Part shown: positions 1-64,000 of the stretch, piece by piece | Layout: the number at the start of each line of letters is the position of its first letter | Position numbering within the stretch: position 1 is the stretch's first letter | Source: an uncultured Clostridia bacterium | GTDB lineage: Bacteria > Bacillota > Clostridia > Christensenellales > Pumilibacteraceae | Direction of reading: 5' to 3' | DNA length: 64,000 nt | Assembly (NCBI GenBank): GCA_947175335.1 | Contig: CAMWMF010000003.1 | Coordinates: 84,606 to 148,605 of the forward strand | Program-made: the position numbers and the translations under genes | Notes under the pieces: model-generated | Databases searched by the model: none | Told to the model about the DNA's origin: nothing | Seen by the model: the letters and a program-made list of their open reading frames with translations, nothing else

Positions 1-1
1 A

Positions 2-769
2 GCGGGCGGGATATTCACCATTGCCACGGGTCGCGCGTCATGCGGCGTGGCAAAGTACGTCAAGCAAACAGGACTTGACGACGCGCCCATAAAAATGATT
101 TGCAGTATAGGAGGCGAGATAACGGACAGCGATACGCTTAAACCGTTCAAAATCTTCGCAATGCCCAAGGACGTGACGGCTAGGCTTATAGAGTTCCTTA
201 CCGAAAACACTCGGCTCACAATGGTGTACGCCGATGACGGGCTTAAAATAAACGAGCGTACCGAGCTTTCCGATATGTATTGCAAAAAGGTGGGTATCGA
301 ATTCGAGGAGATACAAGGACTTGCCGAGTTTGTAAAGCAGCCTAACGTAAACGTGTCCAAGGTAATGGCAATTTTAGACGAACGCAAGCTAAGCACAGTC
401 AGCCAAATGATAGGCGAAAAGTTCCCCGAACTGTTGTGTATGCAGTCTACCGCGCCCTTTTTGCAAACGCTTAAAAAGGACGGCGAGGACTTTATGCCGT
501 CGATGGTCGAGTGTATTCCGCTCGGCGTGGATAAGGGCACGGGGCTCAAATATATTGCCGATTATTACGGCATACCTATGTCGCAGGTAATCGCGTTCGG
601 CGACAGCTATAACGATATAGCTATGATAAAAGCCGCGGGACTTGGTATTGCAATGGGCAATGCACGGGAGCAGGTAAAGCAAGCTGCCGATTACGTTACC
701 GACACAAACAACGCCGACGGCGTAGCAAAAGCCATATATAAATTTTGTTTCGAACAAGAGGAGGACTAA
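2..769 (+). CDS. Cof-type HAD-superfamily phosphatase (5' end missing)
   Basis: The frame is open from the left edge and reads GIFTIATGR before an internal GTG at 47, so this is a C-terminal fragment whose true start lies outside the window. FTIATGR matches HAD motif II of Cof-type sugar-phosphate/FMN phosphatases. Near the C terminus a lysine (VDKGTGLK) and GDSYNDIAM supply motifs III and IV, which place the Mg-binding aspartates. Motif I with the nucleophilic Asp is expected upstream and cannot be checked. The family dephosphorylates small phosphorylated metabolites in the cytoplasm; the substrate cannot be predicted. The stop lies 2 nt before the hprK ATG, so the two genes are probably cotranscribed. 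Confidence 0.9.
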   Translation, partial: AGGIFTIATGRASCGVAKYVKQTGLDDAPIKMICSIGGEITDSDTLKPFKIFAMPKDVTARLIEFLTENTRLTMVYADDGLKINERTELSDMYCKKVGIEFEEIQGLAEFVKQPNVNVSKVMAILDERKLSTVSQMIGEKFPELLCMQSTAPFLQTLKKDGEDFMPSMVECIPLGVDKGTGLKYIADYYGIPMSQVIAFGDSYNDIAMIKAAGLGIAMGNAREQVKQAADYVTDTNNADGVAKAIYKFCFEQEED

Positions 770-771
770 CC

Positions 772-1821
772 ATGCCGCAAAAGAAACGCACTACACCGAA
801 TAAGCCGATAGAAGAAGAAAAGCCGACGGTAAATCAAGCGGCTGCGGATAAGCCTGCCGAAGAATCGCCGCAAAGCGTGTATTCCGCCGACGAGATACAG
901 GAAACCGAAAAGGATGTCGATATAACCGAGTTTGCCGAACGCATGGACTTGAATATAGTCTGCCGTGGCGATAACGAGCTGCTGCATTTCAGCACGTTTA
1001 ACATAAGCCGACCGGGCTTGCAGCTTGCGGGCTATTACAAGCACTTTGCGCCCGAGCGCGTGCAAATTATGGGTCAGATGGAAATGACGTATTTACAGCA
1101 AATGACGCACGACGCGCGTAAGACGGCATGCGAAACGCTGATGAAGCATCCTATTCCGTGCCTTATCGTTACGGCAACGCTACCGCCGTGCGACGAGCTG
1201 ATAGCCGCTGCGCAAAAGTACAACCGCGTGCTGCTTACCTCCAAGGTGCGCACAACGCCGTTTGTCAACAAGCTGTCGCTGTACCTTAGCGAGCTGCTTG
1301 CGCCGTCGGTAACCATACACGGCGTGCTGATGGACTTATACGGCGTGGGAGTGCTGCTGATAGGCGAGTCGGGCATAGGCAAGAGCGAAACTGCGTTGTC
1401 GCTTGTCGAGCGCGGGCACAGGCTTGTGGCCGACGACGCGGTAACTATTTCGCGCATAGGCGACAGACTGGACGGAACGTGTCCCGACATGATAAGGTAC
1501 TTTATGGAATTGCGCGGCATAGGCATAATCGACATAAAGGCTATGTACGGCGCGAGCGCGGTGCAGCTTGTAAAAAAGATAGATATGGTTGTCAAGCTGG
1601 AAGCGTGGGACGATAAAATGCGGTACACGCGGCTGGGCGCGCCCGAAGAAAGCTATACCATACTCGGCGTAAAAAAGCCGTTGCACATAGTTCCAGTCAA
1701 GCCGGGGCGCAACCTTGCTATAATACTGGAAGCGGCTGCGCGTACACACCGCCTTAACGACTTGGGCTTCAACGCAATGGACGAGCTCAACGAACGCCTA
1801 CGCGGCAATAATAAAAAGTAA
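772..1821 (+). CDS. hprK: HPr kinase/phosphorylase
   Basis: HprK phosphorylates Ser46 of the PTS protein HPr and reverses this, linking glycolytic state to catabolite control. HGVLMDLYGVG and the Walker A loop GESGIGKS (about residues 198-205) are followed by the HprK signature LRGIGIIDIKAMYGASAV. The ATG at 772 is chosen because AAGAGGAGG lies just upstream. The protein is 349 aa against about 310 usual; the excess is a charged, Pro/Glu-rich N-terminal extension of about 45 residues. Orthologues in clostridia sit next to murB; here two minus-strand genes intervene. A strong terminator follows directly. Confidence 0.97.
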   Translation: MPQKKRTTPNKPIEEEKPTVNQAAADKPAEESPQSVYSADEIQETEKDVDITEFAERMDLNIVCRGDNELLHFSTFNISRPGLQLAGYYKHFAPERVQIMGQMEMTYLQQMTHDARKTACETLMKHPIPCLIVTATLPPCDELIAAAQKYNRVLLTSKVRTTPFVNKLSLYLSELLAPSVTIHGVLMDLYGVGVLLIGESGIGKSETALSLVERGHRLVADDAVTISRIGDRLDGTCPDMIRYFMELRGIGIIDIKAMYGASAVQLVKKIDMVVKLEAWDDKMRYTRLGAPEESYTILGVKKPLHIVPVKPGRNLAIILEAAARTHRLNDLGFNAMDELNERLRGNNKK

Positions 1822-1830
1822 TTAATAATA

Positions 1831-1860
1831 AAAACGGCGCATATGCGCCGTTTTTTATTT
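1831..1860. terminator. Bidirectional intrinsic terminator between hprK and the lipid kinase
   Basis: A perfect 24-nt palindrome (arms AAAACGGCGCAT and ATGCGCCGTTTT, 1831-1854) is followed by a T-rich run on the plus strand and preceded by A-rich sequence that becomes T-rich on the minus strand. It lies between convergent genes and can serve both. Confidence 0.9.
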
Positions 1861-1885
1861 TGTAGAATAGTTGAAATATGTTATG

Positions 1886-2740
1886 TTATTCGCTTACTGC
1901 AAAGGTTTTCAGTCCGCCCTTTACTATGTGGGCGTCGAAGTCCAAGTCGTAGTATATTTCTCCGTCAAGCTCGATAGGGGCGGTGGTCTTTACCTTTATG
2001 CTGTCACACACAAAGTGGTGAGTGCACTTCATATTCATGTGCTTGCCTTTGACGAACTTGGGCATTACGAACAGTGTTGGGCATTTGGGCTTGGTCATTA
2101 TTATTACGTCTATTTTGCCGTCGTCCGATTTGCTGATGGGGCATAGCTTAATGCCGCCGCCGAACTGCGTTCCGTTGCACACGCCAAGCATTATGCACTT
2201 ATAGTCTTTGGTTTCGCCGTTCAATTCCGTTTGCACGTGGTAAGGTTTAAAGTGCAGTAGGCAGCGGAACAGCGAGGCGACGTAGGTCAGCTTATTTTTG
2301 CTCTTTGCAGTCTTTAACAGCACTTCTACGTCCAAGCCCGTGCCGCCGACGTTTATGCACCGTTTGTCGCCGACCTGTATGTAGTCCAAGTCCTTAGGCT
2401 CGCCGCGAACTATGTCCTCGATTGCTTTTACGGGGTCGAGGTTTACCGCCTTAGTGCCGTTGGCAAAGTCGTTGCCGCGCCCCGCGGGGATAAAGCCCAA
2501 GCGAGATTTTTCAAAGTCTATACCGTTGAGTACCTCGTGGAACGTGCCGTCGCCGCCAAGCGCCACAATCACTTCCGAGCCGTTTGCGGACAATTCCTCG
2601 GCAAGCTGTTTGCCGTGACCTGTGCGCTCGGTCAGATGTACCGAATAGGGGACGTTATGCTCGTCCAAATATTTTGTTACGGCGTTAAGGCACTTTTCTC
2701 CGTTGCCCTTGCCGCTGCATTTGTTTGCTATTATATCCAC
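1886..2740 (-). CDS. Diacylglycerol/lipid kinase, DagK/YegS family
   Basis: The protein of 284 aa starts with IIANKCSGKGNG and carries the nucleotide-binding motif VALGGDGTFHEV, then GFIPAGRGNDFA, which are hallmarks of the DAGK catalytic domain shared by DgkB, YegS and sphingosine kinases. These cytoplasmic enzymes phosphorylate diacylglycerol or related lipids using ATP. The start is a GTG at 2740 with AAGGAAG about 8 nt upstream; no ATG is available near the domain start. It lies 20 nt downstream of the Fic-like gene on the same strand and is probably cotranscribed with it. The precise lipid substrate is not predictable. Confidence 0.9.
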   Translation of the reverse strand: MDIIANKCSGKGNGEKCLNAVTKYLDEHNVPYSVHLTERTGHGKQLAEELSANGSEVIVALGGDGTFHEVLNGIDFEKSRLGFIPAGRGNDFANGTKAVNLDPVKAIEDIVRGEPKDLDYIQVGDKRCINVGGTGLDVEVLLKTAKSKNKLTYVASLFRCLLHFKPYHVQTELNGETKDYKCIMLGVCNGTQFGGGIKLCPISKSDDGKIDVIIMTKPKCPTLFVMPKFVKGKHMNMKCTHHFVCDSIKVKTTAPIELDGEIYYDLDFDAHIVKGGLKTFAVSE

Positions 2741-2760
2741 GCCGTAATTACTTCCTTAGT

Positions 2761-3807
2761 TTAGTTTTCGTCCTTGCCGTCGAGCGGCTTTATAAGCTCG
2801 GTCAGCTGCTCGTTAAGCTTGGAAATCTTTTGCTGCAAGCGCACTGCGCGTTTTATTACGTCGTCGTTTGCCGCTTCTTTTTTGGCTGCGTCTTTTTCCT
2901 TTTTTGCCGTTTCCTTTTCTTTCTTAGTCGCTTCTTTATCTTTTGTCTTTTGCTCGTCCTTTGCTTTTGTCTTTGTCTTTTCGGCTTTTTGCTTAGGCTG
3001 TTCGGCGGGCTGCGGCACTTCCTTTTTGCGCGTCGGACGGCACAAGTCCTTTGCTACCTCGCGCCGTGTGCGCGGTGCGGACTGCTTTTCGGGTTCGGGC
3101 TTTTTGTGGTCGTAAGTAAGACACTCGGTAAACATCGAATAAAGCGGCGTTACGTCGTCGGTTGTAAACGCCGTTTGCTCGGCAGCCTTTAATACCGGTG
3201 GTGTCGCGCGGTGGTAGGCGAGTGCAAACCCTTTCAGCCTGCAAAACATAAATATAAATATGCGCACGGTAAATTCCGAGCAGCTTTCAAACGGGTGCAG
3301 GATTATAAGCTCGCGCATATAATGAGAAAGATATCCCGCAAAGTCGTCCTTGGCAGTAGTGGGCGCGGCGGGGATGTCGTTCATTTTGGCTATGATGGAT
3401 TTGACCGAGCCTGTTACATATTTTGGGTCGGTGTGCGCGTTGCCGTCTGTGGACGCGTCCACTGTGCGAAGCTTGCCCGCGTCGTCGTTAAGATCGCCTG
3501 TAATGGACTTGTGCAGCATTGTCATGGACAGAGCCGTTACGGGGTCGGGCAAGCTTTCTTCCACTGCTTTGAGCGCGCGGAAAAAGTATATCAGCTTGCA
3601 CGAGCGAGCATACGCCGCGGCGGACTTGGCTTGCTTTGCCTGCGCTTTGGCATGCTTTATTTTGGGCGCAAGATGCTTTTCCAAATCCAGCTTGCCCAAT
3701 AGCATAAGCAGCCCGTCGGTTTCGGCGGATGAGGGTAGCTTGTACCCGTCGGCCGAAATAGCCGCCTTTACCGTGCGCAGTATTCTGTTTGCCTCGTACA
3801 ACTCCAT
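2761..3807 (-). CDS. Fic-like domain protein with degenerate active site and charged C-terminal tail
   Basis: Residues 95-190 of this 348-aa protein follow the Fic fold pattern: LHKSITGD then AGKLRTVDAS, then a helix leading to HPFESCSEFTVR at residues 171-182. The canonical Fic motif is HPFx(D/E)GNGRxxR. The His, Pro, Phe and distal Arg are kept, but the Gly-Asn-Gly-Arg anion-binding loop reads Cys-Ser-Glu-Phe. Canonical AMPylation is therefore doubtful; that is an inference from the motif. From about residue 245 the chain becomes a Lys/Glu/Ala-rich, low-complexity stretch that may form a coiled coil. No antitoxin-like gene is adjacent. It precedes the lipid kinase on the same strand and interrupts the usual hprK-murB adjacency. 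Confidence 0.7.
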   Translation of the reverse strand: MELYEANRILRTVKAAISADGYKLPSSAETDGLLMLLGKLDLEKHLAPKIKHAKAQAKQAKSAAAYARSCKLIYFFRALKAVEESLPDPVTALSMTMLHKSITGDLNDDAGKLRTVDASTDGNAHTDPKYVTGSVKSIIAKMNDIPAAPTTAKDDFAGYLSHYMRELIILHPFESCSEFTVRIFIFMFCRLKGFALAYHRATPPVLKAAEQTAFTTDDVTPLYSMFTECLTYDHKKPEPEKQSAPRTRREVAKDLCRPTRKKEVPQPAEQPKQKAEKTKTKAKDEQKTKDKEATKKEKETAKKEKDAAKKEAANDDVIKRAVRLQQKISKLNEQLTELIKPLDGKDEN

Positions 3808-3931
3808 ACTTTTTAATTATATCATAGCGCGCCGCATTTTGCAATGTTTTGCGAAAAATTTGTGTGCTTATATAAAATTTTAAATTTGTTCACCAAACTA
3901 TTGAAAAATCTTTCAAAACGGAGTAGAATAT

Positions 3932-4747
3932 ATGGGTAATACTTTGAGCGAATGGACGACGTTCGGCATAGGCGGCGCGGCAAAGCGAATAGAGATTGCT
4001 ACTTCCCGCGATCGACTTATGGACAGCGCAAGCTGTGGCGTCGTGCTCGGCAGAGGCTCCAACGTTCTTGCGTCCGACGGCGGATATGACGGCACTGTCG
4101 TAATCAACCGCTACGAGCAAACCGAACGCAAAGGTACATGCGTGTATGCGGGGTCGGGGACGCGATTGTCGGTACTTTGTGGGTTCGCCGCCGAAAACGG
4201 ATTGTCGGGGCTTGAATGGGCGGTCGGCATACCGGGGACGGTGGGCGGCGCGGTACGAATGAACGCCGGCGCGTTTTTGGGCGCAGTGTCCGACGTGCTT
4301 GTATACGCCGACGTGTTGCGTGACGGCAAGCTTGTTACGCTCGACAAATCACAGCTCGGCTTCGGCTACCGTTCGTCCGCATTGCGCAATGACGATATCG
4401 TTATCGGCGCGGAGTTTGCGCTAAGTAGCGACGATCCGACCGTTATACGCAAGCGCGGTGCAAGCTTTAACGTTTTGCGCAAAAACAGTCAGCCGAGCGG
4501 CAGGAGCGCCGGCTCGATATTCAAAAATCCGCCGCACGCGTCGGTGGGAAAAATACTCGACGAGGCTGGGCTTAAAGGCTTGCGGCATGGCGGTGCGGTA
4601 ATATCCCGCGAGCATGCCAACATAATAGTCAACACGGGCGGCGCGACTGCAAAGGACGTGTGCGCGCTTATCCGAATTATGCGCGGCGTACTTATGGCGG
4701 CGGGCGTGGAAGCTAAAGAGGAAATTATTTACTTGGGAGAATTTTAA
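3932..4747 (+). CDS. murB: UDP-N-acetylenolpyruvoylglucosamine reductase
   Basis: MurB reduces UDP-GlcNAc-enolpyruvate to UDP-MurNAc using FAD and NADPH. The FAD-binding segments are TTFGIGGAA, VLGRGSNVLASDGG and GIPGTVGGAVRMNAGAFG-like sequence; YRSSALR and GRSAGSIFKNP belong to the C-terminal substrate domain, with the conserved Ser in AGS. The protein is 271 aa, shorter than the usual about 300, mainly by a compact N terminus. ACGGAG lies 8 nt before the ATG. A possible promoter (TTGCGA, 16 nt, TATAAA) is near 3849-3876. The stop codon abuts the ATG of the PHP gene, so the two are coupled. Confidence 0.96.
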   Translation: MGNTLSEWTTFGIGGAAKRIEIATSRDRLMDSASCGVVLGRGSNVLASDGGYDGTVVINRYEQTERKGTCVYAGSGTRLSVLCGFAAENGLSGLEWAVGIPGTVGGAVRMNAGAFLGAVSDVLVYADVLRDGKLVTLDKSQLGFGYRSSALRNDDIVIGAEFALSSDDPTVIRKRGASFNVLRKNSQPSGRSAGSIFKNPPHASVGKILDEAGLKGLRHGGAVISREHANIIVNTGGATAKDVCALIRIMRGVLMAAGVEAKEEIIYLGEF

Positions 4748-5581
4748 ATGGCGTTTTTGGGCGACTATCACACCCATACAACATTCAGCAAGCGGGGTTC
4801 GAAAAAGCACGCTATCGGCAGTGTGCTCGACAACGCTTTTGCGGCAAAAAAGGCGGGACTTACCGAACTTGCGATAACCGATCACGGATTTTGCCATTAT
4901 TACGGTATAGACGGCGAGGAGGCGTTTGCCAAGCTGCAAGAGGAGTGCAAGCAAGCGGAAGCGCTTACCGGCGTCAAGATTTATGCGGGGCTGGAAAACA
5001 ACCTAGACCAGCGCAGCGGAAAGAACAAGAGTTTGCCAGCGCTTATGGAGTGTACGCCCGAAACACTGGAAAAATTGGAGATAGTGCAGGGCGGGTATCA
5101 CGCCATGGTCGGCACTCCCACTATTTTCCGCAATATGCTGTTTTGGGTGCGCAACGTTATATTCAAGTTTTGGCCGATCAAAAAAAAGCTTATTGCGCGC
5201 AACACCGCGGCGTATAAGCGCGCGATAGACGAGTACCCCATAGACTTTATAGGACACCTTAACCGCGGCATAATGGCCGACGCAGTGGAGGTGGCTAAGT
5301 ACGCGCACAGTAAGGGCGTGTATATCGAGCTTAACGGCAGGCACAAAAGCTTAAACAAAAAGCAAATCAAAAAGATGGTGGAAGCGGGCGTGGAATTCAT
5401 TTGTAATTCCGACGCGCATAAACCCGAGGCTGTAGGCACAATGCCGCTTGCAGTAAAGATGATAGAAAAGTATAACATACCATACAGCCAAATAGCCAAC
5501 TGGGACAGGCTGCCCGAATTCCGTTCGCAAAACTTTAGGGTGACGCGGCTGCAAAAGAACGGCGAGGTGATCAATGGCTAA
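4748..5581 (+). CDS. PHP-domain phosphoesterase, histidinol-phosphatase-like
   Basis: The 277-aa protein has the metal-binding pattern of the PHP family: DYHTHT at the N terminus, ITDHG, the Glu of GLENN, a central HAM, GHLNRG, and CNSDAH near the end. PHP enzymes hydrolyse phosphate esters with a trinuclear metal site. Stand-alone members between murB and whiA are common in clostridia but their substrate is unsettled, so histidinol phosphatase activity should not be assumed; no his genes are near. The gene directly abuts murB and overlaps whiA by 8 nt, so it is in the middle of a tight operon. Confidence 0.88.
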   Translation: MAFLGDYHTHTTFSKRGSKKHAIGSVLDNAFAAKKAGLTELAITDHGFCHYYGIDGEEAFAKLQEECKQAEALTGVKIYAGLENNLDQRSGKNKSLPALMECTPETLEKLEIVQGGYHAMVGTPTIFRNMLFWVRNVIFKFWPIKKKLIARNTAAYKRAIDEYPIDFIGHLNRGIMADAVEVAKYAHSKGVYIELNGRHKSLNKKQIKKMVEAGVEFICNSDAHKPEAVGTMPLAVKMIEKYNIPYSQIANWDRLPEFRSQNFRVTRLQKNGEVING

Positions 5582-6494
5582 CATAAGCGGGCTAGACGTT
5601 AAACGCCAAATAACAAAAACCTGTCCGCGCGGCGAGGAATGCAAGTCAATGCTGTCCGGCTTTGTTCGCTCGTGCATGTCGCTTTCTATAACGGGCGGCG
5701 GCGTGCTGTTGCAGCTGGACTGCCAGACCGATTTTGTGCGCGAGTATATTATGAAGGCGATGCACACCGTTCTCGGCGTAACGCCCGAGGAAACAAAGCC
5801 TATGCTCGTATACGGCGATTGCGAAAGCTTGCTAAGCAGTCTTAACATAACTGCGAGCGGCGGCGGGTACGAAATGACGGGCATTCCGCAAATGACGGAC
5901 GATTGCGAATCGGCGTATATACGTGGCGTGTTTTTGGGTTGCGGCAGCTTTTCCGCGCACTACTCCGACGGTAACGACGGACAAAAGGGCGGCGGCGGGT
6001 ACCACTTGGAATTTTCTGTGCTCAGCGAAAGCTTTGCGGACGAGCTTATGAACTTGCTCGGCAGCCGTGAGGTGGTGGTGCACAAAATGGAACGAGTGGA
6101 CAAGTACGTCGTTTACGCCAAGGATATAGAAAACGTAAGCAACTGTCTTGCGCTTATGCGGCTGGGTAAGCTTGTCGTCAGGCTCAACGACACGGCGATT
6201 GCGCTGTCTATCAAGCGCGACGTGAACAGGCGTATGAACTGCGATATGGCAAATATGACGCGCACGACAAACGCGGCTGTGGACGTAATCAGCGCCATAC
6301 GGTATATATCGGACACCGTGGGGTTGGATACGCTGCCGCCCAAGCTTGTCGAGGCGGCCGACGCCAGAGTGAATTCGCCGGACGCGCCGCTTGTGGATAT
6401 AGCGTACGAATTAGGCATATCCAAATCGGGGCTTAAACACAGGTTCGATAAAATTATAGAGATAGCCAACAGCAAACGAGATAACAAGGATTAA
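5574..6494 (+). CDS. whiA: Sporulation/cell-division transcription regulator WhiA
   Basis: WhiA combines a degenerate LAGLIDADG homing-endonuclease-like domain with a C-terminal helix-turn-helix. Seen here are AYIRGVFLGCGSF, a hallmark of the first domain, the RRMNCDMANMTRT linker, and a C-terminal segment with LGISKSGLKHR as the recognition helix. The length of 306 aa is normal. In Bacillus and Streptomyces WhiA affects chromosome segregation, division and sporulation. The usual upstream neighbours rapZ and yvcK are absent. The start overlaps the PHP stop by 8 nt and dnaE begins 7 nt after the stop. Confidence 0.95.
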   Translation: MANISGLDVKRQITKTCPRGEECKSMLSGFVRSCMSLSITGGGVLLQLDCQTDFVREYIMKAMHTVLGVTPEETKPMLVYGDCESLLSSLNITASGGGYEMTGIPQMTDDCESAYIRGVFLGCGSFSAHYSDGNDGQKGGGGYHLEFSVLSESFADELMNLLGSREVVVHKMERVDKYVVYAKDIENVSNCLALMRLGKLVVRLNDTAIALSIKRDVNRRMNCDMANMTRTTNAAVDVISAIRYISDTVGLDTLPPKLVEAADARVNSPDAPLVDIAYELGISKSGLKHRFDKIIEIANSKRDNKD

Positions 6495-6501
6495 AGAGAT
6501 A

Positions 6502-9500
6502 ATGAAACAATTTGCGCATTTACATGTTCATACGGAGTTTTCGTTGCTTGACGGCGCTGTGCGCACCGACAAGGTTTTCAAGCTGTGCGACGAGCTGAAT
6601 ATTCCCGCAATCGCCATGACAGATCACGGCAATATGTACGGCACTATCGAGTTTTTAAAGGCGGCTGTCAAGTATACCGACAAGGACGCCGACTTTTTGA
6701 AGTTTATGAGCGAACGCCGTCCGTTCAAGGTAAAGCCCATTATCGGGTGCGAAGTGTATATGACAGAGAACATGCACGTGCGCGAAAAGGGCGCCAACGG
6801 CACGCCGCCCAAGCTTAACCATTTGGTGCTGCTTGCCAAAAACGGCGTGGGCTACCACAACCTTATAAAAATCGTGTCCGCCGGCTATACCGAGGGTATG
6901 TACTACAAGCCGCGCGTCGACTTCGAAATGATAAAGGCGCACAGCGAGGGGCTTATAGTGCTTTCGGCCTGCCTTGCCGGCGTCATTCCGCAGGCTATAC
7001 TCAAAAACGATTTTGCCAAAGTCGATGAGTGGATAAAAAAATTTAAGGGCGTGTTCGGCGAGGATTTTTATATCGAAATCCAAAACCACAATATCGGCGA
7101 TCAAAAAATAGTGCTACCGCACCTTATTAGGCTTGCCAAGGAAAACGACGTCAAGGTGGTTGCAACCAACGACGCGCACTACCTTACCAAAGCCGATTCC
7201 AAAATGCAAAAGGTGTTGATGGCTATTTCCTTCCATTCGGTGCTGGAAAACGACGACGCCGAGGCCGATATGTCGGGCAGTGTGTCTGACGATAAATACT
7301 TCCCGACGGAAGAATTTTACATTAAAAATTACGACGAAATGTACGCCGCGCTGCCGTATGAGGACGCGCTTGCCGTCAGCCTTGAAATTGCCGACAAGTG
7401 CGACCCGTATTTTATCAAAAAGGAGCCGCTGTTGCCGTCGTACACGCCGCCCGACGGTTTGTCTACCGAGCAGTATTTGCGTAAGCTTACGTTTGACGGG
7501 CTTAAAGTTAGGTACGGCGAAATTACCGACGAGGTGCGACAGCGCGCCGAATACGAGCTTGGGATTATCGAAAAGCTTAAATTCGTCGACTACTTCCTTA
7601 TAGTGTGGGATTTTATCCACTACGCGGAAAGCCAAGGCATACCCGTAGGCTTGGGACGTGGCAGCGGTGCGGGCAGTATCGTTGCGTACGCCATAGGCAT
7701 AACCAAAATAGATCCGTTAAAGTACGCGCTTATTTTCGAGCGCTTCCTCAACCCCGAGCGCGTAAGTAACCCCGACTTCGATATTGACTTTTGCGTCGAC
7801 CGTCGCGGCGAGGTTATAGAATACGTTACGCGCAAGTACGGCGCGCCCAACGTGTCGCAGATAGCGACCTTCGGCACAATGGCGACCAAGGCTGCGATTA
7901 AGGACGTCGGGCGGGTGTTCGACCTGCCGTTTTCCGAGGTCAACAACATTACCAAAATGATTCCGCGCGGCTCGGAAAAAATGCACATAAAGGAGCTTTT
8001 GGGCAGAGGCACGGACAAAGAGGGTAACCCCATAGCGGGCGTGCCCGACCTTATTGCGTTGTACGACAACGACCCGCAAGCGCGCAAGGTGCTGGACATG
8101 GCGGAAAAGATAGAGGGCATGCCGCGACAGATAGGCATGCACGCCGCGGGCGTTATTATTTGCCGCGACCCCATAGCCGACCACGTTCCGCTTGCACGCA
8201 CCAACGAAGACGTCGTTGTCACGCAGTACGACATGATAGTGGATGAGGAGCTTGGCTTGCTCAAAATGGACTTTTTGGGCTTGACCACGCTCACCGACAT
8301 AAAAAAGGCGACCGACTATATCAAGCAGCAGCACGGCGTGGATATCGATTTCGTCAAGCTGGGCTACGACGATCCCAAGGTTTACGAGCTTATAGGCAGC
8401 GGCAATACCGTAGCGGTGTTCCAGCTGGAAGGTGGCGGTATGACGGGCTTTATGCGTGAATTGCAGCCGTCCAATCTGGAAGACGTAATAGCTGGTATAT
8501 CGCTTTACCGTCCCGGTCCTATGGACGCCATTCCCGACTTTATCAAGAACAAAAAGAATCCCGACAAAATCGTATATATGCACCCGTCGCTCGAACCCAT
8601 ACTTCGCGTTACCTACGGCATAATCGTTTACCAAGAACAAGTTATGGACGTTGTGCGAACGTTGGGCGGATACTCTATGGGCGGCGCCGATAACATTCGG
8701 CGTATGATGAGCAAAAAGAAGCTCGCGGCAATGGAAGCCGAGCGCAAGGTATTCATTCACGGCGGCGAGGATAAAAAGACGGGCAACAAAATACCCGGCG
8801 CCGTGGCTAACGGCGTACCGGCAAACGTTGCAAACGACATATACGATATGCTTATTAAGTTTGCAAGCTACGGCTTTAACAAATCCCACGCCGCGGCATA
8901 CGCGCACGTAACCTACCAGACTGCGTATCTGAAATGCTACTATCCCGTCGAGTTCTTTACAGCGGTGCTTAACAACCGCATAAACAAGTTGGACGAGCTT
9001 ACCCACTACCTGTCGTATATGAAGGAAGCCAAGATTTCCGTTTTGCCGCCCAACATAAATAAATCGGGCGCGGAATACTCGGTGGAAAACGGCTGTGTGC
9101 GTATAGGCATGGGCGCTATAAAAGGCGTGGGCGTGCCCGTTATAAACAAGATAGTAGAGGAGCGCGAGCGTAACGGCGAGTTTACCGATTTTGTCGAGTT
9201 TGTGCGACGCATGTCAAACGTAGAGGGCGGCAAAACGCTGCTGAACAGGCGTATGGTGGAATCGCTTATTTATGCAGGTGCGTTCGATTGCTTCGGCAAA
9301 AAGCGTGCCGTGCTTATATCCGCATTCCCCGCGGTTATGGATCAAGTAAGCAAGGAACGCGACGCGCGTATGAGCGGGCAAATGTCCTTCTTTGACGTTG
9401 CGCCCGAAATTCGCACCGAGTTCAAATATCCCGACGTGGACGAGTATTCGCCGTCCGAAAAGTATAAGCGCGAAAAGGAAGTCGCGGGCGTATATTTGTC

Positions 9501-10080
9501 GGGGCATCCGCTTTCGGCGTATATAGACAAGTTAAAGCAGTACGGCATCAATACGTCGATGCTCAATCCCGATTCGGAGGAGTGCCCGCCGTCGGACACC
9601 AAAATAACGATAGGTGGTATGCTTACCGCAACCGTCAACAAAATGACCAAAAAGGGCAATCCTATGGGCACGGCGGTTCTCGAGGATTTGTACGGCACGG
9701 TCGAGCTGTTGGCGTTTAACAAGACGTACGAGCGGTTAAAGCCGCTGTGGATAAAGGACACCGTTGTGGCGGTGACAGGTGTGCTGAAATACGGCGACAA
9801 CGGTATGTCCATATACGTGGATGACATAAAGCCGTTTGACGACAGCGACGCAATGCCCAATAAGATTTGTTGTTATTTTTCGCTTAAAGACAAAGCGACA
9901 CTTGCCGAGGTGCGCGAGATCGCGGCGGCGTACGTCGGCAGGGATATTGTTTATATCAAGAATACCGACGACAACAAGCTTTACAAGCTGACCGATAAGT
10001 TTAATATAAATTCGCTGTCAAAGAGCGAGCTGTGCGCAGTGCTTGGCGGCGGTAACGTCAAGGTTCAACTTGCGGAGTAG
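6502..10080 (+). CDS. dnaE: DNA polymerase III alpha subunit, DnaE type
   Basis: This 1192-aa protein has an N-terminal PHP domain with an apparently intact metal site (HLHVHTEFSLLDG, MTDHGNMYG, GCEVYM, NDAHYL). The C-family polymerase core follows, with PDFDIDFC carrying two catalytic aspartates and LGRGSGAGS in the palm. FGFNKSHAAAY-like sequence (ASYGFNKSHAA) and a tandem HhH region follow, with a C-terminal OB fold near residue 1020 (ITIGGMLTATVNKMTKKG). Firmicutes usually pair DnaE with PolC; PolC is not in this window. It is translated from an ATG 7 nt after whiA and is probably the last gene of the murB operon. Confidence 0.97.
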   Translation: MKQFAHLHVHTEFSLLDGAVRTDKVFKLCDELNIPAIAMTDHGNMYGTIEFLKAAVKYTDKDADFLKFMSERRPFKVKPIIGCEVYMTENMHVREKGANGTPPKLNHLVLLAKNGVGYHNLIKIVSAGYTEGMYYKPRVDFEMIKAHSEGLIVLSACLAGVIPQAILKNDFAKVDEWIKKFKGVFGEDFYIEIQNHNIGDQKIVLPHLIRLAKENDVKVVATNDAHYLTKADSKMQKVLMAISFHSVLENDDAEADMSGSVSDDKYFPTEEFYIKNYDEMYAALPYEDALAVSLEIADKCDPYFIKKEPLLPSYTPPDGLSTEQYLRKLTFDGLKVRYGEITDEVRQRAEYELGIIEKLKFVDYFLIVWDFIHYAESQGIPVGLGRGSGAGSIVAYAIGITKIDPLKYALIFERFLNPERVSNPDFDIDFCVDRRGEVIEYVTRKYGAPNVSQIATFGTMATKAAIKDVGRVFDLPFSEVNNITKMIPRGSEKMHIKELLGRGTDKEGNPIAGVPDLIALYDNDPQARKVLDMAEKIEGMPRQIGMHAAGVIICRDPIADHVPLARTNEDVVVTQYDMIVDEELGLLKMDFLGLTTLTDIKKATDYIKQQHGVDIDFVKLGYDDPKVYELIGSGNTVAVFQLEGGGMTGFMRELQPSNLEDVIAGISLYRPGPMDAIPDFIKNKKNPDKIVYMHPSLEPILRVTYGIIVYQEQVMDVVRTLGGYSMGGADNIRRMMSKKKLAAMEAERKVFIHGGEDKKTGNKIPGAVANGVPANVANDIYDMLIKFASYGFNKSHAAAYAHVTYQTAYLKCYYPVEFFTAVLNNRINKLDELTHYLSYMKEAKISVLPPNINKSGAEYSVENGCVRIGMGAIKGVGVPVINKIVEERERNGEFTDFVEFVRRMSNVEGGKTLLNRRMVESLIYAGAFDCFGKKRAVLISAFPAVMDQVSKERDARMSGQMSFFDVAPEIRTEFKYPDVDEYSPSEKYKREKEVAGVYLSGHPLSAYIDKLKQYGINTSMLNPDSEECPPSDTKITIGGMLTATVNKMTKKGNPMGTAVLEDLYGTVELLAFNKTYERLKPLWIKDTVVAVTGVLKYGDNGMSIYVDDIKPFDDSDAMPNKICCYFSLKDKATLAEVREIAAAYVGRDIVYIKNTDDNKLYKLTDKFNINSLSKSELCAVLGGGNVKVQLAE

Positions 10081-10148
10081 CTAAATATCGGCATAAATTT
10101 TGCTTGATAAAATGAGTCAAAAGTCTTTATTTTTAACGTTATCTATGG

Positions 10149-10154
10149 TATAAT
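10149..10154 (+). promoter_or_regulatory. -10 element upstream of pfkA
   Basis: TATAAT stands 39 nt before the pfkA ATG. No convincing -35 is present 16-18 nt upstream, so this is a partial promoter call. Confidence 0.5.
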
Positions 10155-10192
10155 ATACAAAGATATTTTTGCAATACAAGCGAGGTAATATT

Positions 10193-11152
10193 ATGAAAAG
10201 AATAGCGGTATTGACGAGCGGCGGCGACGCTCCCGGTATGAACGCGGCAATACGTGCCGTTGTCAGGTACGGTATAGGCATGGGCATGGAGGTCATGGGC
10301 GTCGAGCGCGGACTTCAAGGGCTTATAGACAATTTGTTCAAGCCGATGGGCATGCGCGACGTTTCGGACATTATTCACCGCGGCGGTACAATACTCAAAA
10401 CGGCGCGCTGCCCGGAATTCAAAACAGAGGAAGGTCAGCAAAAGGCGATTAAGAACCTGCGCGCCAACGGCGTGGAAGGGCTTATAGTCATAGGCGGCGA
10501 CGGCTCGTTTATGGGCGCAAAGGCTATGACCGATCGCGGATTCCCGTCAATCGGCATTCCCGGCACGATAGACAACGACCTTGCGTACACCGATTACACG
10601 CTCGGCTTCGATACCGCGTGCAACACCATACTCGACGCTATCAATAAAATACGCGACACAATGAGCTCGCACGAGCGCGTGTCTATCGTAGAGGTTATGG
10701 GCAGGAATTGCGGCGACCTTGCGCTGTACTCCGGTCTTTGCGGCGGAGCGGAAGTTATAGTCGTTCCCGAGCACCCGCTCAATCCCAATCAAATTTTGGA
10801 TCTTTTGACGGGCGGCGAGGCGCACGGCAAGACCAGCGGCATTATTGTTTTGGCAGAGGGCGCCGGTTCTGCCGACGACCTTAAAGCGGAGTTGTCCGCT
10901 CGTAGTAATTTGGTATTCAAGTCCACACGGCTCGGTCACGTACAGCGCGGTGGCAGCCCGTCCTGCCGCGACAGATACCTCGGCACCTCCTTCGGCGTAC
11001 ATGCGGTAGAGCTGTTAAAGAAGGGCATAGGCAACCGTATCGTCGGCATAAAGAACCACAAGTTCTACGATATGGATATTATCGAGGGCATTGCAATGAA
11101 AAAGGAATTCGACCTTGACCTATACCAAAAGGCGTTGATAGTAGGGCGGTAA
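10193..11152 (+). CDS. pfkA: ATP-dependent 6-phosphofructokinase
   Basis: The 319-aa protein has LTSGGDAPGMNAAIR at the ATP site, GGDGSFMGA, the catalytic GTIDND and MGRNCGDLAL. Gly in GGDGS and the GIPGTIDND context match ATP-dependent enzymes; pyrophosphate-dependent ones usually have GGDDS and a Lys in PKTIDND. The ATG at 10193 is preferred over the in-frame TTG at 10169 because GCGAGGT lies just before it and the length then equals that of E. coli PfkA. It commits fructose 6-phosphate to glycolysis. Placement after dnaE is conserved in clostridia. Confidence 0.97.
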   Translation: MKRIAVLTSGGDAPGMNAAIRAVVRYGIGMGMEVMGVERGLQGLIDNLFKPMGMRDVSDIIHRGGTILKTARCPEFKTEEGQQKAIKNLRANGVEGLIVIGGDGSFMGAKAMTDRGFPSIGIPGTIDNDLAYTDYTLGFDTACNTILDAINKIRDTMSSHERVSIVEVMGRNCGDLALYSGLCGGAEVIVVPEHPLNPNQILDLLTGGEAHGKTSGIIVLAEGAGSADDLKAELSARSNLVFKSTRLGHVQRGGSPSCRDRYLGTSFGVHAVELLKKGIGNRIVGIKNHKFYDMDIIEGIAMKKEFDLDLYQKALIVGR

Positions 11153-11155
11153 ACC

Positions 11156-11236
11156 AATTCGGAATTCGGAATTATGAATTCGGAATTAGAACGTATTAAT
11201 TGTCATTCTGAGCGAAGCGAAGAATCTCAACCTTAT
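11156..11236. repeat. AATTCGGAATT repeat cluster plus TCATTCTGAGC-type hairpin repeat
   Basis: From 11156 to 11188 four GGAATT units spaced by AATTC appear, and 11201-11228 carries TGTCATTCTGAGCGAAGCGA and continues to AATCTC. Variants of both sequences recur elsewhere in this window, always between genes. No open frame is present. Confidence 0.85.
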
Positions 11237-11240
11237 TAAA

Positions 11241-11276
11241 AAAGGTATTCGTTATTTTACGAATACCTTTAATTTT
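11241..11276. terminator. Bidirectional terminator between pfkA and fba
   Basis: Perfect 12-bp arms AAAGGTATTCGT (11241-11252) and ACGAATACCTTT (11259-11270) are followed by AATTTTTG and preceded by an A run, between convergent genes. Confidence 0.9.
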
Positions 11277-11301
11277 TGTATTTAATCGTTTGGCGATGCG
11301 A

Positions 11302-12231
11302 TTAAGCTTTACCGGCACAACCCAAAACGTGTACAAGCTTGTGGCGTACACACTCGGTAACGAGCGCTCTGCCGTCGCCGAGGTACTGGCGGGGATCGAA
11401 GTGAGCGGGGTTCTCGGCAAAGTGCTTGCGCACGGCGGCGGTGAAGGCAAGGCGAAGGTCGGAATCAACGTTTATCTTGCAGACCGCCATAGACGATGCT
11501 TTTCTAAGCATTTCCTCGGGAATGCCCTTAGCGCCGGGCATTGTGCCGCCGAAGTCGTTGACCATCTTTACGTAGTCGGGGAGTACCGAGCTTGCGCCGT
11601 GGAGAACGATGGGGAACTTGGGCAAAAGGCTGGACACCTTTTCAAGTATATCGAAGCGCAATTTTGCTTCGCCCTTAAATTTGAACGCGCCGTGGCTGGT
11701 GCCGATTGCGATAGCAAGCGAGTCGACGCCCGTCTTGGCTACGAATTCGGCAGCTTCCTCGGGATCGGTGTAAAGCGCGTCGGACTCGGACACCTTTACG
11801 TTGTCCTCGACGCCGGCGAGCCTTCCAAGCTCGGCTTCTACAACGACGCCGTGGTCGTGAGCGTACTGCACGACTTGCGAGGTTATTTTGATGTTCTCGG
11901 CAAGCGGGTGAGACGACGCGTCAATCATAACGGAAGTAAATCCGTGCTTAATTACTTCGACGCAAAGGTCGTAGGAATTGCCATGGTCGAGATGTAAGCA
12001 AATAGGCAGGCCCGAATCCTCGACAGCGGCTTGAACCATTTTGGTCAAGTACTTGGGATTGGCGTACTTAATCGCACTGGACGAAACTTGGAGAATAAGC
12101 GGGGCATTTTCGAGCTTGCCTGCTTCGACGATACCCTGAATAGTTTCCATGTTGTTGATGTTGAATGCGCCTATGGCGTATCCGCCCTCGTATGCCTTTG
12201 CGAACATATCCTTAGTATTTACTAACGGCAT
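11302..12231 (-). CDS. fba: Class II fructose-bisphosphate aldolase
   Basis: The 309-aa enzyme cleaves fructose 1,6-bisphosphate to two trioses, using zinc. Visible motifs are AIGAFNINNMET, HLDHGNSYDLC with the first zinc histidine, DASSHPLAENI, EAELGRLAGVED with the catalytic acid, GTSHGAFKF and VLHGASS with further zinc and phosphate-binding residues. The C terminus (FDPRQYLGDGR) is that of the class IIb form. GGAGGG lies about 12 nt before the ATG, slightly long spacing. It is convergent with pfkA. A TATAAT -10 lies at 12257-12262 on the minus strand with no clear -35. Confidence 0.96.
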   Translation of the reverse strand: MPLVNTKDMFAKAYEGGYAIGAFNINNMETIQGIVEAGKLENAPLILQVSSSAIKYANPKYLTKMVQAAVEDSGLPICLHLDHGNSYDLCVEVIKHGFTSVMIDASSHPLAENIKITSQVVQYAHDHGVVVEAELGRLAGVEDNVKVSESDALYTDPEEAAEFVAKTGVDSLAIAIGTSHGAFKFKGEAKLRFDILEKVSSLLPKFPIVLHGASSVLPDYVKMVNDFGGTMPGAKGIPEEMLRKASSMAVCKINVDSDLRLAFTAAVRKHFAENPAHFDPRQYLGDGRALVTECVRHKLVHVLGCAGKA

Positions 12232-12326
12232 AATTTGTTGTTTCCCTCCAACATTTATTATATAGGTTTTCTATCCAAAACCCATACACAGTATAGCACA
12301 TTATCAAAGATTTGACTACTGTTTTA

Positions 12327-12355
12327 TTGACTTTTTTTCAAAAAAGAATTACAAT
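12327..12355 (+). promoter_or_regulatory. SigA-type promoter of the aminopeptidase operon
   Basis: TTGACT (12327-12332), a 17-nt spacer and TACAAT (12350-12355) lie 24 nt before the ATG. Confidence 0.8.
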
Positions 12356-12379
12356 ATAAAAGAAAGGAGTAAAGTGCTC

Positions 12380-13495
12380 ATGAAAGACGAAAGAATGGTA
12401 AAGCTGGCGCACAATCTTGTAAACTACTCTGTTGCTGCCAAGAAGGGCGACAAGGTGCTTATAGAGGCGTTTGACGTGCCGTATCCGCTTGTTAACGAAA
12501 TTATATCTGCGGTGTACGAAGCGGGCGCGCAGGCGTTTGTAACCAACATAGATACGCGCGTACGCGCAAAACTACTTAGCGGCGCTACCGACGAGCAGCT
12601 TAAACTTTGGAGCAAGCTCGACGCCGAAGTTATGTCCAATATGGATTGCTATATCGGCTTGCGCGGCGGCAACAACAGCTACGAAAATTCGTTTGTTCCG
12701 TCCGACCGTATGGATAAATATATGAGCATTTACTCGCATCCCGTTCACCACGAGATAAGAGTTAAAAAGACGCGTTGGGTGGTACTTAGGTATCCTTCGC
12801 CGTCTATGGCTCAGCTTGCGTGTATGTCCACCGAGCAGTTCGAGGACCATTACTTTAACGTGTGCAACCTCGACTACGGCAAAATGGACAAGGCTATGAA
12901 CGCATTGCAAGCTCTTATGAACAAGACCGACAAGGTGCGACTTGTCGCAAAGGATACCGACCTTACTTTCTCTATTAAGGATATTCCCGCGGTCAAGTGC
13001 GCGGGGCTTTGCAATATACCGGACGGCGAGGTTTATACCGCACCCGTCAAAAATTCGGTAAACGGCGTAATCACTTACAACACGCCCACCGTATACAACG
13101 GCTGCAAATTCGACTGGGTAAGGCTTACGTTTAAGGACGGAAAAATAGTTAAGGCGGAAAGCTCCAACACCGAAAAATCGGAAGCTATTTTCAATACCGA
13201 CGACGGCGCGCGTTACGTGGGCGAGTTCGCTATCGGCGTCAATCCGTATATAACCGATGCGATTTGCGATATTTTGTTTGACGAAAAGATTATGGGCTCT
13301 ATCCACTTCACGCCCGGCTGCTGCTACGACGACGCGTACAACGGCAATATTTCGGCGGTGCATTGGGATTTGGTTTTGCGCCAAACGCCCGAGGTCGGCG
13401 GCGGACAAATCTACTTCGACGACGTGCTTATCCGCGACAACGGCAGGTTTGTAATAAAAGAATTGTTGGGCTTGAACCCCGAAAACTTAAAGTAA
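12380..13495 (+). CDS. M29-family (thermophilic-type) aminopeptidase
   Basis: The 371-aa protein matches AmpS/PepS metallo-aminopeptidases. The dinuclear metal ligands can be placed: Glu in PDGEVYTAP, Glu in VGEFAIGVNP, His in SIHFTPG, Tyr in the following CCYDDAYNG and the His and Asp of HWD. These cytoplasmic exopeptidases remove N-terminal residues from peptides. ATG at 12380 is preferred over GTG at 12374 because AAAGGAG is then 10 nt away rather than 4. The next gene starts 22 nt after the stop with its own strong Shine-Dalgarno and is probably cotranscribed. Confidence 0.93.
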   Translation: MKDERMVKLAHNLVNYSVAAKKGDKVLIEAFDVPYPLVNEIISAVYEAGAQAFVTNIDTRVRAKLLSGATDEQLKLWSKLDAEVMSNMDCYIGLRGGNNSYENSFVPSDRMDKYMSIYSHPVHHEIRVKKTRWVVLRYPSPSMAQLACMSTEQFEDHYFNVCNLDYGKMDKAMNALQALMNKTDKVRLVAKDTDLTFSIKDIPAVKCAGLCNIPDGEVYTAPVKNSVNGVITYNTPTVYNGCKFDWVRLTFKDGKIVKAESSNTEKSEAIFNTDDGARYVGEFAIGVNPYITDAICDILFDEKIMGSIHFTPGCCYDDAYNGNISAVHWDLVLRQTPEVGGGQIYFDDVLIRDNGRFVIKELLGLNPENLK

Positions 13496-13517
13496 TCGGT
13501 AGGGAAGGAGAAACAGT

Positions 13518-14066
13518 ATGTTTGAATTAAAGTACGCGATTACCGCTGGCGACATAAAAGCGGAAAACAAAAAACTGGCGCTGTTTTACTTTTTGTTGTA
13601 CTTTACCGTTGCGGTTATAGGCTTGGCGGTCGGCATTGTTGCGGTTGTACTCAATCCGCAAACGTCCATACTCGTTATAGGCATAATTATACTCGTGTTT
13701 TCGGGTCTGCTTGCCGCGGTCGCGTTGCTCATGATGATTGCGCCCAAAAACCTGATATCGAGCATTGTCGGTACCGACGGTAATGAGCTGAACGTAGTAA
13801 TAGACAAAAACGGTATAACGGTGGACGGGGACAACGTTGCGGCGTTCGCCGACGTAACCAAGATAAAAGACAGAAAGACCTATCTTGTTGTATATACGGG
13901 CAAGGATACGGCGTTTATAGTAAAGGACGCAATTACTTCCGGACAAGCGTTTTCGGAGCTTAAAACGTATATGACAGAGCGACAGGGCAAGCTGCTTTTG
14001 GTTCCCGCCGAGGAGCAAACAGAACAGCCTGCGGAAAACGCCGACGATACGGCGACGGATAAATAG
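13518..14066 (+). CDS. Two-TM membrane protein with YcxB-like C-terminal domain
   Basis: The 182-aa protein has two strongly hydrophobic helices (about residues 24-46 and 51-74) and then a beta-rich segment with NGITVDGDNVAAFADVTKI and FIVKDAITSG. That pattern resembles the YcxB-like/bPH domain found in many Firmicutes membrane proteins of unknown role. The C terminus is an acidic tail. GGAAGGAG precedes the ATG. It sits downstream of the aminopeptidase, without a functional link that I can support. Confidence 0.7.
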   Translation: MFELKYAITAGDIKAENKKLALFYFLLYFTVAVIGLAVGIVAVVLNPQTSILVIGIIILVFSGLLAAVALLMMIAPKNLISSIVGTDGNELNVVIDKNGITVDGDNVAAFADVTKIKDRKTYLVVYTGKDTAFIVKDAITSGQAFSELKTYMTERQGKLLLVPAEEQTEQPAENADDTATDK

Positions 14067-14079
14067 TTTATATTTTTGC

Positions 14080-14118
14080 ATTATACCGCTTGACGAAAGA
14101 TAATTTTAGCGGTATAAT
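14080..14118 (+). promoter_or_regulatory. gap promoter embedded in an 11-bp inverted repeat
   Basis: TTGACG (14090-14095), 17 nt and TATAAT (14113-14118) form the promoter. Perfect inverted arms ATTATACCGCT (14080-14090) and AGCGGTATAAT (14108-14118) flank it, the right arm covering the whole -10. This is the geometry of a repressor operator; the regulator is unknown. Confidence 0.75.
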
Positions 14119-14204
14119 TGTAAAGGTGCGTGAGCGCCGCATGTATGTAAGCAAAAGCATATTGCTTAATAAATATCCATATAAAAAATTTTTGGAGGTT
14201 TTTT

Positions 14205-15242
14205 ATGGCAAACGTAAAAGTTGCAATCAATGGTTTCGGACGTATCGGACGTCTTGCGTTCCGTCAAATGTTCGGTGCGAAGGGCTACGAGATTGTAGCA
14301 ATCAACGACCTTACCAAGCCCTCGATGTTGGCTAATCTTTTGAAGTATGACACCGCACAAAAGGGCTACTGCGGCACGATTGGTGAAAATTTGCACACCG
14401 TAACCGCCGACGACGAGGCTAACACCATTACGGTTGACGGCAAGACTTTAAAGATCTATGCCGAAAAAGACGCAAAGGATTTGCCTTGGGGCAAGCTTGG
14501 CGTAGACGTAGTGCTCGAATGCACGGGCTTCTACTGCTCGAAGGAAAAATCGATGGCGCACATCAATGCCGGCGCCAAAAAGGTTGTTATTTCCGCTCCC
14601 GCAGGCAACGACCTTAAAACCATCGTTTACAGCGTAAACGAAAAGACTCTTACCAAGGACGATCAAATCATTTCCGCGGCAAGCTGCACCACCAACTGCC
14701 TTGCGCCTATGGCAAAAACGCTTAACGATTACGCGCCTATTCAATCGGGTATCATGAGCACCATCCACGCCTACACCGGCGACCAAATGATCCTTGACGG
14801 CCCTCACCGCAAGGGCGATATGCGCAGAGCTCGTGCAGGCGCTGCCAACATCGTTCCCAACTCGACGGGCGCTGCAAAGGCTATCGGCTTGGTTATTCCC
14901 GAGCTTAACGGCAAGCTTATCGGCTCGGCACAGCGCGTGCCCGTTCCGACCGGCTCCACCACCATCCTTACCGCTGTCGTAAAGGGCAAGGACGTAACCA
15001 AGGAAGGCATCAACGCCGCTATGAAGGCAGCCGCTTCCGAATCCTACGGCTACAACGAGGATCCCATTGTTTCGTCCGACGTTATCGGCATGCGCTATGG
15101 CAGCTTGTTCGACGCGACCCAAACGATGGTCAGCAAGGTTGGCGACGACCTTTATCAAGTACAGGTCGTTTCGTGGTACGACAACGAAAATTCGTACACC
15201 AGCCAGATGGTTCGCACAATCAAATACTTCGCCGAGCTTTAA
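14205..15242 (+). CDS. gap: Glyceraldehyde-3-phosphate dehydrogenase
   Basis: The 345-aa protein starts with the NAD-binding [13 protein letters not shown] and contains SCTTNCLAP with the catalytic Cys, HAYTGDQ with the catalytic His, and SWYDNENSY at the C terminus. It makes 1,3-bisphosphoglycerate with NAD. GGAGG lies 7 nt before the ATG. It is apparently monocistronic: its own promoter at 14090, about 85 nt of leader, and a terminator right after the stop. The usual pgk and tpi neighbours are absent. Confidence 0.98.
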
Positions 15243-15264
15243 TCTCAGAATTAATTGTAAAACA

Positions 15265-15294
15265 AAAAAGACTCTCCGCAAGGAGAGTTTTTTT
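15265..15294 (+). terminator. Intrinsic terminator after gap
   Basis: ACTCTCC (15271-15277), loop GCAA, GGAGAGT (15282-15288), then seven T. The A run before the stem could also let it stop the convergent minus-strand gene. Confidence 0.93.
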
Positions 15295-15313
15295 GTGCAT
15301 GATTATTAGTTTG

Positions 15314-15592
15314 TTACAGCGCCGAAAAGGCTATGGCTACCGCTGCAATCGCTACTGCAAGCGATACCAAATCTATATACAGTGCTATTTTGCACAGTAT
15401 ATCCTTTTTGAACAAAAAGGCAAACGGCGCGAGAAAGCAAATCGAAACCAAGCCCACTATGGCGATGGGTATTGATATCAGCTTGACCTGTTGTGCGAAC
15501 AGCGACATACACGCGCAAATAATAGCGGCTACGTTAAGTGCCGCCGTAGCGATGGCAAGACACAGCGTTATTATCGGTATTATTTTCTTCAT
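15314..15592 (-). CDS. Small three-TM membrane protein, unknown
   Basis: A 92-aa, almost wholly hydrophobic protein starting MKKIIPIITLCLAIATAALN, with three predicted helices and a short basic segment (FKKD) between the second and third. I recognise no family. The minus-strand reading is preferred over the overlapping plus-strand frame because it has a natural MKK start and membrane-protein composition. No clear Shine-Dalgarno is visible. It lies convergent to gap. Confidence 0.5.
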   Translation of the reverse strand: MKKIIPIITLCLAIATAALNVAAIICACMSLFAQQVKLISIPIAIVGLVSICFLAPFAFLFKKDILCKIALYIDLVSLAVAIAAVAIAFSAL

Positions 15593-15701
15593 ACGGTAAG
15601 TATACCATATATTTGGATTTATGTCGATAGATAATAATAAAAAACATTTAAAATCTCGTTTTTGAGTTGATTTATAATTTGTTGTATGTTAAACTATAAT
15701 T

Positions 15702-17546
15702 ATGATGAAAAAGCTTCTTGCAGTATTAGGAATAGCGGTGATGGCATTGCCTCTTGCCGCGTGCTCATTTCCATCGGACAACGACGGCGATAACGATAAC
15801 AAAAAGCCGCCGGTTACGCCGGTTACGCCAGTTACACCGGTAACTCCCGTTACTCCCGTTACGCCCGTTACGCCTATAACGCCGATAATCCCGAGCGATC
15901 CTGTGGAGCCAGGGGAAGTGGCTGTTACGTTCAATGCCGGCAGCGGTGCGTTCGGCAGCGGTCAAACGTCGGTTGTGCTCAAGCCGGGCGAAGACGGTAA
16001 GGTGGAATTTGCGCGGTTGCCATGGCGCGACGGCTATGCTTTTACAGGCTGGTACAACGGCACGGTAAAGTACGACCCGGACGCTACTTATACGAGCACT
16101 CAAACGTTTACCGCAACGTACGCGTACGGTGGCGAGGATGTGGTGTACACTGCGTTGTTTAACGAAGATTCCAATGTGTCGATTGCCATAGACATGTCGG
16201 ACAGCGAGTGGAAAAAACTGAATAACGATTACAGAGAAGGTTGGAAGTCGCCCATCTACCGTCAGGCCGGTAATGTTGTCATAGGCATTGACAGCGGCAA
16301 CGGAATGCTCAACTATTACTACGAGGACGTCGGCGTGCGCATGAAGGGCAATACCTCGCGGCACAATTTTTACGGTAACGACGGCTTTTACAACGCGATC
16401 CATATGAAGTTATCGTTCAAGGAGACGTTTGACGATCTCGAAGACGGATATAATCAGGACGAGCTTACCGACTGGACGGACAAAAAGGCTGAACGCGACT
16501 TCCGCAAGGCGCGCACTCTCGGCGGTATGACCAAGATAGATATTAAGTACAATTCCACGCTTGACGAAACGTATATACGCGAATTGTACGCAATGAAGCT
16601 GTTCCGTGAAAACGGCATTTATGCGCCCAATATTACGCTGGGCAGTGTGTCGGCGCTTAATAAAGACACCGATATGATAAACCTCGGCGTGTACCGCATT
16701 CACGAGCCTGTGGACGAGGAGTTTGTGCTTCGTCATATCGAGGAAGGCAATAAGGCGGGCGATCTTTACAAATGCACTTGGGGCAATCAAGGCTGGGGCA
16801 ACGGTTCGGACCTGACCGATACCGATTTGGATAACAGGGTAGGAGTAAACGACGAGCTTAACAACAAGCTGTACGCTTACGAAAAAAAGACCAACAAAAA
16901 GAAGGATAAAACGACCGGTTTGCGCGACTTTTCGTCCATAAAGGACTTTATACGCGCCATTAATAACAGCGACGCGGCTGGATTGGGACAGTATATAGAC
17001 GTCGATCACTTTGCCAAATTCGAGGCTATAAACTACATTCTCGGCAATCCCGACTGCATTCGCAACCATGCCAACAACTATTATCTTTACTTCCGTAAAT
17101 CGGACAATAAGGCGATAATCATTCCTTACGACTACGATAGGTGCTTGGGTTCAAAGCAGTGGGACAACTACAATGCTATGTCGAGCGAGGAAATAGCGCC
17201 TTATACGCGTAGAACAACGTTGGAGAGCGGCTTGCAAAACCCGCTGTATATTAAGCTTATCGTTAAGGGCGCGCCGTGCGACGAGGGTTCGGTGCTTATG
17301 AAATACCGCGCAAATTTGCTTGAAATGGCAGGGTCGAACATGTTAAAGCCCGAAACGTTTAACGCGCTTAAAGATAAGTACAAGGCACGTTACGGCAGCT
17401 ACACCAAGACGAACATTAAGGTGGGTGACGGTAACTTCGGAAATAATCAAAGCTTTGACGATAACTGGATAAACATGAGCTACGCCGATTATATTAATGC
17501 TAAGCTTACCGTATTGAATAACAACATAGATAATTACCGTAACTAA
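15702..17546 (+). CDS. CotH-like kinase-fold surface lipoprotein
   Basis: A 614-aa protein with a lipoprotein signal (MALPLAAC, Cys near residue 21), then an acidic stretch and a tandem Pro-Val-Thr hinge, a Listeria-Bacteroides (InlB-B) type repeat ending FTGWYNG, and a CotH domain from about residue 160. CotH hallmarks are [41 protein letters not shown] and the acidic active-site segment [11 protein letters not shown] after [11 protein letters not shown]. CotH proteins are atypical kinases involved in spore-coat assembly in Bacillus; exported forms also occur in cellulosomal and gut clostridia. Its target is unknown. No Shine-Dalgarno is visible before the tandem ATG codons. Confidence 0.85.
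15809..15891 (+). repeat. In-frame tandem repeat encoding a Pro-Val-Thr hinge
   Basis: About eight degenerate 9-bp units of the type ACGCCGGTT encode PVT repeats, ending PITPI. Synonymous variation (CCGGTT, CCCGTT, CCGGTA) shows protein-level conservation. It is a spacer between the lipid anchor and the outer domains. Confidence 0.9.
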
Positions 17547-17563
17547 TATCGAATACAAATAAG

Positions 17564-17592
17564 CGGTGGGTGTGAAACGCTCGCCGTTTTTT
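17564..17592 (+). terminator. Terminator after the CotH-like gene
   Basis: Nine paired positions (17564-17572 with 17578-17586, three G-T wobbles), loop TGAAA, then six T. Confidence 0.7.
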
Positions 17593-17606
17593 GTTATTGT
17601 AAAAAG

Positions 17607-17635
17607 TTGACAAAGGTAGGTAGTGAGTATATAAT
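17607..17635 (+). promoter_or_regulatory. SigA-type promoter of the zinc-ribbon gene
   Basis: TTGACA (17607-17612), 17-nt spacer, TATAAT (17630-17635), 31 nt before the ATG. Both hexamers are perfect. Confidence 0.9.
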
Positions 17636-17666
17636 ATATTTGAAAAAATGAGTAAGAGGCGTAACT

Positions 17667-18194
17667 ATGATTTGTCCGCAATGCGGCTATGACATGGGAA
17701 ATAAGAATAAATGCCTTAGGTGCGGTTACGAGGTGAAAACGCTGTCCGTGGTGGTGGAAAAGGACGAGCCGAAAAAAGATAAGGACGATCACGAGGTAAT
17801 CGATATCGACCCGTGCAACGTGTACTTAACGCATCCTTACGGCTACGAGGACGACTTCGGCACTGGTTTCGGCACTCCGTTTGACGACCCTTTTGTTTCG
17901 ATAATAGACAGCCTTTTCGGCGACCCGATAGGGGATTTGCTTGGCGGGCTGTTCGGCTTTGATATGTCGCCGCCGCCCAGACAACGGCGGGAAGAACCTC
18001 CGCCTAAAAAGCGCAAAAAGCAAGGCCCAGTCGTAGTTATCGACGATATAGAAATTATCGAGCCCGACAAAGAGTCAAAGCAAAAAGAGGACAAAAAGGA
18101 AGAACCCAAAAAGGCCGAACAAAATACCGACGGACACAAAACGACCGACAAAATAAAAAATATGTTCAAGCGCAACAACAATAACAAAAAGTAA
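17667..18194 (+). CDS. Zinc-ribbon protein with disordered charged tail, unknown
   Basis: The 175-aa protein opens with a compact zinc ribbon, CPQCGYDMGNKNKCLRCGY, giving two CxxC pairs 11 residues apart. The middle is acidic and glycine/aspartate-rich with a short hydrophobic amphipathic stretch (FGDPIGDLLGGLFGFD), and the last 60 residues are Lys/Glu-rich and probably disordered. No enzyme motif is seen. The perfect promoter in front implies strong constitutive expression. A role in protein or nucleic-acid binding is only a guess. Confidence 0.6.
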   Translation: MICPQCGYDMGNKNKCLRCGYEVKTLSVVVEKDEPKKDKDDHEVIDIDPCNVYLTHPYGYEDDFGTGFGTPFDDPFVSIIDSLFGDPIGDLLGGLFGFDMSPPPRQRREEPPPKKRKKQGPVVVIDDIEIIEPDKESKQKEDKKEEPKKAEQNTDGHKTTDKIKNMFKRNNNNKK

Positions 18195-18196
18195 AT

Positions 18197-18236
18197 TAAA
18201 ACGGACGCACTTTGACGCGCGCCCGTTTTTAGTTAA
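18197..18236. terminator. Bidirectional terminator after the zinc-ribbon gene
   Basis: AAAACGG and CCGTTTT arms flank a shorter internal GCG pairing, then a T run; the convergent gene begins its stop at 18259. Confidence 0.75.
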
Positions 18237-18258
18237 TACTCTTTATTTAAATTGTTAA

Positions 18259-18720
18259 TCAACAGTATGTTTCTGCTTTTTCCAAACACGACAAAAACAT
18301 TTTGTTAAATTCATCGCAATCTCGGCTAAATTCTTTTATCAGGTTGGGAGCATATTCTCCGACTAATCGCAATTCAACGGTACTGTTGTCACTTATAAAT
18401 TTTATTTTGTAATACATGTGTTTGCCGAGCGAACAGTCTATTTGTACGTCGGTTATGCCGCTCCATGCCAAAAACCGTTTACTGCGTAGCGAAATGGGTA
18501 CGGTAATTCCGTTTGAATCTACGCGAACTCTCAACCTTATAAATATTGTGAGTAGAGCGGCTAAAATACACAAGGCTATCCCGCTTGCAAGCAGGATTGA
18601 CCATAACGGCATATCAAATGACAATAAAGAGAAAGTTATAGCCAATGCCAAAATTAACAATGCTAGCATTATCCCTATAATCCCGATATTCTTTGTAAAG
18701 CATTTGTACGATTTTGTCAC
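18259..18720 (-). CDS. Two-TM protein with PH-like domain, unknown
   Basis: The 153-aa protein has two hydrophobic helices (about residues 12-34 and 39-62) and a C-terminal beta-rich part with VRVDSNGITVPISLRSKRFLAWSGITDV, a layout typical of bacterial PH-domain membrane proteins. GTG at 18720 is supported by AGAGGAAA 8 nt upstream. Codon use is more AT-rich than its neighbours. Function unknown. Confidence 0.6.
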   Translation of the reverse strand: MTKSYKCFTKNIGIIGIMLALLILALAITFSLLSFDMPLWSILLASGIALCILAALLTIFIRLRVRVDSNGITVPISLRSKRFLAWSGITDVQIDCSLGKHMYYKIKFISDNSTVELRLVGEYAPNLIKEFSRDCDEFNKMFLSCLEKAETYC

Positions 18721-18891
18721 GGTTTTTCCTCTGTATATATTTTACTATGTTGTAATATAAAAGTCAACAGTAGTCGACTTGACATTATTACAACGCAAAA
18801 CATATAAGTGTAGTTTCATTATTCATTTTATTAAGAAAAGATTAAAAAGATTAGAATTACATTAGAAATCTCAAAAGAAAGATTTTTTATA

Positions 18892-18935
18892 TTGACATAC
18901 TATGTAATGCGTGGTATTATGTTATAGACAGTATG
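18892..18935 (+). promoter_or_regulatory. padR promoter with inverted half-sites
   Basis: TTGACA (18892-18897), 17 nt, TATTAT (18915-18920). CATACT (18896-18901) and AGTATG (18930-18935) form an inverted repeat around the -10 and could be an autoregulatory operator; PadR proteins usually repress their own operon. Confidence 0.65.
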
Positions 18936-18993
18936 ATGACGTTCGGTAACTGCGAACATCAAAATACCGATTAAATTATTGAAGGAGGGCGCG

Positions 18994-19302
18994 GTGGACG
19001 TTCAACTGAAAAAGGGCTTGCTCGAGCTATGCGTACTGGCGTCGCTCAACAAAGAGGAGAGTTACGGGTACAAGATAATCAGCGACATCTCGCCGTATAT
19101 AGAGATAAGCGAGAGCACGCTGTATCCCATACTCAAACGTTTGGAAGCCACGGGGTGTTTAACCACGCGTAGCAAGGAATACAACGGCAGGCTGCGAAAG
19201 TATTACATGATTACTCGGGCGGGCAAGGATAGGATAAAGAGCTCGCTTAACGATCTTGACGAGCTGAAAAGAATATACGAATTTATTCGAGGAGCATTTT
19301 AG
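18994..19302 (+). CDS. PadR-family transcriptional regulator
   Basis: The 102-aa protein has the winged-helix pattern of short PadR proteins: LKKGLLELCVLASL, SYGYKIISDI, STLYPILKRLE as recognition helix and LRKYYMIT in the wing. GTG at 18994 is chosen because GAAGGAGG lies 5 nt upstream. PadR proteins repress adjacent envelope or efflux operons and respond to small ligands or stress. Here the partner genes are a DUF1700 membrane protein and a DUF4097 protein, a combination frequent in Firmicutes. An intergenic stretch of four short palindromes separates it from them. Confidence 0.93.
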   Translation: MDVQLKKGLLELCVLASLNKEESYGYKIISDISPYIEISESTLYPILKRLEATGCLTTRSKEYNGRLRKYYMITRAGKDRIKSSLNDLDELKRIYEFIRGAF

Positions 19303-19403
19303 CCCGCTTGCGGGAGCGAAAATGCGACGACGACAAATTTGTTATAATACACCGCAGCCTGCTGCGGAAGTGCGCGAAGCGCACGGGCCAGTGCTTGCAC
19401 TGG
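19303..19403. repeat. Four consecutive short GC-rich palindromes
   Basis: CCCGCTTGCGGG (19303-19314), CCGCAG/CTGCGG (19352-19367), GTGCGC/GCGCAC (19370-19384) and CCAGTGC/GCACTGG (19388-19403) stand in a row between padR and the DUF1700 gene. None is followed by a T run, so they are not classical terminators. Confidence 0.8.
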
Positions 19404-19443
19404 TGGTATAATATCTAATTTATTTACAGGGAGGGGCGCTGAC

Positions 19444-20169
19444 ATGACCAAATACGAATGGGAACATGAACTTAAAAAGAACATACACCGTTTGCCCGCC
19501 GACGAAATAGCGCGGGTGCTCGACTATTATAACGAGATGTTCGAGGATAATATCGAGCGCGGAAAGAGCGAGCGCGAAATTATCCGCGAATTCGGCAACC
19601 CCGTGGACGTTGCCGATAAGATTTTGTCGGAATACGACGGTGAGCTTTTGCCGATAGAGGGAGATATTCCCGTGCCGCGGCCGCCCGAAGACAAGCCGGC
19701 AGATGGCGGCATCTTTGACGGACACGACAATAATAAATGCGACGATACTATTGCAGACAAAAGCGTTAAGGATACCGTTGAGCAAAAAAAGAACGAGCAA
19801 AACGAGTACGACAAGCTTGACGAAGTAGACAAACGCAACGTTAAGGTAGCGCTGTTTCTTGTTGTTAATTTTGTGACCGGTTTTGCTTTTGTTATCGTTG
19901 CGGCGGTGGCGTGGATTGTGCTTGCGGCATTTACGGTTGCGGGCGTTGGCATGGGCTTAGGCGGGGCATACGCGTTTATCGTGTCGTTCGGTCCGATGTT
20001 TACGGGCGGCTTCGGCGCGGGACTCGCACAGCTCGGTATTAGCATAGCACTTGTCGGTTTGGGTGTGATTTTGGTCGTAGGTTGCGTTAAATCGATACGA
20101 ACGTACGCCAAAGTGACAAAAACACTATACAACGGCATTTTCAAGGTCAGCAAAGAGGAGAGAGTATGA
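19444..20169 (+). CDS. DUF1700 (HAAS-domain) membrane protein
   Basis: The N-terminal 65 residues (YEWEHELKKNIHRLPADEI... EIIREFGNPVDVADKI) match the HAAS domain of DUF1700 proteins, an alpha-helical signalling module encoded beside PadR regulators. A disordered acidic linker follows, then two or three Gly/Ala-rich TM helices (about residues 135-220). GGGAGGGGCG lies before the ATG. It overlaps the next gene by 4 nt, ATGA. By family precedent it probably transmits or receives an envelope signal; this is not demonstrated by sequence. Confidence 0.85.
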   Translation: MTKYEWEHELKKNIHRLPADEIARVLDYYNEMFEDNIERGKSEREIIREFGNPVDVADKILSEYDGELLPIEGDIPVPRPPEDKPADGGIFDGHDNNKCDDTIADKSVKDTVEQKKNEQNEYDKLDEVDKRNVKVALFLVVNFVTGFAFVIVAAVAWIVLAAFTVAGVGMGLGGAYAFIVSFGPMFTGGFGAGLAQLGISIALVGLGVILVVGCVKSIRTYAKVTKTLYNGIFKVSKEERV

Positions 20170-21002
20170 AACGCACAAGTAAATTCCTTGCCGTTGGTGC
20201 GGCGGTTCTTATAATAGGCGTTGTCATTTGGGTAATAGGTATGTCGATTATAGGCTGGGATTTTTATCGGCTCGATAATACCGAATATACGGCTAGGTCA
20301 TACGCTTGCGAGGACGAGGTTAAAAGCATAAGCGTGAGTCTTTCGTCATTTCCGCTGACGGTTAAAAGAGGGGAACGCGTATCGCTCGACTACTACGAAG
20401 CGGACAATTCGGAAGTGTTTGTAGAGGAAAAAGACGGCGTGCTGTCCGTTGTGGAAAAGTACCAATACAGCCCGTTTAAAAGCGGCTTGTTCAATATAGG
20501 TAGGACTTCGCATAAATTCACGCTTACTGTTGTTTCGGGCGCTAAACTTGAAATAAACGGAAATAACAGCGACATTTCGATTGAAGATGCAGACTTTGAG
20601 GATTTTTCTATGCACAGCACAAATGCAAATATTCGTTTTACGCGTGTGAAGTTCGGCAAGCTGAATATTAAATCCACAAACTGCGATTTAACATTGAACG
20701 GTTGCAAAGCGTCGGGTATGACGGTTAAATCGACCAACCTCGATATAACGGCAAAAAACTGTGAGTTCGATTCGGCAGTGATTGACGGCACAAACGTCGA
20801 TTGTGAGTTAGAAATGGTAAAGCTAAACATGCTGTCTTTGGACGCCGTTAATTTGGACGCCGATATAGAGATTGTAGGAAATCAAAACGAGTATACAGTA
20901 CAAACGAGCGGACGCGGCATGCCTGCCCATCGCACGGGCACTACCGACAAACTTATCAAGCTAAGCGGAACAAACAACGATGTTGATCTCAAATTCGTTT
21001 GA
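20166..21002 (+). CDS. DUF4097 beta-helical envelope protein
   Basis: The 278-aa protein has one N-terminal TM helix (LAVGAAVLIIGVVIWVIG) and then repeating short beta strands such as ISVSLSSFPLTVKRG, LEINGNNSDISIED, MHSTNANIRFTRV and MTVKSTNLDITAKN, typical of the DUF4097/adhesin-like beta solenoid. It is coupled to the DUF1700 gene by a 4-nt overlap. It would display the solenoid outside the membrane. A strong terminator ends the operon. Confidence 0.85.
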   Translation: MKRTSKFLAVGAAVLIIGVVIWVIGMSIIGWDFYRLDNTEYTARSYACEDEVKSISVSLSSFPLTVKRGERVSLDYYEADNSEVFVEEKDGVLSVVEKYQYSPFKSGLFNIGRTSHKFTLTVVSGAKLEINGNNSDISIEDADFEDFSMHSTNANIRFTRVKFGKLNIKSTNCDLTLNGCKASGMTVKSTNLDITAKNCEFDSAVIDGTNVDCELEMVKLNMLSLDAVNLDADIEIVGNQNEYTVQTSGRGMPAHRTGTTDKLIKLSGTNNDVDLKFV

Positions 21003-21021
21003 TTAAGTAATTATTACAACA

Positions 21022-21060
21022 CAAAACCCTCGCACTTATGTGCGAGGGTTTTGTTGTTTG
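21022..21060. terminator. Bidirectional terminator between DUF4097 and PFOR genes
   Basis: Perfect 14-bp arms CAAAACCCTCGCAC (21022-21035) and GTGCGAGGGTTTTG (21040-21053) around TTAT, between convergent genes. Confidence 0.93.
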
Positions 21061-21084
21061 CTTATATTATGTTATGATAGATGA

Positions 21085-24666
<3,582 letters not shown>

Positions 24667-24692
24667 TTATATAAGTACAACACAACCTTTAT

Positions 24693-24721
24693 ATTATATA
24701 ACGCCACGGATTTAAAGTCAA
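24693..24721 (-). promoter_or_regulatory. SigA-type promoter of the PFOR gene
   Basis: On the minus strand TTGACT (24721-24716), 17 nt, TATAAT (24698-24693). The leader between it and the ATG includes GTTGTA (24661-24666) and TACAAC (24676-24681), a 6-bp inverted repeat. Confidence 0.85.
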
Positions 24722-24774
24722 GATAATAGCAATGATTTTACGGAAAAACCGCGGCTGTAAATCGTCAAAATATG

Positions 24775-24803
24775 TTGACACAAAACTCAACTTGTTGTAA
24801 AAT
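24775..24803 (+). promoter_or_regulatory. SigA-type promoter of gatCA
   Basis: TTGACA (24775-24780), 17 nt, TAAAAT (24798-24803), 29 nt before the gatC ATG. Confidence 0.85.
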
Positions 24804-24831
24804 TATCTTTGGAAAAAACGTGGAGTGAGCT

Positions 24832-25044
24832 ATGGATAAACTTATGACGGAACAGGATATCGAAAGGCTGAGTAAAGCTGTCGGGATACAAGTATCGACG
24901 GCGGAAATTGAGCCTATGCATGCGCATATCCGAAAACAGTTACATAGCTTCGAAGCGCTCGACAATATCGATACAAACGGAATTGACCCCACATTCGATT
25001 TGCAGGGCGAGGGTAGATTTACGGTAGGCAGGCTGGGCGTATGA
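24832..25044 (+). CDS. gatC: Asp-tRNA(Asn)/Glu-tRNA(Gln) amidotransferase subunit C, short
   Basis: The 70-aa protein follows the GatC pattern: LSKAVGIQVSTAEIEPMHAHIRK, then LDNIDTNGIDPTF and GRFTVGRLGV. It is shorter than the usual about 95 aa and ends just past the segment that wraps GatA. GatC stabilises the GatAB complex, which amidates mischarged tRNA. GTGGAGTGAG precedes the ATG. The stop overlaps the gatA start by 4 nt, so the two are translationally coupled. Confidence 0.8.
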   Translation: MDKLMTEQDIERLSKAVGIQVSTAEIEPMHAHIRKQLHSFEALDNIDTNGIDPTFDLQGEGRFTVGRLGV

Positions 25045-26378
25045 ATATAACCGATTTGACAGCCGTTTCTCTTGCCGCGGCTATATCGAGCGGGGAAGTT
25101 ACTCCTACCGATGTTGTTACGAAATGCCTTGGCAAAATACAAGGCGATAGACAACTGAACAACTTTATTACGGTGTGTGCCGACCAAGCGCTAAAAGAGG
25201 CGCAAGCCGCCGAACGAGAAATCAAAAACGGCAAGCACACCGATAAAAAACTTTTGGGCGTGCCCGTTGCGGTAAAGGATAATATTTGCGTAGCGGGCGT
25301 GCAAACCACCTGTGCGTCGCATTTGCTGTACGATTACGTGCCCGACAGCGACGCGGAAGTAGTTGCAAGGCTAAAACGCGCGGGTGCGATAATAATAGGC
25401 AAAACCAATATGGACGAGTTCGCGTTTGGCAGCGCCAACGAATACTCGGCTTACGGTTGCGTGCGTAACGTGCGGGATAATAACCGCGTTGCGGGCGGAA
25501 GCTCGGGCGGCTCGGCAAACGCCGTCGCGGCGGGCGAGACGGTGCTTGCGCTGGGTACGGACACAGGCGGCTCGGTGCGCCAGCCCGCAGCATTTTGCGG
25601 CGTGGTAGGGCTTAAACCCACGTACGGCGCGATTAGTAGACAAGGCGTAATAGGACTGTGTCCGTCTATGGAACAGGTAGGAATGCTGTCCAAAACATGC
25701 GACGACGCGCTGCTGTTGTTTTCTGTGGCGTCGGGTCAGGAAATGCGCGCATTGGACGGCAACGTGCGCGGAATAACGATAGGTATTGCAAAGGAATTTT
25801 TGCAGGCGGAAAAGAGCGACGGCGTAGCAAAGGTGTTTAATAATGCGATAGAGCAGTTAAAGGCGCTTGGCGTAAACGTAGTGGAAGTGTCTATACCGTC
25901 ATTCTTTGCGGGGTTGTCCGCGTACCATGTATTGTCGTCGGCAGAGGCTGTAAATGCGTTCAAAAAAGTTGTCGAGGCGCATCCTACCACCGCACTGCTG
26001 GGTGGCGAGGTCAAGCGGCGAATGTTGACGGGCGCGGTTGTTACCGACGGCGAAAACTACGACAAGCTGTACGTAAAGGCGGCAAAGGTGCGCACCGTTA
26101 TAACTGCCGAATATCTTAAAGCATTAAGCGGTTGCGACGCATTGTTATGTCCGACCACTGCGACGGTTGCTACACCCATAGGCGGCATTACCGATCCGCA
26201 GCAGGAGCATATGTGCGATTCGTACCTTGCACCCGTGTCTCTTGCGGGATTGCCGGCTGTAAGCGTTCCGTTCGGGAGTGAGTTCGGCTTGCCGATAGGT
26301 ATACAAATTATAGGCAAGCGCAACGGGGAAAGAGAGATTTTGAATATAGGAAAAGGTTTGATGAACGCTGTCCGATAG
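25041..26378 (+). CDS. gatA: Asp-tRNA(Asn)/Glu-tRNA(Gln) amidotransferase subunit A
   Basis: The 445-aa amidase-signature protein has the catalytic Lys in GVPVAVKDNI, the glycine/serine loop GGSSGGSANAVA with the cis-Ser and DTGGSVRQPAAFCG with the nucleophile, then GLKPTYGAISR. These match GatA, which releases ammonia from glutamine for transamidation. The length is slightly below the usual 480-490 aa. gatB does not follow; the gene is closed by a terminator overlapping its last codons and a germination gene comes next, so GatB must be encoded elsewhere. Confidence 0.93.
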   Translation: MNITDLTAVSLAAAISSGEVTPTDVVTKCLGKIQGDRQLNNFITVCADQALKEAQAAEREIKNGKHTDKKLLGVPVAVKDNICVAGVQTTCASHLLYDYVPDSDAEVVARLKRAGAIIIGKTNMDEFAFGSANEYSAYGCVRNVRDNNRVAGGSSGGSANAVAAGETVLALGTDTGGSVRQPAAFCGVVGLKPTYGAISRQGVIGLCPSMEQVGMLSKTCDDALLLFSVASGQEMRALDGNVRGITIGIAKEFLQAEKSDGVAKVFNNAIEQLKALGVNVVEVSIPSFFAGLSAYHVLSSAEAVNAFKKVVEAHPTTALLGGEVKRRMLTGAVVTDGENYDKLYVKAAKVRTVITAEYLKALSGCDALLCPTTATVATPIGGITDPQQEHMCDSYLAPVSLAGLPAVSVPFGSEFGLPIGIQIIGKRNGEREILNIGKGLMNAVR

Positions 26379-26395
26379 TGACGGCGTTTTTTGTT
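26364..26395 (+). terminator. Terminator overlapping the end of gatA
   Basis: AACGCTGTC (26364-26372) pairs with GACGGCGTT (26380-26388, one G-T wobble) around a loop that contains the gatA stop codon, followed by six T (26387-26392). It separates gatCA from the germination operon. Confidence 0.85.
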
Positions 26396-26441
26396 TGATT
26401 GTACACGCATAATAATATTCGCCCTTTCGCACAATAACGGT

Positions 26442-27854
26442 ATGGAAGCGGCACAGCGTATTTTGGATAAGTTTTCCACGCCCGACAATGTGGTTTCGCA
26501 CGAATTTAAGTGCGGCAAGGTTTCGGGCGTGTTGATAGTTCAGCCCGATTTGTCGGACGCTGCTACGGCGCGCGCCGTCGTTTTTGCGTTGGAAAATACG
26601 GCGCAAAAACTAGGTTCGTTGGAGGAATTCAGCCGCTACGCGTTGCTCGAATACGACGTGACCATTTCGGACGATGTCGACGATTGCGTAAACAAGCTGC
26701 TCAACGGCGATATGCTGTTGTGCATAGAGGACGAAAGCCGTTACGCCGTGATAAATGCGCGCAAGTACACCACGCGCGGCATTACCGAGCCGCCCACCGA
26801 AACTGTTATGCGCGGCCCGCGCGAGGGGTTTATAGAGGACTTAAAGACCAATCTTTCGCTGTTGGAGCGGCGGCTTAAAACGCCCGATCTTGCCATAGAG
26901 CGAATGGAGATAGGGCGAAAAAGCAAGACGGCAATAGCGTTGTGCTATCTAAGCTCGGTCGCCGACGAAAAGGTGATAAAGAACGTTAAAAAGCGGCTGG
27001 AAAAAATCGACATAGACGGCATAGTGGACAGTCACTACCTCGTGCCGTATATCGAGGAAAAACCGCTGTCGCTGTTCAATCAAACGGGACTTAGCGAAAA
27101 GCCGGATATAGTAACGGCAAAGCTATTGGAAGGGCGTGTGGCGATTTTTGTCGACGGCTCGCCGATGGTGATAACCGTGCCGTTTGTAGTGGTGGAGGAG
27201 TTCCAGTCTGGCGAGGATTATTACCAGCGTTCGACATACGGCACCTTTGTGCGATTGCTGCGGTACTTGGGATTGATACTTGCGCTGTTGTTGCCAGGGC
27301 TGTACGTGGCGCTGCAAAACTTCCACTATACGCTCATACCCGTGCGGTTTATGGTAACGCTTATGACGGCAATAAAGGGTATACCGCTTTCGCCGCTTGC
27401 GGAAACGGTTTTCGTGTTGCTCTTGTTCGAGATTATACGCGAGGCGAGCGTGCGCATGCCGCGCGCCGTCGGTATGGCTATGAGCATAGTGGGCGCGCTG
27501 GTGCTTGGCGAAACGGCGGTCAGCGCGGGGCTTATAAGCTCGCCTGCGGTAATGGTTATCGCACTGAGCTCGATTGCATTGTTTACCGTGCCGTCGATGA
27601 TAGGCGCTATGAGCGTGCTCAGAATTTTGTATACGCTTATAGGCGGGCTTTGCGGATTGTTCGGCTTGATACTTGCCGTATTGTTTACTCTGCATTATAT
27701 TTGCTCGCTAAACGCATACGACGCGCCGTACCTTGCGCCGTTTACGCCGCTGGTGTATTCCGACTTTAAGGACGCTATAGAACGTAGTCCGTTCCCGACG
27801 ATGAAGCAGCGGCCGAGAAGCATACCCAACAACAATCCGACAAGACAAGCATAA
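26442..27854 (+). CDS. Spore germination protein, GerAA family
   Basis: The product of about 470 aa has the GerA layout: a soluble N-terminal half with RYAVINARKYTTRGITEPPTE and RGPREGFIEDLKTNLSLLERRLK, both family signatures, then membrane helices with VRFMVTLMTAIKGIPLSPLAET and the conserved EIIREASVRMPRAVG. The C terminus is Pro/Arg-rich. GerAA proteins form the nutrient-gated ion channel of the germinant receptor in the spore inner membrane. ATG 26442 is used; the open frame extends to a TTG at 26391 that lies in a terminator stem and is unlikely. No good Shine-Dalgarno is visible. Confidence 0.9.
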   Translation: MEAAQRILDKFSTPDNVVSHEFKCGKVSGVLIVQPDLSDAATARAVVFALENTAQKLGSLEEFSRYALLEYDVTISDDVDDCVNKLLNGDMLLCIEDESRYAVINARKYTTRGITEPPTETVMRGPREGFIEDLKTNLSLLERRLKTPDLAIERMEIGRKSKTAIALCYLSSVADEKVIKNVKKRLEKIDIDGIVDSHYLVPYIEEKPLSLFNQTGLSEKPDIVTAKLLEGRVAIFVDGSPMVITVPFVVVEEFQSGEDYYQRSTYGTFVRLLRYLGLILALLLPGLYVALQNFHYTLIPVRFMVTLMTAIKGIPLSPLAETVFVLLLFEIIREASVRMPRAVGMAMSIVGALVLGETAVSAGLISSPAVMVIALSSIALFTVPSMIGAMSVLRILYTLIGGLCGLFGLILAVLFTLHYICSLNAYDAPYLAPFTPLVYSDFKDAIERSPFPTMKQRPRSIPNNNPTRQA

Positions 27855-27859
27855 TTATT

Positions 27860-27893
27860 AATTCGGAATTCGGAATTATGAATTCGGAATTAA
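27860..27893. repeat. AATTCGGAATT repeat cluster inside the germination operon
   Basis: Same unit order as the cluster at 11156. It occupies nearly the whole gap between the GerAA stop and the GerAB start and leaves no visible ribosome-binding site for the latter. Confidence 0.85.
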
Positions 27894-27900
27894 CTTACAT

Positions 27901-29100
27901 ATGGAAGCAACACAACAACAAACAAATAATTCGGCGCTCGGCAGCGAAAACACGAAAAACGCGGGCACGACCAACACTCGCGAAACCAAGCAAGCGTCGG
28001 GCAAGCAGCTTGTGGCAATAATATTCATTCTTGCAATGGCGACAAAAATGTTTTTGCTGCCCATATTTCTCATACAAGCGTCGGGGCGTGACGGCTATCT
28101 TATTCTTACGGTGTACGGCGTTTTCGACCTTATCACGCTCGTGCCGATGATTATTGCGATAAGAAAGTGCGACGTCGATTTTTTTGAACTGCTCTCGTCC
28201 GTGCTCGGCAAGGTGGGCGCGAAAATCGTTGTGGCTATAATAGGATTGTTTTTGTTTTTCAAGCTGAACACAGCCGTCGCCGAAATTTTAACGTTTTACG
28301 GCACAAACGTGCTTGCCGACTTCGATACGAGTATGATGATTATTGTACTATTGGTGTTTTTGACGGCGGCGGGTACGCATACGCTACGCAGTCTAAGCAG
28401 ACTTAATGAGATTTTGGTTCCGATAATAGTTGTGTGTCTTGCGGTGCTTGTCGCTATCGTCGTGCTTACCGGCTTCGATCTCGGCAATATTTTGCCCGCC
28501 GTCGCGGACGGTAAAGGCTTTACGGCGGCACTGCTTAAACATCCCGCATGGGTGGGGGATTTTACTCCGCTCGTGCTGTTTATAGGCAGGACTAAAACCA
28601 AAAAGTACACGTGGTGCTTTGCGGCAGGATCGGGCGTCATCGGCACCGGCATAGCCGTGTTTTTCGCAATCGCGCTGTCGGCGGCGTTCGGCAACGTTCC
28701 GATGCTTATCGATTCAACAACCAATATTTCCAACATTCTTCAATTTTCGGTTGGAAACGTGTACGGCAGGCTGGATATGTTCTCATCCGTCGTGTGGAGC
28801 GTGTCGGTGTTTATCGAGGCGGCGCTGTTCTTTTACGCAACGTGTAGGTGCGTGTCGTTTGTTATAGGCAAAAACGCGCACTTTATAATATCGCTGTGTG
28901 CGTGCGTCGCAACGTACGTCGTACAGGTTTTTGCGTTTACCGACCCGATGATACTTTCGCTTTGCGTAACGTCGTATGCGTGCGCGATAATCACGCCGAC
29001 TATGGCAGTGGGTATACCCGTGCTCGCGCTTGTTTGCGGCGCGGTTTACAACAAAAAGAATAAAGGCGACGCAAAAGCGGCGGGGAGGCAATCGGCATGA
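27901..29100 (+). CDS. Spore germination permease, GerAB family
   Basis: A 399-aa membrane protein with about ten helices and a Gln/Asn/Thr-rich N-terminal 35 residues. Features such as KQLVAIIFILAMATKMFLLP, DLITLVPMIIA and HPAWVGDFTPLVLFIGR fit the GerAB/amino-acid-permease-like germinant-binding subunit of germination receptors. The start lies at the end of the AATTCGG repeat without a clear Shine-Dalgarno, and a start at a later ATG cannot be excluded. It overlaps the next gene by 4 nt. Confidence 0.87.
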   Translation: MEATQQQTNNSALGSENTKNAGTTNTRETKQASGKQLVAIIFILAMATKMFLLPIFLIQASGRDGYLILTVYGVFDLITLVPMIIAIRKCDVDFFELLSSVLGKVGAKIVVAIIGLFLFFKLNTAVAEILTFYGTNVLADFDTSMMIIVLLVFLTAAGTHTLRSLSRLNEILVPIIVVCLAVLVAIVVLTGFDLGNILPAVADGKGFTAALLKHPAWVGDFTPLVLFIGRTKTKKYTWCFAAGSGVIGTGIAVFFAIALSAAFGNVPMLIDSTTNISNILQFSVGNVYGRLDMFSSVVWSVSVFIEAALFFYATCRCVSFVIGKNAHFIISLCACVATYVVQVFAFTDPMILSLCVTSYACAIITPTMAVGIPVLALVCGAVYNKKNKGDAKAAGRQSA

Positions 29101-30302
29101 CACAGCGAAAAAAATTGCTTATATACAAGGCGTTACTGTTTTTGTTCGCGTTCTTTATAGCGTTTATGCCGACCACTTCGCTGCGCAACAAGGAAGTGAA
29201 CAGCCGCGTTATCGTCGGAATTTTGGGGCTTGACGGCGGAGACGGCGATAAGGTAAGTCTTACCGCGCAGTACGTAATGCCTACCGAGGCGCAGGGCTCT
29301 ACGGGCAAGGACACCGTAACGGTCGAGGGCGAAACGCTGGACGAGGCGGCGGAAGCGCTAAACACCGCGCTCGGTAGGCGGGTGGAGCTCGGTCATTGCT
29401 CAATGGTTATTGTGGGCAAAGATGCAAAGCCCGAATTATTGGGCTCGTTGATGACGGCGACAGACGTTACCGCCGATGTTTGGATGGCGGCCGCCGAAGA
29501 TAAGGCGGAGGATTTAATAGCCGACCTTACAGACTTTATGTCCAAGACGGGCGCGACCGACGCCAACTTTATAGCGTACAGCGCGCGCAAGGCGCATATA
29601 GCCACCAATACGCTGTTGGGCTTTTTGTCCGACCTCGGAAGCGCGTCCAAAACCGCATATATGCCGCTTGTGGAAATGCAGAGCGGCAAAGCGAGCGAAG
29701 GCGGATCCTCGGGCGGCGGCGGTTCAGGCGGCGGCAAAGGTGGCGACAGCGGCGGCGGAAGTAGCGAAGGCGGAAAAGGCGGCGAAAGCGAGGGTGAGCA
29801 AAAGACGGGCATGAAGGTGGAAAAGCTTGCCATGTACGGCGAAAACGGCAGGGTAGGCATATTCGATTCCACTTCGGCGCGCGGCGTGGCGTGGGTGAGC
29901 GCACCCGTGGAAAAGGGCACGGTATGCTCGGACGTGGAGTACGATGGCAAGACGATAAAAGGCGTGTGCGGCAGACTGCTCAAAAAACACGCTTCTGTAA
30001 AAGTCGATAGCAAGACGGGCGAAGCGACTATCAAGATAAAGGCGTTTATCGAGCCGCACGGGGATAAGTTCAATTCGCTGTTTGCCACCAACAGCAGCAA
30101 GGCTAACGACGCGCTTATTGCCGGCTACAAAAAGAAAATTCAAGGCGAGGTAGAAAGCGCAATCGGCAGCTCGTTTGAGATAAACGCCGACCCGCTGTTT
30201 ATCGGCAGGGAGTTTTACAGATATAGTCCGAACTACTTTATGTCCGAATACGATTACTCTTCCGTTAAGATAAAGTACGATATAGATATTTCTTTGAAAT
30301 AA
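29097..30302 (+). CDS. Spore germination protein, GerAC (Ger(x)C) family, no lipobox
   Basis: The 401-aa protein begins with a signal-like hydrophobic segment, followed by LRNKEVNSRVIVGILGLDGG, which corresponds to the start of Ger(x)C proteins. The C-terminal two thirds retain the family pattern, ending NYFMSEYDYSSVKIKYDIDISLK. Unusually there is no cysteine at the signal end where GerAC proteins normally carry a lipidated Cys followed by Trp-Asp. A glycine/serine-rich insertion occupies about residues 200-237. It completes a GerAA-AB-AC operon and would sit outside the spore inner membrane. Confidence 0.8.
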   Translation: MTQRKKLLIYKALLFLFAFFIAFMPTTSLRNKEVNSRVIVGILGLDGGDGDKVSLTAQYVMPTEAQGSTGKDTVTVEGETLDEAAEALNTALGRRVELGHCSMVIVGKDAKPELLGSLMTATDVTADVWMAAAEDKAEDLIADLTDFMSKTGATDANFIAYSARKAHIATNTLLGFLSDLGSASKTAYMPLVEMQSGKASEGGSSGGGGSGGGKGGDSGGGSSEGGKGGESEGEQKTGMKVEKLAMYGENGRVGIFDSTSARGVAWVSAPVEKGTVCSDVEYDGKTIKGVCGRLLKKHASVKVDSKTGEATIKIKAFIEPHGDKFNSLFATNSSKANDALIAGYKKKIQGEVESAIGSSFEINADPLFIGREFYRYSPNYFMSEYDYSSVKIKYDIDISLK

Positions 30303-30313
30303 GTAAAAATCGT

Positions 30314-30342
30314 TTGACAAAAGGGAAAATATTTTATATAAT
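30314..30342 (+). promoter_or_regulatory. SigA-type promoter of rpsU
   Basis: TTGACA (30314-30319), 17 nt, TATAAT (30337-30342); both hexamers perfect, 53 nt before the ATG. Confidence 0.93.
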
Positions 30343-30395
30343 ATGTAAGCTAACATTAGCAAATCGGAGTTCTCGGAACGAAGGAGGTGTGAATA

Positions 30396-30569
30396 ATGGC
30401 AGTAATCCGCGTAGGCGAAAACGAATCGCTCGACAGCGCACTCAAACGTTTCAAACGTAAGTGCCAAAAGGATAATATCCTCGGCGATATGCGCAAAAAG
30501 GAGTACTACGAAAAGCCCTCCGTCAAGCGTAAAAAGAAGAAGGAAGCAGCTCGTAAACGCTTCCGTTAA
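30396..30569 (+). CDS. rpsU: 30S ribosomal protein S21
   Basis: A 57-aa basic protein reading [20 protein letters not shown] at the N terminus and ending with a run of Lys/Arg ([12 protein letters not shown]). This is the standard bS21 sequence, a small subunit protein near the anti-Shine-Dalgarno end of 16S rRNA. AAGGAGGTG lies 6 nt before the ATG. It is monocistronic between its own promoter and terminator; dnaG, rpoD or yqeY, frequent neighbours elsewhere, are absent. Confidence 0.97.
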
Positions 30570-30625
30570 TGTTCCGAACCAAAAAGAATTTTACTACGGT
30601 TAAGTCCGTAGCATAAATTTATTTC

Positions 30626-30661
30626 CGCGGTACCGCAAATATCGGTATCGCGTTTTCTTTT
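30626..30661 (+). terminator. Terminator after rpsU
   Basis: CGCGGTACCG (30626-30635) pairs with CGGTATCGCG (30643-30652), one wobble, followed by TTTTCTTTT. A second hairpin, CTACGG/CCGTAG, lies just upstream near 30594. Confidence 0.9.
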
Positions 30662-30683
30662 GTCGTCGTCACAATATTTTGCG

Positions 30684-30706
30684 TGCGGTTTTCGACGAAA
30701 AACGCA
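30684..30706. promoter_or_regulatory. Near-perfect 23-bp palindrome resembling a 0A box
   Basis: TGCGGTTTTCGACGAAAAACGCA is too long to cite as one motif in full detail: arms TGCG/CGCA and TTTTCG/CGAAAA surround a central A at 30695 with one mismatch. The core TTCGACGAA differs by one base in each orientation from the Spo0A box TGTCGAA. It lies 50 nt upstream of a -35 for the orphan Spo0A-like gene. Confidence 0.55.
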
Positions 30707-30754
30707 GTATGTTGCGGTGCATAAAAGTATACAAAATCGCCCATTTGCAAACTG

Positions 30755-30783
30755 TTGACATTTAGCTTTTTATGCGTTTTAAT
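30755..30783 (+). promoter_or_regulatory. SigA-type promoter of the Spo0A-like gene
   Basis: TTGACA (30755-30760), 17 nt, TTTAAT (30778-30783), 36 nt before the ATG. Confidence 0.8.
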
Positions 30784-30818
30784 GGGATTACTCTCAAAAA
30801 ACTTGAACGGAGTGACTC

Positions 30819-31145
30819 ATGAAAAAACGAGATTTTATTATCATTACGCTAGTGAAAATAGGGTTTCGCACCTCGCTGAAAGGCTTTGACCAATTTTGTA
30901 TGTGCTTGGATTTGTATTCCGAGGACCCGACGCGCACTATCGGCAGCATTTACGAATGTATTGCGCGCAACTTTAACTGCACTGTAAGTTCGGTGGAAAA
31001 GAATTTGCGCCGTCTCTTTATGAGCTCCAACGCCACCGCCGCAATAAGCCGACTGTTCGGCATGGAGTTTTGCGACACAGGCAACAAGGAAATCGTGTCT
31101 ATGTTTTCCAACTACGTATCGTTACAACGCGGATGCTACTGTTAA
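30819..31145 (+). CDS. Stand-alone Spo0A C-terminal DNA-binding domain protein
   Basis: The 108-aa protein aligns with the effector domain of the sporulation master regulator Spo0A: LVKIGFRTSLKGFDQF corresponds to the HEIGVPAHIKGY helix, IYECIARNFNCTVSSVEKNL to the recognition region (family SRVERAIRHA) and AISRLFGM to the SLFGYT segment. In the recognition helix the Glu and second Arg are kept, the first Arg reads Ser and the second contact Arg reads Lys. No phospho-receiver domain is encoded upstream; that space holds a terminator and a promoter. ACGGAGTGA precedes the ATG. It may be a phosphorylation-independent relative of Spo0A; targets are unknown. Confidence 0.8.
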   Translation: MKKRDFIIITLVKIGFRTSLKGFDQFCMCLDLYSEDPTRTIGSIYECIARNFNCTVSSVEKNLRRLFMSSNATAAISRLFGMEFCDTGNKEIVSMFSNYVSLQRGCYC

Positions 31146-31346
31146 TTCGGAATTCGGAATTATGAATTAGGAATTAATAAAAGGATAATATTAAGAGATT
31201 GTGCGGCTATGCATAAATACCTCGTGAGGCTAAAAAGGCGTTAGCCGCATTTATATAACACAAAAAAATCACACAGTTTGTAACTGTGTGAAATAATAGC
31301 CGTATTACCGATAATTCCGAATTCCGCATTCCTAATTCCGAATTAT
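31144..31346. repeat. MITE-like element with AATTCGGAATT terminal inverted repeats
   Basis: The left end (31144-31176) carries AATTCGGAATTCGGAATTA and the right end (31312-31346) carries its complement-type series TAATTCCGAATTCCG. The 135-bp interior has GCGGCTA/TAGCCGC pairing and the argH terminator. The left end begins inside the stop codon of the Spo0A-like gene and the right end reaches the argH stop. No open frame is present. Confidence 0.75.
31262..31290 (-). terminator. Terminator of argGH
   Basis: On the minus strand CACACAGTT pairs perfectly with AACTGTGTG (31270-31278 and 31282-31290), followed by seven T (31268-31262). Confidence 0.88.
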
Positions 31347-31348
31347 AC

Positions 31349-32722
31349 CTATATCTTGTTTAGTTCGTTGCGTAGTACCTTTAACTGCCTATCGATTTCC
31401 TCGCTTGCGCAACCGCCGATTGCTTTGCGGCGGGCGATTGCGTTTTTGGGCAGAACGGCTTTAAGTATTCCGTCGTCGAACAGCGGTGAAAACTTTTTGT
31501 ATTCGTCAACCGTAAGGCTTTGCAAGGTCTTGCCGTTATCAATGCAGTACAGTACGATTTTTCCCGTCACTTCGTGCGCGGCGCGGAAGGGTAGACCCTT
31601 GGCGGCAAGGTAGTCGGCGCACTCGGTCGCGCAGGAGTGTCCGCCCGCGGAAGCGGCGTTCATGTTTTGCCTGTTGAATTCCACTGCGTTCATAAACGCC
31701 GTAAATACTTTAAGCGACAGCGACAGCGTGTTCACCGCGTCGAACAGCGGTTCTTTGTCCTCTTGCATATCCTTGTTGTAGGCGAGTGGTAAGCCTTTCA
31801 TTACGGTTATCATACTCATAAGGTCGCCCACAACTCTTCCGCACTTGCCGCGAAGCAATTCGTTTACGTCGGGGTTTTTCTTTTGCGGCATAATGGACGA
31901 GCCCGTGCTGAATTCATCAGGCAAAATCAAAAAACCGAATTCTTCGCCCGACCAGTAAACGAACTCCTCGTTTATGCGCGAAAGGTGAAGCATAGCTTGC
32001 GTTGCGCACGACAGGTATTCCACCGCGAAATCGCGGTCGCTCACACCGTCCAGCGAGTTTTGCGTTACGCCGTCAAAGCCCAAAAACTTAGCGGTATATT
32101 CGCGATCGATGGGGAAGGTGGTGGAAGCGCACGCCCCGCTGCCCAGCGGTAAAACGTTTACGCGCTTGCGGCAGTCGATAAGCCGCTGCGCGTCGCGCAA
32201 AAACATATTGGCGTAAGCAAGCAGGTAATGTCCGAGCGTGGTGGGCTGCGCCTTTTGCATATGCGTGTATGCGGGCATAGCGGTAGCTTTTTCTTTTTCC
32301 GCCTTATCCGCAAGGGCAGTGACAAGCGTTTTTAAAAGTCCTATCTGCTCGTCTATGCCGTCGCGAAGGTATAAACGTATATCGGTAGCTACTTGGTCGT
32401 TGCGGCTGCGCGCCGTATGCAGCTTTTTGCCGACGTCGCCCACGCGCGATACAAGCGTGTTTTCCACAAACGAGTGGATATCCTCCGCGCCGACCGGTTC
32501 GAGTTTTCCGTTGTCGATATCGGCAAGTATGGCTTTAAGCGCGGCGGCGAGCGTTTTTGCTTCGTCCTCAGTTATTATGCCGCATTTACCAAGCATTGTG
32601 CAATGCGCTATCGAGCCTCGAATATCCTGACGGTACATAAGGCGGTCAAAGGGGAGCGAGTCGTTAAACTGCTCGGCTATATCGTTAAGCTCGGCGGTAA
32701 ACCTGCCCGACCAAAGTTTCAT
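31349..32722 (-). CDS. argH: Argininosuccinate lyase
   Basis: The 457-aa enzyme splits argininosuccinate into arginine and fumarate. It begins MKLWSGRF, has HTARSRNDQVATD, MPAYTHMQKAQPT and the superfamily signature GSSIMPQKKNPD with the flexible catalytic loop. The start at 32722 is chosen over in-frame upstream codons because MKLWSGRF is the family N terminus and GAGGTAAC precedes it. It is downstream of argG in the same direction with 69 nt between, forming argGH. Confidence 0.97.
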   Translation of the reverse strand: MKLWSGRFTAELNDIAEQFNDSLPFDRLMYRQDIRGSIAHCTMLGKCGIITEDEAKTLAAALKAILADIDNGKLEPVGAEDIHSFVENTLVSRVGDVGKKLHTARSRNDQVATDIRLYLRDGIDEQIGLLKTLVTALADKAEKEKATAMPAYTHMQKAQPTTLGHYLLAYANMFLRDAQRLIDCRKRVNVLPLGSGACASTTFPIDREYTAKFLGFDGVTQNSLDGVSDRDFAVEYLSCATQAMLHLSRINEEFVYWSGEEFGFLILPDEFSTGSSIMPQKKNPDVNELLRGKCGRVVGDLMSMITVMKGLPLAYNKDMQEDKEPLFDAVNTLSLSLKVFTAFMNAVEFNRQNMNAASAGGHSCATECADYLAAKGLPFRAAHEVTGKIVLYCIDNGKTLQSLTVDEYKKFSPLFDDGILKAVLPKNAIARRKAIGGCASEEIDRQLKVLRNELNKI

Positions 32723-32791
32723 AGTTACCTCGTAAAAAAGTGTTATGTCGAAAAGTGCGGACGTCAATCCGCACTTTTATGTTAATTCAGA

Positions 32792-34012
32792 CTATTTCTT
32801 GTTGTTTTTGTTGTTCTTTTCCAGCATTTTGGCGCGAACCTTGAGGGGCAAGCCGAACAGGTTGATAAAGCCCGCCGAATCCTTTTGGTCGTAAACGTCA
32901 TCCTCGCCGAAGGTGGCAATATCCTCGTCGTATAGCGAGTAGGGGGAGGTCATGCCGGCGGGCGTGATTTTGCCCTTGAACAGTTTAAGCTTGGTCGTGC
33001 CGGTAACGTACTCCTGCGTTTGGTCGACGAAAGCGGACAAAGCTTCGCGGAGCGGAGTGTACCACTTGCCGTCGTATACGAGCTCGGCAAACTTGATAGC
33101 TATATGCTCTTTAAAGTGCGCGGTATCGCGGTCGAGGGTGATTTCCTCCAAATTCTTGTGCGCCGCGTAAAGTATGGAGCCTGCGGGGTTTTCGTAAACG
33201 CCGCGCGACTTCATGCCGACAAGGCGGTTTTCCACCATGTCGTCTACGCCCACGCCGTGCTTGGAGCCGATTTCGTTAAGCGTTTCGATAAGCGCGACGG
33301 GCGAAAGCTTTTTGCCGTTTACGGCGGTGGGGATACCCTTTACCCAGTCGATAGTTACGTATTCGGCGGTGTCGGGCGTGTCCTTAATGGGCTTGCTTAT
33401 AAGCAGCATTTCGTCCTTAGGCTCGTTGGCGGGGTCCTCGAGGTCGCTGCCTTCGTGCGAAAGGTGCCAAAGGTTGCGGTCCATGGAATAGTTGTGCTCT
33501 TTGGTTACGGGCACGTCCAGTCCGTGCGCGGTAGCGTAGTCTATTTCGTCGTCGCGCGATTTGAGGTCCCAAATACGCCACGGCGCGATAATCTTCATAT
33601 CGGGTGCGAGCGCCTTGATAGACAGCTCGAAGCGAACCTGGTCGTTGCCTTTGCCGGTGCAGCCGTGGCAGATAGCGTCGGCTTTTTCCTTTTTGGCGAT
33701 TTCCACCAAGCGTTTGGCGATTACGGGACGGGCGAACGACGTGCCCAAAAGGTACTTGCCCTCGTACACCGCGCCCGCCTTGATGGTGGGGAATATGCAG
33801 TCGGTTACAAACTCGTCTTTAAGGTCCTCTATGTAGAGTTTTTCCGCTCCGCTCTTTTTGGCTTTTTCGTGAAGCGGGGCAAGCTCTTCGCCCTGACCGA
33901 CGTCGGCGGCGACGGCTATAACGTCGCAGTCGTAGTTTTCCTTTAACCAAGGAATGATGATGGTGGTATCGAGACCGCCCGAATACGCAAGAACAACGCG
34001 CATTTTTGCCAT
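32792..34012 (-). CDS. argG: Argininosuccinate synthase
   Basis: The 406-aa enzyme condenses citrulline and aspartate using ATP. The N-terminal PP-loop AYSGGLDTT is intact and followed by [13 protein letters not shown] and [12 protein letters not shown]. The ATG at 34012 begins [13 protein letters not shown] with AAGGAGT upstream; the 32 residues open upstream do not resemble the family. With argH it forms the last two steps of arginine synthesis; the other arg genes and argR are not in the window, and no T-box or ARG box was recognised in the leader. Confidence 0.97.
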
Positions 34013-34229
34013 AAGTATGTACTCCTTAACGTAAAAAATATTAACATACGTATTGTATAATAATTTGTAACAAAAAGCAAACGAATTCGCGCAACAATCT
34101 AAGCCCAAGCAAAATTTTACAGAAAAAGCTTTTATATAATATGGGTATATTGTTCATATAAAAGTCAGGAAGTAAGTTTGTTTTGCTACTTCTTTCCAAA
34201 AAGAAGTAGGAATTTATATTATTTAATGT
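34013..34229. other. Intergenic region between argG and the first large lipoprotein gene
   Basis: This stretch has no gene. It holds the argG leader, an inverted repeat CTTTTATAT/ATATAAAAG (34129-34137, 34156-34164), and a hairpin CTACTTCTTT/AAAGAAGTAG (34186-34195, 34200-34209) whose sequence recurs at 49083-49106. Confidence 0.7.
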
Positions 34230-34258
34230 TTGACAAAGTGCCCTAAAAGTGGTATTAT
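34230..34258 (+). promoter_or_regulatory. SigA-type promoter of the first large lipoprotein gene
   Basis: TTGACA (34230-34235), 17 nt, TATTAT (34253-34258). Confidence 0.85.
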
Positions 34259-34264
34259 AAATCA

Positions 34265-34337
34265 ATATTACAACTTTTGTGCGGCAACGGCGCCGTCAAC
34301 GGTTCGTTTTGGCGTACAAAAAAATCTGTTGTAATAT
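34265..34337 (+). promoter_or_regulatory. Structured 5' leader closed by a 10-bp inverted repeat
   Basis: ATATTACAAC (34265-34274) at the expected transcript start pairs perfectly with GTTGTAATAT (34328-34337). Inside lies the self-complementary ACGGCGCCGT. The ribosome-binding site AAAAGG follows the closing stem, so folding could affect translation or stability. It does not match a riboswitch that I know. Confidence 0.5.
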
Positions 34338-34354
34338 GCGAAAAGGTTATATTT

Positions 34355-37300
34355 ATGAAATTACGTAAGCCTATCCTTGTAACGATAATATTAGCGCTGG
34401 TCGCGGCTATGATGATGTTTGCCGTGGCTTGCGGCGGCGATGACGCTGCCAAAACATATACGATGAGGTTTGAAACGTACGGCGGTACGGAAATCGAACC
34501 TATAACCGCGGTCGGCGGCAGCATGATTTTTGCGCCGAACGACCCCGAAAAGGCAGGCAGCACGTTTGCGGGCTGGTATACCGATTCCAACTTCGGCGGC
34601 GAAGCGGTAACAATTCCCAATATAATGCCCAATAATAACGTTACGTATTACGCCAAGTTCGACGTGCCCAAAACCGAGTACACCGTTATTTACGAATACA
34701 ACAAGGGTAAAGTCCCGCACGCAAAGGATATACCCAACGTCACTGTACAAGCGGGCGAGAGCGTTACTGTTGCCGACGGCAACGATTACGGCGCGGTAGG
34801 CTATATGTTTATGGGCTGGTCGATTTACCCCAACGGACTTGTTACCGACGTAAAGCAGGACGGACAGTACAACGCGGGCGACAAGATTACGCTTACCGAC
34901 AAAAACGTTAAGCTTTACGCGCAGTGGGCGGTGGAATATACCGACGCGCGCAAGGAAAACGGCGATAAGGTCTACGTATACGAGCCGCTTATCGGCAAGG
35001 GCAAGGGCGCGGCAAAGCTTATTCGCGCCGACGAAACAAAGCAAGACCTTGACGGCTTTGTAAGGGCCGGTACCGAAACCATATCGGGCAGCAACGAATT
35101 TACGTTCTATGCCGACGAGTTTGACGACGGCGAATTCAGCGGCAGGCTTAACGCCGATCGCACGTACGCCACGGCGGACGGTAACCAAGGTCAGTACGTT
35201 ATGTACGACTATACGTTCGATTTGATATATGCCGATTACACTTTGGCGCTGGACGGCTTCGGCTATGCGGTAATGACACAGGTTGTCGGCGACCAAATCA
35301 GCGTTTTTGCCAGCGGCGATTACGAGTACGACTCCGAGCAAGACGACTACATATTCAAATACAATGAACCCAAGGACGATGACGACGCAAAACCCAAAAC
35401 GTCGTACTTTAAAGTCTCACGGCAAAGTGTGGAAATCGACGGTAAGCAAACCGATTTCGACGGCATGTTTGTCAGAATCGGAAACGAGAGCGGCACATTT
35501 GCCAACGTAACATATTTCAGCGACGATGCGGAGTTGAGCATGTTAATGCTTGACGGTTACGGCAATGCAATGCTCAACGTCTACGACGGTAATACCGTTA
35601 TTAAGGAAATACAAGGCGTATATTACGGCACGGACAATTACACGGACGTAACCGGCGAGTGGCAGTTTGAACCGGTAGCCGCGGTAAACGACGGCTTTGA
35701 TTTCAAATTCACTTTGGCTACCGTGCCGGTAAATACAGGTGCTAACACCGTATATTATTCGGTATTCTATGAGTGCGACGAAACCGTCGTAGGCAAGTAT
35801 ACCGCGGAGGATGCGGCCGACAAGAGTACCTTGTACTTGGATGGATACGGCGAGGGTGAGTATATATCCAACGGCGTTCTTTACGTCGGTATTGTCGATG
35901 TAAAAGAAAACGGCATAGTCGAGTTTACCGAATGCAAACAGGGTGCAAACGGACAGTGGGTGAAAACCGACAACATAATGGTATTTGTAATAACCGCCGA
36001 CAAAAAATTCTCTGTCAGTAAGGACGGTTTTATAGTTGTAAATCACGTGCTTACCGATTATAACGGCAAGTCGACGGTGGTGGAAATTCCCGATACCGTT
36101 ACAGCGATAGCCGACGGCGCACTTAACAATACGAACACAGGCGTATCGCTCGTTTCCGTTACCGTTCCCGCAAGCGTGACCACGATAGGCGCGTGCGCCT
36201 TTGAAAACACCACCACGCTTCGCCGCGCGATATTCCTTTCTACTACGCCGGTCGCATTGGACCTTTCCAACGAAAACGACCCCTTCCGCTGGCCGGCGGG
36301 TGACTTTTTGATAGTCGTGCCTCAGGACGACGGTGTAATCGCAGCGTACAAGACGGCTTGGGAAAAATATGCTGACAAGATAGTCGGCGCCGTCGACGCA
36401 GCCAAATTGCCTCAATTCGAGGTGAACAGCGACGGCGTGCTTATTCGCTACAACAAGCCCGAGGACTTGGAGGAAGGCACACTGCTGGATTTGATCCTTC
36501 CCGACGAGGTAACGGCGATAGGCGCAAATGTGTTTAGCGGTGTTACCGGCATAAGAAGCGTAAACCTTAACAATGTAACAAAGGTGGGCGACTACGCATT
36601 CTACGCTTGTGCCGATCTTGAAAAGGTTATATTTGCCAAGTACGACGATGATGGCAACTTGGTAACAGGCGTTGAGGAATTGGGTATTATGGCGTTTGCC
36701 GCCTGCGACAAGCTTAACAACAGCGGCACGGAAAACGTGTTGGAGCTTCCCGCTATCAAGAAGATAGGCGAAAGTGCATTCAGCGGTTGCGCAAAACTCA
36801 GGCTCGTGCAGCTTGGCGAGGATATAGCCGAGATAGGCGACTTTGCATTCTATCAATGCAATATTTTCGAGGACGATCCCGCGCTTGTGGTAGAGCTTAT
36901 GGGCGAAAATGTGCCGACTATGGGCAACAAGGTTACGCTCGGCAATATCGCGTTCAGGTTCAAAGTGCAAAGTATCGAGGTTGCGCTTAACTGCTACAAG
37001 GCCGAAACTTGGAGCGCATACGTAAGACATTTGTACAAAGAGTCCGGCGAGGAAAAGGGCATGTACATAAGCGGCGACAACACGCTGGAATTGGACGGCA
37101 GGGCAATATATCAAGGCTCGTATGTGTGGATGTACGCGATTGACGGCGAAAAAATCACATTCTACGAATACGATTCGTCCAGCGATTCTAAGACGCATTA
37201 CGCCGCTATCGAGGGCAAGTACAAGGACGGCGTAATCAAGATAGCGATAGGCAGCACGGTGCATTACTTCAAGCGCATACAGGCGACTATGGAATATAAG

Positions 37301-37810
37301 TCCAACGACGGCAATTATACGCTCGTATGTAATCCGATGGATTTGTTGCCCGAAAATTATGAGAACAATACAGGCTATGCCGACGTCAAGTTTAACGGCA
37401 AAGACGTAAAGCTGTATATAAACGGCTACAACACAAAAGTCATTTACAAGTTCGAGGAAAACGGCAAGCTGTACGATATCTACATTTCGTTCGACGGCGA
37501 AGCGTTGAATATTACCAGAAAGCTTTCGCCCATTAAGTACGAGGATATTACGGCGCCCGACGGCAGCAAAATCACAATTCTCATTCAAAACGGTTATGCC
37601 TATATTTTGAAAGCCGAGTTTGAGTTTGTTGTTGACGAAGCGACGGGTCGTAAACTCTACTGGACGGAAGCGAGCGGTATGGGTGTAGTAGCCCAGCAAA
37701 AGGACAATGTGTTCACGTTCTCGTTCCGTTATCTCAACGACACGTATAACTTTACCGTAACGGTGTCTGTCGACTATAAAACATTTACTTACATGCCCAC
37801 TAAGGCATAG
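34355..37810 (+). CDS. Giant lipoprotein with InlB-B repeats and BspA-type leucine-rich repeats
   Basis: The 1151-aa product begins MKLRKPILV with a lipobox ending FAVAC at residue 26, so it is anchored outside the membrane. Two Listeria-Bacteroides repeats follow (ends FAGWYTD and FMGWSIYP). A central region contains three copies of an LxLDGxG motif. From about residue 570 come BspA/LRR_5-type repeats such as VTVPASVTTIGACAFENT, LILPDEVTAIGANVFSG and IKKIGESAFSGCAKL. The C-terminal third is beta-rich without a recognised domain. Such proteins bind host or polysaccharide ligands in other bacteria; the ligand here is unknown. The upstream 26 open codons are rejected as leader. Confidence 0.85.
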   Translation: MKLRKPILVTIILALVAAMMMFAVACGGDDAAKTYTMRFETYGGTEIEPITAVGGSMIFAPNDPEKAGSTFAGWYTDSNFGGEAVTIPNIMPNNNVTYYAKFDVPKTEYTVIYEYNKGKVPHAKDIPNVTVQAGESVTVADGNDYGAVGYMFMGWSIYPNGLVTDVKQDGQYNAGDKITLTDKNVKLYAQWAVEYTDARKENGDKVYVYEPLIGKGKGAAKLIRADETKQDLDGFVRAGTETISGSNEFTFYADEFDDGEFSGRLNADRTYATADGNQGQYVMYDYTFDLIYADYTLALDGFGYAVMTQVVGDQISVFASGDYEYDSEQDDYIFKYNEPKDDDDAKPKTSYFKVSRQSVEIDGKQTDFDGMFVRIGNESGTFANVTYFSDDAELSMLMLDGYGNAMLNVYDGNTVIKEIQGVYYGTDNYTDVTGEWQFEPVAAVNDGFDFKFTLATVPVNTGANTVYYSVFYECDETVVGKYTAEDAADKSTLYLDGYGEGEYISNGVLYVGIVDVKENGIVEFTECKQGANGQWVKTDNIMVFVITADKKFSVSKDGFIVVNHVLTDYNGKSTVVEIPDTVTAIADGALNNTNTGVSLVSVTVPASVTTIGACAFENTTTLRRAIFLSTTPVALDLSNENDPFRWPAGDFLIVVPQDDGVIAAYKTAWEKYADKIVGAVDAAKLPQFEVNSDGVLIRYNKPEDLEEGTLLDLILPDEVTAIGANVFSGVTGIRSVNLNNVTKVGDYAFYACADLEKVIFAKYDDDGNLVTGVEELGIMAFAACDKLNNSGTENVLELPAIKKIGESAFSGCAKLRLVQLGEDIAEIGDFAFYQCNIFEDDPALVVELMGENVPTMGNKVTLGNIAFRFKVQSIEVALNCYKAETWSAYVRHLYKESGEEKGMYISGDNTLELDGRAIYQGSYVWMYAIDGEKITFYEYDSSSDSKTHYAAIEGKYKDGVIKIAIGSTVHYFKRIQATMEYKSNDGNYTLVCNPMDLLPENYENNTGYADVKFNGKDVKLYINGYNTKVIYKFEENGKLYDIYISFDGEALNITRKLSPIKYEDITAPDGSKITILIQNGYAYILKAEFEFVVDEATGRKLYWTEASGMGVVAQQKDNVFTFSFRYLNDTYNFTVTVSVDYKTFTYMPTKA

Positions 37811-37919
37811 CTACTTATAAGTCATCTTTTTGGGAGATGGACGCGCAAGGGCGGGTGTGGTTCTTACCCACTCAAACCGCGTAAATGTTCGCACCGAAAT
37901 GCGCACATCAACAACCGAC

Positions 37920-37946
37920 AATTCCGAATTCATAATTCCGAATTAA
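37920..37946. repeat. AATTCCGAATT repeat, single cluster
   Basis: AATTCCGAATTCATAATTCC and following CGAATTAA is the reverse-orientation form of the dispersed unit. It stands between the two large lipoprotein genes. The rest of the 210-nt gap has a small hairpin (CGCAC/GTGCG near 37970) and no gene. Confidence 0.8.
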
Positions 37947-38020
37947 ACTAAATACCGTTATCAATTTTTCGCACAAGGAAGTGCGTAAGGGTTTAATATT
38001 ACCTTAAAGGAGAAGACACT

Positions 38021-41000
38021 ATGGCAAAAAGATTGTTAAAAACCATGCTACTGCCGCTGACCGTAATGGCTACGGCGTTTGCGTTTATCGCGTGCGACGG
38101 AAGCAATCCGCCCGACGTAAAGTATAAGGTTACGTACGAAATCGGCGCTAACGCGGACGGCACAGCTCCGACCGAAACGGACAAGGCGTTCGGCGAAAAG
38201 TTTATAATCAAATCCGCCGACGGCATTACGTGCGACGGCGCTACGTTTACCGGCTGGAGCGACGGCAACATTACGTATCAAGCGGGTGCCGAATACACCA
38301 TGCCGTCCAAGGCGGTTACGTTTACCGCGCAGTGGCAGCCTAACGGTACGGTTGCACCGACTACGTATAACGTAACGTACAAGTACGGCGTGGCAGGCGA
38401 GGACGTCGTTAAAAACAACCAGACCGCCGAAAACTATGCTGTGGAAGCGCCCACGAAATACAGATACACCGGTAACGACGAATATTTAAAGATATTCGCA
38501 GGTTGGAAGGTGGAAGGCGACGATACCGTGTATCTGCCTAATTCTAAACTCACGCTTACGGGCGACACCGTGTTTACCGCGCAGTGGATTGATTACGATG
38601 ACGACAACGAATGGCGTGATACAACGTACGAACTGCAACTTAAATTGTTGACAGACAAAGTCGGCGCGTTGATTTTATATCTTGGTGGCGACGAAGAAAA
38701 TCCCAACCTTTCATGGACTTACTTTACGTATACCGTAAGCGGCACCGCCATTACGGTAACGCCTGTTGCCGGCAATCCCGCTACCGGCACGTTAGAGGAC
38801 GGCGAGCTTACCATAAGAGTTACCGTCGGCATGGCTACGTATGAATTCAAGTCGGAGCAGGCCCTGCCCGAGTTTACGTTCGGGCTCAACGGCGGCACGG
38901 GCACCGTTCCTACGCTCACCGTTACAGAGGAAATGTACGACGAAAGTGAAAATTGCTACGTCGTTACTATGCCGGAAAACACTATAACCCCGCCCGCAGG
39001 CAAGCAGTTCAAGGAATGGCTTGTTACCGCGTCGAGCGGCGGCGAAAGACGTGTTGCGGCAGGCGACAGCTATAGTGCTGCTGCCGGTAATACGTATACC
39101 GTTACACCTGTGTGGAAGAACGTCAGAGTTCCTCTTCCCGAAGGCACTGTATTTTACGGCGACTGCACATTGCCGGTAGATAGAACAGGCAAGGGTGGCG
39201 AAACGGTGATATCTGTCATTATAGATAACTCTGACGCGCAAAATATAAAGGTGTATTACAAGCTTGTCGGCGATGATACTTACCAAACTTCAACAAAGGG
39301 ATCAAATGCATATGAAAGCTACAAGCCCGATGTATACGGTCCTGACGCGCTGTATTACGGCGAATATTTTATTGGCTCGGTTACATATATCATGTTAGTC
39401 AAGTCCGATTTTACTGCGTTGTATTTGTGCGATAACGATGACAATCTTTTGGATGATGGCGAGTTCACCACAACCCCCGCACCTTGCACCGTAACGTACA
39501 ATAAGCCCGACGACGCAACCGGAACTATGGATGCCGTAACTGCGGATGTTGGTGATTACACACTTGCAGATTGCACTTATACCAAGGCGGGTTGGACCTT
39601 CCTCGGTTGGAAGGACGAGTCGCTCGGATTTTATGACGACCCTGTTGTGACTGCCGCAGGGGAAGAAGTATCTCTTTATAAAAATAAAAGCTATATCGCA
39701 GTATTTGCCAAAATTTATACCAACGCAAATGACAGCACCGTTACAATAGCATTGCGCGACGACGAATATGTGTTGTGGAATGCGAACGGCGAAATGGTGT
39801 ATGCTGCTTGGACAACAGTTTCCGAAAATATGATAATGGTAACAAACGGCATGGCTTATACCGCATATATCAATATAAACGGCAATACTTACACCGCGCT
39901 TGACGAGCTTGTTACTTACACGTTCACAACAGCGGACGGCAACACAACGCTTACGTTTGACGGATTGGGCAAAGCAATGCTCGGTACGCATGAGGGCACT
40001 TACGAAAAAATAACGGAATCCCACGGCATGTTTGGGGATGTTTTGATTGGCGTTAAGCTTACGTTTGGCAGCAATTTGTATGAATGCGAGTTTGTATTTG
40101 ACACTGATGAAAATCCGTATATCAATGCTACCATCACCGTCGGCGGTGTAGATTACGTATTTAACCCCTACACCGAGTATACGGTTACGTTCGAAGTAGG
40201 CGACGGCGCGACCGGCACTGCTCCCGCGCAAAAGACTGTCGAAGTGATTGGCGGCGGTGAAGGAAAGGTCACGTTGCCTGATGCCGAGCAAGATATGCAA
40301 AAGACAGGCTACGGCTTTATGGGATGGCAAATCAAAAACGGCGACGGCGACCTTTACTACGCCAATGAAAAATGCACTATAACCGGCAATACCACGTTCG
40401 TCGCAGTTTGGGGCGAAATCAAAACCTATAACGTAACCTACGAAATAGGCGAAGACGTAACGGGTACTGTTCCCACCGCTACTACGGTTGACACTGAGGC
40501 AGGAATGACGACGGCTGCCGTAGAACTTAATAACGGCGCGGGTCTTACCAAGGAAGGTTATAAATTTGAGGGCTGGAAGAAAAAGAACAGCGACGGTACG
40601 CTTAGCGACACTGTTTATAAAGGCTATGCCCCCGTTTCCGCCGATACAACGTTTGTTGCGTACTTTGAAGAGATTAGTGCATCCACCGATAAACTTGCAA
40701 ACTATTTAGGTGGTTCAGGTCAAGCTAATGCTGTAAAATACGGATATACAGATAAACCGCTCAATTCCGATGAAACGGTCAATACAAATGTTACATTCGA
40801 TTTGCCGAATAGCACAGGAGCGGCGCGAAATTATTATAGATTGGAAGTATATTGGCTTGGCGGTAATGCTTATTTTGCGTTAGTTTACGGTACGGCTTCT
40901 AGTAATAGTTTAAAATCAAACATATTAGATTCAAACGGCAATAAACAAGCGGAAGCTGATAATCCGGATAATGAAACAGGATATTACACAGCTACTACTA

Positions 41001-41128
41001 CAAATCAAGCGAAAGTATCGGTTACGTTTAGTTTCGATGTAAATGCTAACAACTTGAGAACTGTTACCATTACTGTTACTGTTGGAGGACAAGAAGAGAC
41101 CGTCACTTGGACGGAAATAACCGACTAA
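38021..41128 (+). CDS. Giant lipoprotein with six InlB-B (Listeria-Bacteroides) repeats
   Basis: The 1035-aa product has a lipobox ending FAFIAC at residue 25. About six InlB-B repeats are visible by their ends FTGWSDG, FAGWKVEG, FKEWLVTA, FLGWKDES, FMGWQIKNG and FEGWKKKN, with starts such as VTYEIGANADGTAP and VTYEIGEDVTGTVP. Between repeats 4 and 5 is a beta-rich segment with the LTFDGLG motif shared with the preceding lipoprotein. The last 150 residues are another beta-rich domain encoded by more AT-rich DNA. AAAGGAG lies before the ATG. It is probably a surface adhesin or polymer-binding protein; no sorting signal is present. Confidence 0.85.
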   Translation: MAKRLLKTMLLPLTVMATAFAFIACDGSNPPDVKYKVTYEIGANADGTAPTETDKAFGEKFIIKSADGITCDGATFTGWSDGNITYQAGAEYTMPSKAVTFTAQWQPNGTVAPTTYNVTYKYGVAGEDVVKNNQTAENYAVEAPTKYRYTGNDEYLKIFAGWKVEGDDTVYLPNSKLTLTGDTVFTAQWIDYDDDNEWRDTTYELQLKLLTDKVGALILYLGGDEENPNLSWTYFTYTVSGTAITVTPVAGNPATGTLEDGELTIRVTVGMATYEFKSEQALPEFTFGLNGGTGTVPTLTVTEEMYDESENCYVVTMPENTITPPAGKQFKEWLVTASSGGERRVAAGDSYSAAAGNTYTVTPVWKNVRVPLPEGTVFYGDCTLPVDRTGKGGETVISVIIDNSDAQNIKVYYKLVGDDTYQTSTKGSNAYESYKPDVYGPDALYYGEYFIGSVTYIMLVKSDFTALYLCDNDDNLLDDGEFTTTPAPCTVTYNKPDDATGTMDAVTADVGDYTLADCTYTKAGWTFLGWKDESLGFYDDPVVTAAGEEVSLYKNKSYIAVFAKIYTNANDSTVTIALRDDEYVLWNANGEMVYAAWTTVSENMIMVTNGMAYTAYININGNTYTALDELVTYTFTTADGNTTLTFDGLGKAMLGTHEGTYEKITESHGMFGDVLIGVKLTFGSNLYECEFVFDTDENPYINATITVGGVDYVFNPYTEYTVTFEVGDGATGTAPAQKTVEVIGGGEGKVTLPDAEQDMQKTGYGFMGWQIKNGDGDLYYANEKCTITGNTTFVAVWGEIKTYNVTYEIGEDVTGTVPTATTVDTEAGMTTAAVELNNGAGLTKEGYKFEGWKKKNSDGTLSDTVYKGYAPVSADTTFVAYFEEISASTDKLANYLGGSGQANAVKYGYTDKPLNSDETVNTNVTFDLPNSTGAARNYYRLEVYWLGGNAYFALVYGTASSNSLKSNILDSNGNKQAEADNPDNETGYYTATTTNQAKVSVTFSFDVNANNLRTVTITVTVGGQEETVTWTEITD

Positions 41129-41152
41129 CACGCAACTAATCCAAAACAAATC

Positions 41153-41192
41153 AATCCCTTGCATGTGTCAAGCACAAGCAGGGGATTTTTTG
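41153..41192 (+). terminator. Terminator after the second large lipoprotein gene
   Basis: AATCCCTTGC (41153-41162) pairs with GCAGGGGATT (41178-41187, one wobble) with an extra TGTG/CACA inner stem, then a T run. Confidence 0.88.
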
Positions 41193-41193
41193 T

Positions 41194-41229
41194 TTGACAT
41201 GGAATAATGCTAAATGGTATACTTATACC
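41194..41229 (+). promoter_or_regulatory. Promoter of the EIIC-like gene with palindrome over the -10
   Basis: TTGACA (41194-41199), 18 nt, TATACT (41218-41223). The perfect palindrome GGTATACTTATACC (41216-41229) covers the -10 and start region and could be an operator. Confidence 0.7.
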
Positions 41230-41259
41230 ACGATAATTGTTTTGCAGGAGTGAAACAAT

Positions 41260-42513
41260 ATGGACGAAATTCAGTCGGAAAAAATTGACGATTCCATAGC
41301 GCAACCGCCCGAGATAAACGAACAATCGGTTGCGGACAATACGGAGCAAGTTGAACAAATAGAACAACTCGCGGAAGAACCCGCGAAAGAAAAGCGCACG
41401 GCAAAGCAGTGGGTCAAGTATTTTGCGCACAGGTATTTTATAGAAGCGTTTTCTGGCATGGCGCTCGGGCTTTTTTGCACGCTCATTATAGGAACTATAA
41501 TAGGACAGATAGGCTCGCTTATCGGCAAAAATGCGTTCGGCAATATGCTGTATTATATAGGGTATATCGCAAAGCTGTTGATGGGCGCGGGTATAGGCGT
41601 CGGCATTGCGCACAGCCTTAAAGCGGGCAAGCTGACAAGCTTTTCGTCCGCCGTCGCGGGTATGGTAGGCGCAAACATAACCAACATTTTCGCACTGTCG
41701 GGCATACAAGTATACGGCGCGTCCGCTAATCCGTCAATAACTATCGGCGACCCCGTTGGCGCGTTTGTCGCGGCTGTCGCGGCAATAGAGGTCACTCGGC
41801 ACGTTGAGGGCAAAACGCCCATAGACATACTTGTAGTGCCGCTGTGCGCCGTTGCGTGCGGCACGGTGGGCGGCATTGCGCTCGGCATTCCGTTCGGCAT
41901 GCTGTTCGCACTGCTCGGTAAAGCGGTGTCGCTTGCGATAGGCTGGGAGCCCGTGTCGTTCGGTATTCTCGTCGCGGTGGTAATGGGGTTGCTTTTAACG
42001 CTTCCCACGTCCAGTGCGGCGTTCGGAGTTATGATATTCAACTCGTCGCTGATAAACACGCCCGAGCTTGTTTACAATGCAAGCATTGGCGCGGCGGCGG
42101 CGTGCGCTGGGTGTTGTGCGCATATGGTAGGGTTTGCCGTGGCAAGCTTCCGCGAGAATAAGTGGGGCGGGCTTGTGTCGCAGGGTATAGGCACGAGCAT
42201 GCTTCAAATACCCAACCTCGGCAAAAACGCGCGTATTCTCATTCCGGCAGTCGTGGCTTCCGCAGTGGCGGGCCCGCTTGCGAGTGCGGCGTTCAAAATC
42301 ATGTGCGACGCTACGGGCAGCGGTATGGGCACTGCTGGTCTTGTTGGCGTAATCCAAACCTTTATGACTTCCATTAACAACGGTATAGCTTGGTGGTACG
42401 TGCTTATAGCCGTGCTTGTTTGCTACGTTATCGTTCCCGCCTCGGTCGCGCTCGGCGTAAGCGAGCTTATGCGCAAAAAAGGCTGGATAAAGCAAGGGGA
42501 TATGAAGATTTAA
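41260..42513 (+). CDS. PTS EIIC-like membrane permease (EIIC_2 type)
   Basis: The 417-aa protein has an acidic, probably disordered N terminus of about 50 residues, then about ten helices rich in glycine and alanine. Segments such as GMVGANITNIFALSGIQVYG, GDPVGAFVAAVAAIEVTRHVEGKTPIDI and LPTSSAAFGVMIF fit the compact EIIC_2 family of putative PTS permeases. No EIIA or EIIB gene is adjacent and no other transporter part is fused. Members of this family may act without a full phosphotransferase chain, so sugar phosphorylation is not certain. A promoter with palindrome precedes it and a repeat begins in its stop codon. Confidence 0.75.
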   Translation: MDEIQSEKIDDSIAQPPEINEQSVADNTEQVEQIEQLAEEPAKEKRTAKQWVKYFAHRYFIEAFSGMALGLFCTLIIGTIIGQIGSLIGKNAFGNMLYYIGYIAKLLMGAGIGVGIAHSLKAGKLTSFSSAVAGMVGANITNIFALSGIQVYGASANPSITIGDPVGAFVAAVAAIEVTRHVEGKTPIDILVVPLCAVACGTVGGIALGIPFGMLFALLGKAVSLAIGWEPVSFGILVAVVMGLLLTLPTSSAAFGVMIFNSSLINTPELVYNASIGAAAACAGCCAHMVGFAVASFRENKWGGLVSQGIGTSMLQIPNLGKNARILIPAVVASAVAGPLASAAFKIMCDATGSGMGTAGLVGVIQTFMTSINNGIAWWYVLIAVLVCYVIVPASVALGVSELMRKKGWIKQGDMKI

Positions 42514-42738
42514 TTCGGAATTCGGAATGCGGAATTATGGCGCGTAATGGCGTAGCAACATTGCGGCGGGTCGCCGCATTAAGGATGAGATTCCTCGCGT
42601 TGCTCGGAATGACAAAAAACTTATGCATGCGCACTAAATTACTTTTGTCATTCTGAACAAGCGCATTAGCGCGCAGTGAAGAATCTCATCCTTATTTTTA
42701 ATTCGGAATTCCGAATTCATAATTCCGAATTCCGAATT
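42512..42738. repeat. Composite MITE-like element between EIIC-like gene and rpsO
   Basis: AATTCGGAATTCGGAATGCG at the left (42512-42537) and AATTCCGAATTCCGAATT-type sequence at the right (42700-42738) are inverted to each other. Inside, AAGGATGAGATTC (42581-42593) and GAATCTCATCCTT (42681-42693) form a second pair of 13-bp perfect inverted ends, with GAATGACAAAA and TTTGTCATTC further in. There is no open reading frame. Confidence 0.8.
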
Positions 42739-42750
42739 GATTAAAATCGA

Positions 42751-42780
42751 TTGACAAAGGTAAAATCGATATGCTATAAT
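42751..42780 (+). promoter_or_regulatory. SigA-type promoter of rpsO-pnp
   Basis: TTGACA (42751-42756), 18 nt, TATAAT (42775-42780). It is followed by a leader of about 75 nt before rpsO; S15 leaders often mediate autoregulation but I cannot show that fold here. Confidence 0.88.
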
Positions 42781-42862
42781 TCTTTACGTACCTTATTCTC
42801 GGTATTGCGCTCTCCACGCAGTTCTGTGATTAAGGCGAATTCAATTTTGTCGGAGGTAAAAA

Positions 42863-43126
42863 ATGGACAAACAAATCAAGGCGGAAATCATAGCAAAGTA
42901 CGCAACGCACGAGGGTGACACGGGTAGTCCCGAGGTTCAGATTGCGCTCCTTACATGGCGCATCAATCATCTTACCGAACACCTTAAGACCCACAAAAAG
43001 GATCACCACTCCCGTCGCGGACTTTTGCAGATGGTAGGTAGCCGTCGCAGCCAGCTCAACTATCTTAAAGAAATCGACATCGAAAGATACCGCAGCTTGG
43101 TTGCCAAACTTGAAATTCGCAAGTAA
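42863..43126 (+). CDS. rpsO: 30S ribosomal protein S15
   Basis: An 87-aa protein with the family pattern [41 protein letters not shown] and LNYLKEID. S15 binds the central domain of 16S rRNA and nucleates the platform. TCGGAGG lies before the ATG. It leads the rpsO-pnp-ylxY-mlpA order conserved in Bacillus and clostridia. Confidence 0.98.
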
Positions 43127-43134
43127 CACCGACT

Positions 43135-43170
43135 CAAGGGTGTGCCGTGGCACACCCTTGTTTGTTATGT
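43135..43170 (+). terminator. Perfect hairpin between rpsO and pnp
   Basis: CAAGGGTGTGCC (43135-43146) and GGCACACCCTTG (43149-43160) form a 12-bp stem with a 2-nt gap, followed by TTTGTTATGTTT. It may be a leaky terminator or a processing site that sets the rpsO:pnp ratio. Confidence 0.75.
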
Positions 43171-43226
43171 TTAGGCGTTTTGGGTTCTTTCATTTAGGCA
43201 TTATTAATTTAGGAGAAATATAAAAA

Positions 43227-45455
43227 ATGGAATGCAATGTTTTCCAAACTGAAATCGGAGGGCGCACGGTCACTGTAGAAACCGGCAAGTACGCGGGACA
43301 AGCCAACGGCTCGTGTATAATTCGCTGCGGCGATACGGTTGTTATGACAAACGTGACTATGGCGGACGCGCCCCGACCGGGCATGGATTACTTCCCGCTC
43401 GGAGTAGACTTTGAAGAAAAGCTGTACGCAATCGGCAAGATCCCCGGCAGCTTTAAGCGCCGCGAGGGCAGAGGCAGCGACAAGGCGATACTTACGTCCC
43501 GCCTTATCGACCGTCCCATCCGTCCGTTGTTCCCCAAGGGCTTGTTCAACGACGTATCGGTCGTAGCTACGGCGCTTTCCGTGGACACCAATATCCCGCC
43601 CGAAGTGTTCGGAATGTTAGGCAGCTCGATTGCGCTTTCCATATCCGACATCCCGTTTATGGGCCCTACCGGCTCGGTAGTAGTCGGTTGTGTGGACGGC
43701 AAGTACGTTATCAACCCCGACAACGAGCAACGCGCCAAGAGCACGATGCACGTATACGTATCGGGTACCGCCGACGCCATAATGATGGTTGAGGCCGGCG
43801 CGCAGGAAGTATCGGAAGAGCAAATGCTCGGCGGCATACTTTTCGCGCACGAGGAAATCAAAAAGCAGGTCAAGTTCATCAACGACATTGTTAAAAAGGT
43901 CGGCAAGAAAAAGCTTGACATGGAATTGTACCATATCGGCGACGACGTAAACGAAGCGGTACGCAAGTACGCCGACAAAAAGCTTGACAAAGCGCTCGAC
44001 ACGTTCGACAGAACGGAGCGTCAGGCTAATCAGGACGCCGTTCAAGCCGACGTTATGGAGCACTTTGCCAAACAGTTCGAGGGCAGAGAACGCGAAATCG
44101 GCGACACCCTTTACTACATGACCAAAGAGAAGGTTCGTGAAAAAATCCTTAGCAAAGGCGTTCGCCCCGACGGTCGTAAAACCACCGATATCCGCGACAT
44201 TTGGTGCGAGGTAGGCGTACTTCCGCGCACTCACGGCTCGGCTGTGTTTACACGCGGTCAGTCGCAGGCGCTTTCCATCTGCACGCTGGGCACTGCCGGC
44301 GACGCGCAAAAGCTGGACAACCTCGACGACGAGGAAACCAAGCGCTATATGCACCAATACAATATGCCGCCGTACTCGACGGGCGAAGCCAAACCGCTTC
44401 GCGCACCCGGTCGGCGCGAGATAGGCCACGGCGCACTTGCAGAGCGTGCGCTCGAGCCCGTCATTCCGTCGGAGGACGAATTCCCGTACACCATTCGCGT
44501 TGTGTCGGAAATCCTTTCGTCCAATGGCTCCACGTCGCAGGCGAGCGTTTGCGGCTCCACGCTTTCGCTTATGGACGCGGGCGTGCCCATCAAGGCGCCC
44601 GTAGCAGGCATAGCAATGGGTCTTATCAAGGACGAAGCCAAAAACCGTCTTGCCATCCTTTCGGATATTCAGGGCTTGGAAGACTTCCTCGGCGATATGG
44701 ACTTTAAGGTAGCGGGCACCGAGCACGGCATTACCGCTATCCAAATGGATATAAAAATCAAGGGCATTGACGAAAAGATTCTTCGCACCGCGCTCGAACA
44801 GGCGCGCGTAGGCAGACTGCACATACTCGGAAAAATGCTTGCAGTTCTCGACAAGCCGCGCCCCGAGCTTTCGCAGTACGCGCCCAAGATCATAATGTTC
44901 ACCATTGATCCCGACAAGATCGGCGACGTTATCGGCAAGTCCGGCAAGACGATCAACAAGATTGTGGACGAGACGGGCGTCAAGATTGATATCGAGGAAG
45001 ACGGCAGAGTGTTCATTGCAGGCGTCGATCAGGAAATGACCGCAAAAGCCAAAGAAATAATTATGAACATTGTCAAGGATCCCGAAATAGGCGACACGTA
45101 CGTCGGACCGGTTGTTACCGTGCGCGACGAGCTGGGCGCGTTTGTGGAGCTTGCTCCCGGCCGCGACGGCATGATACACATTGCCAAGCTCGGCAGATAC
45201 GTAGGCAAACGCCTTAACGCCGTGTCCGAAGTCCTTAAAGAGGGCGACACAGTCAAGGTCGAAGTTGTCAGCTTCACCAAGCAGGGCAAGATAGACCTTA
45301 AACTTATCGAAAAGCTCAGCGGCGACCCGATTGAAAAGGCGCCCGACGCCGACAATGCGGAAGAAGACCGCGGCGATAAGGGCGAGCGTAAAAACCGTCG
45401 TCCTCACGACCATCCGCGCGGCGATAGAAAGCCCCGCAAGGAAAAGAAGGACTAA
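43227..45455 (+). CDS. pnp: Polynucleotide phosphorylase
   Basis: The 742-aa 3'-5' exoribonuclease has two RNase PH-like domains (GGRTVTVETGKYAGQANGS, then GVRPDGRKTTDIRDI and THGSAVFTRGQSQAL), the helical linker between them, a KH domain with IGKSGKTINKIV and an S1 domain starting GDTYVGPVVTV. The C terminus is a short basic/acidic tail. It degrades mRNA by phosphorolysis. AGGAGAAA lies before the ATG. The terminator after it separates it from the ylxY-like gene. Confidence 0.98.
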   Translation: MECNVFQTEIGGRTVTVETGKYAGQANGSCIIRCGDTVVMTNVTMADAPRPGMDYFPLGVDFEEKLYAIGKIPGSFKRREGRGSDKAILTSRLIDRPIRPLFPKGLFNDVSVVATALSVDTNIPPEVFGMLGSSIALSISDIPFMGPTGSVVVGCVDGKYVINPDNEQRAKSTMHVYVSGTADAIMMVEAGAQEVSEEQMLGGILFAHEEIKKQVKFINDIVKKVGKKKLDMELYHIGDDVNEAVRKYADKKLDKALDTFDRTERQANQDAVQADVMEHFAKQFEGREREIGDTLYYMTKEKVREKILSKGVRPDGRKTTDIRDIWCEVGVLPRTHGSAVFTRGQSQALSICTLGTAGDAQKLDNLDDEETKRYMHQYNMPPYSTGEAKPLRAPGRREIGHGALAERALEPVIPSEDEFPYTIRVVSEILSSNGSTSQASVCGSTLSLMDAGVPIKAPVAGIAMGLIKDEAKNRLAILSDIQGLEDFLGDMDFKVAGTEHGITAIQMDIKIKGIDEKILRTALEQARVGRLHILGKMLAVLDKPRPELSQYAPKIIMFTIDPDKIGDVIGKSGKTINKIVDETGVKIDIEEDGRVFIAGVDQEMTAKAKEIIMNIVKDPEIGDTYVGPVVTVRDELGAFVELAPGRDGMIHIAKLGRYVGKRLNAVSEVLKEGDTVKVEVVSFTKQGKIDLKLIEKLSGDPIEKAPDADNAEEDRGDKGERKNRRPHDHPRGDRKPRKEKKD

Positions 45456-45501
45456 TCAATACTAAAACACGTGACATCGTGAATATAATGCAATAGTGGC
45501 A

Positions 45502-45557
45502 AAAAGCCGCAAAACCGAACGAACGCTAATATAGTCGTGGTCTTGCGGCTTTTGTTA
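45502..45557 (+). terminator. Terminator after pnp
   Basis: AAAAGCCGCAA (45502-45512) and TTGCGGCTTTT (45543-45553) pair perfectly over 11 bp with a 30-nt loop and a short T run. Confidence 0.75.
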
Positions 45558-45574
45558 TAAATGCGAGGTGTTAT

Positions 45575-46291
45575 ATGTCGCGTGCAAAGGTAAAGTTTTT
45601 ACGCATTTTGGGCAACATAGTTATATGTGCCACGGTAGCGGTGGTGCTTGCGCTTTCGGTCAACGTAGGCGATACCAAGGTCAGCGCACAGGGCAGGCAA
45701 CCGCTGTATTCGGGCAAGTCCGCCACCAAAGTGTCGCTTATGGTCAACGTGTACTGGGGCACGGAATATATTCAGCCCATGCTGGACATCTTTGCCAAGT
45801 ACAACTGTAAAACTACGTTTTTCGTTGGCGGGTCATGGGTTGTGGGCAATCCCGACACGCTAAAAAAGATAGCCGACGCAGGCCACGAAATAGGCAATCA
45901 CGGCTACTACCACAAGGACCACAAAAAGCTGGACGCCGCGTACAACCGCAAGGAAATCAGTTCGGCGCACGACGCGGTTAAGGACGTGCTGGGAATAGAC
46001 ATGAACCTATTCGCGCCGCCGTCGGGATCGTTCGGCGATACCGCGCTGGGCGTGGCGGAGGAGCTCGGTTACCGTTCGATCATGTGGACGCGCGACACGA
46101 TAGACTGGCGCGACCACAACAGCGATTTGATATATAAGCGCGCGGTAAAGAATATTAAGGGCGGGGACTTAATACTTATGCACCCGACCGACAGCACCGT
46201 CAAGGCGTTGGAAAACATTTTGCAGACAGTCACAGCTGCGGGCTTAAAGGTTGCACCCGTAAGCGAAGTCTTAGAAAGTGATATTGTGTAA
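45575..46291 (+). CDS. YlxY/PdaB-like polysaccharide deacetylase with altered catalytic motif
   Basis: A 238-aa protein with one N-terminal TM/signal helix and a NodB-fold domain. KTTFFVGGSWV, AGHEIGNHGYYHKDH (the zinc-binding HxxxH) and FAPPSGSFG (motif 3) are clear. Motif 1, normally TFDDG or TFDxxWG in PdaB types, reads LMVNVYWG, so the catalytic Asp position is Asn. Activity as a canonical deacetylase is therefore doubtful. Its position after rpsO-pnp and before an M16 peptidase equals that of B. subtilis ylxY, a sporulation-associated member. GAGGTG precedes the ATG. Confidence 0.85.
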   Translation: MSRAKVKFLRILGNIVICATVAVVLALSVNVGDTKVSAQGRQPLYSGKSATKVSLMVNVYWGTEYIQPMLDIFAKYNCKTTFFVGGSWVVGNPDTLKKIADAGHEIGNHGYYHKDHKKLDAAYNRKEISSAHDAVKDVLGIDMNLFAPPSGSFGDTALGVAEELGYRSIMWTRDTIDWRDHNSDLIYKRAVKNIKGGDLILMHPTDSTVKALENILQTVTAAGLKVAPVSEVLESDIV

Positions 46292-46320
46292 AGCGAATTA
46301 CACGCACGTAAAGGAGAAAC

Positions 46321-47577
46321 ATGACAGTAAAGAAATACGACAGCGGACTGACCGTAATAGTAGAGCCTAACATGGCGTTAAGGTCGGTTACGGCGGGCAT
46401 TATGGTCGGCGCGGGCAGCTGCTTCGAAATGCCCGAAAATAACGGCATATCGCACTTTATCGAGCATATGCAGTTTAAGGGCACGGCAACGCGCAGTGCG
46501 GCGGAAATCGTGTTGCGCTTCGACCGCGCGGGCGCGGCGTACAACGCGTTTACCGGCAAGGAATATACCTGCTTTTACTTCAAGTCGATTGACGAAAAGC
46601 TGGGCGAGTGCTTCGAGCTTTTGTCCGATTTGTTCCTTAACGCGGCGTACGCGCAAGAGGAGCTCGACCGTGAGCGCAAAGTCATAATAGAAGAAATAAA
46701 TATGAGCAAGGACGAGCCCGACGGCGTTTGTTACGACGTGCTGTACAAAACGGCGTTTGCGGGCGGCTCGCTCGGCATGGAAATATTGGGCAGCAAAAGC
46801 AACGTGCAGCGTTTTAATAAACCCGATATTTTGGAATACAAAAAGCACAATTATTTGCCTAGTAACACGGCGGTCGCCTTTGTCGGCAATATTACCGAGG
46901 CGCAGGCTTTTGAGCTTGTAGAGCGTTATATGGCGTCCTACGTAGCGCAAAAGTATACGGCGCCGCGCGTACTCGAAAAACAACAGTACCATGGCGGCTA
47001 CGGCGAATATATTCACGACTATGAGCAGTCGGAAATTTCCATTGCTTTCCCTGCGCTCACGTTTGCGGACGGGCGCACTTCCACGCTCGCCGCACTCGAT
47101 TGCATACTGGGCAGCGGTATGAGCTCAAGGCTGTTCCAGCGCTTGCGCGAAAAAATGGGGCTTGTGTACAGCGTGTATTCCTCGCCGTGGTACGGCAGAA
47201 CTAACGGCATGTTCGCCGTCAACGCCAACGTAAACGTGTGCAACGTTGAGCACTCGGTGCGCGCAATACGTAACGAAATCGACCTTATCTTAAAGGACGG
47301 CGTCACCGACGAGGAAACCGAAAAAGCAAAAATGCAGTTAAAGGTAACCTCGTTGTTCAGCAAGGAAAATCCTATGAACTATATGCTCGCGCTACTTCGC
47401 TGGCAGGTGATGGCAGGGCTTACCTACGATATAGATAAGCTGATATCGGAAATACAAGCCGTCACGCCCGACAAGGTAAACGCAATGGCGCACGAGGTAT
47501 TCGGCGGCAAGCCTACATTTGCGTACGCAGGTAAGCAACCCAATTCAAAAATAATAGATATTTATATGGGAGAATAG
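46321..47577 (+). CDS. M16-family zinc peptidase, YmxG/MlpA-like
   Basis: The 418-aa protein has the inverted zinc motif HFIEH (in ISHFIEHMQFKGT) and the downstream ligand Glu in ERKVIIEEINM. The C-terminal half has SSRLFQRLREKMGLVYSVYS, typical of the second M16 domain with its Arg/Tyr pair. Members cleave short peptides inside a closing chamber. In B. subtilis the orthologue (mlpA/ymxG) sits in the same place after ylxY. AAAGGAG precedes the ATG. The next gene starts 3 nt after its stop. Confidence 0.93.
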   Translation: MTVKKYDSGLTVIVEPNMALRSVTAGIMVGAGSCFEMPENNGISHFIEHMQFKGTATRSAAEIVLRFDRAGAAYNAFTGKEYTCFYFKSIDEKLGECFELLSDLFLNAAYAQEELDRERKVIIEEINMSKDEPDGVCYDVLYKTAFAGGSLGMEILGSKSNVQRFNKPDILEYKKHNYLPSNTAVAFVGNITEAQAFELVERYMASYVAQKYTAPRVLEKQQYHGGYGEYIHDYEQSEISIAFPALTFADGRTSTLAALDCILGSGMSSRLFQRLREKMGLVYSVYSSPWYGRTNGMFAVNANVNVCNVEHSVRAIRNEIDLILKDGVTDEETEKAKMQLKVTSLFSKENPMNYMLALLRWQVMAGLTYDIDKLISEIQAVTPDKVNAMAHEVFGGKPTFAYAGKQPNSKIIDIYMGE

Positions 47578-47580
47578 CAT

Positions 47581-47973
47581 ATGAAAACCAAAGAAGCAAC
47601 GATGCAAAAAGAGGACAAGCTGGACGTTCTGTTCAGAATGCAAAAGGGCTTGGATGCTTACATACGCGAAAAACGCAACCTCGATTACAGTAAGGGCGAG
47701 TGGGTGTGCAAAAAGGCGCTCGCGCTTATGGTCGAGCTGGGCGAGGTGGTAGAGGAAGCCAAGTACAAGTGGTGGAAAAATCCCACCGAAATAGACGACG
47801 CCAAGCTTAAAGAGGAGATAGTGGACGTACTTCACTTCTTTTTGGGAATGTGTATAGACAGCGGCATGACGGCTGACGAGTTGTTCGATATTTACCTGAA
47901 AAAGAATAAGGAAAACTACGACCGCCAAAACGGCTTGTCGAGCAAAGCGGGCTATGCTTTAAATGATAATTAA
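47581..47973 (+). CDS. Dimeric all-alpha dUTPase (dUTPase_2/MazG-like)
   Basis: The 130-aa protein has ALMVELGEVVEEAKYKWWKN and KEEIVDVLHFFLGMCIDSGM, the ExxE and ExxD metal-binding helices of the dimeric dUTPase family that hydrolyses dUTP (and dUDP) to dUMP. This family prevents uracil incorporation. ATG 47581 with GGGAGAA upstream is favoured over ATG 47602. It is coupled to the peptidase gene; the ymxH/dap genes found here in Bacillus are missing. Confidence 0.85.
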   Translation: MKTKEATMQKEDKLDVLFRMQKGLDAYIREKRNLDYSKGEWVCKKALALMVELGEVVEEAKYKWWKNPTEIDDAKLKEEIVDVLHFFLGMCIDSGMTADELFDIYLKKNKENYDRQNGLSSKAGYALNDN

Positions 47974-48023
47974 GAATTAAGAATGCAGAATTAAGAATTA
48001 ATCGGAGTAATAGCACAACACCA

Positions 48024-48166
48024 ATGCGGCGGTTCGCCTAGACCCCTCCGCGATGGTCGGGGTGATGGGAGTATGGCAATGCTGTTTGGAAAAAGCAACT
48101 ACCAATCCCCATCATTTCGACCGAAGCGCGTTAGCGCGTAGCGGAGAAATCTAGGCGGAGCCGCAT
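48024..48166. repeat. 143-bp intergenic element with inverted ends
   Basis: ATGCGGC and CGCCTAGA at the left (48024-48042) match the complement of TCTAGGCGGAGCCGCAT at the right (48150-48166). The interior contains a TCATTTCGACCGAAGCGCG segment related to the TCATTCTGAGCGAAGC repeats. Preceding it, 47974-48000 is a degenerate AATTAAGAAT series. No open frame. Confidence 0.7.
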
Positions 48167-48182
48167 AAAATTCTTTTATTAA

Positions 48183-48209
48183 AAAACGGCGCTTATGCGC
48201 CGTTTTTAT
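48183..48209 (-). terminator. Terminator of the XRE gene at 48.2 kb
   Basis: AAAACGGCGC (48183-48192) and GCGCCGTTTT (48197-48206) around TTAT, nearly identical to the hprK terminator; it overlaps the XRE stop codon. Confidence 0.88.
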
Positions 48210-48415
48210 TGTTGACAAAGTATATAGTTTGTATCAACGTCAAGTAACTTACATAAATTTGCAAACGTATCGAGCGCGGGCAAAATATCGCCTTTAATAT
48301 AATGCGCTATTGTAGACTGCGAAATATTCAATTCCTTTGCTATTGCCGTTTGCGTCAGTCCGCTTTGGCGTATGGCTTCCGCTATTCTTTCTCCTATTTG
48401 TTCGGATTTTATCAC
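48206..48415 (-). CDS. XRE-family repressor of the Cys-rich module
   Basis: A 69-aa single-domain Cro/CI-type helix-turn-helix protein: IGERIAEAIRQSGLTQTAIAKEL, recognition helix ISQSTIAHYIKGDI, and a helical end with LCKLLDVDTNYIL. GTG 48415 is preferred because AGAGGTG is about 7 nt upstream; ATG 48430 is the alternative. It is divergent from two Cys-rich genes, with three identical-type palindromes in between, so it most likely represses them and perhaps itself. Confidence 0.85.
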   Translation of the reverse strand: MIKSEQIGERIAEAIRQSGLTQTAIAKELNISQSTIAHYIKGDILPALDTFANLCKLLDVDTNYILCQQ

Positions 48416-48450
48416 GCGTGCACCTCTCATAAAAACTATATAATTAATAT

Positions 48451-48465
48451 ATGATTTTTAATCAT
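48451..48465. promoter_or_regulatory. Operator 1 of the XRE/Cys-rich module
   Basis: Perfect-arm palindrome ATGATTTTTAATCAT, just upstream of the -35 of the Cys-rich operon. Confidence 0.75.
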
Positions 48466-48472
48466 ACTTTGC

Positions 48473-48501
48473 TTGACTTATGATTTATAATCATATATAA
48501 T
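48473..48501 (+). promoter_or_regulatory. Promoter of the Cys-rich operon with operator 2 in the spacer
   Basis: TTGACT (48473-48478), 17 nt, TATAAT (48496-48501). ATGATTTATAATCAT (48480-48494) fills the spacer almost exactly, so bound repressor would block polymerase. Confidence 0.88.
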
Positions 48502-48505
48502 AACT

Positions 48506-48520
48506 ATGATTATAAATCAT
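48506..48520. promoter_or_regulatory. Operator 3 of the XRE/Cys-rich module
   Basis: ATGATTATAAATCAT lies just after the -10 around the start of transcription. Centre-to-centre spacing of operators 1, 2 and 3 is 29 and 26 bp. Confidence 0.75.
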
Positions 48521-48530
48521 AAAAGGATAA

Positions 48531-48794
48531 ATGTGTATGGAAAGATGCAGTCAATGCAAGCATTTTGAAAGGTATTATACAAAAGGCGTAAAGCGGTTTA
48601 GCAAAACGACATTCGGTTTGTGTACCCAAAAGCACGAGAGCGTAAATATTCACGATTGTTGCGAACGCTACAAAGCAGGGGTGAGGTATAGGGGAATAAT
48701 CAGTAAGCGCGTTAAGGTTTGTCTAAACGAATTACTGACAGAAATTTCCGCAATACGCATGGTGATAGAGGAAGAAGCCGATGGCAAGCTATAA
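48531..48794 (+). CDS. Small Cys-rich protein A, putative metal binder
   Basis: The 87-aa protein has C6xxC9, C31 and C43-C44 followed by Glu-Arg-Tyr, in the order CSQCKHFERYY, FGLCTQK and DCCERY. This looks like a four-Cys knuckle that could hold zinc or an Fe-S cluster. The C-terminal 35 residues form a Leu/Glu-rich helix (CLNELLTEISAIRMVIEEE). No named family is recognised. AAAAGG lies upstream; ATG 48537 is an alternative start. The gene overlaps the next by 14 nt and shares its four-Cys pattern. Expression is probably under the divergent XRE repressor. Confidence 0.65.
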   Translation: MCMERCSQCKHFERYYTKGVKRFSKTTFGLCTQKHESVNIHDCCERYKAGVRYRGIISKRVKVCLNELLTEISAIRMVIEEEADGKL

Positions 48795-49026
48795 AAATAA
48801 GTGCAAAACCTGCGACTATTGCAAAAGCTTGTACTTGATGTACGGGTTTAGATTTTGGCGCAGTAAAAGATACTTCTGTGCGCAGCGCAACAAGCCTATC
48901 GGTATTGCCGGCGGTTGCGATACGTGGCAAGCGAGAATACAAAGATACGACCTTTCCGCGCAAAGGTTTGATGAGGTTTCGGACGATATTAATGCCTTGT
49001 TGCGCTATAATACTGGTTGCGACTAG
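48781..49026 (+). CDS. Small Cys-rich protein B, paralogue of A
   Basis: The 81-aa protein has C11xxC14, C33 and C46 followed by Asp-Thr-Trp: CDYCKSLYLMY, YFCAQRNK and GGCDTW. Twelve residues separate C33 and C46, the same gap as C31 to C44 in protein A, and the flanking aromatic and basic residues also align, which suggests tandem duplication. An extra Cys at position 8 precedes the first pair. AGAGGAAG precedes the ATG inside gene A. Function unknown; a heterodimer or sequential role with A is an inference. Confidence 0.6.
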   Translation: MASYKNKCKTCDYCKSLYLMYGFRFWRSKRYFCAQRNKPIGIAGGCDTWQARIQRYDLSAQRFDEVSDDINALLRYNTGCD

Positions 49027-49031
49027 TTACG

Positions 49032-49122
49032 ACAAAAAAGTTTTTGTATGTCGGATAAACTATTTTGTTTAAAAGTTTCTTGCCTACTTCTTTTCAAAGA
49101 AGTAGGACAAAAAAGTTTTTGT
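49032..49122. repeat. Direct repeats and hairpin upstream of ftsK
   Basis: ACAAAAAAGTTTTTGT occurs at 49032-49047 and 49107-49122. Between them CCTACTTCTTT and AAAGAAGTAGG (49083-49106) form a hairpin that is also present at 34186-34209. Confidence 0.75.
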
Positions 49123-49138
49123 TTTTGTGCCAAAAGCC

Positions 49139-49167
49139 TTGAAAAGTTGAATGGGCTATGTTATAAT
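49139..49167 (+). promoter_or_regulatory. SigA-type promoter of ftsK-rimO-pgsA-cinA-recA
   Basis: TTGAAA (49139-49144), 17 nt, TATAAT (49162-49167), 33 nt before the first ATG. Confidence 0.85.
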
Positions 49168-49199
49168 GGTTAGTGCGTAGAAGTACGTAAATTTTTGCT

Positions 49200-52100
49200 A
49201 TGGAATTTTACGGGAATCGTTATTCTCGTACAGAGGGTAGAAAAGTGGCACATAACAGAAGTCGTAAAAAGAAAAATAAGCCGAGCAACGGAAATCATGA
49301 TATTTTGGGCGTTACGCTCATCATCATTTCCGCATTTTTGTTGCTTTGCATAGTTATCAAACCTATTCTCGGTGTTTTCAGCGAGGCTATTTTCGGCGTA
49401 CTGTTGGGTGTGTTCGGTATCGCGTCCTATCCGATGTTGATTGCTACGCTTATTTTGGGTATTTTTATTTTGAGCGGGCGCAAGGTGCAGGCCGAAGTTA
49501 AAACAAGGGTGGGCATTGCGCTTGCCGTAATTTTCGGTCTTGTAATTTTGCAGTTGGCGTCCACGCACGCGTTTTTGGGTCAAAAGTTTTCGGCATACAT
49601 CTCGTCGACGTATTCCGCCAAGTATTCCGCGGGCGGCATAATTATGGGACTTGTCGCGTTTGCGTTCAAATCGATTATAACGGAAGCTGCCACGTACGTT
49701 GTATTTTCGCTCGCGCTTATTGTGGATGTCATGCTTATGACGTCGGCGTTTAGCAAGCTTCGCGAGCTCATAAACAAACGCAAGGACAAAAAGGTTAAGG
49801 AGGAGCAGCCCGAGGAGATTGAGCCAGATTTGCCCGTTACGGCGCAAATGGTTGTCGACGCAACGCCGATGCCGGGGCTGTTCACCGACAAGATAGAGCC
49901 GAAAAATGCGGAAATAAGTGTGGAGTCGGGTTCGGCGTCAGACATACCCGTCAGCTCGCCGCGCAAGGTGAGCGATTATTCGGATATGCCGGTATTCGAG
50001 GAGGAGGAAGATTCTGCCGACCGCAGTGCCGCTATGGCCGCCGCGCGTTTCCAGCTTTACAGTGATAAGGAAGAAATCAAACGCCGCGCCGCGGAGGAGT
50101 TCCGTGCGGCCAATACTCAGCCGCAGGTCGAACAGCCGCAGCAGCTTCAAACGGAAGAACCGGTGCGTGTCGCGCCCGAACCGCTTGAATATATGGACCC
50201 TCCGGCGAGGGTAGCAAGCGACGCGCAAAACATAGAGCGGCCGCGCCGTGTGGATTACGACGGCACGCCCGGCAATCTCAACGCGCTGTACTTCCCGCCC
50301 GACAAGAATATCCATTTTAATGACGTCGGAATAGAAACAATAGTGGACGAGCATCCCAAAAAGCCGATAGCTGCCGATCGCAACCGCGAGCCTATTTACG
50401 ACGGCAGCGACAATTACAGACCTGCGTTCGGTATGCCCAAGGCCAATCCGCGCTTGGAGCATGTAGAGCCTATTATAGACGCTTCACAGCCCATTACGCC
50501 TACTATCCCGCCAGTTCAGCCCATACAATCGGCGCCGCCTATATCGTACGCTACGCCGCAGTATGCGCCCGAACCCGAGCCTGTGTCGGTCGATGACAGG
50601 TTTATGCGTGCGTTGGAGGATATGGATAGGCCCAAGATGAACGATATCACGGGCGAATCTGTGCAAACGTACGTTCCGCCGCTTGAAACCGAAAAGTTTA
50701 AGGAAGATATTTTCGACGCCAGCGATGCACTTAATCCTTTTGCAGGTCAGGGCGGTGGCGCAATGCAAGAGCAAGAGGAAATTTTGGACGGCAGCAAGCC
50801 GTACGAGCCCGAGTCGCAAGGACAGTCGGACATAGAGGAAATCAAGCCGGACAAGGATCTTGACAACGACATTATAGACGGTTCGCTCGTTATATCCAAC
50901 GAGCCGGCAATAGACCTCAGCGAGCGCCATTTCGACTACGGCGACGGATTTACGGGCCAAGACAAATCGGGCCTGTACGTTGCGGCGGACGAGCAGGAAA
51001 AGCCTGTCGTAGAGCCCGCCAAGCCCAAGACCAAAAAGAGCAATGCTCCGCTCGAAAACCAAATGACTATACAAGGCGTTTTGCAGCAACAGGCCGAACA
51101 GTCGGTCGTGTCGCAGGACACCAAAAGATACAGGCATTACAACTACAAAACTCCGCCGTACGACTTGCTTAAAATTTACGACGCCGTCGACGCGTCGCAA
51201 GAGGAGCTGCAAGCCAACGCCGAAATTTTGGAAGACGTTGTTTCGCGCTTTTTAAAGACGCAGGTCAGTGTTATCAATATCGTGCCCGGCCCGCAGGTAA
51301 CGCGGTACGAGCTGGACGTGCCCAAGGGAACATCCGTCAAGTCTATCGAATCGCGTTGCGCGGACATAGCGTACGAGCTTGCTGCGGTTAGCGGCGTGCG
51401 TGTGGAAGCGCCTATCCCCGGCAAACGCGCCGTAGGTATAGAGGTTCCCAACAAAAAGAAGGCGATAGTCGGTTTGCGCGAGATTGTGGCTTCGCCTGTG
51501 TTTATCAAGCACAAGTCGCCGATGCTGTTTTCGGTAGGTAAGGATATAGGCGGCGAGCTTGTTGTTTGCGACTTGGAAAAGATTCCGCACTTGCTTATTG
51601 CAGGCCAAACCGGCAGTGGTAAGTCGGCAGGACTTAACAGTCTTATAGTCAGTCTTTTGTACAAGTCCAGTCCCGAGGATTTAAGGTTTATCCTTATCGA
51701 CCCCAAGCGCGTGGAATTCAGTAAATTCCGCGGTATGCCGCACTTGCTGTTTGAAAAGACCATTACCGAGCCCGGCGAAGCGTTAAACGCGCTTAAATGG
51801 GCGGATAAGGAAATGAACAGGCGTTACACCGTTCTGCAAAAGTACGCGTGCAGCAAGCTTGCGGAATACAACAGCATGCCCGACGTAATCAGCGGCAAGC
51901 TCAGCAGGCTTCCGCACATAGTTATAATAATCGACGAGCTTGCCAACCTCATGCAGTCGTCGGTATCGGGCGAGATAGAAAGCAAAATCAGCAGTATAGC
52001 GGCACTTGCCCGTGCTGCGGGTATTCACCTTATAGTCGCAACGCAGCGCCCGTCGGCGGACGTTATTACCGGTACGATCAAAGCTAACTTAACAAGCCGT

Positions 52101-52613
52101 ATCGCGTTTAAGGTTCCCGACGCCACCAACTCCCGCATAATAATCGACGTTACCGGCGCGGAAGCGCTCACAGGTGACGGCGATATGCTGTTCTACCCGC
52201 AGGACGCATACGCGCCCAAGCGCGTTCAGGGCTCGTTTGTAAACGGCGAGGAAGTTTTGTCGGTAGTCAGCCACCTCAAAGAGCATTACGAATGTGACTT
52301 TGACGAGGAAGCCGAAAAGTACGTTGCCGGCGGCAACGGCGGCGGTGGAGTAGGCGGCGACGGCGACGGCGGCGGTGAGCTCGATCCTCTTGCGTCCAGA
52401 GTTATGGCGCACGCCATAAAAGCCAAAAACATATCTACCACTGTTGTTCAGCGTAGGTTCTCAATCGGCTACGCGCGCGCGGCTCGCATTATAGACAACA
52501 TGGAAACGGCAGGGTATCTCGGCCCTCTTTCCGGCAACAACAAGCCGCGCGACGTCTTGATGTCGCCCGAGCAGTATAAAGAAGTGTTCGGACACGATCT
52601 CGACGATAACTGA
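49200..52613 (+). CDS. FtsK/SpoIIIE-family DNA translocase with very long linker
   Basis: The N terminus has a basic stretch and four membrane helices (about residues 30-170). The motor is at the C-terminal end: AGQTGSGKSAGLNSLI is the Walker A loop, IIIIDELANLMQ the Walker B, ATQRPSADVITGTIKANL follows, and the gamma winged helix begins LDPLASRVMAHAI. It pumps DNA at the division or spore septum. At 1137 aa it exceeds SpoIIIE (about 790); the linker (about residues 200-650) is Pro/Glu-rich and holds five copies of a short I-x-D-(G/A)-S motif. GTG 49245 (VAHNRSRKKK) is an alternative start resembling SpoIIIE N termini. Confidence 0.93.
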   Translation: MEFYGNRYSRTEGRKVAHNRSRKKKNKPSNGNHDILGVTLIIISAFLLLCIVIKPILGVFSEAIFGVLLGVFGIASYPMLIATLILGIFILSGRKVQAEVKTRVGIALAVIFGLVILQLASTHAFLGQKFSAYISSTYSAKYSAGGIIMGLVAFAFKSIITEAATYVVFSLALIVDVMLMTSAFSKLRELINKRKDKKVKEEQPEEIEPDLPVTAQMVVDATPMPGLFTDKIEPKNAEISVESGSASDIPVSSPRKVSDYSDMPVFEEEEDSADRSAAMAAARFQLYSDKEEIKRRAAEEFRAANTQPQVEQPQQLQTEEPVRVAPEPLEYMDPPARVASDAQNIERPRRVDYDGTPGNLNALYFPPDKNIHFNDVGIETIVDEHPKKPIAADRNREPIYDGSDNYRPAFGMPKANPRLEHVEPIIDASQPITPTIPPVQPIQSAPPISYATPQYAPEPEPVSVDDRFMRALEDMDRPKMNDITGESVQTYVPPLETEKFKEDIFDASDALNPFAGQGGGAMQEQEEILDGSKPYEPESQGQSDIEEIKPDKDLDNDIIDGSLVISNEPAIDLSERHFDYGDGFTGQDKSGLYVAADEQEKPVVEPAKPKTKKSNAPLENQMTIQGVLQQQAEQSVVSQDTKRYRHYNYKTPPYDLLKIYDAVDASQEELQANAEILEDVVSRFLKTQVSVINIVPGPQVTRYELDVPKGTSVKSIESRCADIAYELAAVSGVRVEAPIPGKRAVGIEVPNKKKAIVGLREIVASPVFIKHKSPMLFSVGKDIGGELVVCDLEKIPHLLIAGQTGSGKSAGLNSLIVSLLYKSSPEDLRFILIDPKRVEFSKFRGMPHLLFEKTITEPGEALNALKWADKEMNRRYTVLQKYACSKLAEYNSMPDVISGKLSRLPHIVIIIDELANLMQSSVSGEIESKISSIAALARAAGIHLIVATQRPSADVITGTIKANLTSRIAFKVPDATNSRIIIDVTGAEALTGDGDMLFYPQDAYAPKRVQGSFVNGEEVLSVVSHLKEHYECDFDEEAEKYVAGGNGGGGVGGDGDGGGELDPLASRVMAHAIKAKNISTTVVQRRFSIGYARAARIIDNMETAGYLGPLSGNNKPRDVLMSPEQYKEVFGHDLDDN

Positions 52614-52647
52614 TTAACGGTAGATAATTTACGTATTCGGAGATAAA

Positions 52648-54000
52648 ATGGAAAACGTCGCGATTATTTCACTCGGTTGTGACAAAAACAGAATAGACAC
52701 CGAACATATGCTGTACCGTCTTGTGCGCGGCGGCTTTGCCGTGAGCGATGTGTCGGACGCCGACGTTATAATAGTCAACACCTGCGCGTTTATCGAAAGC
52801 GCGCGCGAGGAGAGTATTGACACCATTCTCAGCTATGCCGAGCTTAAAAAGACAGGCAAGTGCAAAAAGCTGATAGTAACAGGCTGCTTACCGCAAAAGT
52901 ACCGCGACGAGCTTGTTAAGGCTTTGCCCGAGGTGGACGCGTTTTTGGGTACGTACGAGTACGAGAATATCGTAGATATCGTAAAAGGCGGCAGTGCTTC
53001 GGACAATCAAGACGAAAACGCCGAAGAAGCAGTCGCTACCGAAAATTCCGATTATCCTAACGCCGCGTTTTACGACGCGGAAAACTGCGGACGTATGCTT
53101 ACCACGTATCCGCACGTAGCGTACATAAAGGTGGCGGAAGGCTGCAACAACAGATGCACCTTTTGCACCATTCCGTCCATACGCGGTAAATACAAATCGC
53201 GCCCGCTCGCCGATATCTATGCGGAAGCGGAAAAGCTTGCAAACGACGGCGTAAAGGAGCTTATACTCGTTGCACAGGACGTGTCGCGCTTTGGGTTAGA
53301 TATCGGCTCGTCGCTTATACAGCTGCTTAGCGAGCTGGAAAAGCTGCCCGTTTTGATAAGACTGTTGTATTGCTATCCCGAACGAATAACCGACGAGCTT
53401 ATAGAAAAAATATCGAGCTCGGACAAGATAGCCAAGTATATAGACATTCCTATCCAGCACTGCTCAAACAAAATTCTCAAATTGATGAACAGAAAGACCA
53501 ACAAGCTTGCGCTGGAAAAGTTGATTAAAAAACTGCACGCAAAGGGTATAGTGGTGCGCACCACGCTTATGGTCGGATTCCCGGGCGAAACGCAAACTGA
53601 ATTCGACGAGCTTTGCGAGTTTGTCAAAAAGGTCAAGCCCGAATATGCGGGGGTGTTTGCCTATTCCAAGGAGGACGACACGCCGTCGGCGTGGTTGCCC
53701 GATCAAGTCAAAAAGTCGGACAAGATTAAGCGCGTCAACGCTTTGGGTCGTGTGTGCGCGGCTGTTACCAAGGAGTTCAACGCAAAGCAGATAGGCAAGA
53801 CCTTGCGCGTTATGTACGAGGACGTGGACTTCGACAAAAACCGTTTTGTCGGCAGAGCGCAGTTCCAAACGCCAGACGTGGACGGCGTTGTGTATATTCA
53901 AGGCACAGGCTTGGAAGTAGGTAGCTACTACGACGTGCAAATTACCAAAAGCAGTAATTACGACTTATACGGAAAGGTAATCGGAGATAAACAACAATGA
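52648..54000 (+). CDS. rimO: Ribosomal protein S12 methylthiotransferase
   Basis: The 450-aa radical-SAM enzyme methylthiolates an Asp of S12. The N-terminal domain has three cluster-binding cysteines in SLGCDKNR, VNTCAF and VTGCLPQ, followed by the radical-SAM CNNRCTFC, then GRAQFQTPDVDG in the C-terminal TRAM domain. The LGCDKNRID start and SIRGKYKSRP support RimO over MiaB. A short loop near residues 113-130 is acidic. GGAGA precedes the ATG. It overlaps pgsA by 4 nt. Confidence 0.95.
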   Translation: MENVAIISLGCDKNRIDTEHMLYRLVRGGFAVSDVSDADVIIVNTCAFIESAREESIDTILSYAELKKTGKCKKLIVTGCLPQKYRDELVKALPEVDAFLGTYEYENIVDIVKGGSASDNQDENAEEAVATENSDYPNAAFYDAENCGRMLTTYPHVAYIKVAEGCNNRCTFCTIPSIRGKYKSRPLADIYAEAEKLANDGVKELILVAQDVSRFGLDIGSSLIQLLSELEKLPVLIRLLYCYPERITDELIEKISSSDKIAKYIDIPIQHCSNKILKLMNRKTNKLALEKLIKKLHAKGIVVRTTLMVGFPGETQTEFDELCEFVKKVKPEYAGVFAYSKEDDTPSAWLPDQVKKSDKIKRVNALGRVCAAVTKEFNAKQIGKTLRVMYEDVDFDKNRFVGRAQFQTPDVDGVVYIQGTGLEVGSYYDVQITKSSNYDLYGKVIGDKQQ

Positions 54001-54614
54001 AGAAGAACGTACCCAATATTCTCACCGTCATCAGGATGATGATGATACCCGTTTTGATAGTTTTGTTTTTTGTCGAGTTCGAGGGGCATAGGCTTGCCGC
54101 CGCGCTCGTCTACTTTTTTGCGTGCCTGACAGACTTCTTCGACGGCTACCTTGCGCGCAAAAATAATCTTGTTTCCAACTTCGGCAAGTTTATCGACCCG
54201 ATAGCCGATAAGATGATAATAGCGTGTTCGCTTGTCGCTATATGCGTTGCCGAACAAGTTCAGGCGGCGTACGGCGGGCATTTGTACGGCGAGCCGTCTA
54301 GTACACACAAAATCATAATAGCCGTTTGCACAATGCTAATACTGTCGCGCGAGCTTATGATAAGCGTTTTCCGCACGATAGCCGCCGACAAAAAAGTCGT
54401 GCTTGCCGCAGATATGCTTGGCAAGTTCAAAACCTTGGTGCAAATGATGGCGCTGTTTGCGTTGTTGCCCGTTGCCGACTTTGTAAAGTGGAACCAGCTT
54501 GCGGGCATCGTATTCTTCTACGGCGGACTCATTCTTCTTGTGCTTGCCACAATTCTCACCGTCGTTTCGGGCGTGCATTATATCGTAAAGAACAGACAGG
54601 TTTTGGAGGATTAA
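53997..54614 (+). CDS. pgsA: CDP-diacylglycerol-glycerol-3-phosphate phosphatidyltransferase
   Basis: The 205-aa membrane protein begins MKKNVPNILTVIRM and carries the CDP-alcohol phosphatidyltransferase motif as TDFFDGYLAR, then GKFIDPIADK, with all four metal-binding Asp residues. It makes phosphatidylglycerol phosphate. About five TM helices are visible. It begins in the rimO stop codon and ends directly before the cinA-like ATG. Confidence 0.95.
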   Translation: MKKNVPNILTVIRMMMIPVLIVLFFVEFEGHRLAAALVYFFACLTDFFDGYLARKNNLVSNFGKFIDPIADKMIIACSLVAICVAEQVQAAYGGHLYGEPSSTHKIIIAVCTMLILSRELMISVFRTIAADKKVVLAADMLGKFKTLVQMMALFALLPVADFVKWNQLAGIVFFYGGLILLVLATILTVVSGVHYIVKNRQVLED

Positions 54615-55892
54615 ATGAAGGTCGGATTTTTATCGGTAGAGCATCAAACCGTAGACCCGCGCACCGCAAAGATGGCGCTGTTTGACAACTGCCACACCGC
54701 GGACTTGTTTGTCACTGCGGAAGTAGGCGAGATAGACGGCGCGATAAATATGCTTCGCGCTACCTGTGACGCCATTGTCATAGACGGCAACGTAGACGCA
54801 TTTTACGACGCATACAAGGACACGCTGTCGCACCGACCCGACCACTTCGAGCTGGACGGTAAGCTGCACAGTGTGGCGGCAAAGGTCGATTACAAGTTTT
54901 TGACCGACAAGTTTATCCCGCTGCTCAACAAAAAGGTAAAAAAGCGCTATGCTGTAATAGTGTTCAAAACGTACGGCAAGTCGGTTGACGAGCTTAAAAC
55001 TATACTCAAAGAATACATGACCAAAAAGAGCAAGGTTCAGTTCGGCTTCTTCGAGGACTTTTTGGAATGCGAGGTTCACGCTCGCGTTTCTACCAACATA
55101 GCCAAAGAGGATATGAACGTTATATCCGATAGGCTTGTGGAACTGCTCGGCGGCTGCACGTATGCGTACGAGGATATTTCCATCAACGAGCGCGTGGCGC
55201 AAATATTAAGAGCCGAGGGGCTAAAAATCAAAATTGCCGAATCGTTTACCGGCGGCGCACTCGGTGCGGCATTCACGTCCGTTGCGGGCGCGAGCGACTA
55301 TCTTATGGAAGACGTTGTTACGTACTCCGTAGCGTCTAAAAATAAGCGGTTGGGCGTTCCGTTCGAAACAATAGCCGCTAAGGGCGTAGTCAGCGGCGAC
55401 ACCGCGTACAATATGGCGCTCGGGCTTATGGCTAGCGGGGATTGCGACATAGCCATCGCAACCACTGGCAACGCAGGTCCGTCCGTTCAGAACGGCGCGC
55501 TCGGGCTTTGCTACGTCGCGCTCGGCATAACCTCGCAAAAGAGCATAGCCGTCATTAAATACGTGTTTGGCGGCGATCGCGACTACAACATAAAAAGCGG
55601 TGTAAAAAACGCTATGTTCTTGCTGTACGAAAGCTTAATAAGTTACAGACGGCAAAAGAAGCAACGGGAGGCAATGGCGGCGGCGCAAGCCCAACAGCTC
55701 GCGCAGCAACCTATGCAACAGCCCGTACAGCAGCCCGTACAACAGCAACCGCAATACGTACAGCAACAGCCTATGCAGCCGCAGTACGCACCGCAGCAGC
55801 CTGTACAGCAACCCGTACAAGCGCAACCCACAACACCTATTGCGCCGTTTGCGCCGACAATAGTTGCGCCGGGCGACGGCACCGATAACTAA
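54615..55892 (+). CDS. CinA-like protein: NMN-deamidase domain, divergent N terminus, Gln/Pro tail
   Basis: The C-terminal domain (about residues 195-345) has [40 protein letters not shown] and ATTGNAGPS, the nicotinamide mononucleotide deamidase domain of CinA/PncC. A KH-like middle domain is recognisable ([18 protein letters not shown]). The N-terminal 100 residues, however, lack the molybdopterin-binding-type motifs of ordinary CinA (no GTELLLG or GGLGPTxDD). The last 55 residues are a QQP-VQQP low-complexity tail. It sits between pgsA and recA, the standard cinA place, so it is probably a diverged orthologue. Confidence 0.8.
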
Positions 55893-55917
55893 GCAAAAAA
55901 ACACCGAGAGGTATATT

Positions 55918-56991
55918 ATGGATAAGAAGGAAAAATTCAAGGTTTACAACACCGACATGACGCAGTCCGAAAAAGAGAAGGCATTGGCGGAGACCATTGC
56001 CCAAATCGAAAAAACGTACGGCAAGGGCTCCATCATGCGTATGACCGATTCGGTCGCAACGCAGGTGGACGCTATCCCGACGGGCTGCCTTGCGCTCGAT
56101 CTTGCGCTCGGAATAGGCGGTTTGCCGCGCGGCAGAATTGTCGAGGTTTACGGTCCCGAATCGAGCGGTAAAACGACGCTTGCGTTGCACGTAATAGCGG
56201 AAACGCAAAAGACGGGCGGCATGGTCGCGTTTATCGACGCGGAGCATGCACTCGATCCCGTGTATGCCCAGCACTTGGGCATAGACCTGTCCCGCCTTTA
56301 CATCTGCCAGCCGGATAACGGCGAGCAAGCGCTGGACATAGCGGAAGCGTTGGTGCGCAGCAGCGCTATGGACGTTGTCGTAATCGACTCGGTTGCAGCA
56401 CTTACGCCGCAAGCGGAAATCAACGGCGAGATAGGCGAAAGCCATGTAGGCTTGCAGGCGCGGTTAATGTCGCAGGCGCTGCGCAAAATTGCGGGCGTTT
56501 GCAACAAGACCAAAACCTGTATCATATTCATCAACCAGCTGCGCGAAAAGATAGGCGTTATGTACGGCAATCCCGAAGTAACCCCCGGCGGCAAAGCGTT
56601 AAAGTTCTACGCCAGCGTAAGGCTTGACGTGCGCAAGGGCGAGGCGCTCAAGGACGGCGCCAACGTCATAGGCAACCGCACCAAGGTCAAGATCGTAAAG
56701 AACAAGCTTGCCCCTCCGTTCAAGACGGCTGAGTTTGATTTGATATTCGGCAAGGGTATTTCCAACGAGGGCTGCATTTTGGATATGGCTATCGACCAAG
56801 GCCTTATCGTAAAGAGCGGATCGTGGTTCTCGTACAACGACGAGCGTCTCGGACAGGGCAGAGAAACCGTCAAGCAGATTATTCTTTCCCGCCCCGAACT
56901 TTTGGAAGAGCTTGACGCCAAAATCCGCGAGATGATTGCGCAAAAGGGCGGACTTCCGTTTGAGGAAAGCTCCGATTCCGACGACGAATAG
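55918..56991 (+). CDS. recA: Recombinase RecA
   Basis: The 357-aa protein has [13 protein letters not shown] (Walker A), [14 protein letters not shown] (Walker B region), LRQ-type loop [20 protein letters not shown], and [11 protein letters not shown]. It forms ATP-dependent filaments on single-stranded DNA for strand exchange and SOS induction. The ATG at 55918 follows CCGAGAGGT; an upstream in-frame ATG at 55864 overlaps cinA and is rejected. No SOS box is obvious because it is the last gene of a long operon. A large palindromic element begins 2 nt after its stop. Confidence 0.98.
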
Positions 56992-56992
56992 A

Positions 56993-57151
56993 GACACTCA
57001 GCACAAGTTCGTGCGGCAATCTTGCTGTCAATTTCCGCGATAAGTGCGTTGGTGTTCCCTCGACGTAGCGCTGCTACGACTTTGGAAACGCCGCCTTCTT
57101 ATCACGAAAATTGCCGACGCAATCTTGTACGCGTCACTTATGCAGAGTGTC
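56993..57151. repeat. 159-bp imperfect palindrome between recA and ruvA
   Basis: The ends GACACTC (56993-56999) and GAGTGTC (57145-57151) and the centre CGTAGC-GCT-GCTACG (57064-57078) share one axis of symmetry. Intermediate blocks also match, for example CAATTTCCGCGATAAG against the complement of CTTATCACGAAAATTG with 14 of 16 positions equal. As RNA it would be one long bulged hairpin. It has no open frame. It might be a decayed MITE, a structured RNA, or a terminator of the recA operon; I cannot decide. Confidence 0.75.
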
Positions 57152-57200
57152 AACATATACGCGGAATATCGCCGCGTACTGAAAATCAAAGGGTAAAATA

Positions 57201-57776
57201 ATGTTCGACTATATATCGGGCAAGGTTGCCGCGGTAAGTGAAAATAAGGTAGTTATAGATTGCGGCGGCGTGGGCTTTGCGCTCACGGCGTCCGCTTTCG
57301 CTTGTGCGGAAGCGAGCCGCAAACAGGAAGTAAAAATGCCTGTGTACCTTGCCGTGCGCGACGACGCATTGGAGCTGTTCGGATTTTCGGGAACGCCTGA
57401 GCGCGACTTGTTTTTACTGCTCATCGGCGTGTCGGGCGTAGGCCCCAAGCTCGCCGTGGCGGTGCTTAGCGGAATGGCGGCGGACAGGCTTACCTCTGCA
57501 ATCGCGTCGGGTAATGCCGCGGCGCTTTCCACAATCAAGGGCGTGGGCAAAAAGACCGCCGAGCGCATTGTGTTGGAGCTTAAAGGCAAGGTAGCGCCCG
57601 CTGTAGAGGACGGCGGAACGGTTATTGTCGAGCAGCAGTTGCCTGACGAGAAATCGGTGCTTGCGCTTATGGGCTTGGGCTACGAGCGCAAGGAGGCTGA
57701 AGCCGCGGTCAAAAAGGTTGCAAAACCCGATATGTCAACGGAAGATATCGTTCTTGCGGCACTGCGCAATTTGTAA
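57201..57776 (+). CDS. ruvA: Holliday junction branch-migration protein RuvA
   Basis: The 191-aa protein begins MFDYISGKVA with the OB fold, then two helix-hairpin-helix motifs (LLIGVSGVGPKLA and LSTIKGVGKKTAERIVLELK) and the C-terminal RuvB-contacting domain (LMGLGYERKEAEAAV). RuvA binds the four-way junction and loads RuvB. AAAGGG precedes the ATG. ruvB starts 8 nt after the stop. Confidence 0.96.
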   Translation: MFDYISGKVAAVSENKVVIDCGGVGFALTASAFACAEASRKQEVKMPVYLAVRDDALELFGFSGTPERDLFLLLIGVSGVGPKLAVAVLSGMAADRLTSAIASGNAAALSTIKGVGKKTAERIVLELKGKVAPAVEDGGTVIVEQQLPDEKSVLALMGLGYERKEAEAAVKKVAKPDMSTEDIVLAALRNL

Positions 57777-57784
57777 TCTGAATT

Positions 57785-58831
57785 ATGGAAAACAACAGGT
57801 TTATTACAAATAAAGAATTAGTCACCGACGACGGAGATATTTCGCTCCGTCCGACTACGTTTGACGAATATATAGGGCAGGACAAGGTTAAGGCCAATTT
57901 AAAGGTGTACGTTGCGGCAAGCAAGGCGCGCGGCGAAGCGCTCGACCACGTATTGCTGTACGGCCCGCCGGGGCTTGGCAAAACCACGCTTGCGCATATT
58001 ATCGCTTCGGAATTGGGCGTTGAAATAAAGGTGACGAGCGGCCCGGGCATAGAGCGCGCCGCCAACCTCGCATCTATGCTTACCAATCTTCAAGAGCGCG
58101 ACGTGCTTTTCCTCGACGAAATTCATAGACTTAATCACTCGATTGAAGAAGTGCTGTACCCCGCAATGGAAGACTTTGTGCTGGATATATCCACAGGCAA
58201 GGGCGCGGGCGCAACTTCGATTAGACTTAACTTAAATAAATTCACGCTTATAGGCGCGACTACTCGGGCGGGTATGCTCACCGGTCCGTTGCGCGATAGA
58301 TTCGGCGTTATTTGTAGATTAGAGCCGTATTCTTCGACCGACTTGGTGCGCATAATCAAGCGTTCGGCGCGGCTACTTAAAATATCGATAGCGGACGACG
58401 CGGCGGCGGAGCTTGCTTCGCGTTCGCGCGGCACGCCGCGTATTGCCAACCGCTTGCTAAAACGCGTGCGCGACTTTGCGCAGGTAATCGGCGACGGCAA
58501 TATCACTTTGCCGATTACGGTAAAGGCGCTCAACGATATGGAAATCGATCCGTTGGGACTTGACTACAACGATAAAAAACTGCTTTCCGCATTGGTGGAA
58601 AAGTTTGACGGCGGCCCGACGGGTCTTGATACGCTTGCCGCGGCAATCAACGAGGACGCGGGCACGATAGAGGACGTAATAGAGCCGTACCTTATTCAGC
58701 TCGGTTTTATCGCGCGCACGCCGCGCGGACGCATTGCGTTAAAGGCGGCGTTCAATCACTTGGGCGTAAAGCCGTCACGCAAGGCGGTTACGCAGCTTTC
58801 ATTTTTGGATACGGTAGGCGGCGATGAATAA
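57785..58831 (+). CDS. ruvB: Holliday junction branch-migration ATPase RuvB
   Basis: The 348-aa AAA+ motor has [15 protein letters not shown] at the N terminus, [11 protein letters not shown] (Walker A), FLDEIHRLN (Walker B), [18 protein letters not shown] (sensor 1 and arginine finger) and [17 protein letters not shown] (sensor 2), ending with the winged DNA-binding domain. It drives branch migration with RuvA. It overlaps queA by 8 nt. Confidence 0.98.
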
Positions 58832-59846
58832 AAGTGATTTCTACTACGACTTGCCGAAGGAATTGATTGCGCAAACTCCCATCGAGCCGCGCGACAGTTC
58901 GAGGCTTTTGGTATACGACAAAAATTCCGATACGGTAACGCATCGGCATTTTTTTGATTTGCCCGAGCTGTTACGACCCGACGATTTGCTTGTGATAAAC
59001 AACACCAAGGTTTTGCCGGCGCGCGTCACGGGAGTAAAAGAGGATACGGGCGCTAACATATCGTTTTTGCTGCATAGGCGCATCGACCGCGACACGTGGG
59101 AAACGCTGTGCCGTCCCGCCAAGCGCGCAAAAAAGGGAACTAAGTTGAAGTTCTCCGACGAATTGACGGGCGAGGTAATTGACGAGGGCGAGGAAGGCGC
59201 GCGCACGTTAAAGTTTTATTACGACGGCGTTTTCGAGCAAATACTTAACAAGATAGGCGAAGTGCCGTTGCCGCACTATATTCACAATCAGCTTAAAAGC
59301 ATAGACAGATACCAAACGGTGTACGCTCACGACGTGGGCTCGTCCGCCGCGCCGACAGCGGGATTGCACTTTACGGAAAGGCTTATAAGCGAGCTTAAAG
59401 CAAAGGGCGTGGAGTTTGTAGAGGTATTGCTTCACGTCGGCTTAGGCACGTTTTTGCCCGTCAAGACCGACGATATAGAAAACCACAAAATGCACAGCGA
59501 ATACTACTGCGTTACCGAGGATGCGGCAAACAAAATCAACGCCGCACGGCAAAGCGGCAGGCGAGTGATTGCGGTAGGCACGACGTCGGTACGCGTACTG
59601 GAATCGAGCTCAACCGCCGACGGCGTGGTACACGCGGGGAGTGGCGACACCAATATATTTATTTACCCGCCGTACAAGTTCAAAGCGGTGGACGGACTTA
59701 TAACCAACTTCCACCTGCCCGAATCGACGTTGATAATGTTAGTCAGCGCAATGCTCGGTAGGGAGAAGACATTGGAAATTTACAAAACCGCAGTGGAGAA
59801 TAAGTATCGCTTTTTCTCGTTTGGAGATGCCTGTTTCTTTTGCTAA
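58824..59846 (+). CDS. queA: S-adenosylmethionine:tRNA ribosyltransferase-isomerase
   Basis: The 340-aa enzyme adds the epoxycyclopentane moiety to preQ1 in tRNA. Family sequences are [50 protein letters not shown] and [16 protein letters not shown]. It follows ruvB by overlap, an order common in Firmicutes (ruvAB-queA-tgt). tgt lies 1.5 kb further on, behind an inserted repressor module. Confidence 0.97.
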
Positions 59847-59873
59847 GACATAATAAAATATAACCGTAAAAAC

Positions 59874-59906
59874 AAATATCCTACGCGAATAGCGTAGGAT
59901 ATTTTG
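59874..59906. terminator. Bidirectional terminator between queA and the second XRE gene
   Basis: Perfect 13-bp arms AAATATCCTACGC (59874-59886) and GCGTAGGATATTT (59892-59904) around GAATA, between convergent genes. Confidence 0.92.
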
Positions 59907-59923
59907 TGTATAATTGTATAAAA

Positions 59924-60124
59924 TTACATTTCGCTTCGACCTAAAAGAAAATCGGCTGACACGTCAAAATAATCGGCGAGCAAAATTATATATCCCGCTT
60001 TCGGTTCGTTTACTTCGCGTTCCCAATAGTCGATTGCTTTTTGGCTTACGCCAATTGCTTTGGCTAACGTGCTTTGCGAAATTTTACGTTCCACCCTCAG
60101 TTCCTTTATTCTAATACCTATCAT
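59924..60124 (-). CDS. XRE-family repressor of the membrane-protein module
   Basis: A 66-aa single-domain Cro/CI-type protein: IKELRVERKISQSTLAKAIGVS, recognition helix QKAIDYWERE and C-terminal ILLADYFDVSADFLLGRSEM, the usual XRE ending. The start codon lacks a clear Shine-Dalgarno. It is divergent from a membrane protein gene whose promoter spacer holds a perfect palindrome. The gene and its target stand as an insertion between queA and tgt. Confidence 0.9.
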   Translation of the reverse strand: MIGIRIKELRVERKISQSTLAKAIGVSQKAIDYWEREVNEPKAGYIILLADYFDVSADFLLGRSEM

Positions 60125-60158
60125 ACTTTATATATTAGAAAAAAACTTCTTGATTTAC

Positions 60159-60187
60159 TTGACAAAGAAGAAAACTTCTTATATAAT
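60159..60187 (+). promoter_or_regulatory. Promoter with spacer-filling operator, membrane-protein module
   Basis: TTGACA (60159-60164), 17 nt, TATAAT (60182-60187), both perfect. AAGAAGAAAACTTCTT (60165-60180) fills the spacer. A second, imperfect site (AGAAAAAAACTTCT) is at 60137-60150. Confidence 0.88.
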
Positions 60188-60220
60188 ATTGTAGAATTTC
60201 TTATCTTAAAGGAGAGTAGT

Positions 60221-61177
60221 GTGGGAATTCTCGATAGAAAATGGGTGCGCGTATTGCTTTCGGTGTTTATATCCGTTACTATAATGGGCGTATTTTTTGC
60301 TTTGGCTTTATTTTATAGAAGCATATTGCCGGAGGCGTCGGGCAATACGTTGAGCTTTTGCTTTTTGATAGGATTATTTACAGAGCTTGGCGTATTATTG
60401 GTGTATATAGCTGTCGACGTATTGGATCAAGGCACGGCATTGGCAAAGTTAGGAAGAATAATTCTCGGCATTTTAGCCGGTATTTTGATATTCGGGTGCG
60501 GCGTCGTTTCACTGTTTTTTTATGCTATACAAGCGGAAAGGCTTACTACAACAAGTCCGTGGGTGTGCGCGTTCGGCGGACAGTGGTTGTTAAACGGAAT
60601 ACTTGCAGCCATGTTTTTGAGATTTATGGATGACGATGAAAATGCCATTGTTCTTGCGCCGTTTGTACAATTAGCAGCGTTATTTGTAGGCTATTTGGTA
60701 TACGTAATATTCGCTTATCTCGGACAATATGTGCATACGTTCTTTTACGGTTGGATATTGCTGATAATAATTGCCGCCGGTCTCATATTATTGATAGTAT
60801 TGGTTATAAAAGGAATATTGGATTTTGATGAAGTTTCTTTGCCTGGTTTCGGCGGAAATAAGTCATATCAATCAAGTAAAGCTAAACACATAACGGCGAC
60901 GATTAAGGATATAGATGACAATGAGCCGCCTTGTAAAAACGGTATTTATCAATTATTATGCGGTAATGAATATTATATATTTCCTAAGTTAAGCGATACC
61001 GCCGAGATACCTCCTATGGATGATTTTGATATAAACGTTGAAAATAATGATATTGATTGCGATAGGAGAGACGGGTGTATTGCCGTATATTGTAAATCGA
61101 CGTGCTTTGAAGAAAAGGTTGAGCTGACGCACGGTGGCTATGATCCACTCACTTTTAGAATAACGTTTCGTCACTAA
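60221..61177 (+). CDS. Six-TM membrane protein with soluble C-terminal domain, unknown
   Basis: The 318-aa protein starts at GTG 60221 with AAAGGAGAG just upstream. Six hydrophobic helices fill residues 8-195, and about 120 residues follow as a soluble domain with acidic patches and five cysteines (CKNG, LLCGNE, DCDRRDGC, YCKSTCFEE). No transporter or enzyme signature is recognised. DNA is more AT-rich than the surrounding ruv/que/tgt genes. It is controlled, by inference, by the divergent XRE protein. Confidence 0.65.
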   Translation: MGILDRKWVRVLLSVFISVTIMGVFFALALFYRSILPEASGNTLSFCFLIGLFTELGVLLVYIAVDVLDQGTALAKLGRIILGILAGILIFGCGVVSLFFYAIQAERLTTTSPWVCAFGGQWLLNGILAAMFLRFMDDDENAIVLAPFVQLAALFVGYLVYVIFAYLGQYVHTFFYGWILLIIIAAGLILLIVLVIKGILDFDEVSLPGFGGNKSYQSSKAKHITATIKDIDDNEPPCKNGIYQLLCGNEYYIFPKLSDTAEIPPMDDFDINVENNDIDCDRRDGCIAVYCKSTCFEEKVELTHGGYDPLTFRITFRH

Positions 61178-61243
61178 ATCGTTAGGATATTTACTTCTTT
61201 TGCAAGATAAACAGTAATAGCGACGTTTTTCATAGTTTATTAC

Positions 61244-61272
61244 TTGAAAATATTCCGATATTGGTGTATAAT
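61244..61272 (+). promoter_or_regulatory. SigA-type promoter of tgt
   Basis: TTGAAA (61244-61249), 17 nt, TATAAT (61267-61272), with an 80-nt leader that has no recognisable riboswitch. Confidence 0.85.
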
Positions 61273-61346
61273 ATTTTTGCATGCTTATATTCGCAAGCAA
61301 AACGCACAGTCGTTTTATGATGGCGTTATAAAAATATTATCGGTAA

Positions 61347-62504
<1,158 letters not shown>

Positions 62505-62510
62505 ATTATT

Positions 62511-63173
62511 ATGGATTACAGATTACAGCGTAGCAGCAGAAAAACACTTGCCGTATGTATAAGCGACGGTCAGATAATAGTAAAAGCGCCAAACAGGATG
62601 TCCATTGCTCATATAGAGGAATTCTTGGCTGAGAAGGCGTTGTGGATAGCAAAAAAGGTGCGCGAGTACAACGCAAAGACCGCGGCGCTTGCGCCCGTTA
62701 CAAACGGCACGTCGGCGCTCTATCACGGCATGCTTTTGCCTATTGTACCGACTACGACGGCGAAAGCGTGCATAAACGGCAGCGTTTTGTATTTGCCCGT
62801 CAAGTACGATACGCAGGAGAAACGCGACCGCGCCATTGCCAATTTGTACAAAAAACTCGCGCAGGCCGAGCTTGCCGACAAGCTGTACAGAATATCCGCT
62901 TCGACACGGCTTAGTTACAGCGGGTTCGCGCTTACCAATGCGCGCACGCAGTGGGGCAACTGCGACGGCACATGTAGCATACGGCTGAACTGGCGGCTCG
63001 TAATGCTTGACGACGAGCTTGTTACTTACGTTATAGTTCATGAGCTTTGCCACACCGCCTATCACGACCATAGCTCGCAATTTTGGGCGTTGGTGCAAAA
63101 GTTTTTGCCTAACTACAAGGCGATTAAAAAACGCTTAAAAAACTTTTCGGTGCTTACCACAATGTATAGATAA
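62511..63173 (+). CDS. YgjP-like (WLM/DUF45) metallopeptidase-type protein
   Basis: The 220-aa protein has the zinc motif VIVHELCHTAYHDHSSQFW, that is HExxH with a third His, and the preceding RTQWGNCDGTCSIRLNWRLVM, both diagnostic of YgjP-type proteins. The N-terminal half (LQRSSRKTLAVCISDGQIIVKAP) is the usual beta-rich lead. Physiological substrates are not known with certainty. It starts 6 nt after tgt and 17 nt before ruvC, so it is cotranscribed with both. Confidence 0.88.
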   Translation: MDYRLQRSSRKTLAVCISDGQIIVKAPNRMSIAHIEEFLAEKALWIAKKVREYNAKTAALAPVTNGTSALYHGMLLPIVPTTTAKACINGSVLYLPVKYDTQEKRDRAIANLYKKLAQAELADKLYRISASTRLSYSGFALTNARTQWGNCDGTCSIRLNWRLVMLDDELVTYVIVHELCHTAYHDHSSQFWALVQKFLPNYKAIKKRLKNFSVLTTMYR

Positions 63174-63190
63174 AGAGGAGTAGTACGATT

Positions 63191-63682
63191 ATGCGAATAC
63201 TCGGAATAGACCCCGGCTATGCGATAGTGGGGTACGGAATTATAGAAAGTGAAAACGGAAAGCTGCGTCCGCTCGACTACGGCGCGGTGGAAACGCCCGC
63301 CAAGCTGCCGACGGTGGAGCGGCTTAAAATGATAGAAAGCCAAATAACCGAGCTTGTAACCGAAGTCAAACCCGACGAGATAGCCATAGAGGAATTGTTT
63401 TTCAACACCAATATCACCACTGGCATAAAGGTTGCGCAAGCGCGCGGAGTGATACTGTTGTCGTGCTCAAAAATTTGCGACAAGCTTTTCGAGTACACGC
63501 CGCTGCAAATAAAGTCCACCGTCACCGGCAACGGCACCGCCGCCAAAACGCAGGTGCAGTTTATGGTGCGCCAGCTTTTGCGCCTAAAAGAAACGCCCAA
63601 GCCCGACGACGCCGCCGACGCGCTTGCCGCGGCAATCTGTCACGCGCTGTCCGCGCAGGGTATAAAGCGGGGGTTAAAGTAG
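63191..63682 (+). CDS. ruvC: Holliday junction resolvase RuvC
   Basis: The 163-aa nuclease has LGIDPGYAIVGYG with the first catalytic Asp, IAIEELFFNTN with the catalytic Glu, and KPDDAADALAAAICH with the last two Asp. It resolves junctions moved by RuvAB. GAGGAGTAG precedes the ATG. In many bacteria ruvC stands directly before ruvA; here it is 5.4 kb downstream of it, after tgt and the YgjP-like gene. Confidence 0.97.
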   Translation: MRILGIDPGYAIVGYGIIESENGKLRPLDYGAVETPAKLPTVERLKMIESQITELVTEVKPDEIAIEELFFNTNITTGIKVAQARGVILLSCSKICDKLFEYTPLQIKSTVTGNGTAAKTQVQFMVRQLLRLKETPKPDDAADALAAAICHALSAQGIKRGLK

Positions 63683-63685
63683 ACT

Positions 63686-64000
63686 ATGAAAAACTTATTC
63701 AAGTTCAGCGTACAAACGGGAGAGGCTGATTACAACAAATACATAGTGCGTTCGGTTTCTGAGGAAACTTCCGCCAAGCAAGATAATACCTATGACGAAC
63801 TGAAAAAATTTGAAAAAGCGTCTAAGCTCCCGCTGTGGCTACGGATTATTCAATTGCTGTGTTATTTGGTTTCGTTGTGTTTATTGGTCGGAGTGCTAAG
63901 AGCGATTGGCGAAAATATAGGCGACGAACCGTTTGGGCAAATGTGGGATAGGTTTGTAAGCAACGGCGCGATCATTATGATAGTAGTCGGCGTGGTATGC
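63686..64000 (+). CDS. Membrane protein, 3' end beyond the window
   Basis: An ATG 3 nt after the ruvC stop opens a frame that runs off the right edge for 105 codons. The first 55 residues are soluble and charged (MKNLFKFSVQTGEADYNKYI at the start), then a hydrophobic helix (LRIIQLLCYLVSLCLLVGVL) and the beginning of a second (IIMIVVGVVC). No family can be assigned from this part. Confidence 0.6.
   Translation, partial: MKNLFKFSVQTGEADYNKYIVRSVSEETSAKQDNTYDELKKFEKASKLPLWLRIIQLLCYLVSLCLLVGVLRAIGENIGDEPFGQMWDRFVSNGAIIMIVVGVVC

Follow-up and report, generated by a model that had tools for sequence, protein, structure and literature searches.

Conserved XRE-linked modules encode small four-cysteine proteins with a predicted HiPIP-like fold

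Within a 64,000-nucleotide stretch of clostridial DNA (the window), we identified a compact unit of three genes, encoding a small XRE protein and two four-cysteine proteins, A and B, that belongs to a genuine and conserved family of modules, unannotated in the libraries searched. We read the unit as an XRE-repressed pair of HiPIP-like [4Fe-4S] proteins with a one-electron or accessory role, a proposal in which our belief and our doubt are about evenly weighed. The literature searched, which covered few subscription papers, contained no account of XRE-controlled orphan HiPIP-like proteins.

The unit is flanked by a dUTPase_2-type gene (47581-47973) on one side and an FtsK/SpoIIIE gene (49200-52613) on the other, and its layout, an XRE gene divergent from a tandem two-gene operon, is as given in the preliminary description. 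The genes for A and B overlap by 14 bases. The features are as follows:

48176..48206, no strand: module boundary on the left, beyond the XRE stop codon; DNA similarity to the module of genome G008 starts here
48206..48430, minus strand: XRE/HTH_3 protein, predicted repressor with a DNA-binding domain only
48451..48465, no strand: predicted operator O1, exact palindrome upstream of the -35 hexamer
48473..48478, plus strand: -35 hexamer TTGACT, from the promoter scan
48480..48494, no strand: predicted operator O2, exact palindrome inside the 17-bp promoter spacer
48496..48501, plus strand: -10 hexamer TATAAT, from the promoter scan
48506..48520, no strand: predicted operator O3, exact palindrome downstream of the -10 hexamer, over the expected transcription start
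48531..48794, plus strand: protein A, 87 aa, predicted four-Cys HiPIP-like domain and C-terminal helix (residues 56-86)
48781..49026, plus strand: protein B, 81 aa, paralogue of A with the same four Cys and a C-terminal helix (60-78)

A hairpin was seen by eye at 48176..48206, where the terminator scan listed none. At the other end, just before FtsK, positions 49028-49122 hold a direct repeat (20 bp, 95%, spacing 75) around a 23-bp imperfect inverted repeat; as genomes G004 and G015 have a single copy of the direct repeat, this structure is probably a small insertion.

The three 15-bp palindromes reported earlier were all confirmed as exact and can be extended to TATGATTNNNAATCATA (17 bp), with start-to-start spacings of 29 and 26 bp. 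They surround a promoter of the form TTGACT-N17-TATAAT (48473-48501): the first is placed immediately before the -35 and the third immediately after the -10 hexamer, and the second, again as originally claimed, fills the 17-bp spacer (48479-48495). With up to 2 mismatches allowed, the 64-kb window contained no further match (0.53 expected), and none of the 100 shuffled controls reached 3 matches. In the whole genome, the palindrome with 0-1 mismatch is confined to the three sites of this locus, and two-mismatch sites elsewhere numbered 7, in comparison with 6 for a reversed control pattern. Repression by the XRE protein would then be local and private to this locus.

The layout is conserved in related modules. 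With the promoter defined as TTGACW-N16-18-TATAAT and one mismatch allowed per hexamer, 25 of the 31 XRE-A intergenic regions contained a promoter; 14 combined a palindrome in the spacer with one or more additional copies (0.96 expected), and in 9 the additional copies numbered two or more (0.2 expected). An enlarged set of 47 regions, including 16 added modules chosen for having a divergent XRE, gave a promoter in 38, and 23 of these 38 showed a repeated palindrome including a spacer copy (1.90 expected) and 13 three or more copies (0.53 expected). This recurrence lends indirect support to the predicted binding of the palindromes, and repression, by the XRE protein. The palindrome sequence differs among modules (ATGATT, TTCAG, CACC, TATCTC, ACACG, TACTCC, and others), near-identical repressors having near-identical palindromes (locus pairs L001/L003 and L128/L130), and this variable palindrome in a constant layout makes a natural data set on XRE-operator specificity. 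The recognition helix as a predictor of the operator found no overall support (permutation P value 0.295, 231 pairs from 22 modules). At L127:1886-4569 (genome G177), two XRE-A-B modules lie next to each other, with regulatory regions that differ, and are followed by a further XRE gene to which no four-Cys operon could be assigned and whose recognition helix is almost the same as that of the window module. This gene retains a 30-bp promoter-region stretch with 29/30 matches to the window module, and the palindrome search found only one two-mismatch site there, no more than chance.

The XRE protein is 74 aa long if translated from the ATG at 48430 and 69 aa, the length given previously, from the GTG at 48415. 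The GTG start looks likelier, because several relatives start there (MITLEQIQ..) and, on inspection, AGAGGTG precedes the GTG. The protein matches HTH_3 in Pfam (E 1.7e-12, 47.6 bits vs. a gathering score of 23, residues 15-69 of 73 scanned); the best 25 of 41 Pfam families were mostly DNA-binding (HTH-type) domains, and no sensor domain was found. The best 25 of 39 NCBIfam models were all under their cut-offs (RstR 35.9 bits vs. 80). HTH_3, divergent orientation and several palindromes over one promoter are shared with RstR and DicA, local repressors of the XRE/Cro type, and the XRE protein is likely the repressor of A-B; unlike in the RstR and DicA setting, the scanned flanks in the window are dUTPase_2 and FtsK rather than phage genes. 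One branch of the repressors (L001, L003, L011, L013, L014, and L022) has a Cys near the C terminus (YILCQE and similar), and LLGL-type repressors are without a Cys of this type.

By sequence comparison, A and B are paralogues, with 19% identity (pairwise E 9e-6; profile comparison E 4.8e-14). Inspection shows the same C-x2-C-x21-C-x12-C pattern in both, and the CxxC, third Cys and, after twelve residues, fourth Cys of the preliminary description thus hold, with the correction that the aromatic residue is not two positions past the last Cys but three (C-x-x-Y/W). Database relatives numbered 9 in a search with A alone, 84 with a 29-row alignment, and 44 in a divergent branch, and the four Cys are nearly invariant among them. 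Of the A-type proteins, 28 of 29 fit the general pattern C-x2-C-x15..30-C-x9..32-C-x2-[FWYH], as do 14 of 15 B-type proteins and 72 of the 75 database relatives P0010-P0084, with the exact spacing of 21 and 12 found in 71 of these 75; the divergent branch also fits (8/8, and 44/44 for P0085-P0128), mostly with a longer third loop. The few relatives with a source name are called "hypothetical protein," their stated organisms being Firmicutes/Bacillota or Clostridiales. Searches of Pfam, PHROGs, NCBIfam, and PADLOC placed neither A nor B in a family and gave weak, unconvincing matches only, which bears out the earlier statement that no toxin signature is visible. The 29 A-type members (Pfam and NCBIfam) and seven of the eight aligned members of the divergent branch (PHROGs and Pfam) similarly had weak matches only, and those listed with a curated cut-off fell below it. 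The PDB gave no significant match by sequence, and family libraries and sequence databases yielded no homologue of A or B with a known function.

Structure prediction points to the fold of high-potential iron–sulfur proteins (HiPIPs). The model of A had the HiPIP fold at ranks 1-10 and 12 of the VIA list and that of B in all 15 VIA rows, the best AF2 model of B having a pLDDT of 67. As two separate models both match this fold, a HiPIP-like fold of A and B is likely. With Foldseek alone, the top match of B was HiPIP 1b0y (prob 0.92, E 0.31), followed by HpdC 2y8n_B (E 2.1), and A found nothing in the PDB. The HiPIP PROSITE pattern has four Cys with 12-15 residues between the third and fourth, an aromatic three residues after the last, and G-[YW] before the last Cys. 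The Cys order (C-x2-C ... C-x12-15-C-x2-aromatic) is present in A and B; A lacks the G-[YW], and B has half of it (G-G-C). The Pfam profiles HIPIP and 4HPAD_g_N had no match above cut-off in A, B, or the 29 A-type members, and 4HPAD_g_N had none in the source genome (G000). A [4Fe-4S] cluster in A and B is plausible, and the original suggestion of a metal- or redox-type small-protein module linked to an XRE gene is supported and, through the models, sharpened to a HiPIP-type one.

A and B could also be structural zinc proteins, such as anti-repressors or DNA/RNA-binding ribbons, with nothing more than a small beta-sheet scaffold common to both folds behind the HiPIP match. The presence of four Cys within fewer than 50 residues is in line with this, as are weak zinc-ribbon matches (Zn_ribbon_3 with E 0.084 in 1/29 members; TFIIB ribbon 1pft with E 0.41 for B). 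In BFVD, where A had no match at E <=0.001 (best E 0.04, prob about 1), the matches were small phage proteins, mostly without an assigned function, some of them named zinc finger or zinc ribbon by the submitters. However, zinc ribbons are absent from the VIA rows of both models, and the second Cys pair is C-x12-C, not a CxxC knuckle, and we regard the zinc reading as possible but doubtful.

Matches to A were found in 25 of 101 related genomes, a count that includes G000 and a probably spurious match inside a 1793-aa frame in G084, and in 8 of the 20 genomes of the genus. At E 1e-5, at least 39 of 396 genomes of the order, around one in ten, had a match, and among 299 genomes of a phylum sample only G000 itself did, both counts being lower bounds with only part of the first-look candidates scored. 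In assembled genome contigs, a close-relative query found four loci, all from assemblies named Clostridia or Clostridiales bacterium. G000 has a second, divergent module (L146:3228-3799, G000:C18) consisting of an XRE and, unpaired, an 89-aa four-Cys protein of the GHC-type branch whose third loop is longer. Removal of duplicates reduced 63 short loci to 44, and exclusion of L024 and L054, which are without a four-Cys frame, left 42. Tandem four-Cys genes were found in 20 of these. A divergent XRE within 700 bp was found in 31 (L093 being scored negative despite an XRE divergent to its first operon). Of 269 controls, namely the remaining genes of 100 aa or more in 20 long loci, 3 had one. Both sets were scored with the same profile, which was seeded from the tested loci and favours them somewhat. 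The co-occurrence of XRE with these proteins is thus conserved. Flanking genes are common to G000 and G012, to G009 and G005, and partly to G037 and G060, and are mostly different elsewhere. In a neighbour scan of 60 of the 68 frames from 18 loci, the eight omitted including the longest, the best 25 of 80 Pfam families were of ordinary chromosomal kinds with no integrase or transposase among those listed, and the best 25 of 48 PHROG families included one structural Ig-domain protein match and one major tail protein match.

The dUTPase is present in all 20 genus genomes, and G000 and G012 are alone in having XRE, A, and B between it and FtsK. Of the 18 others, 16 have dUTPase and FtsK side by side without a match to XRE, A, or B (the stretch fetched for G009 does not reach FtsK, and the contig of G011 breaks off), and the unit is therefore not fixed at this site. 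G008 has the site without the module and a closely related XRE-A-B with two palindromes elsewhere (L003 and L033; 74% DNA identity with 48176-48866), which, together with the empty sites, places XRE-A-B at different sites in different species. Before FtsK in G004 (L075), a 51-bp stretch aligns at 82% with 48997-49047, a range that takes in the final 30 bases of B and runs past its end; the stretch may be what a lost module left behind, or an older flank into which the end of B runs. The stretch adjoins an apparent other inverted-repeat element, at a dUTPase-FtsK site without the module. The inverted-repeat element upstream of the window module (48025-48170) does exist, but its proposed role as a sign or edge of an acquired cassette is not supported: it is interspersed and MITE-like, the query 48000-48206 having 49 matches in the genome, itself included (the longest others about 150 bp, up to 86% identity), and the element is not tied to the module.

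The patchy presence in 8/20 genus genomes and the empty site in 16/18, the three palindromes over a near-consensus promoter, and the several modules per genome with different operators would all suit a selfish or defensive unit of the toxin-antitoxin type, in which A and B, once made, would damage the cell or an invader and are otherwise kept in check by the XRE. We consider this unlikely: neither protein has a toxin family or PADLOC match, the XRE gene is divergent and not in one operon with A-B, and there were no relatives in phage and plasmid collections (tblastn, best E 5) or in viral contigs, where the alignment covered close relatives and distant ones could be missed. A phage, plasmid, or viral origin was rejected given the lack of relatives in the same collections, the viral contigs being covered for close relatives.

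In the XRE-repressed HiPIP-type pair that we propose, the small XRE protein, likely the repressor of its own gene and its neighbours, would bind the three palindromes bracketing and filling the promoter and keep the near-consensus A-B promoter shut. Once repression is lifted, A and B would be produced together from their overlapping genes, and each would adopt a HiPIP fold and carry one [4Fe-4S] cluster. The C-terminal helices might join A to B or attach the two to a partner, while the clusters could act as small one-electron donors or acceptors or as a redox-sensitive accessory subunit, a role modelled on the HiPIP-fold small subunits thought to serve glycyl radical enzymes. As every module has a separate repressor and, in most cases, a separate operator sequence, it would act only on itself. 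A split redox switch seems quite improbable: there, the XRE would be sensor-less and the operon's HiPIP-like [4Fe-4S] proteins would be the sensor, binding or releasing their own repressor by cluster state, in a unit copied many times within one order with a private operator per copy and no cross-talk.

HiPIPs proper (1isu, 1hip, 3h31), electron carriers of respiration and photosynthesis, have in common with A and B the four-Cys order with the aromatic residue and, by prediction, the fold; A and B differ in being paired and XRE-linked, and inspection by eye showed no signal peptide. HiPIP-fold proteins also occur as glycyl radical enzyme subunits, according to PMC12358834 and PMC12590467. The beta and gamma subunits of BSS and MASS (4pkf, 9pzj, 9o8u) are small HiPIP-fold [4Fe-4S] proteins, as A and B are predicted to be, and MASS-beta has the fold despite no sequence similarity with the BSS subunits (PMC12358834). 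These subunits belong to multisubunit glycyl radical enzymes, whereas G000 lacks a match to PF01228 (the PFL-type glycyl radical domain) and A-B is not encoded beside or with an enzyme of this type there. PF01228 matched 63 of the 101 related genomes; within the genus, matches were limited to 2 of 20 genomes and were weak or partial, and 8 of the 25 A-positive genomes had no match. HpdC, the gamma subunit of 4-hydroxyphenylacetate decarboxylase (2y8n_B/2yaj; Pfam 4HPAD_g_N), resembles A and B in predicted fold but shows no significant similarity to them in sequence (hhalign P values of 0.0048-0.018). It directly adjoins its large subunit (L123-L126, recognised by eye), whereas A and B have no such neighbour in the window; it binds two clusters (PMC12358834), and A and B have one four-Cys set and an added C-terminal helix. 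The XRE-A-B family bears on the remark in PMC12590467 that other glycyl radical enzymes may have additional accessory subunits yet to be recognised. Numerous HiPIP-like proteins that are orphan and paralogous, each under its own repressor, in anaerobes that lack the expected partner enzyme, would be another setting for the fold, and A and B, with 80 residues and four Cys, offer a concrete and cheap test object. It is very improbable that A and B are unrecognised accessory subunits of NrdD, the anaerobic ribonucleotide reductase and a glycyl radical enzyme: their best fold match is a glycyl radical enzyme small subunit and NrdD is present (G000:C1:6377-8071), but in G000 it is on contig C1 and the module on C3, it is not among the best 25 of 80 neighbour families elsewhere, and, being found in 18/20 genus genomes vs. 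8/20 for A, it is not singled out by co-occurrence.

The dN/dS ratios between G000 and G012 (A 0.14, B 0.40, XRE 0.28, dUTPase 0.09, and M16 0.03) show purifying selection on A, B, and XRE. In comparison with G008, dS was 2.05 for A and saturated for B, and 0.64, 0.53, and 0.67 for XRE, dUTPase, and M16; the far greater synonymous divergence of A and B, although measured on short sequences, hints at exchange or paralogy of A-B.
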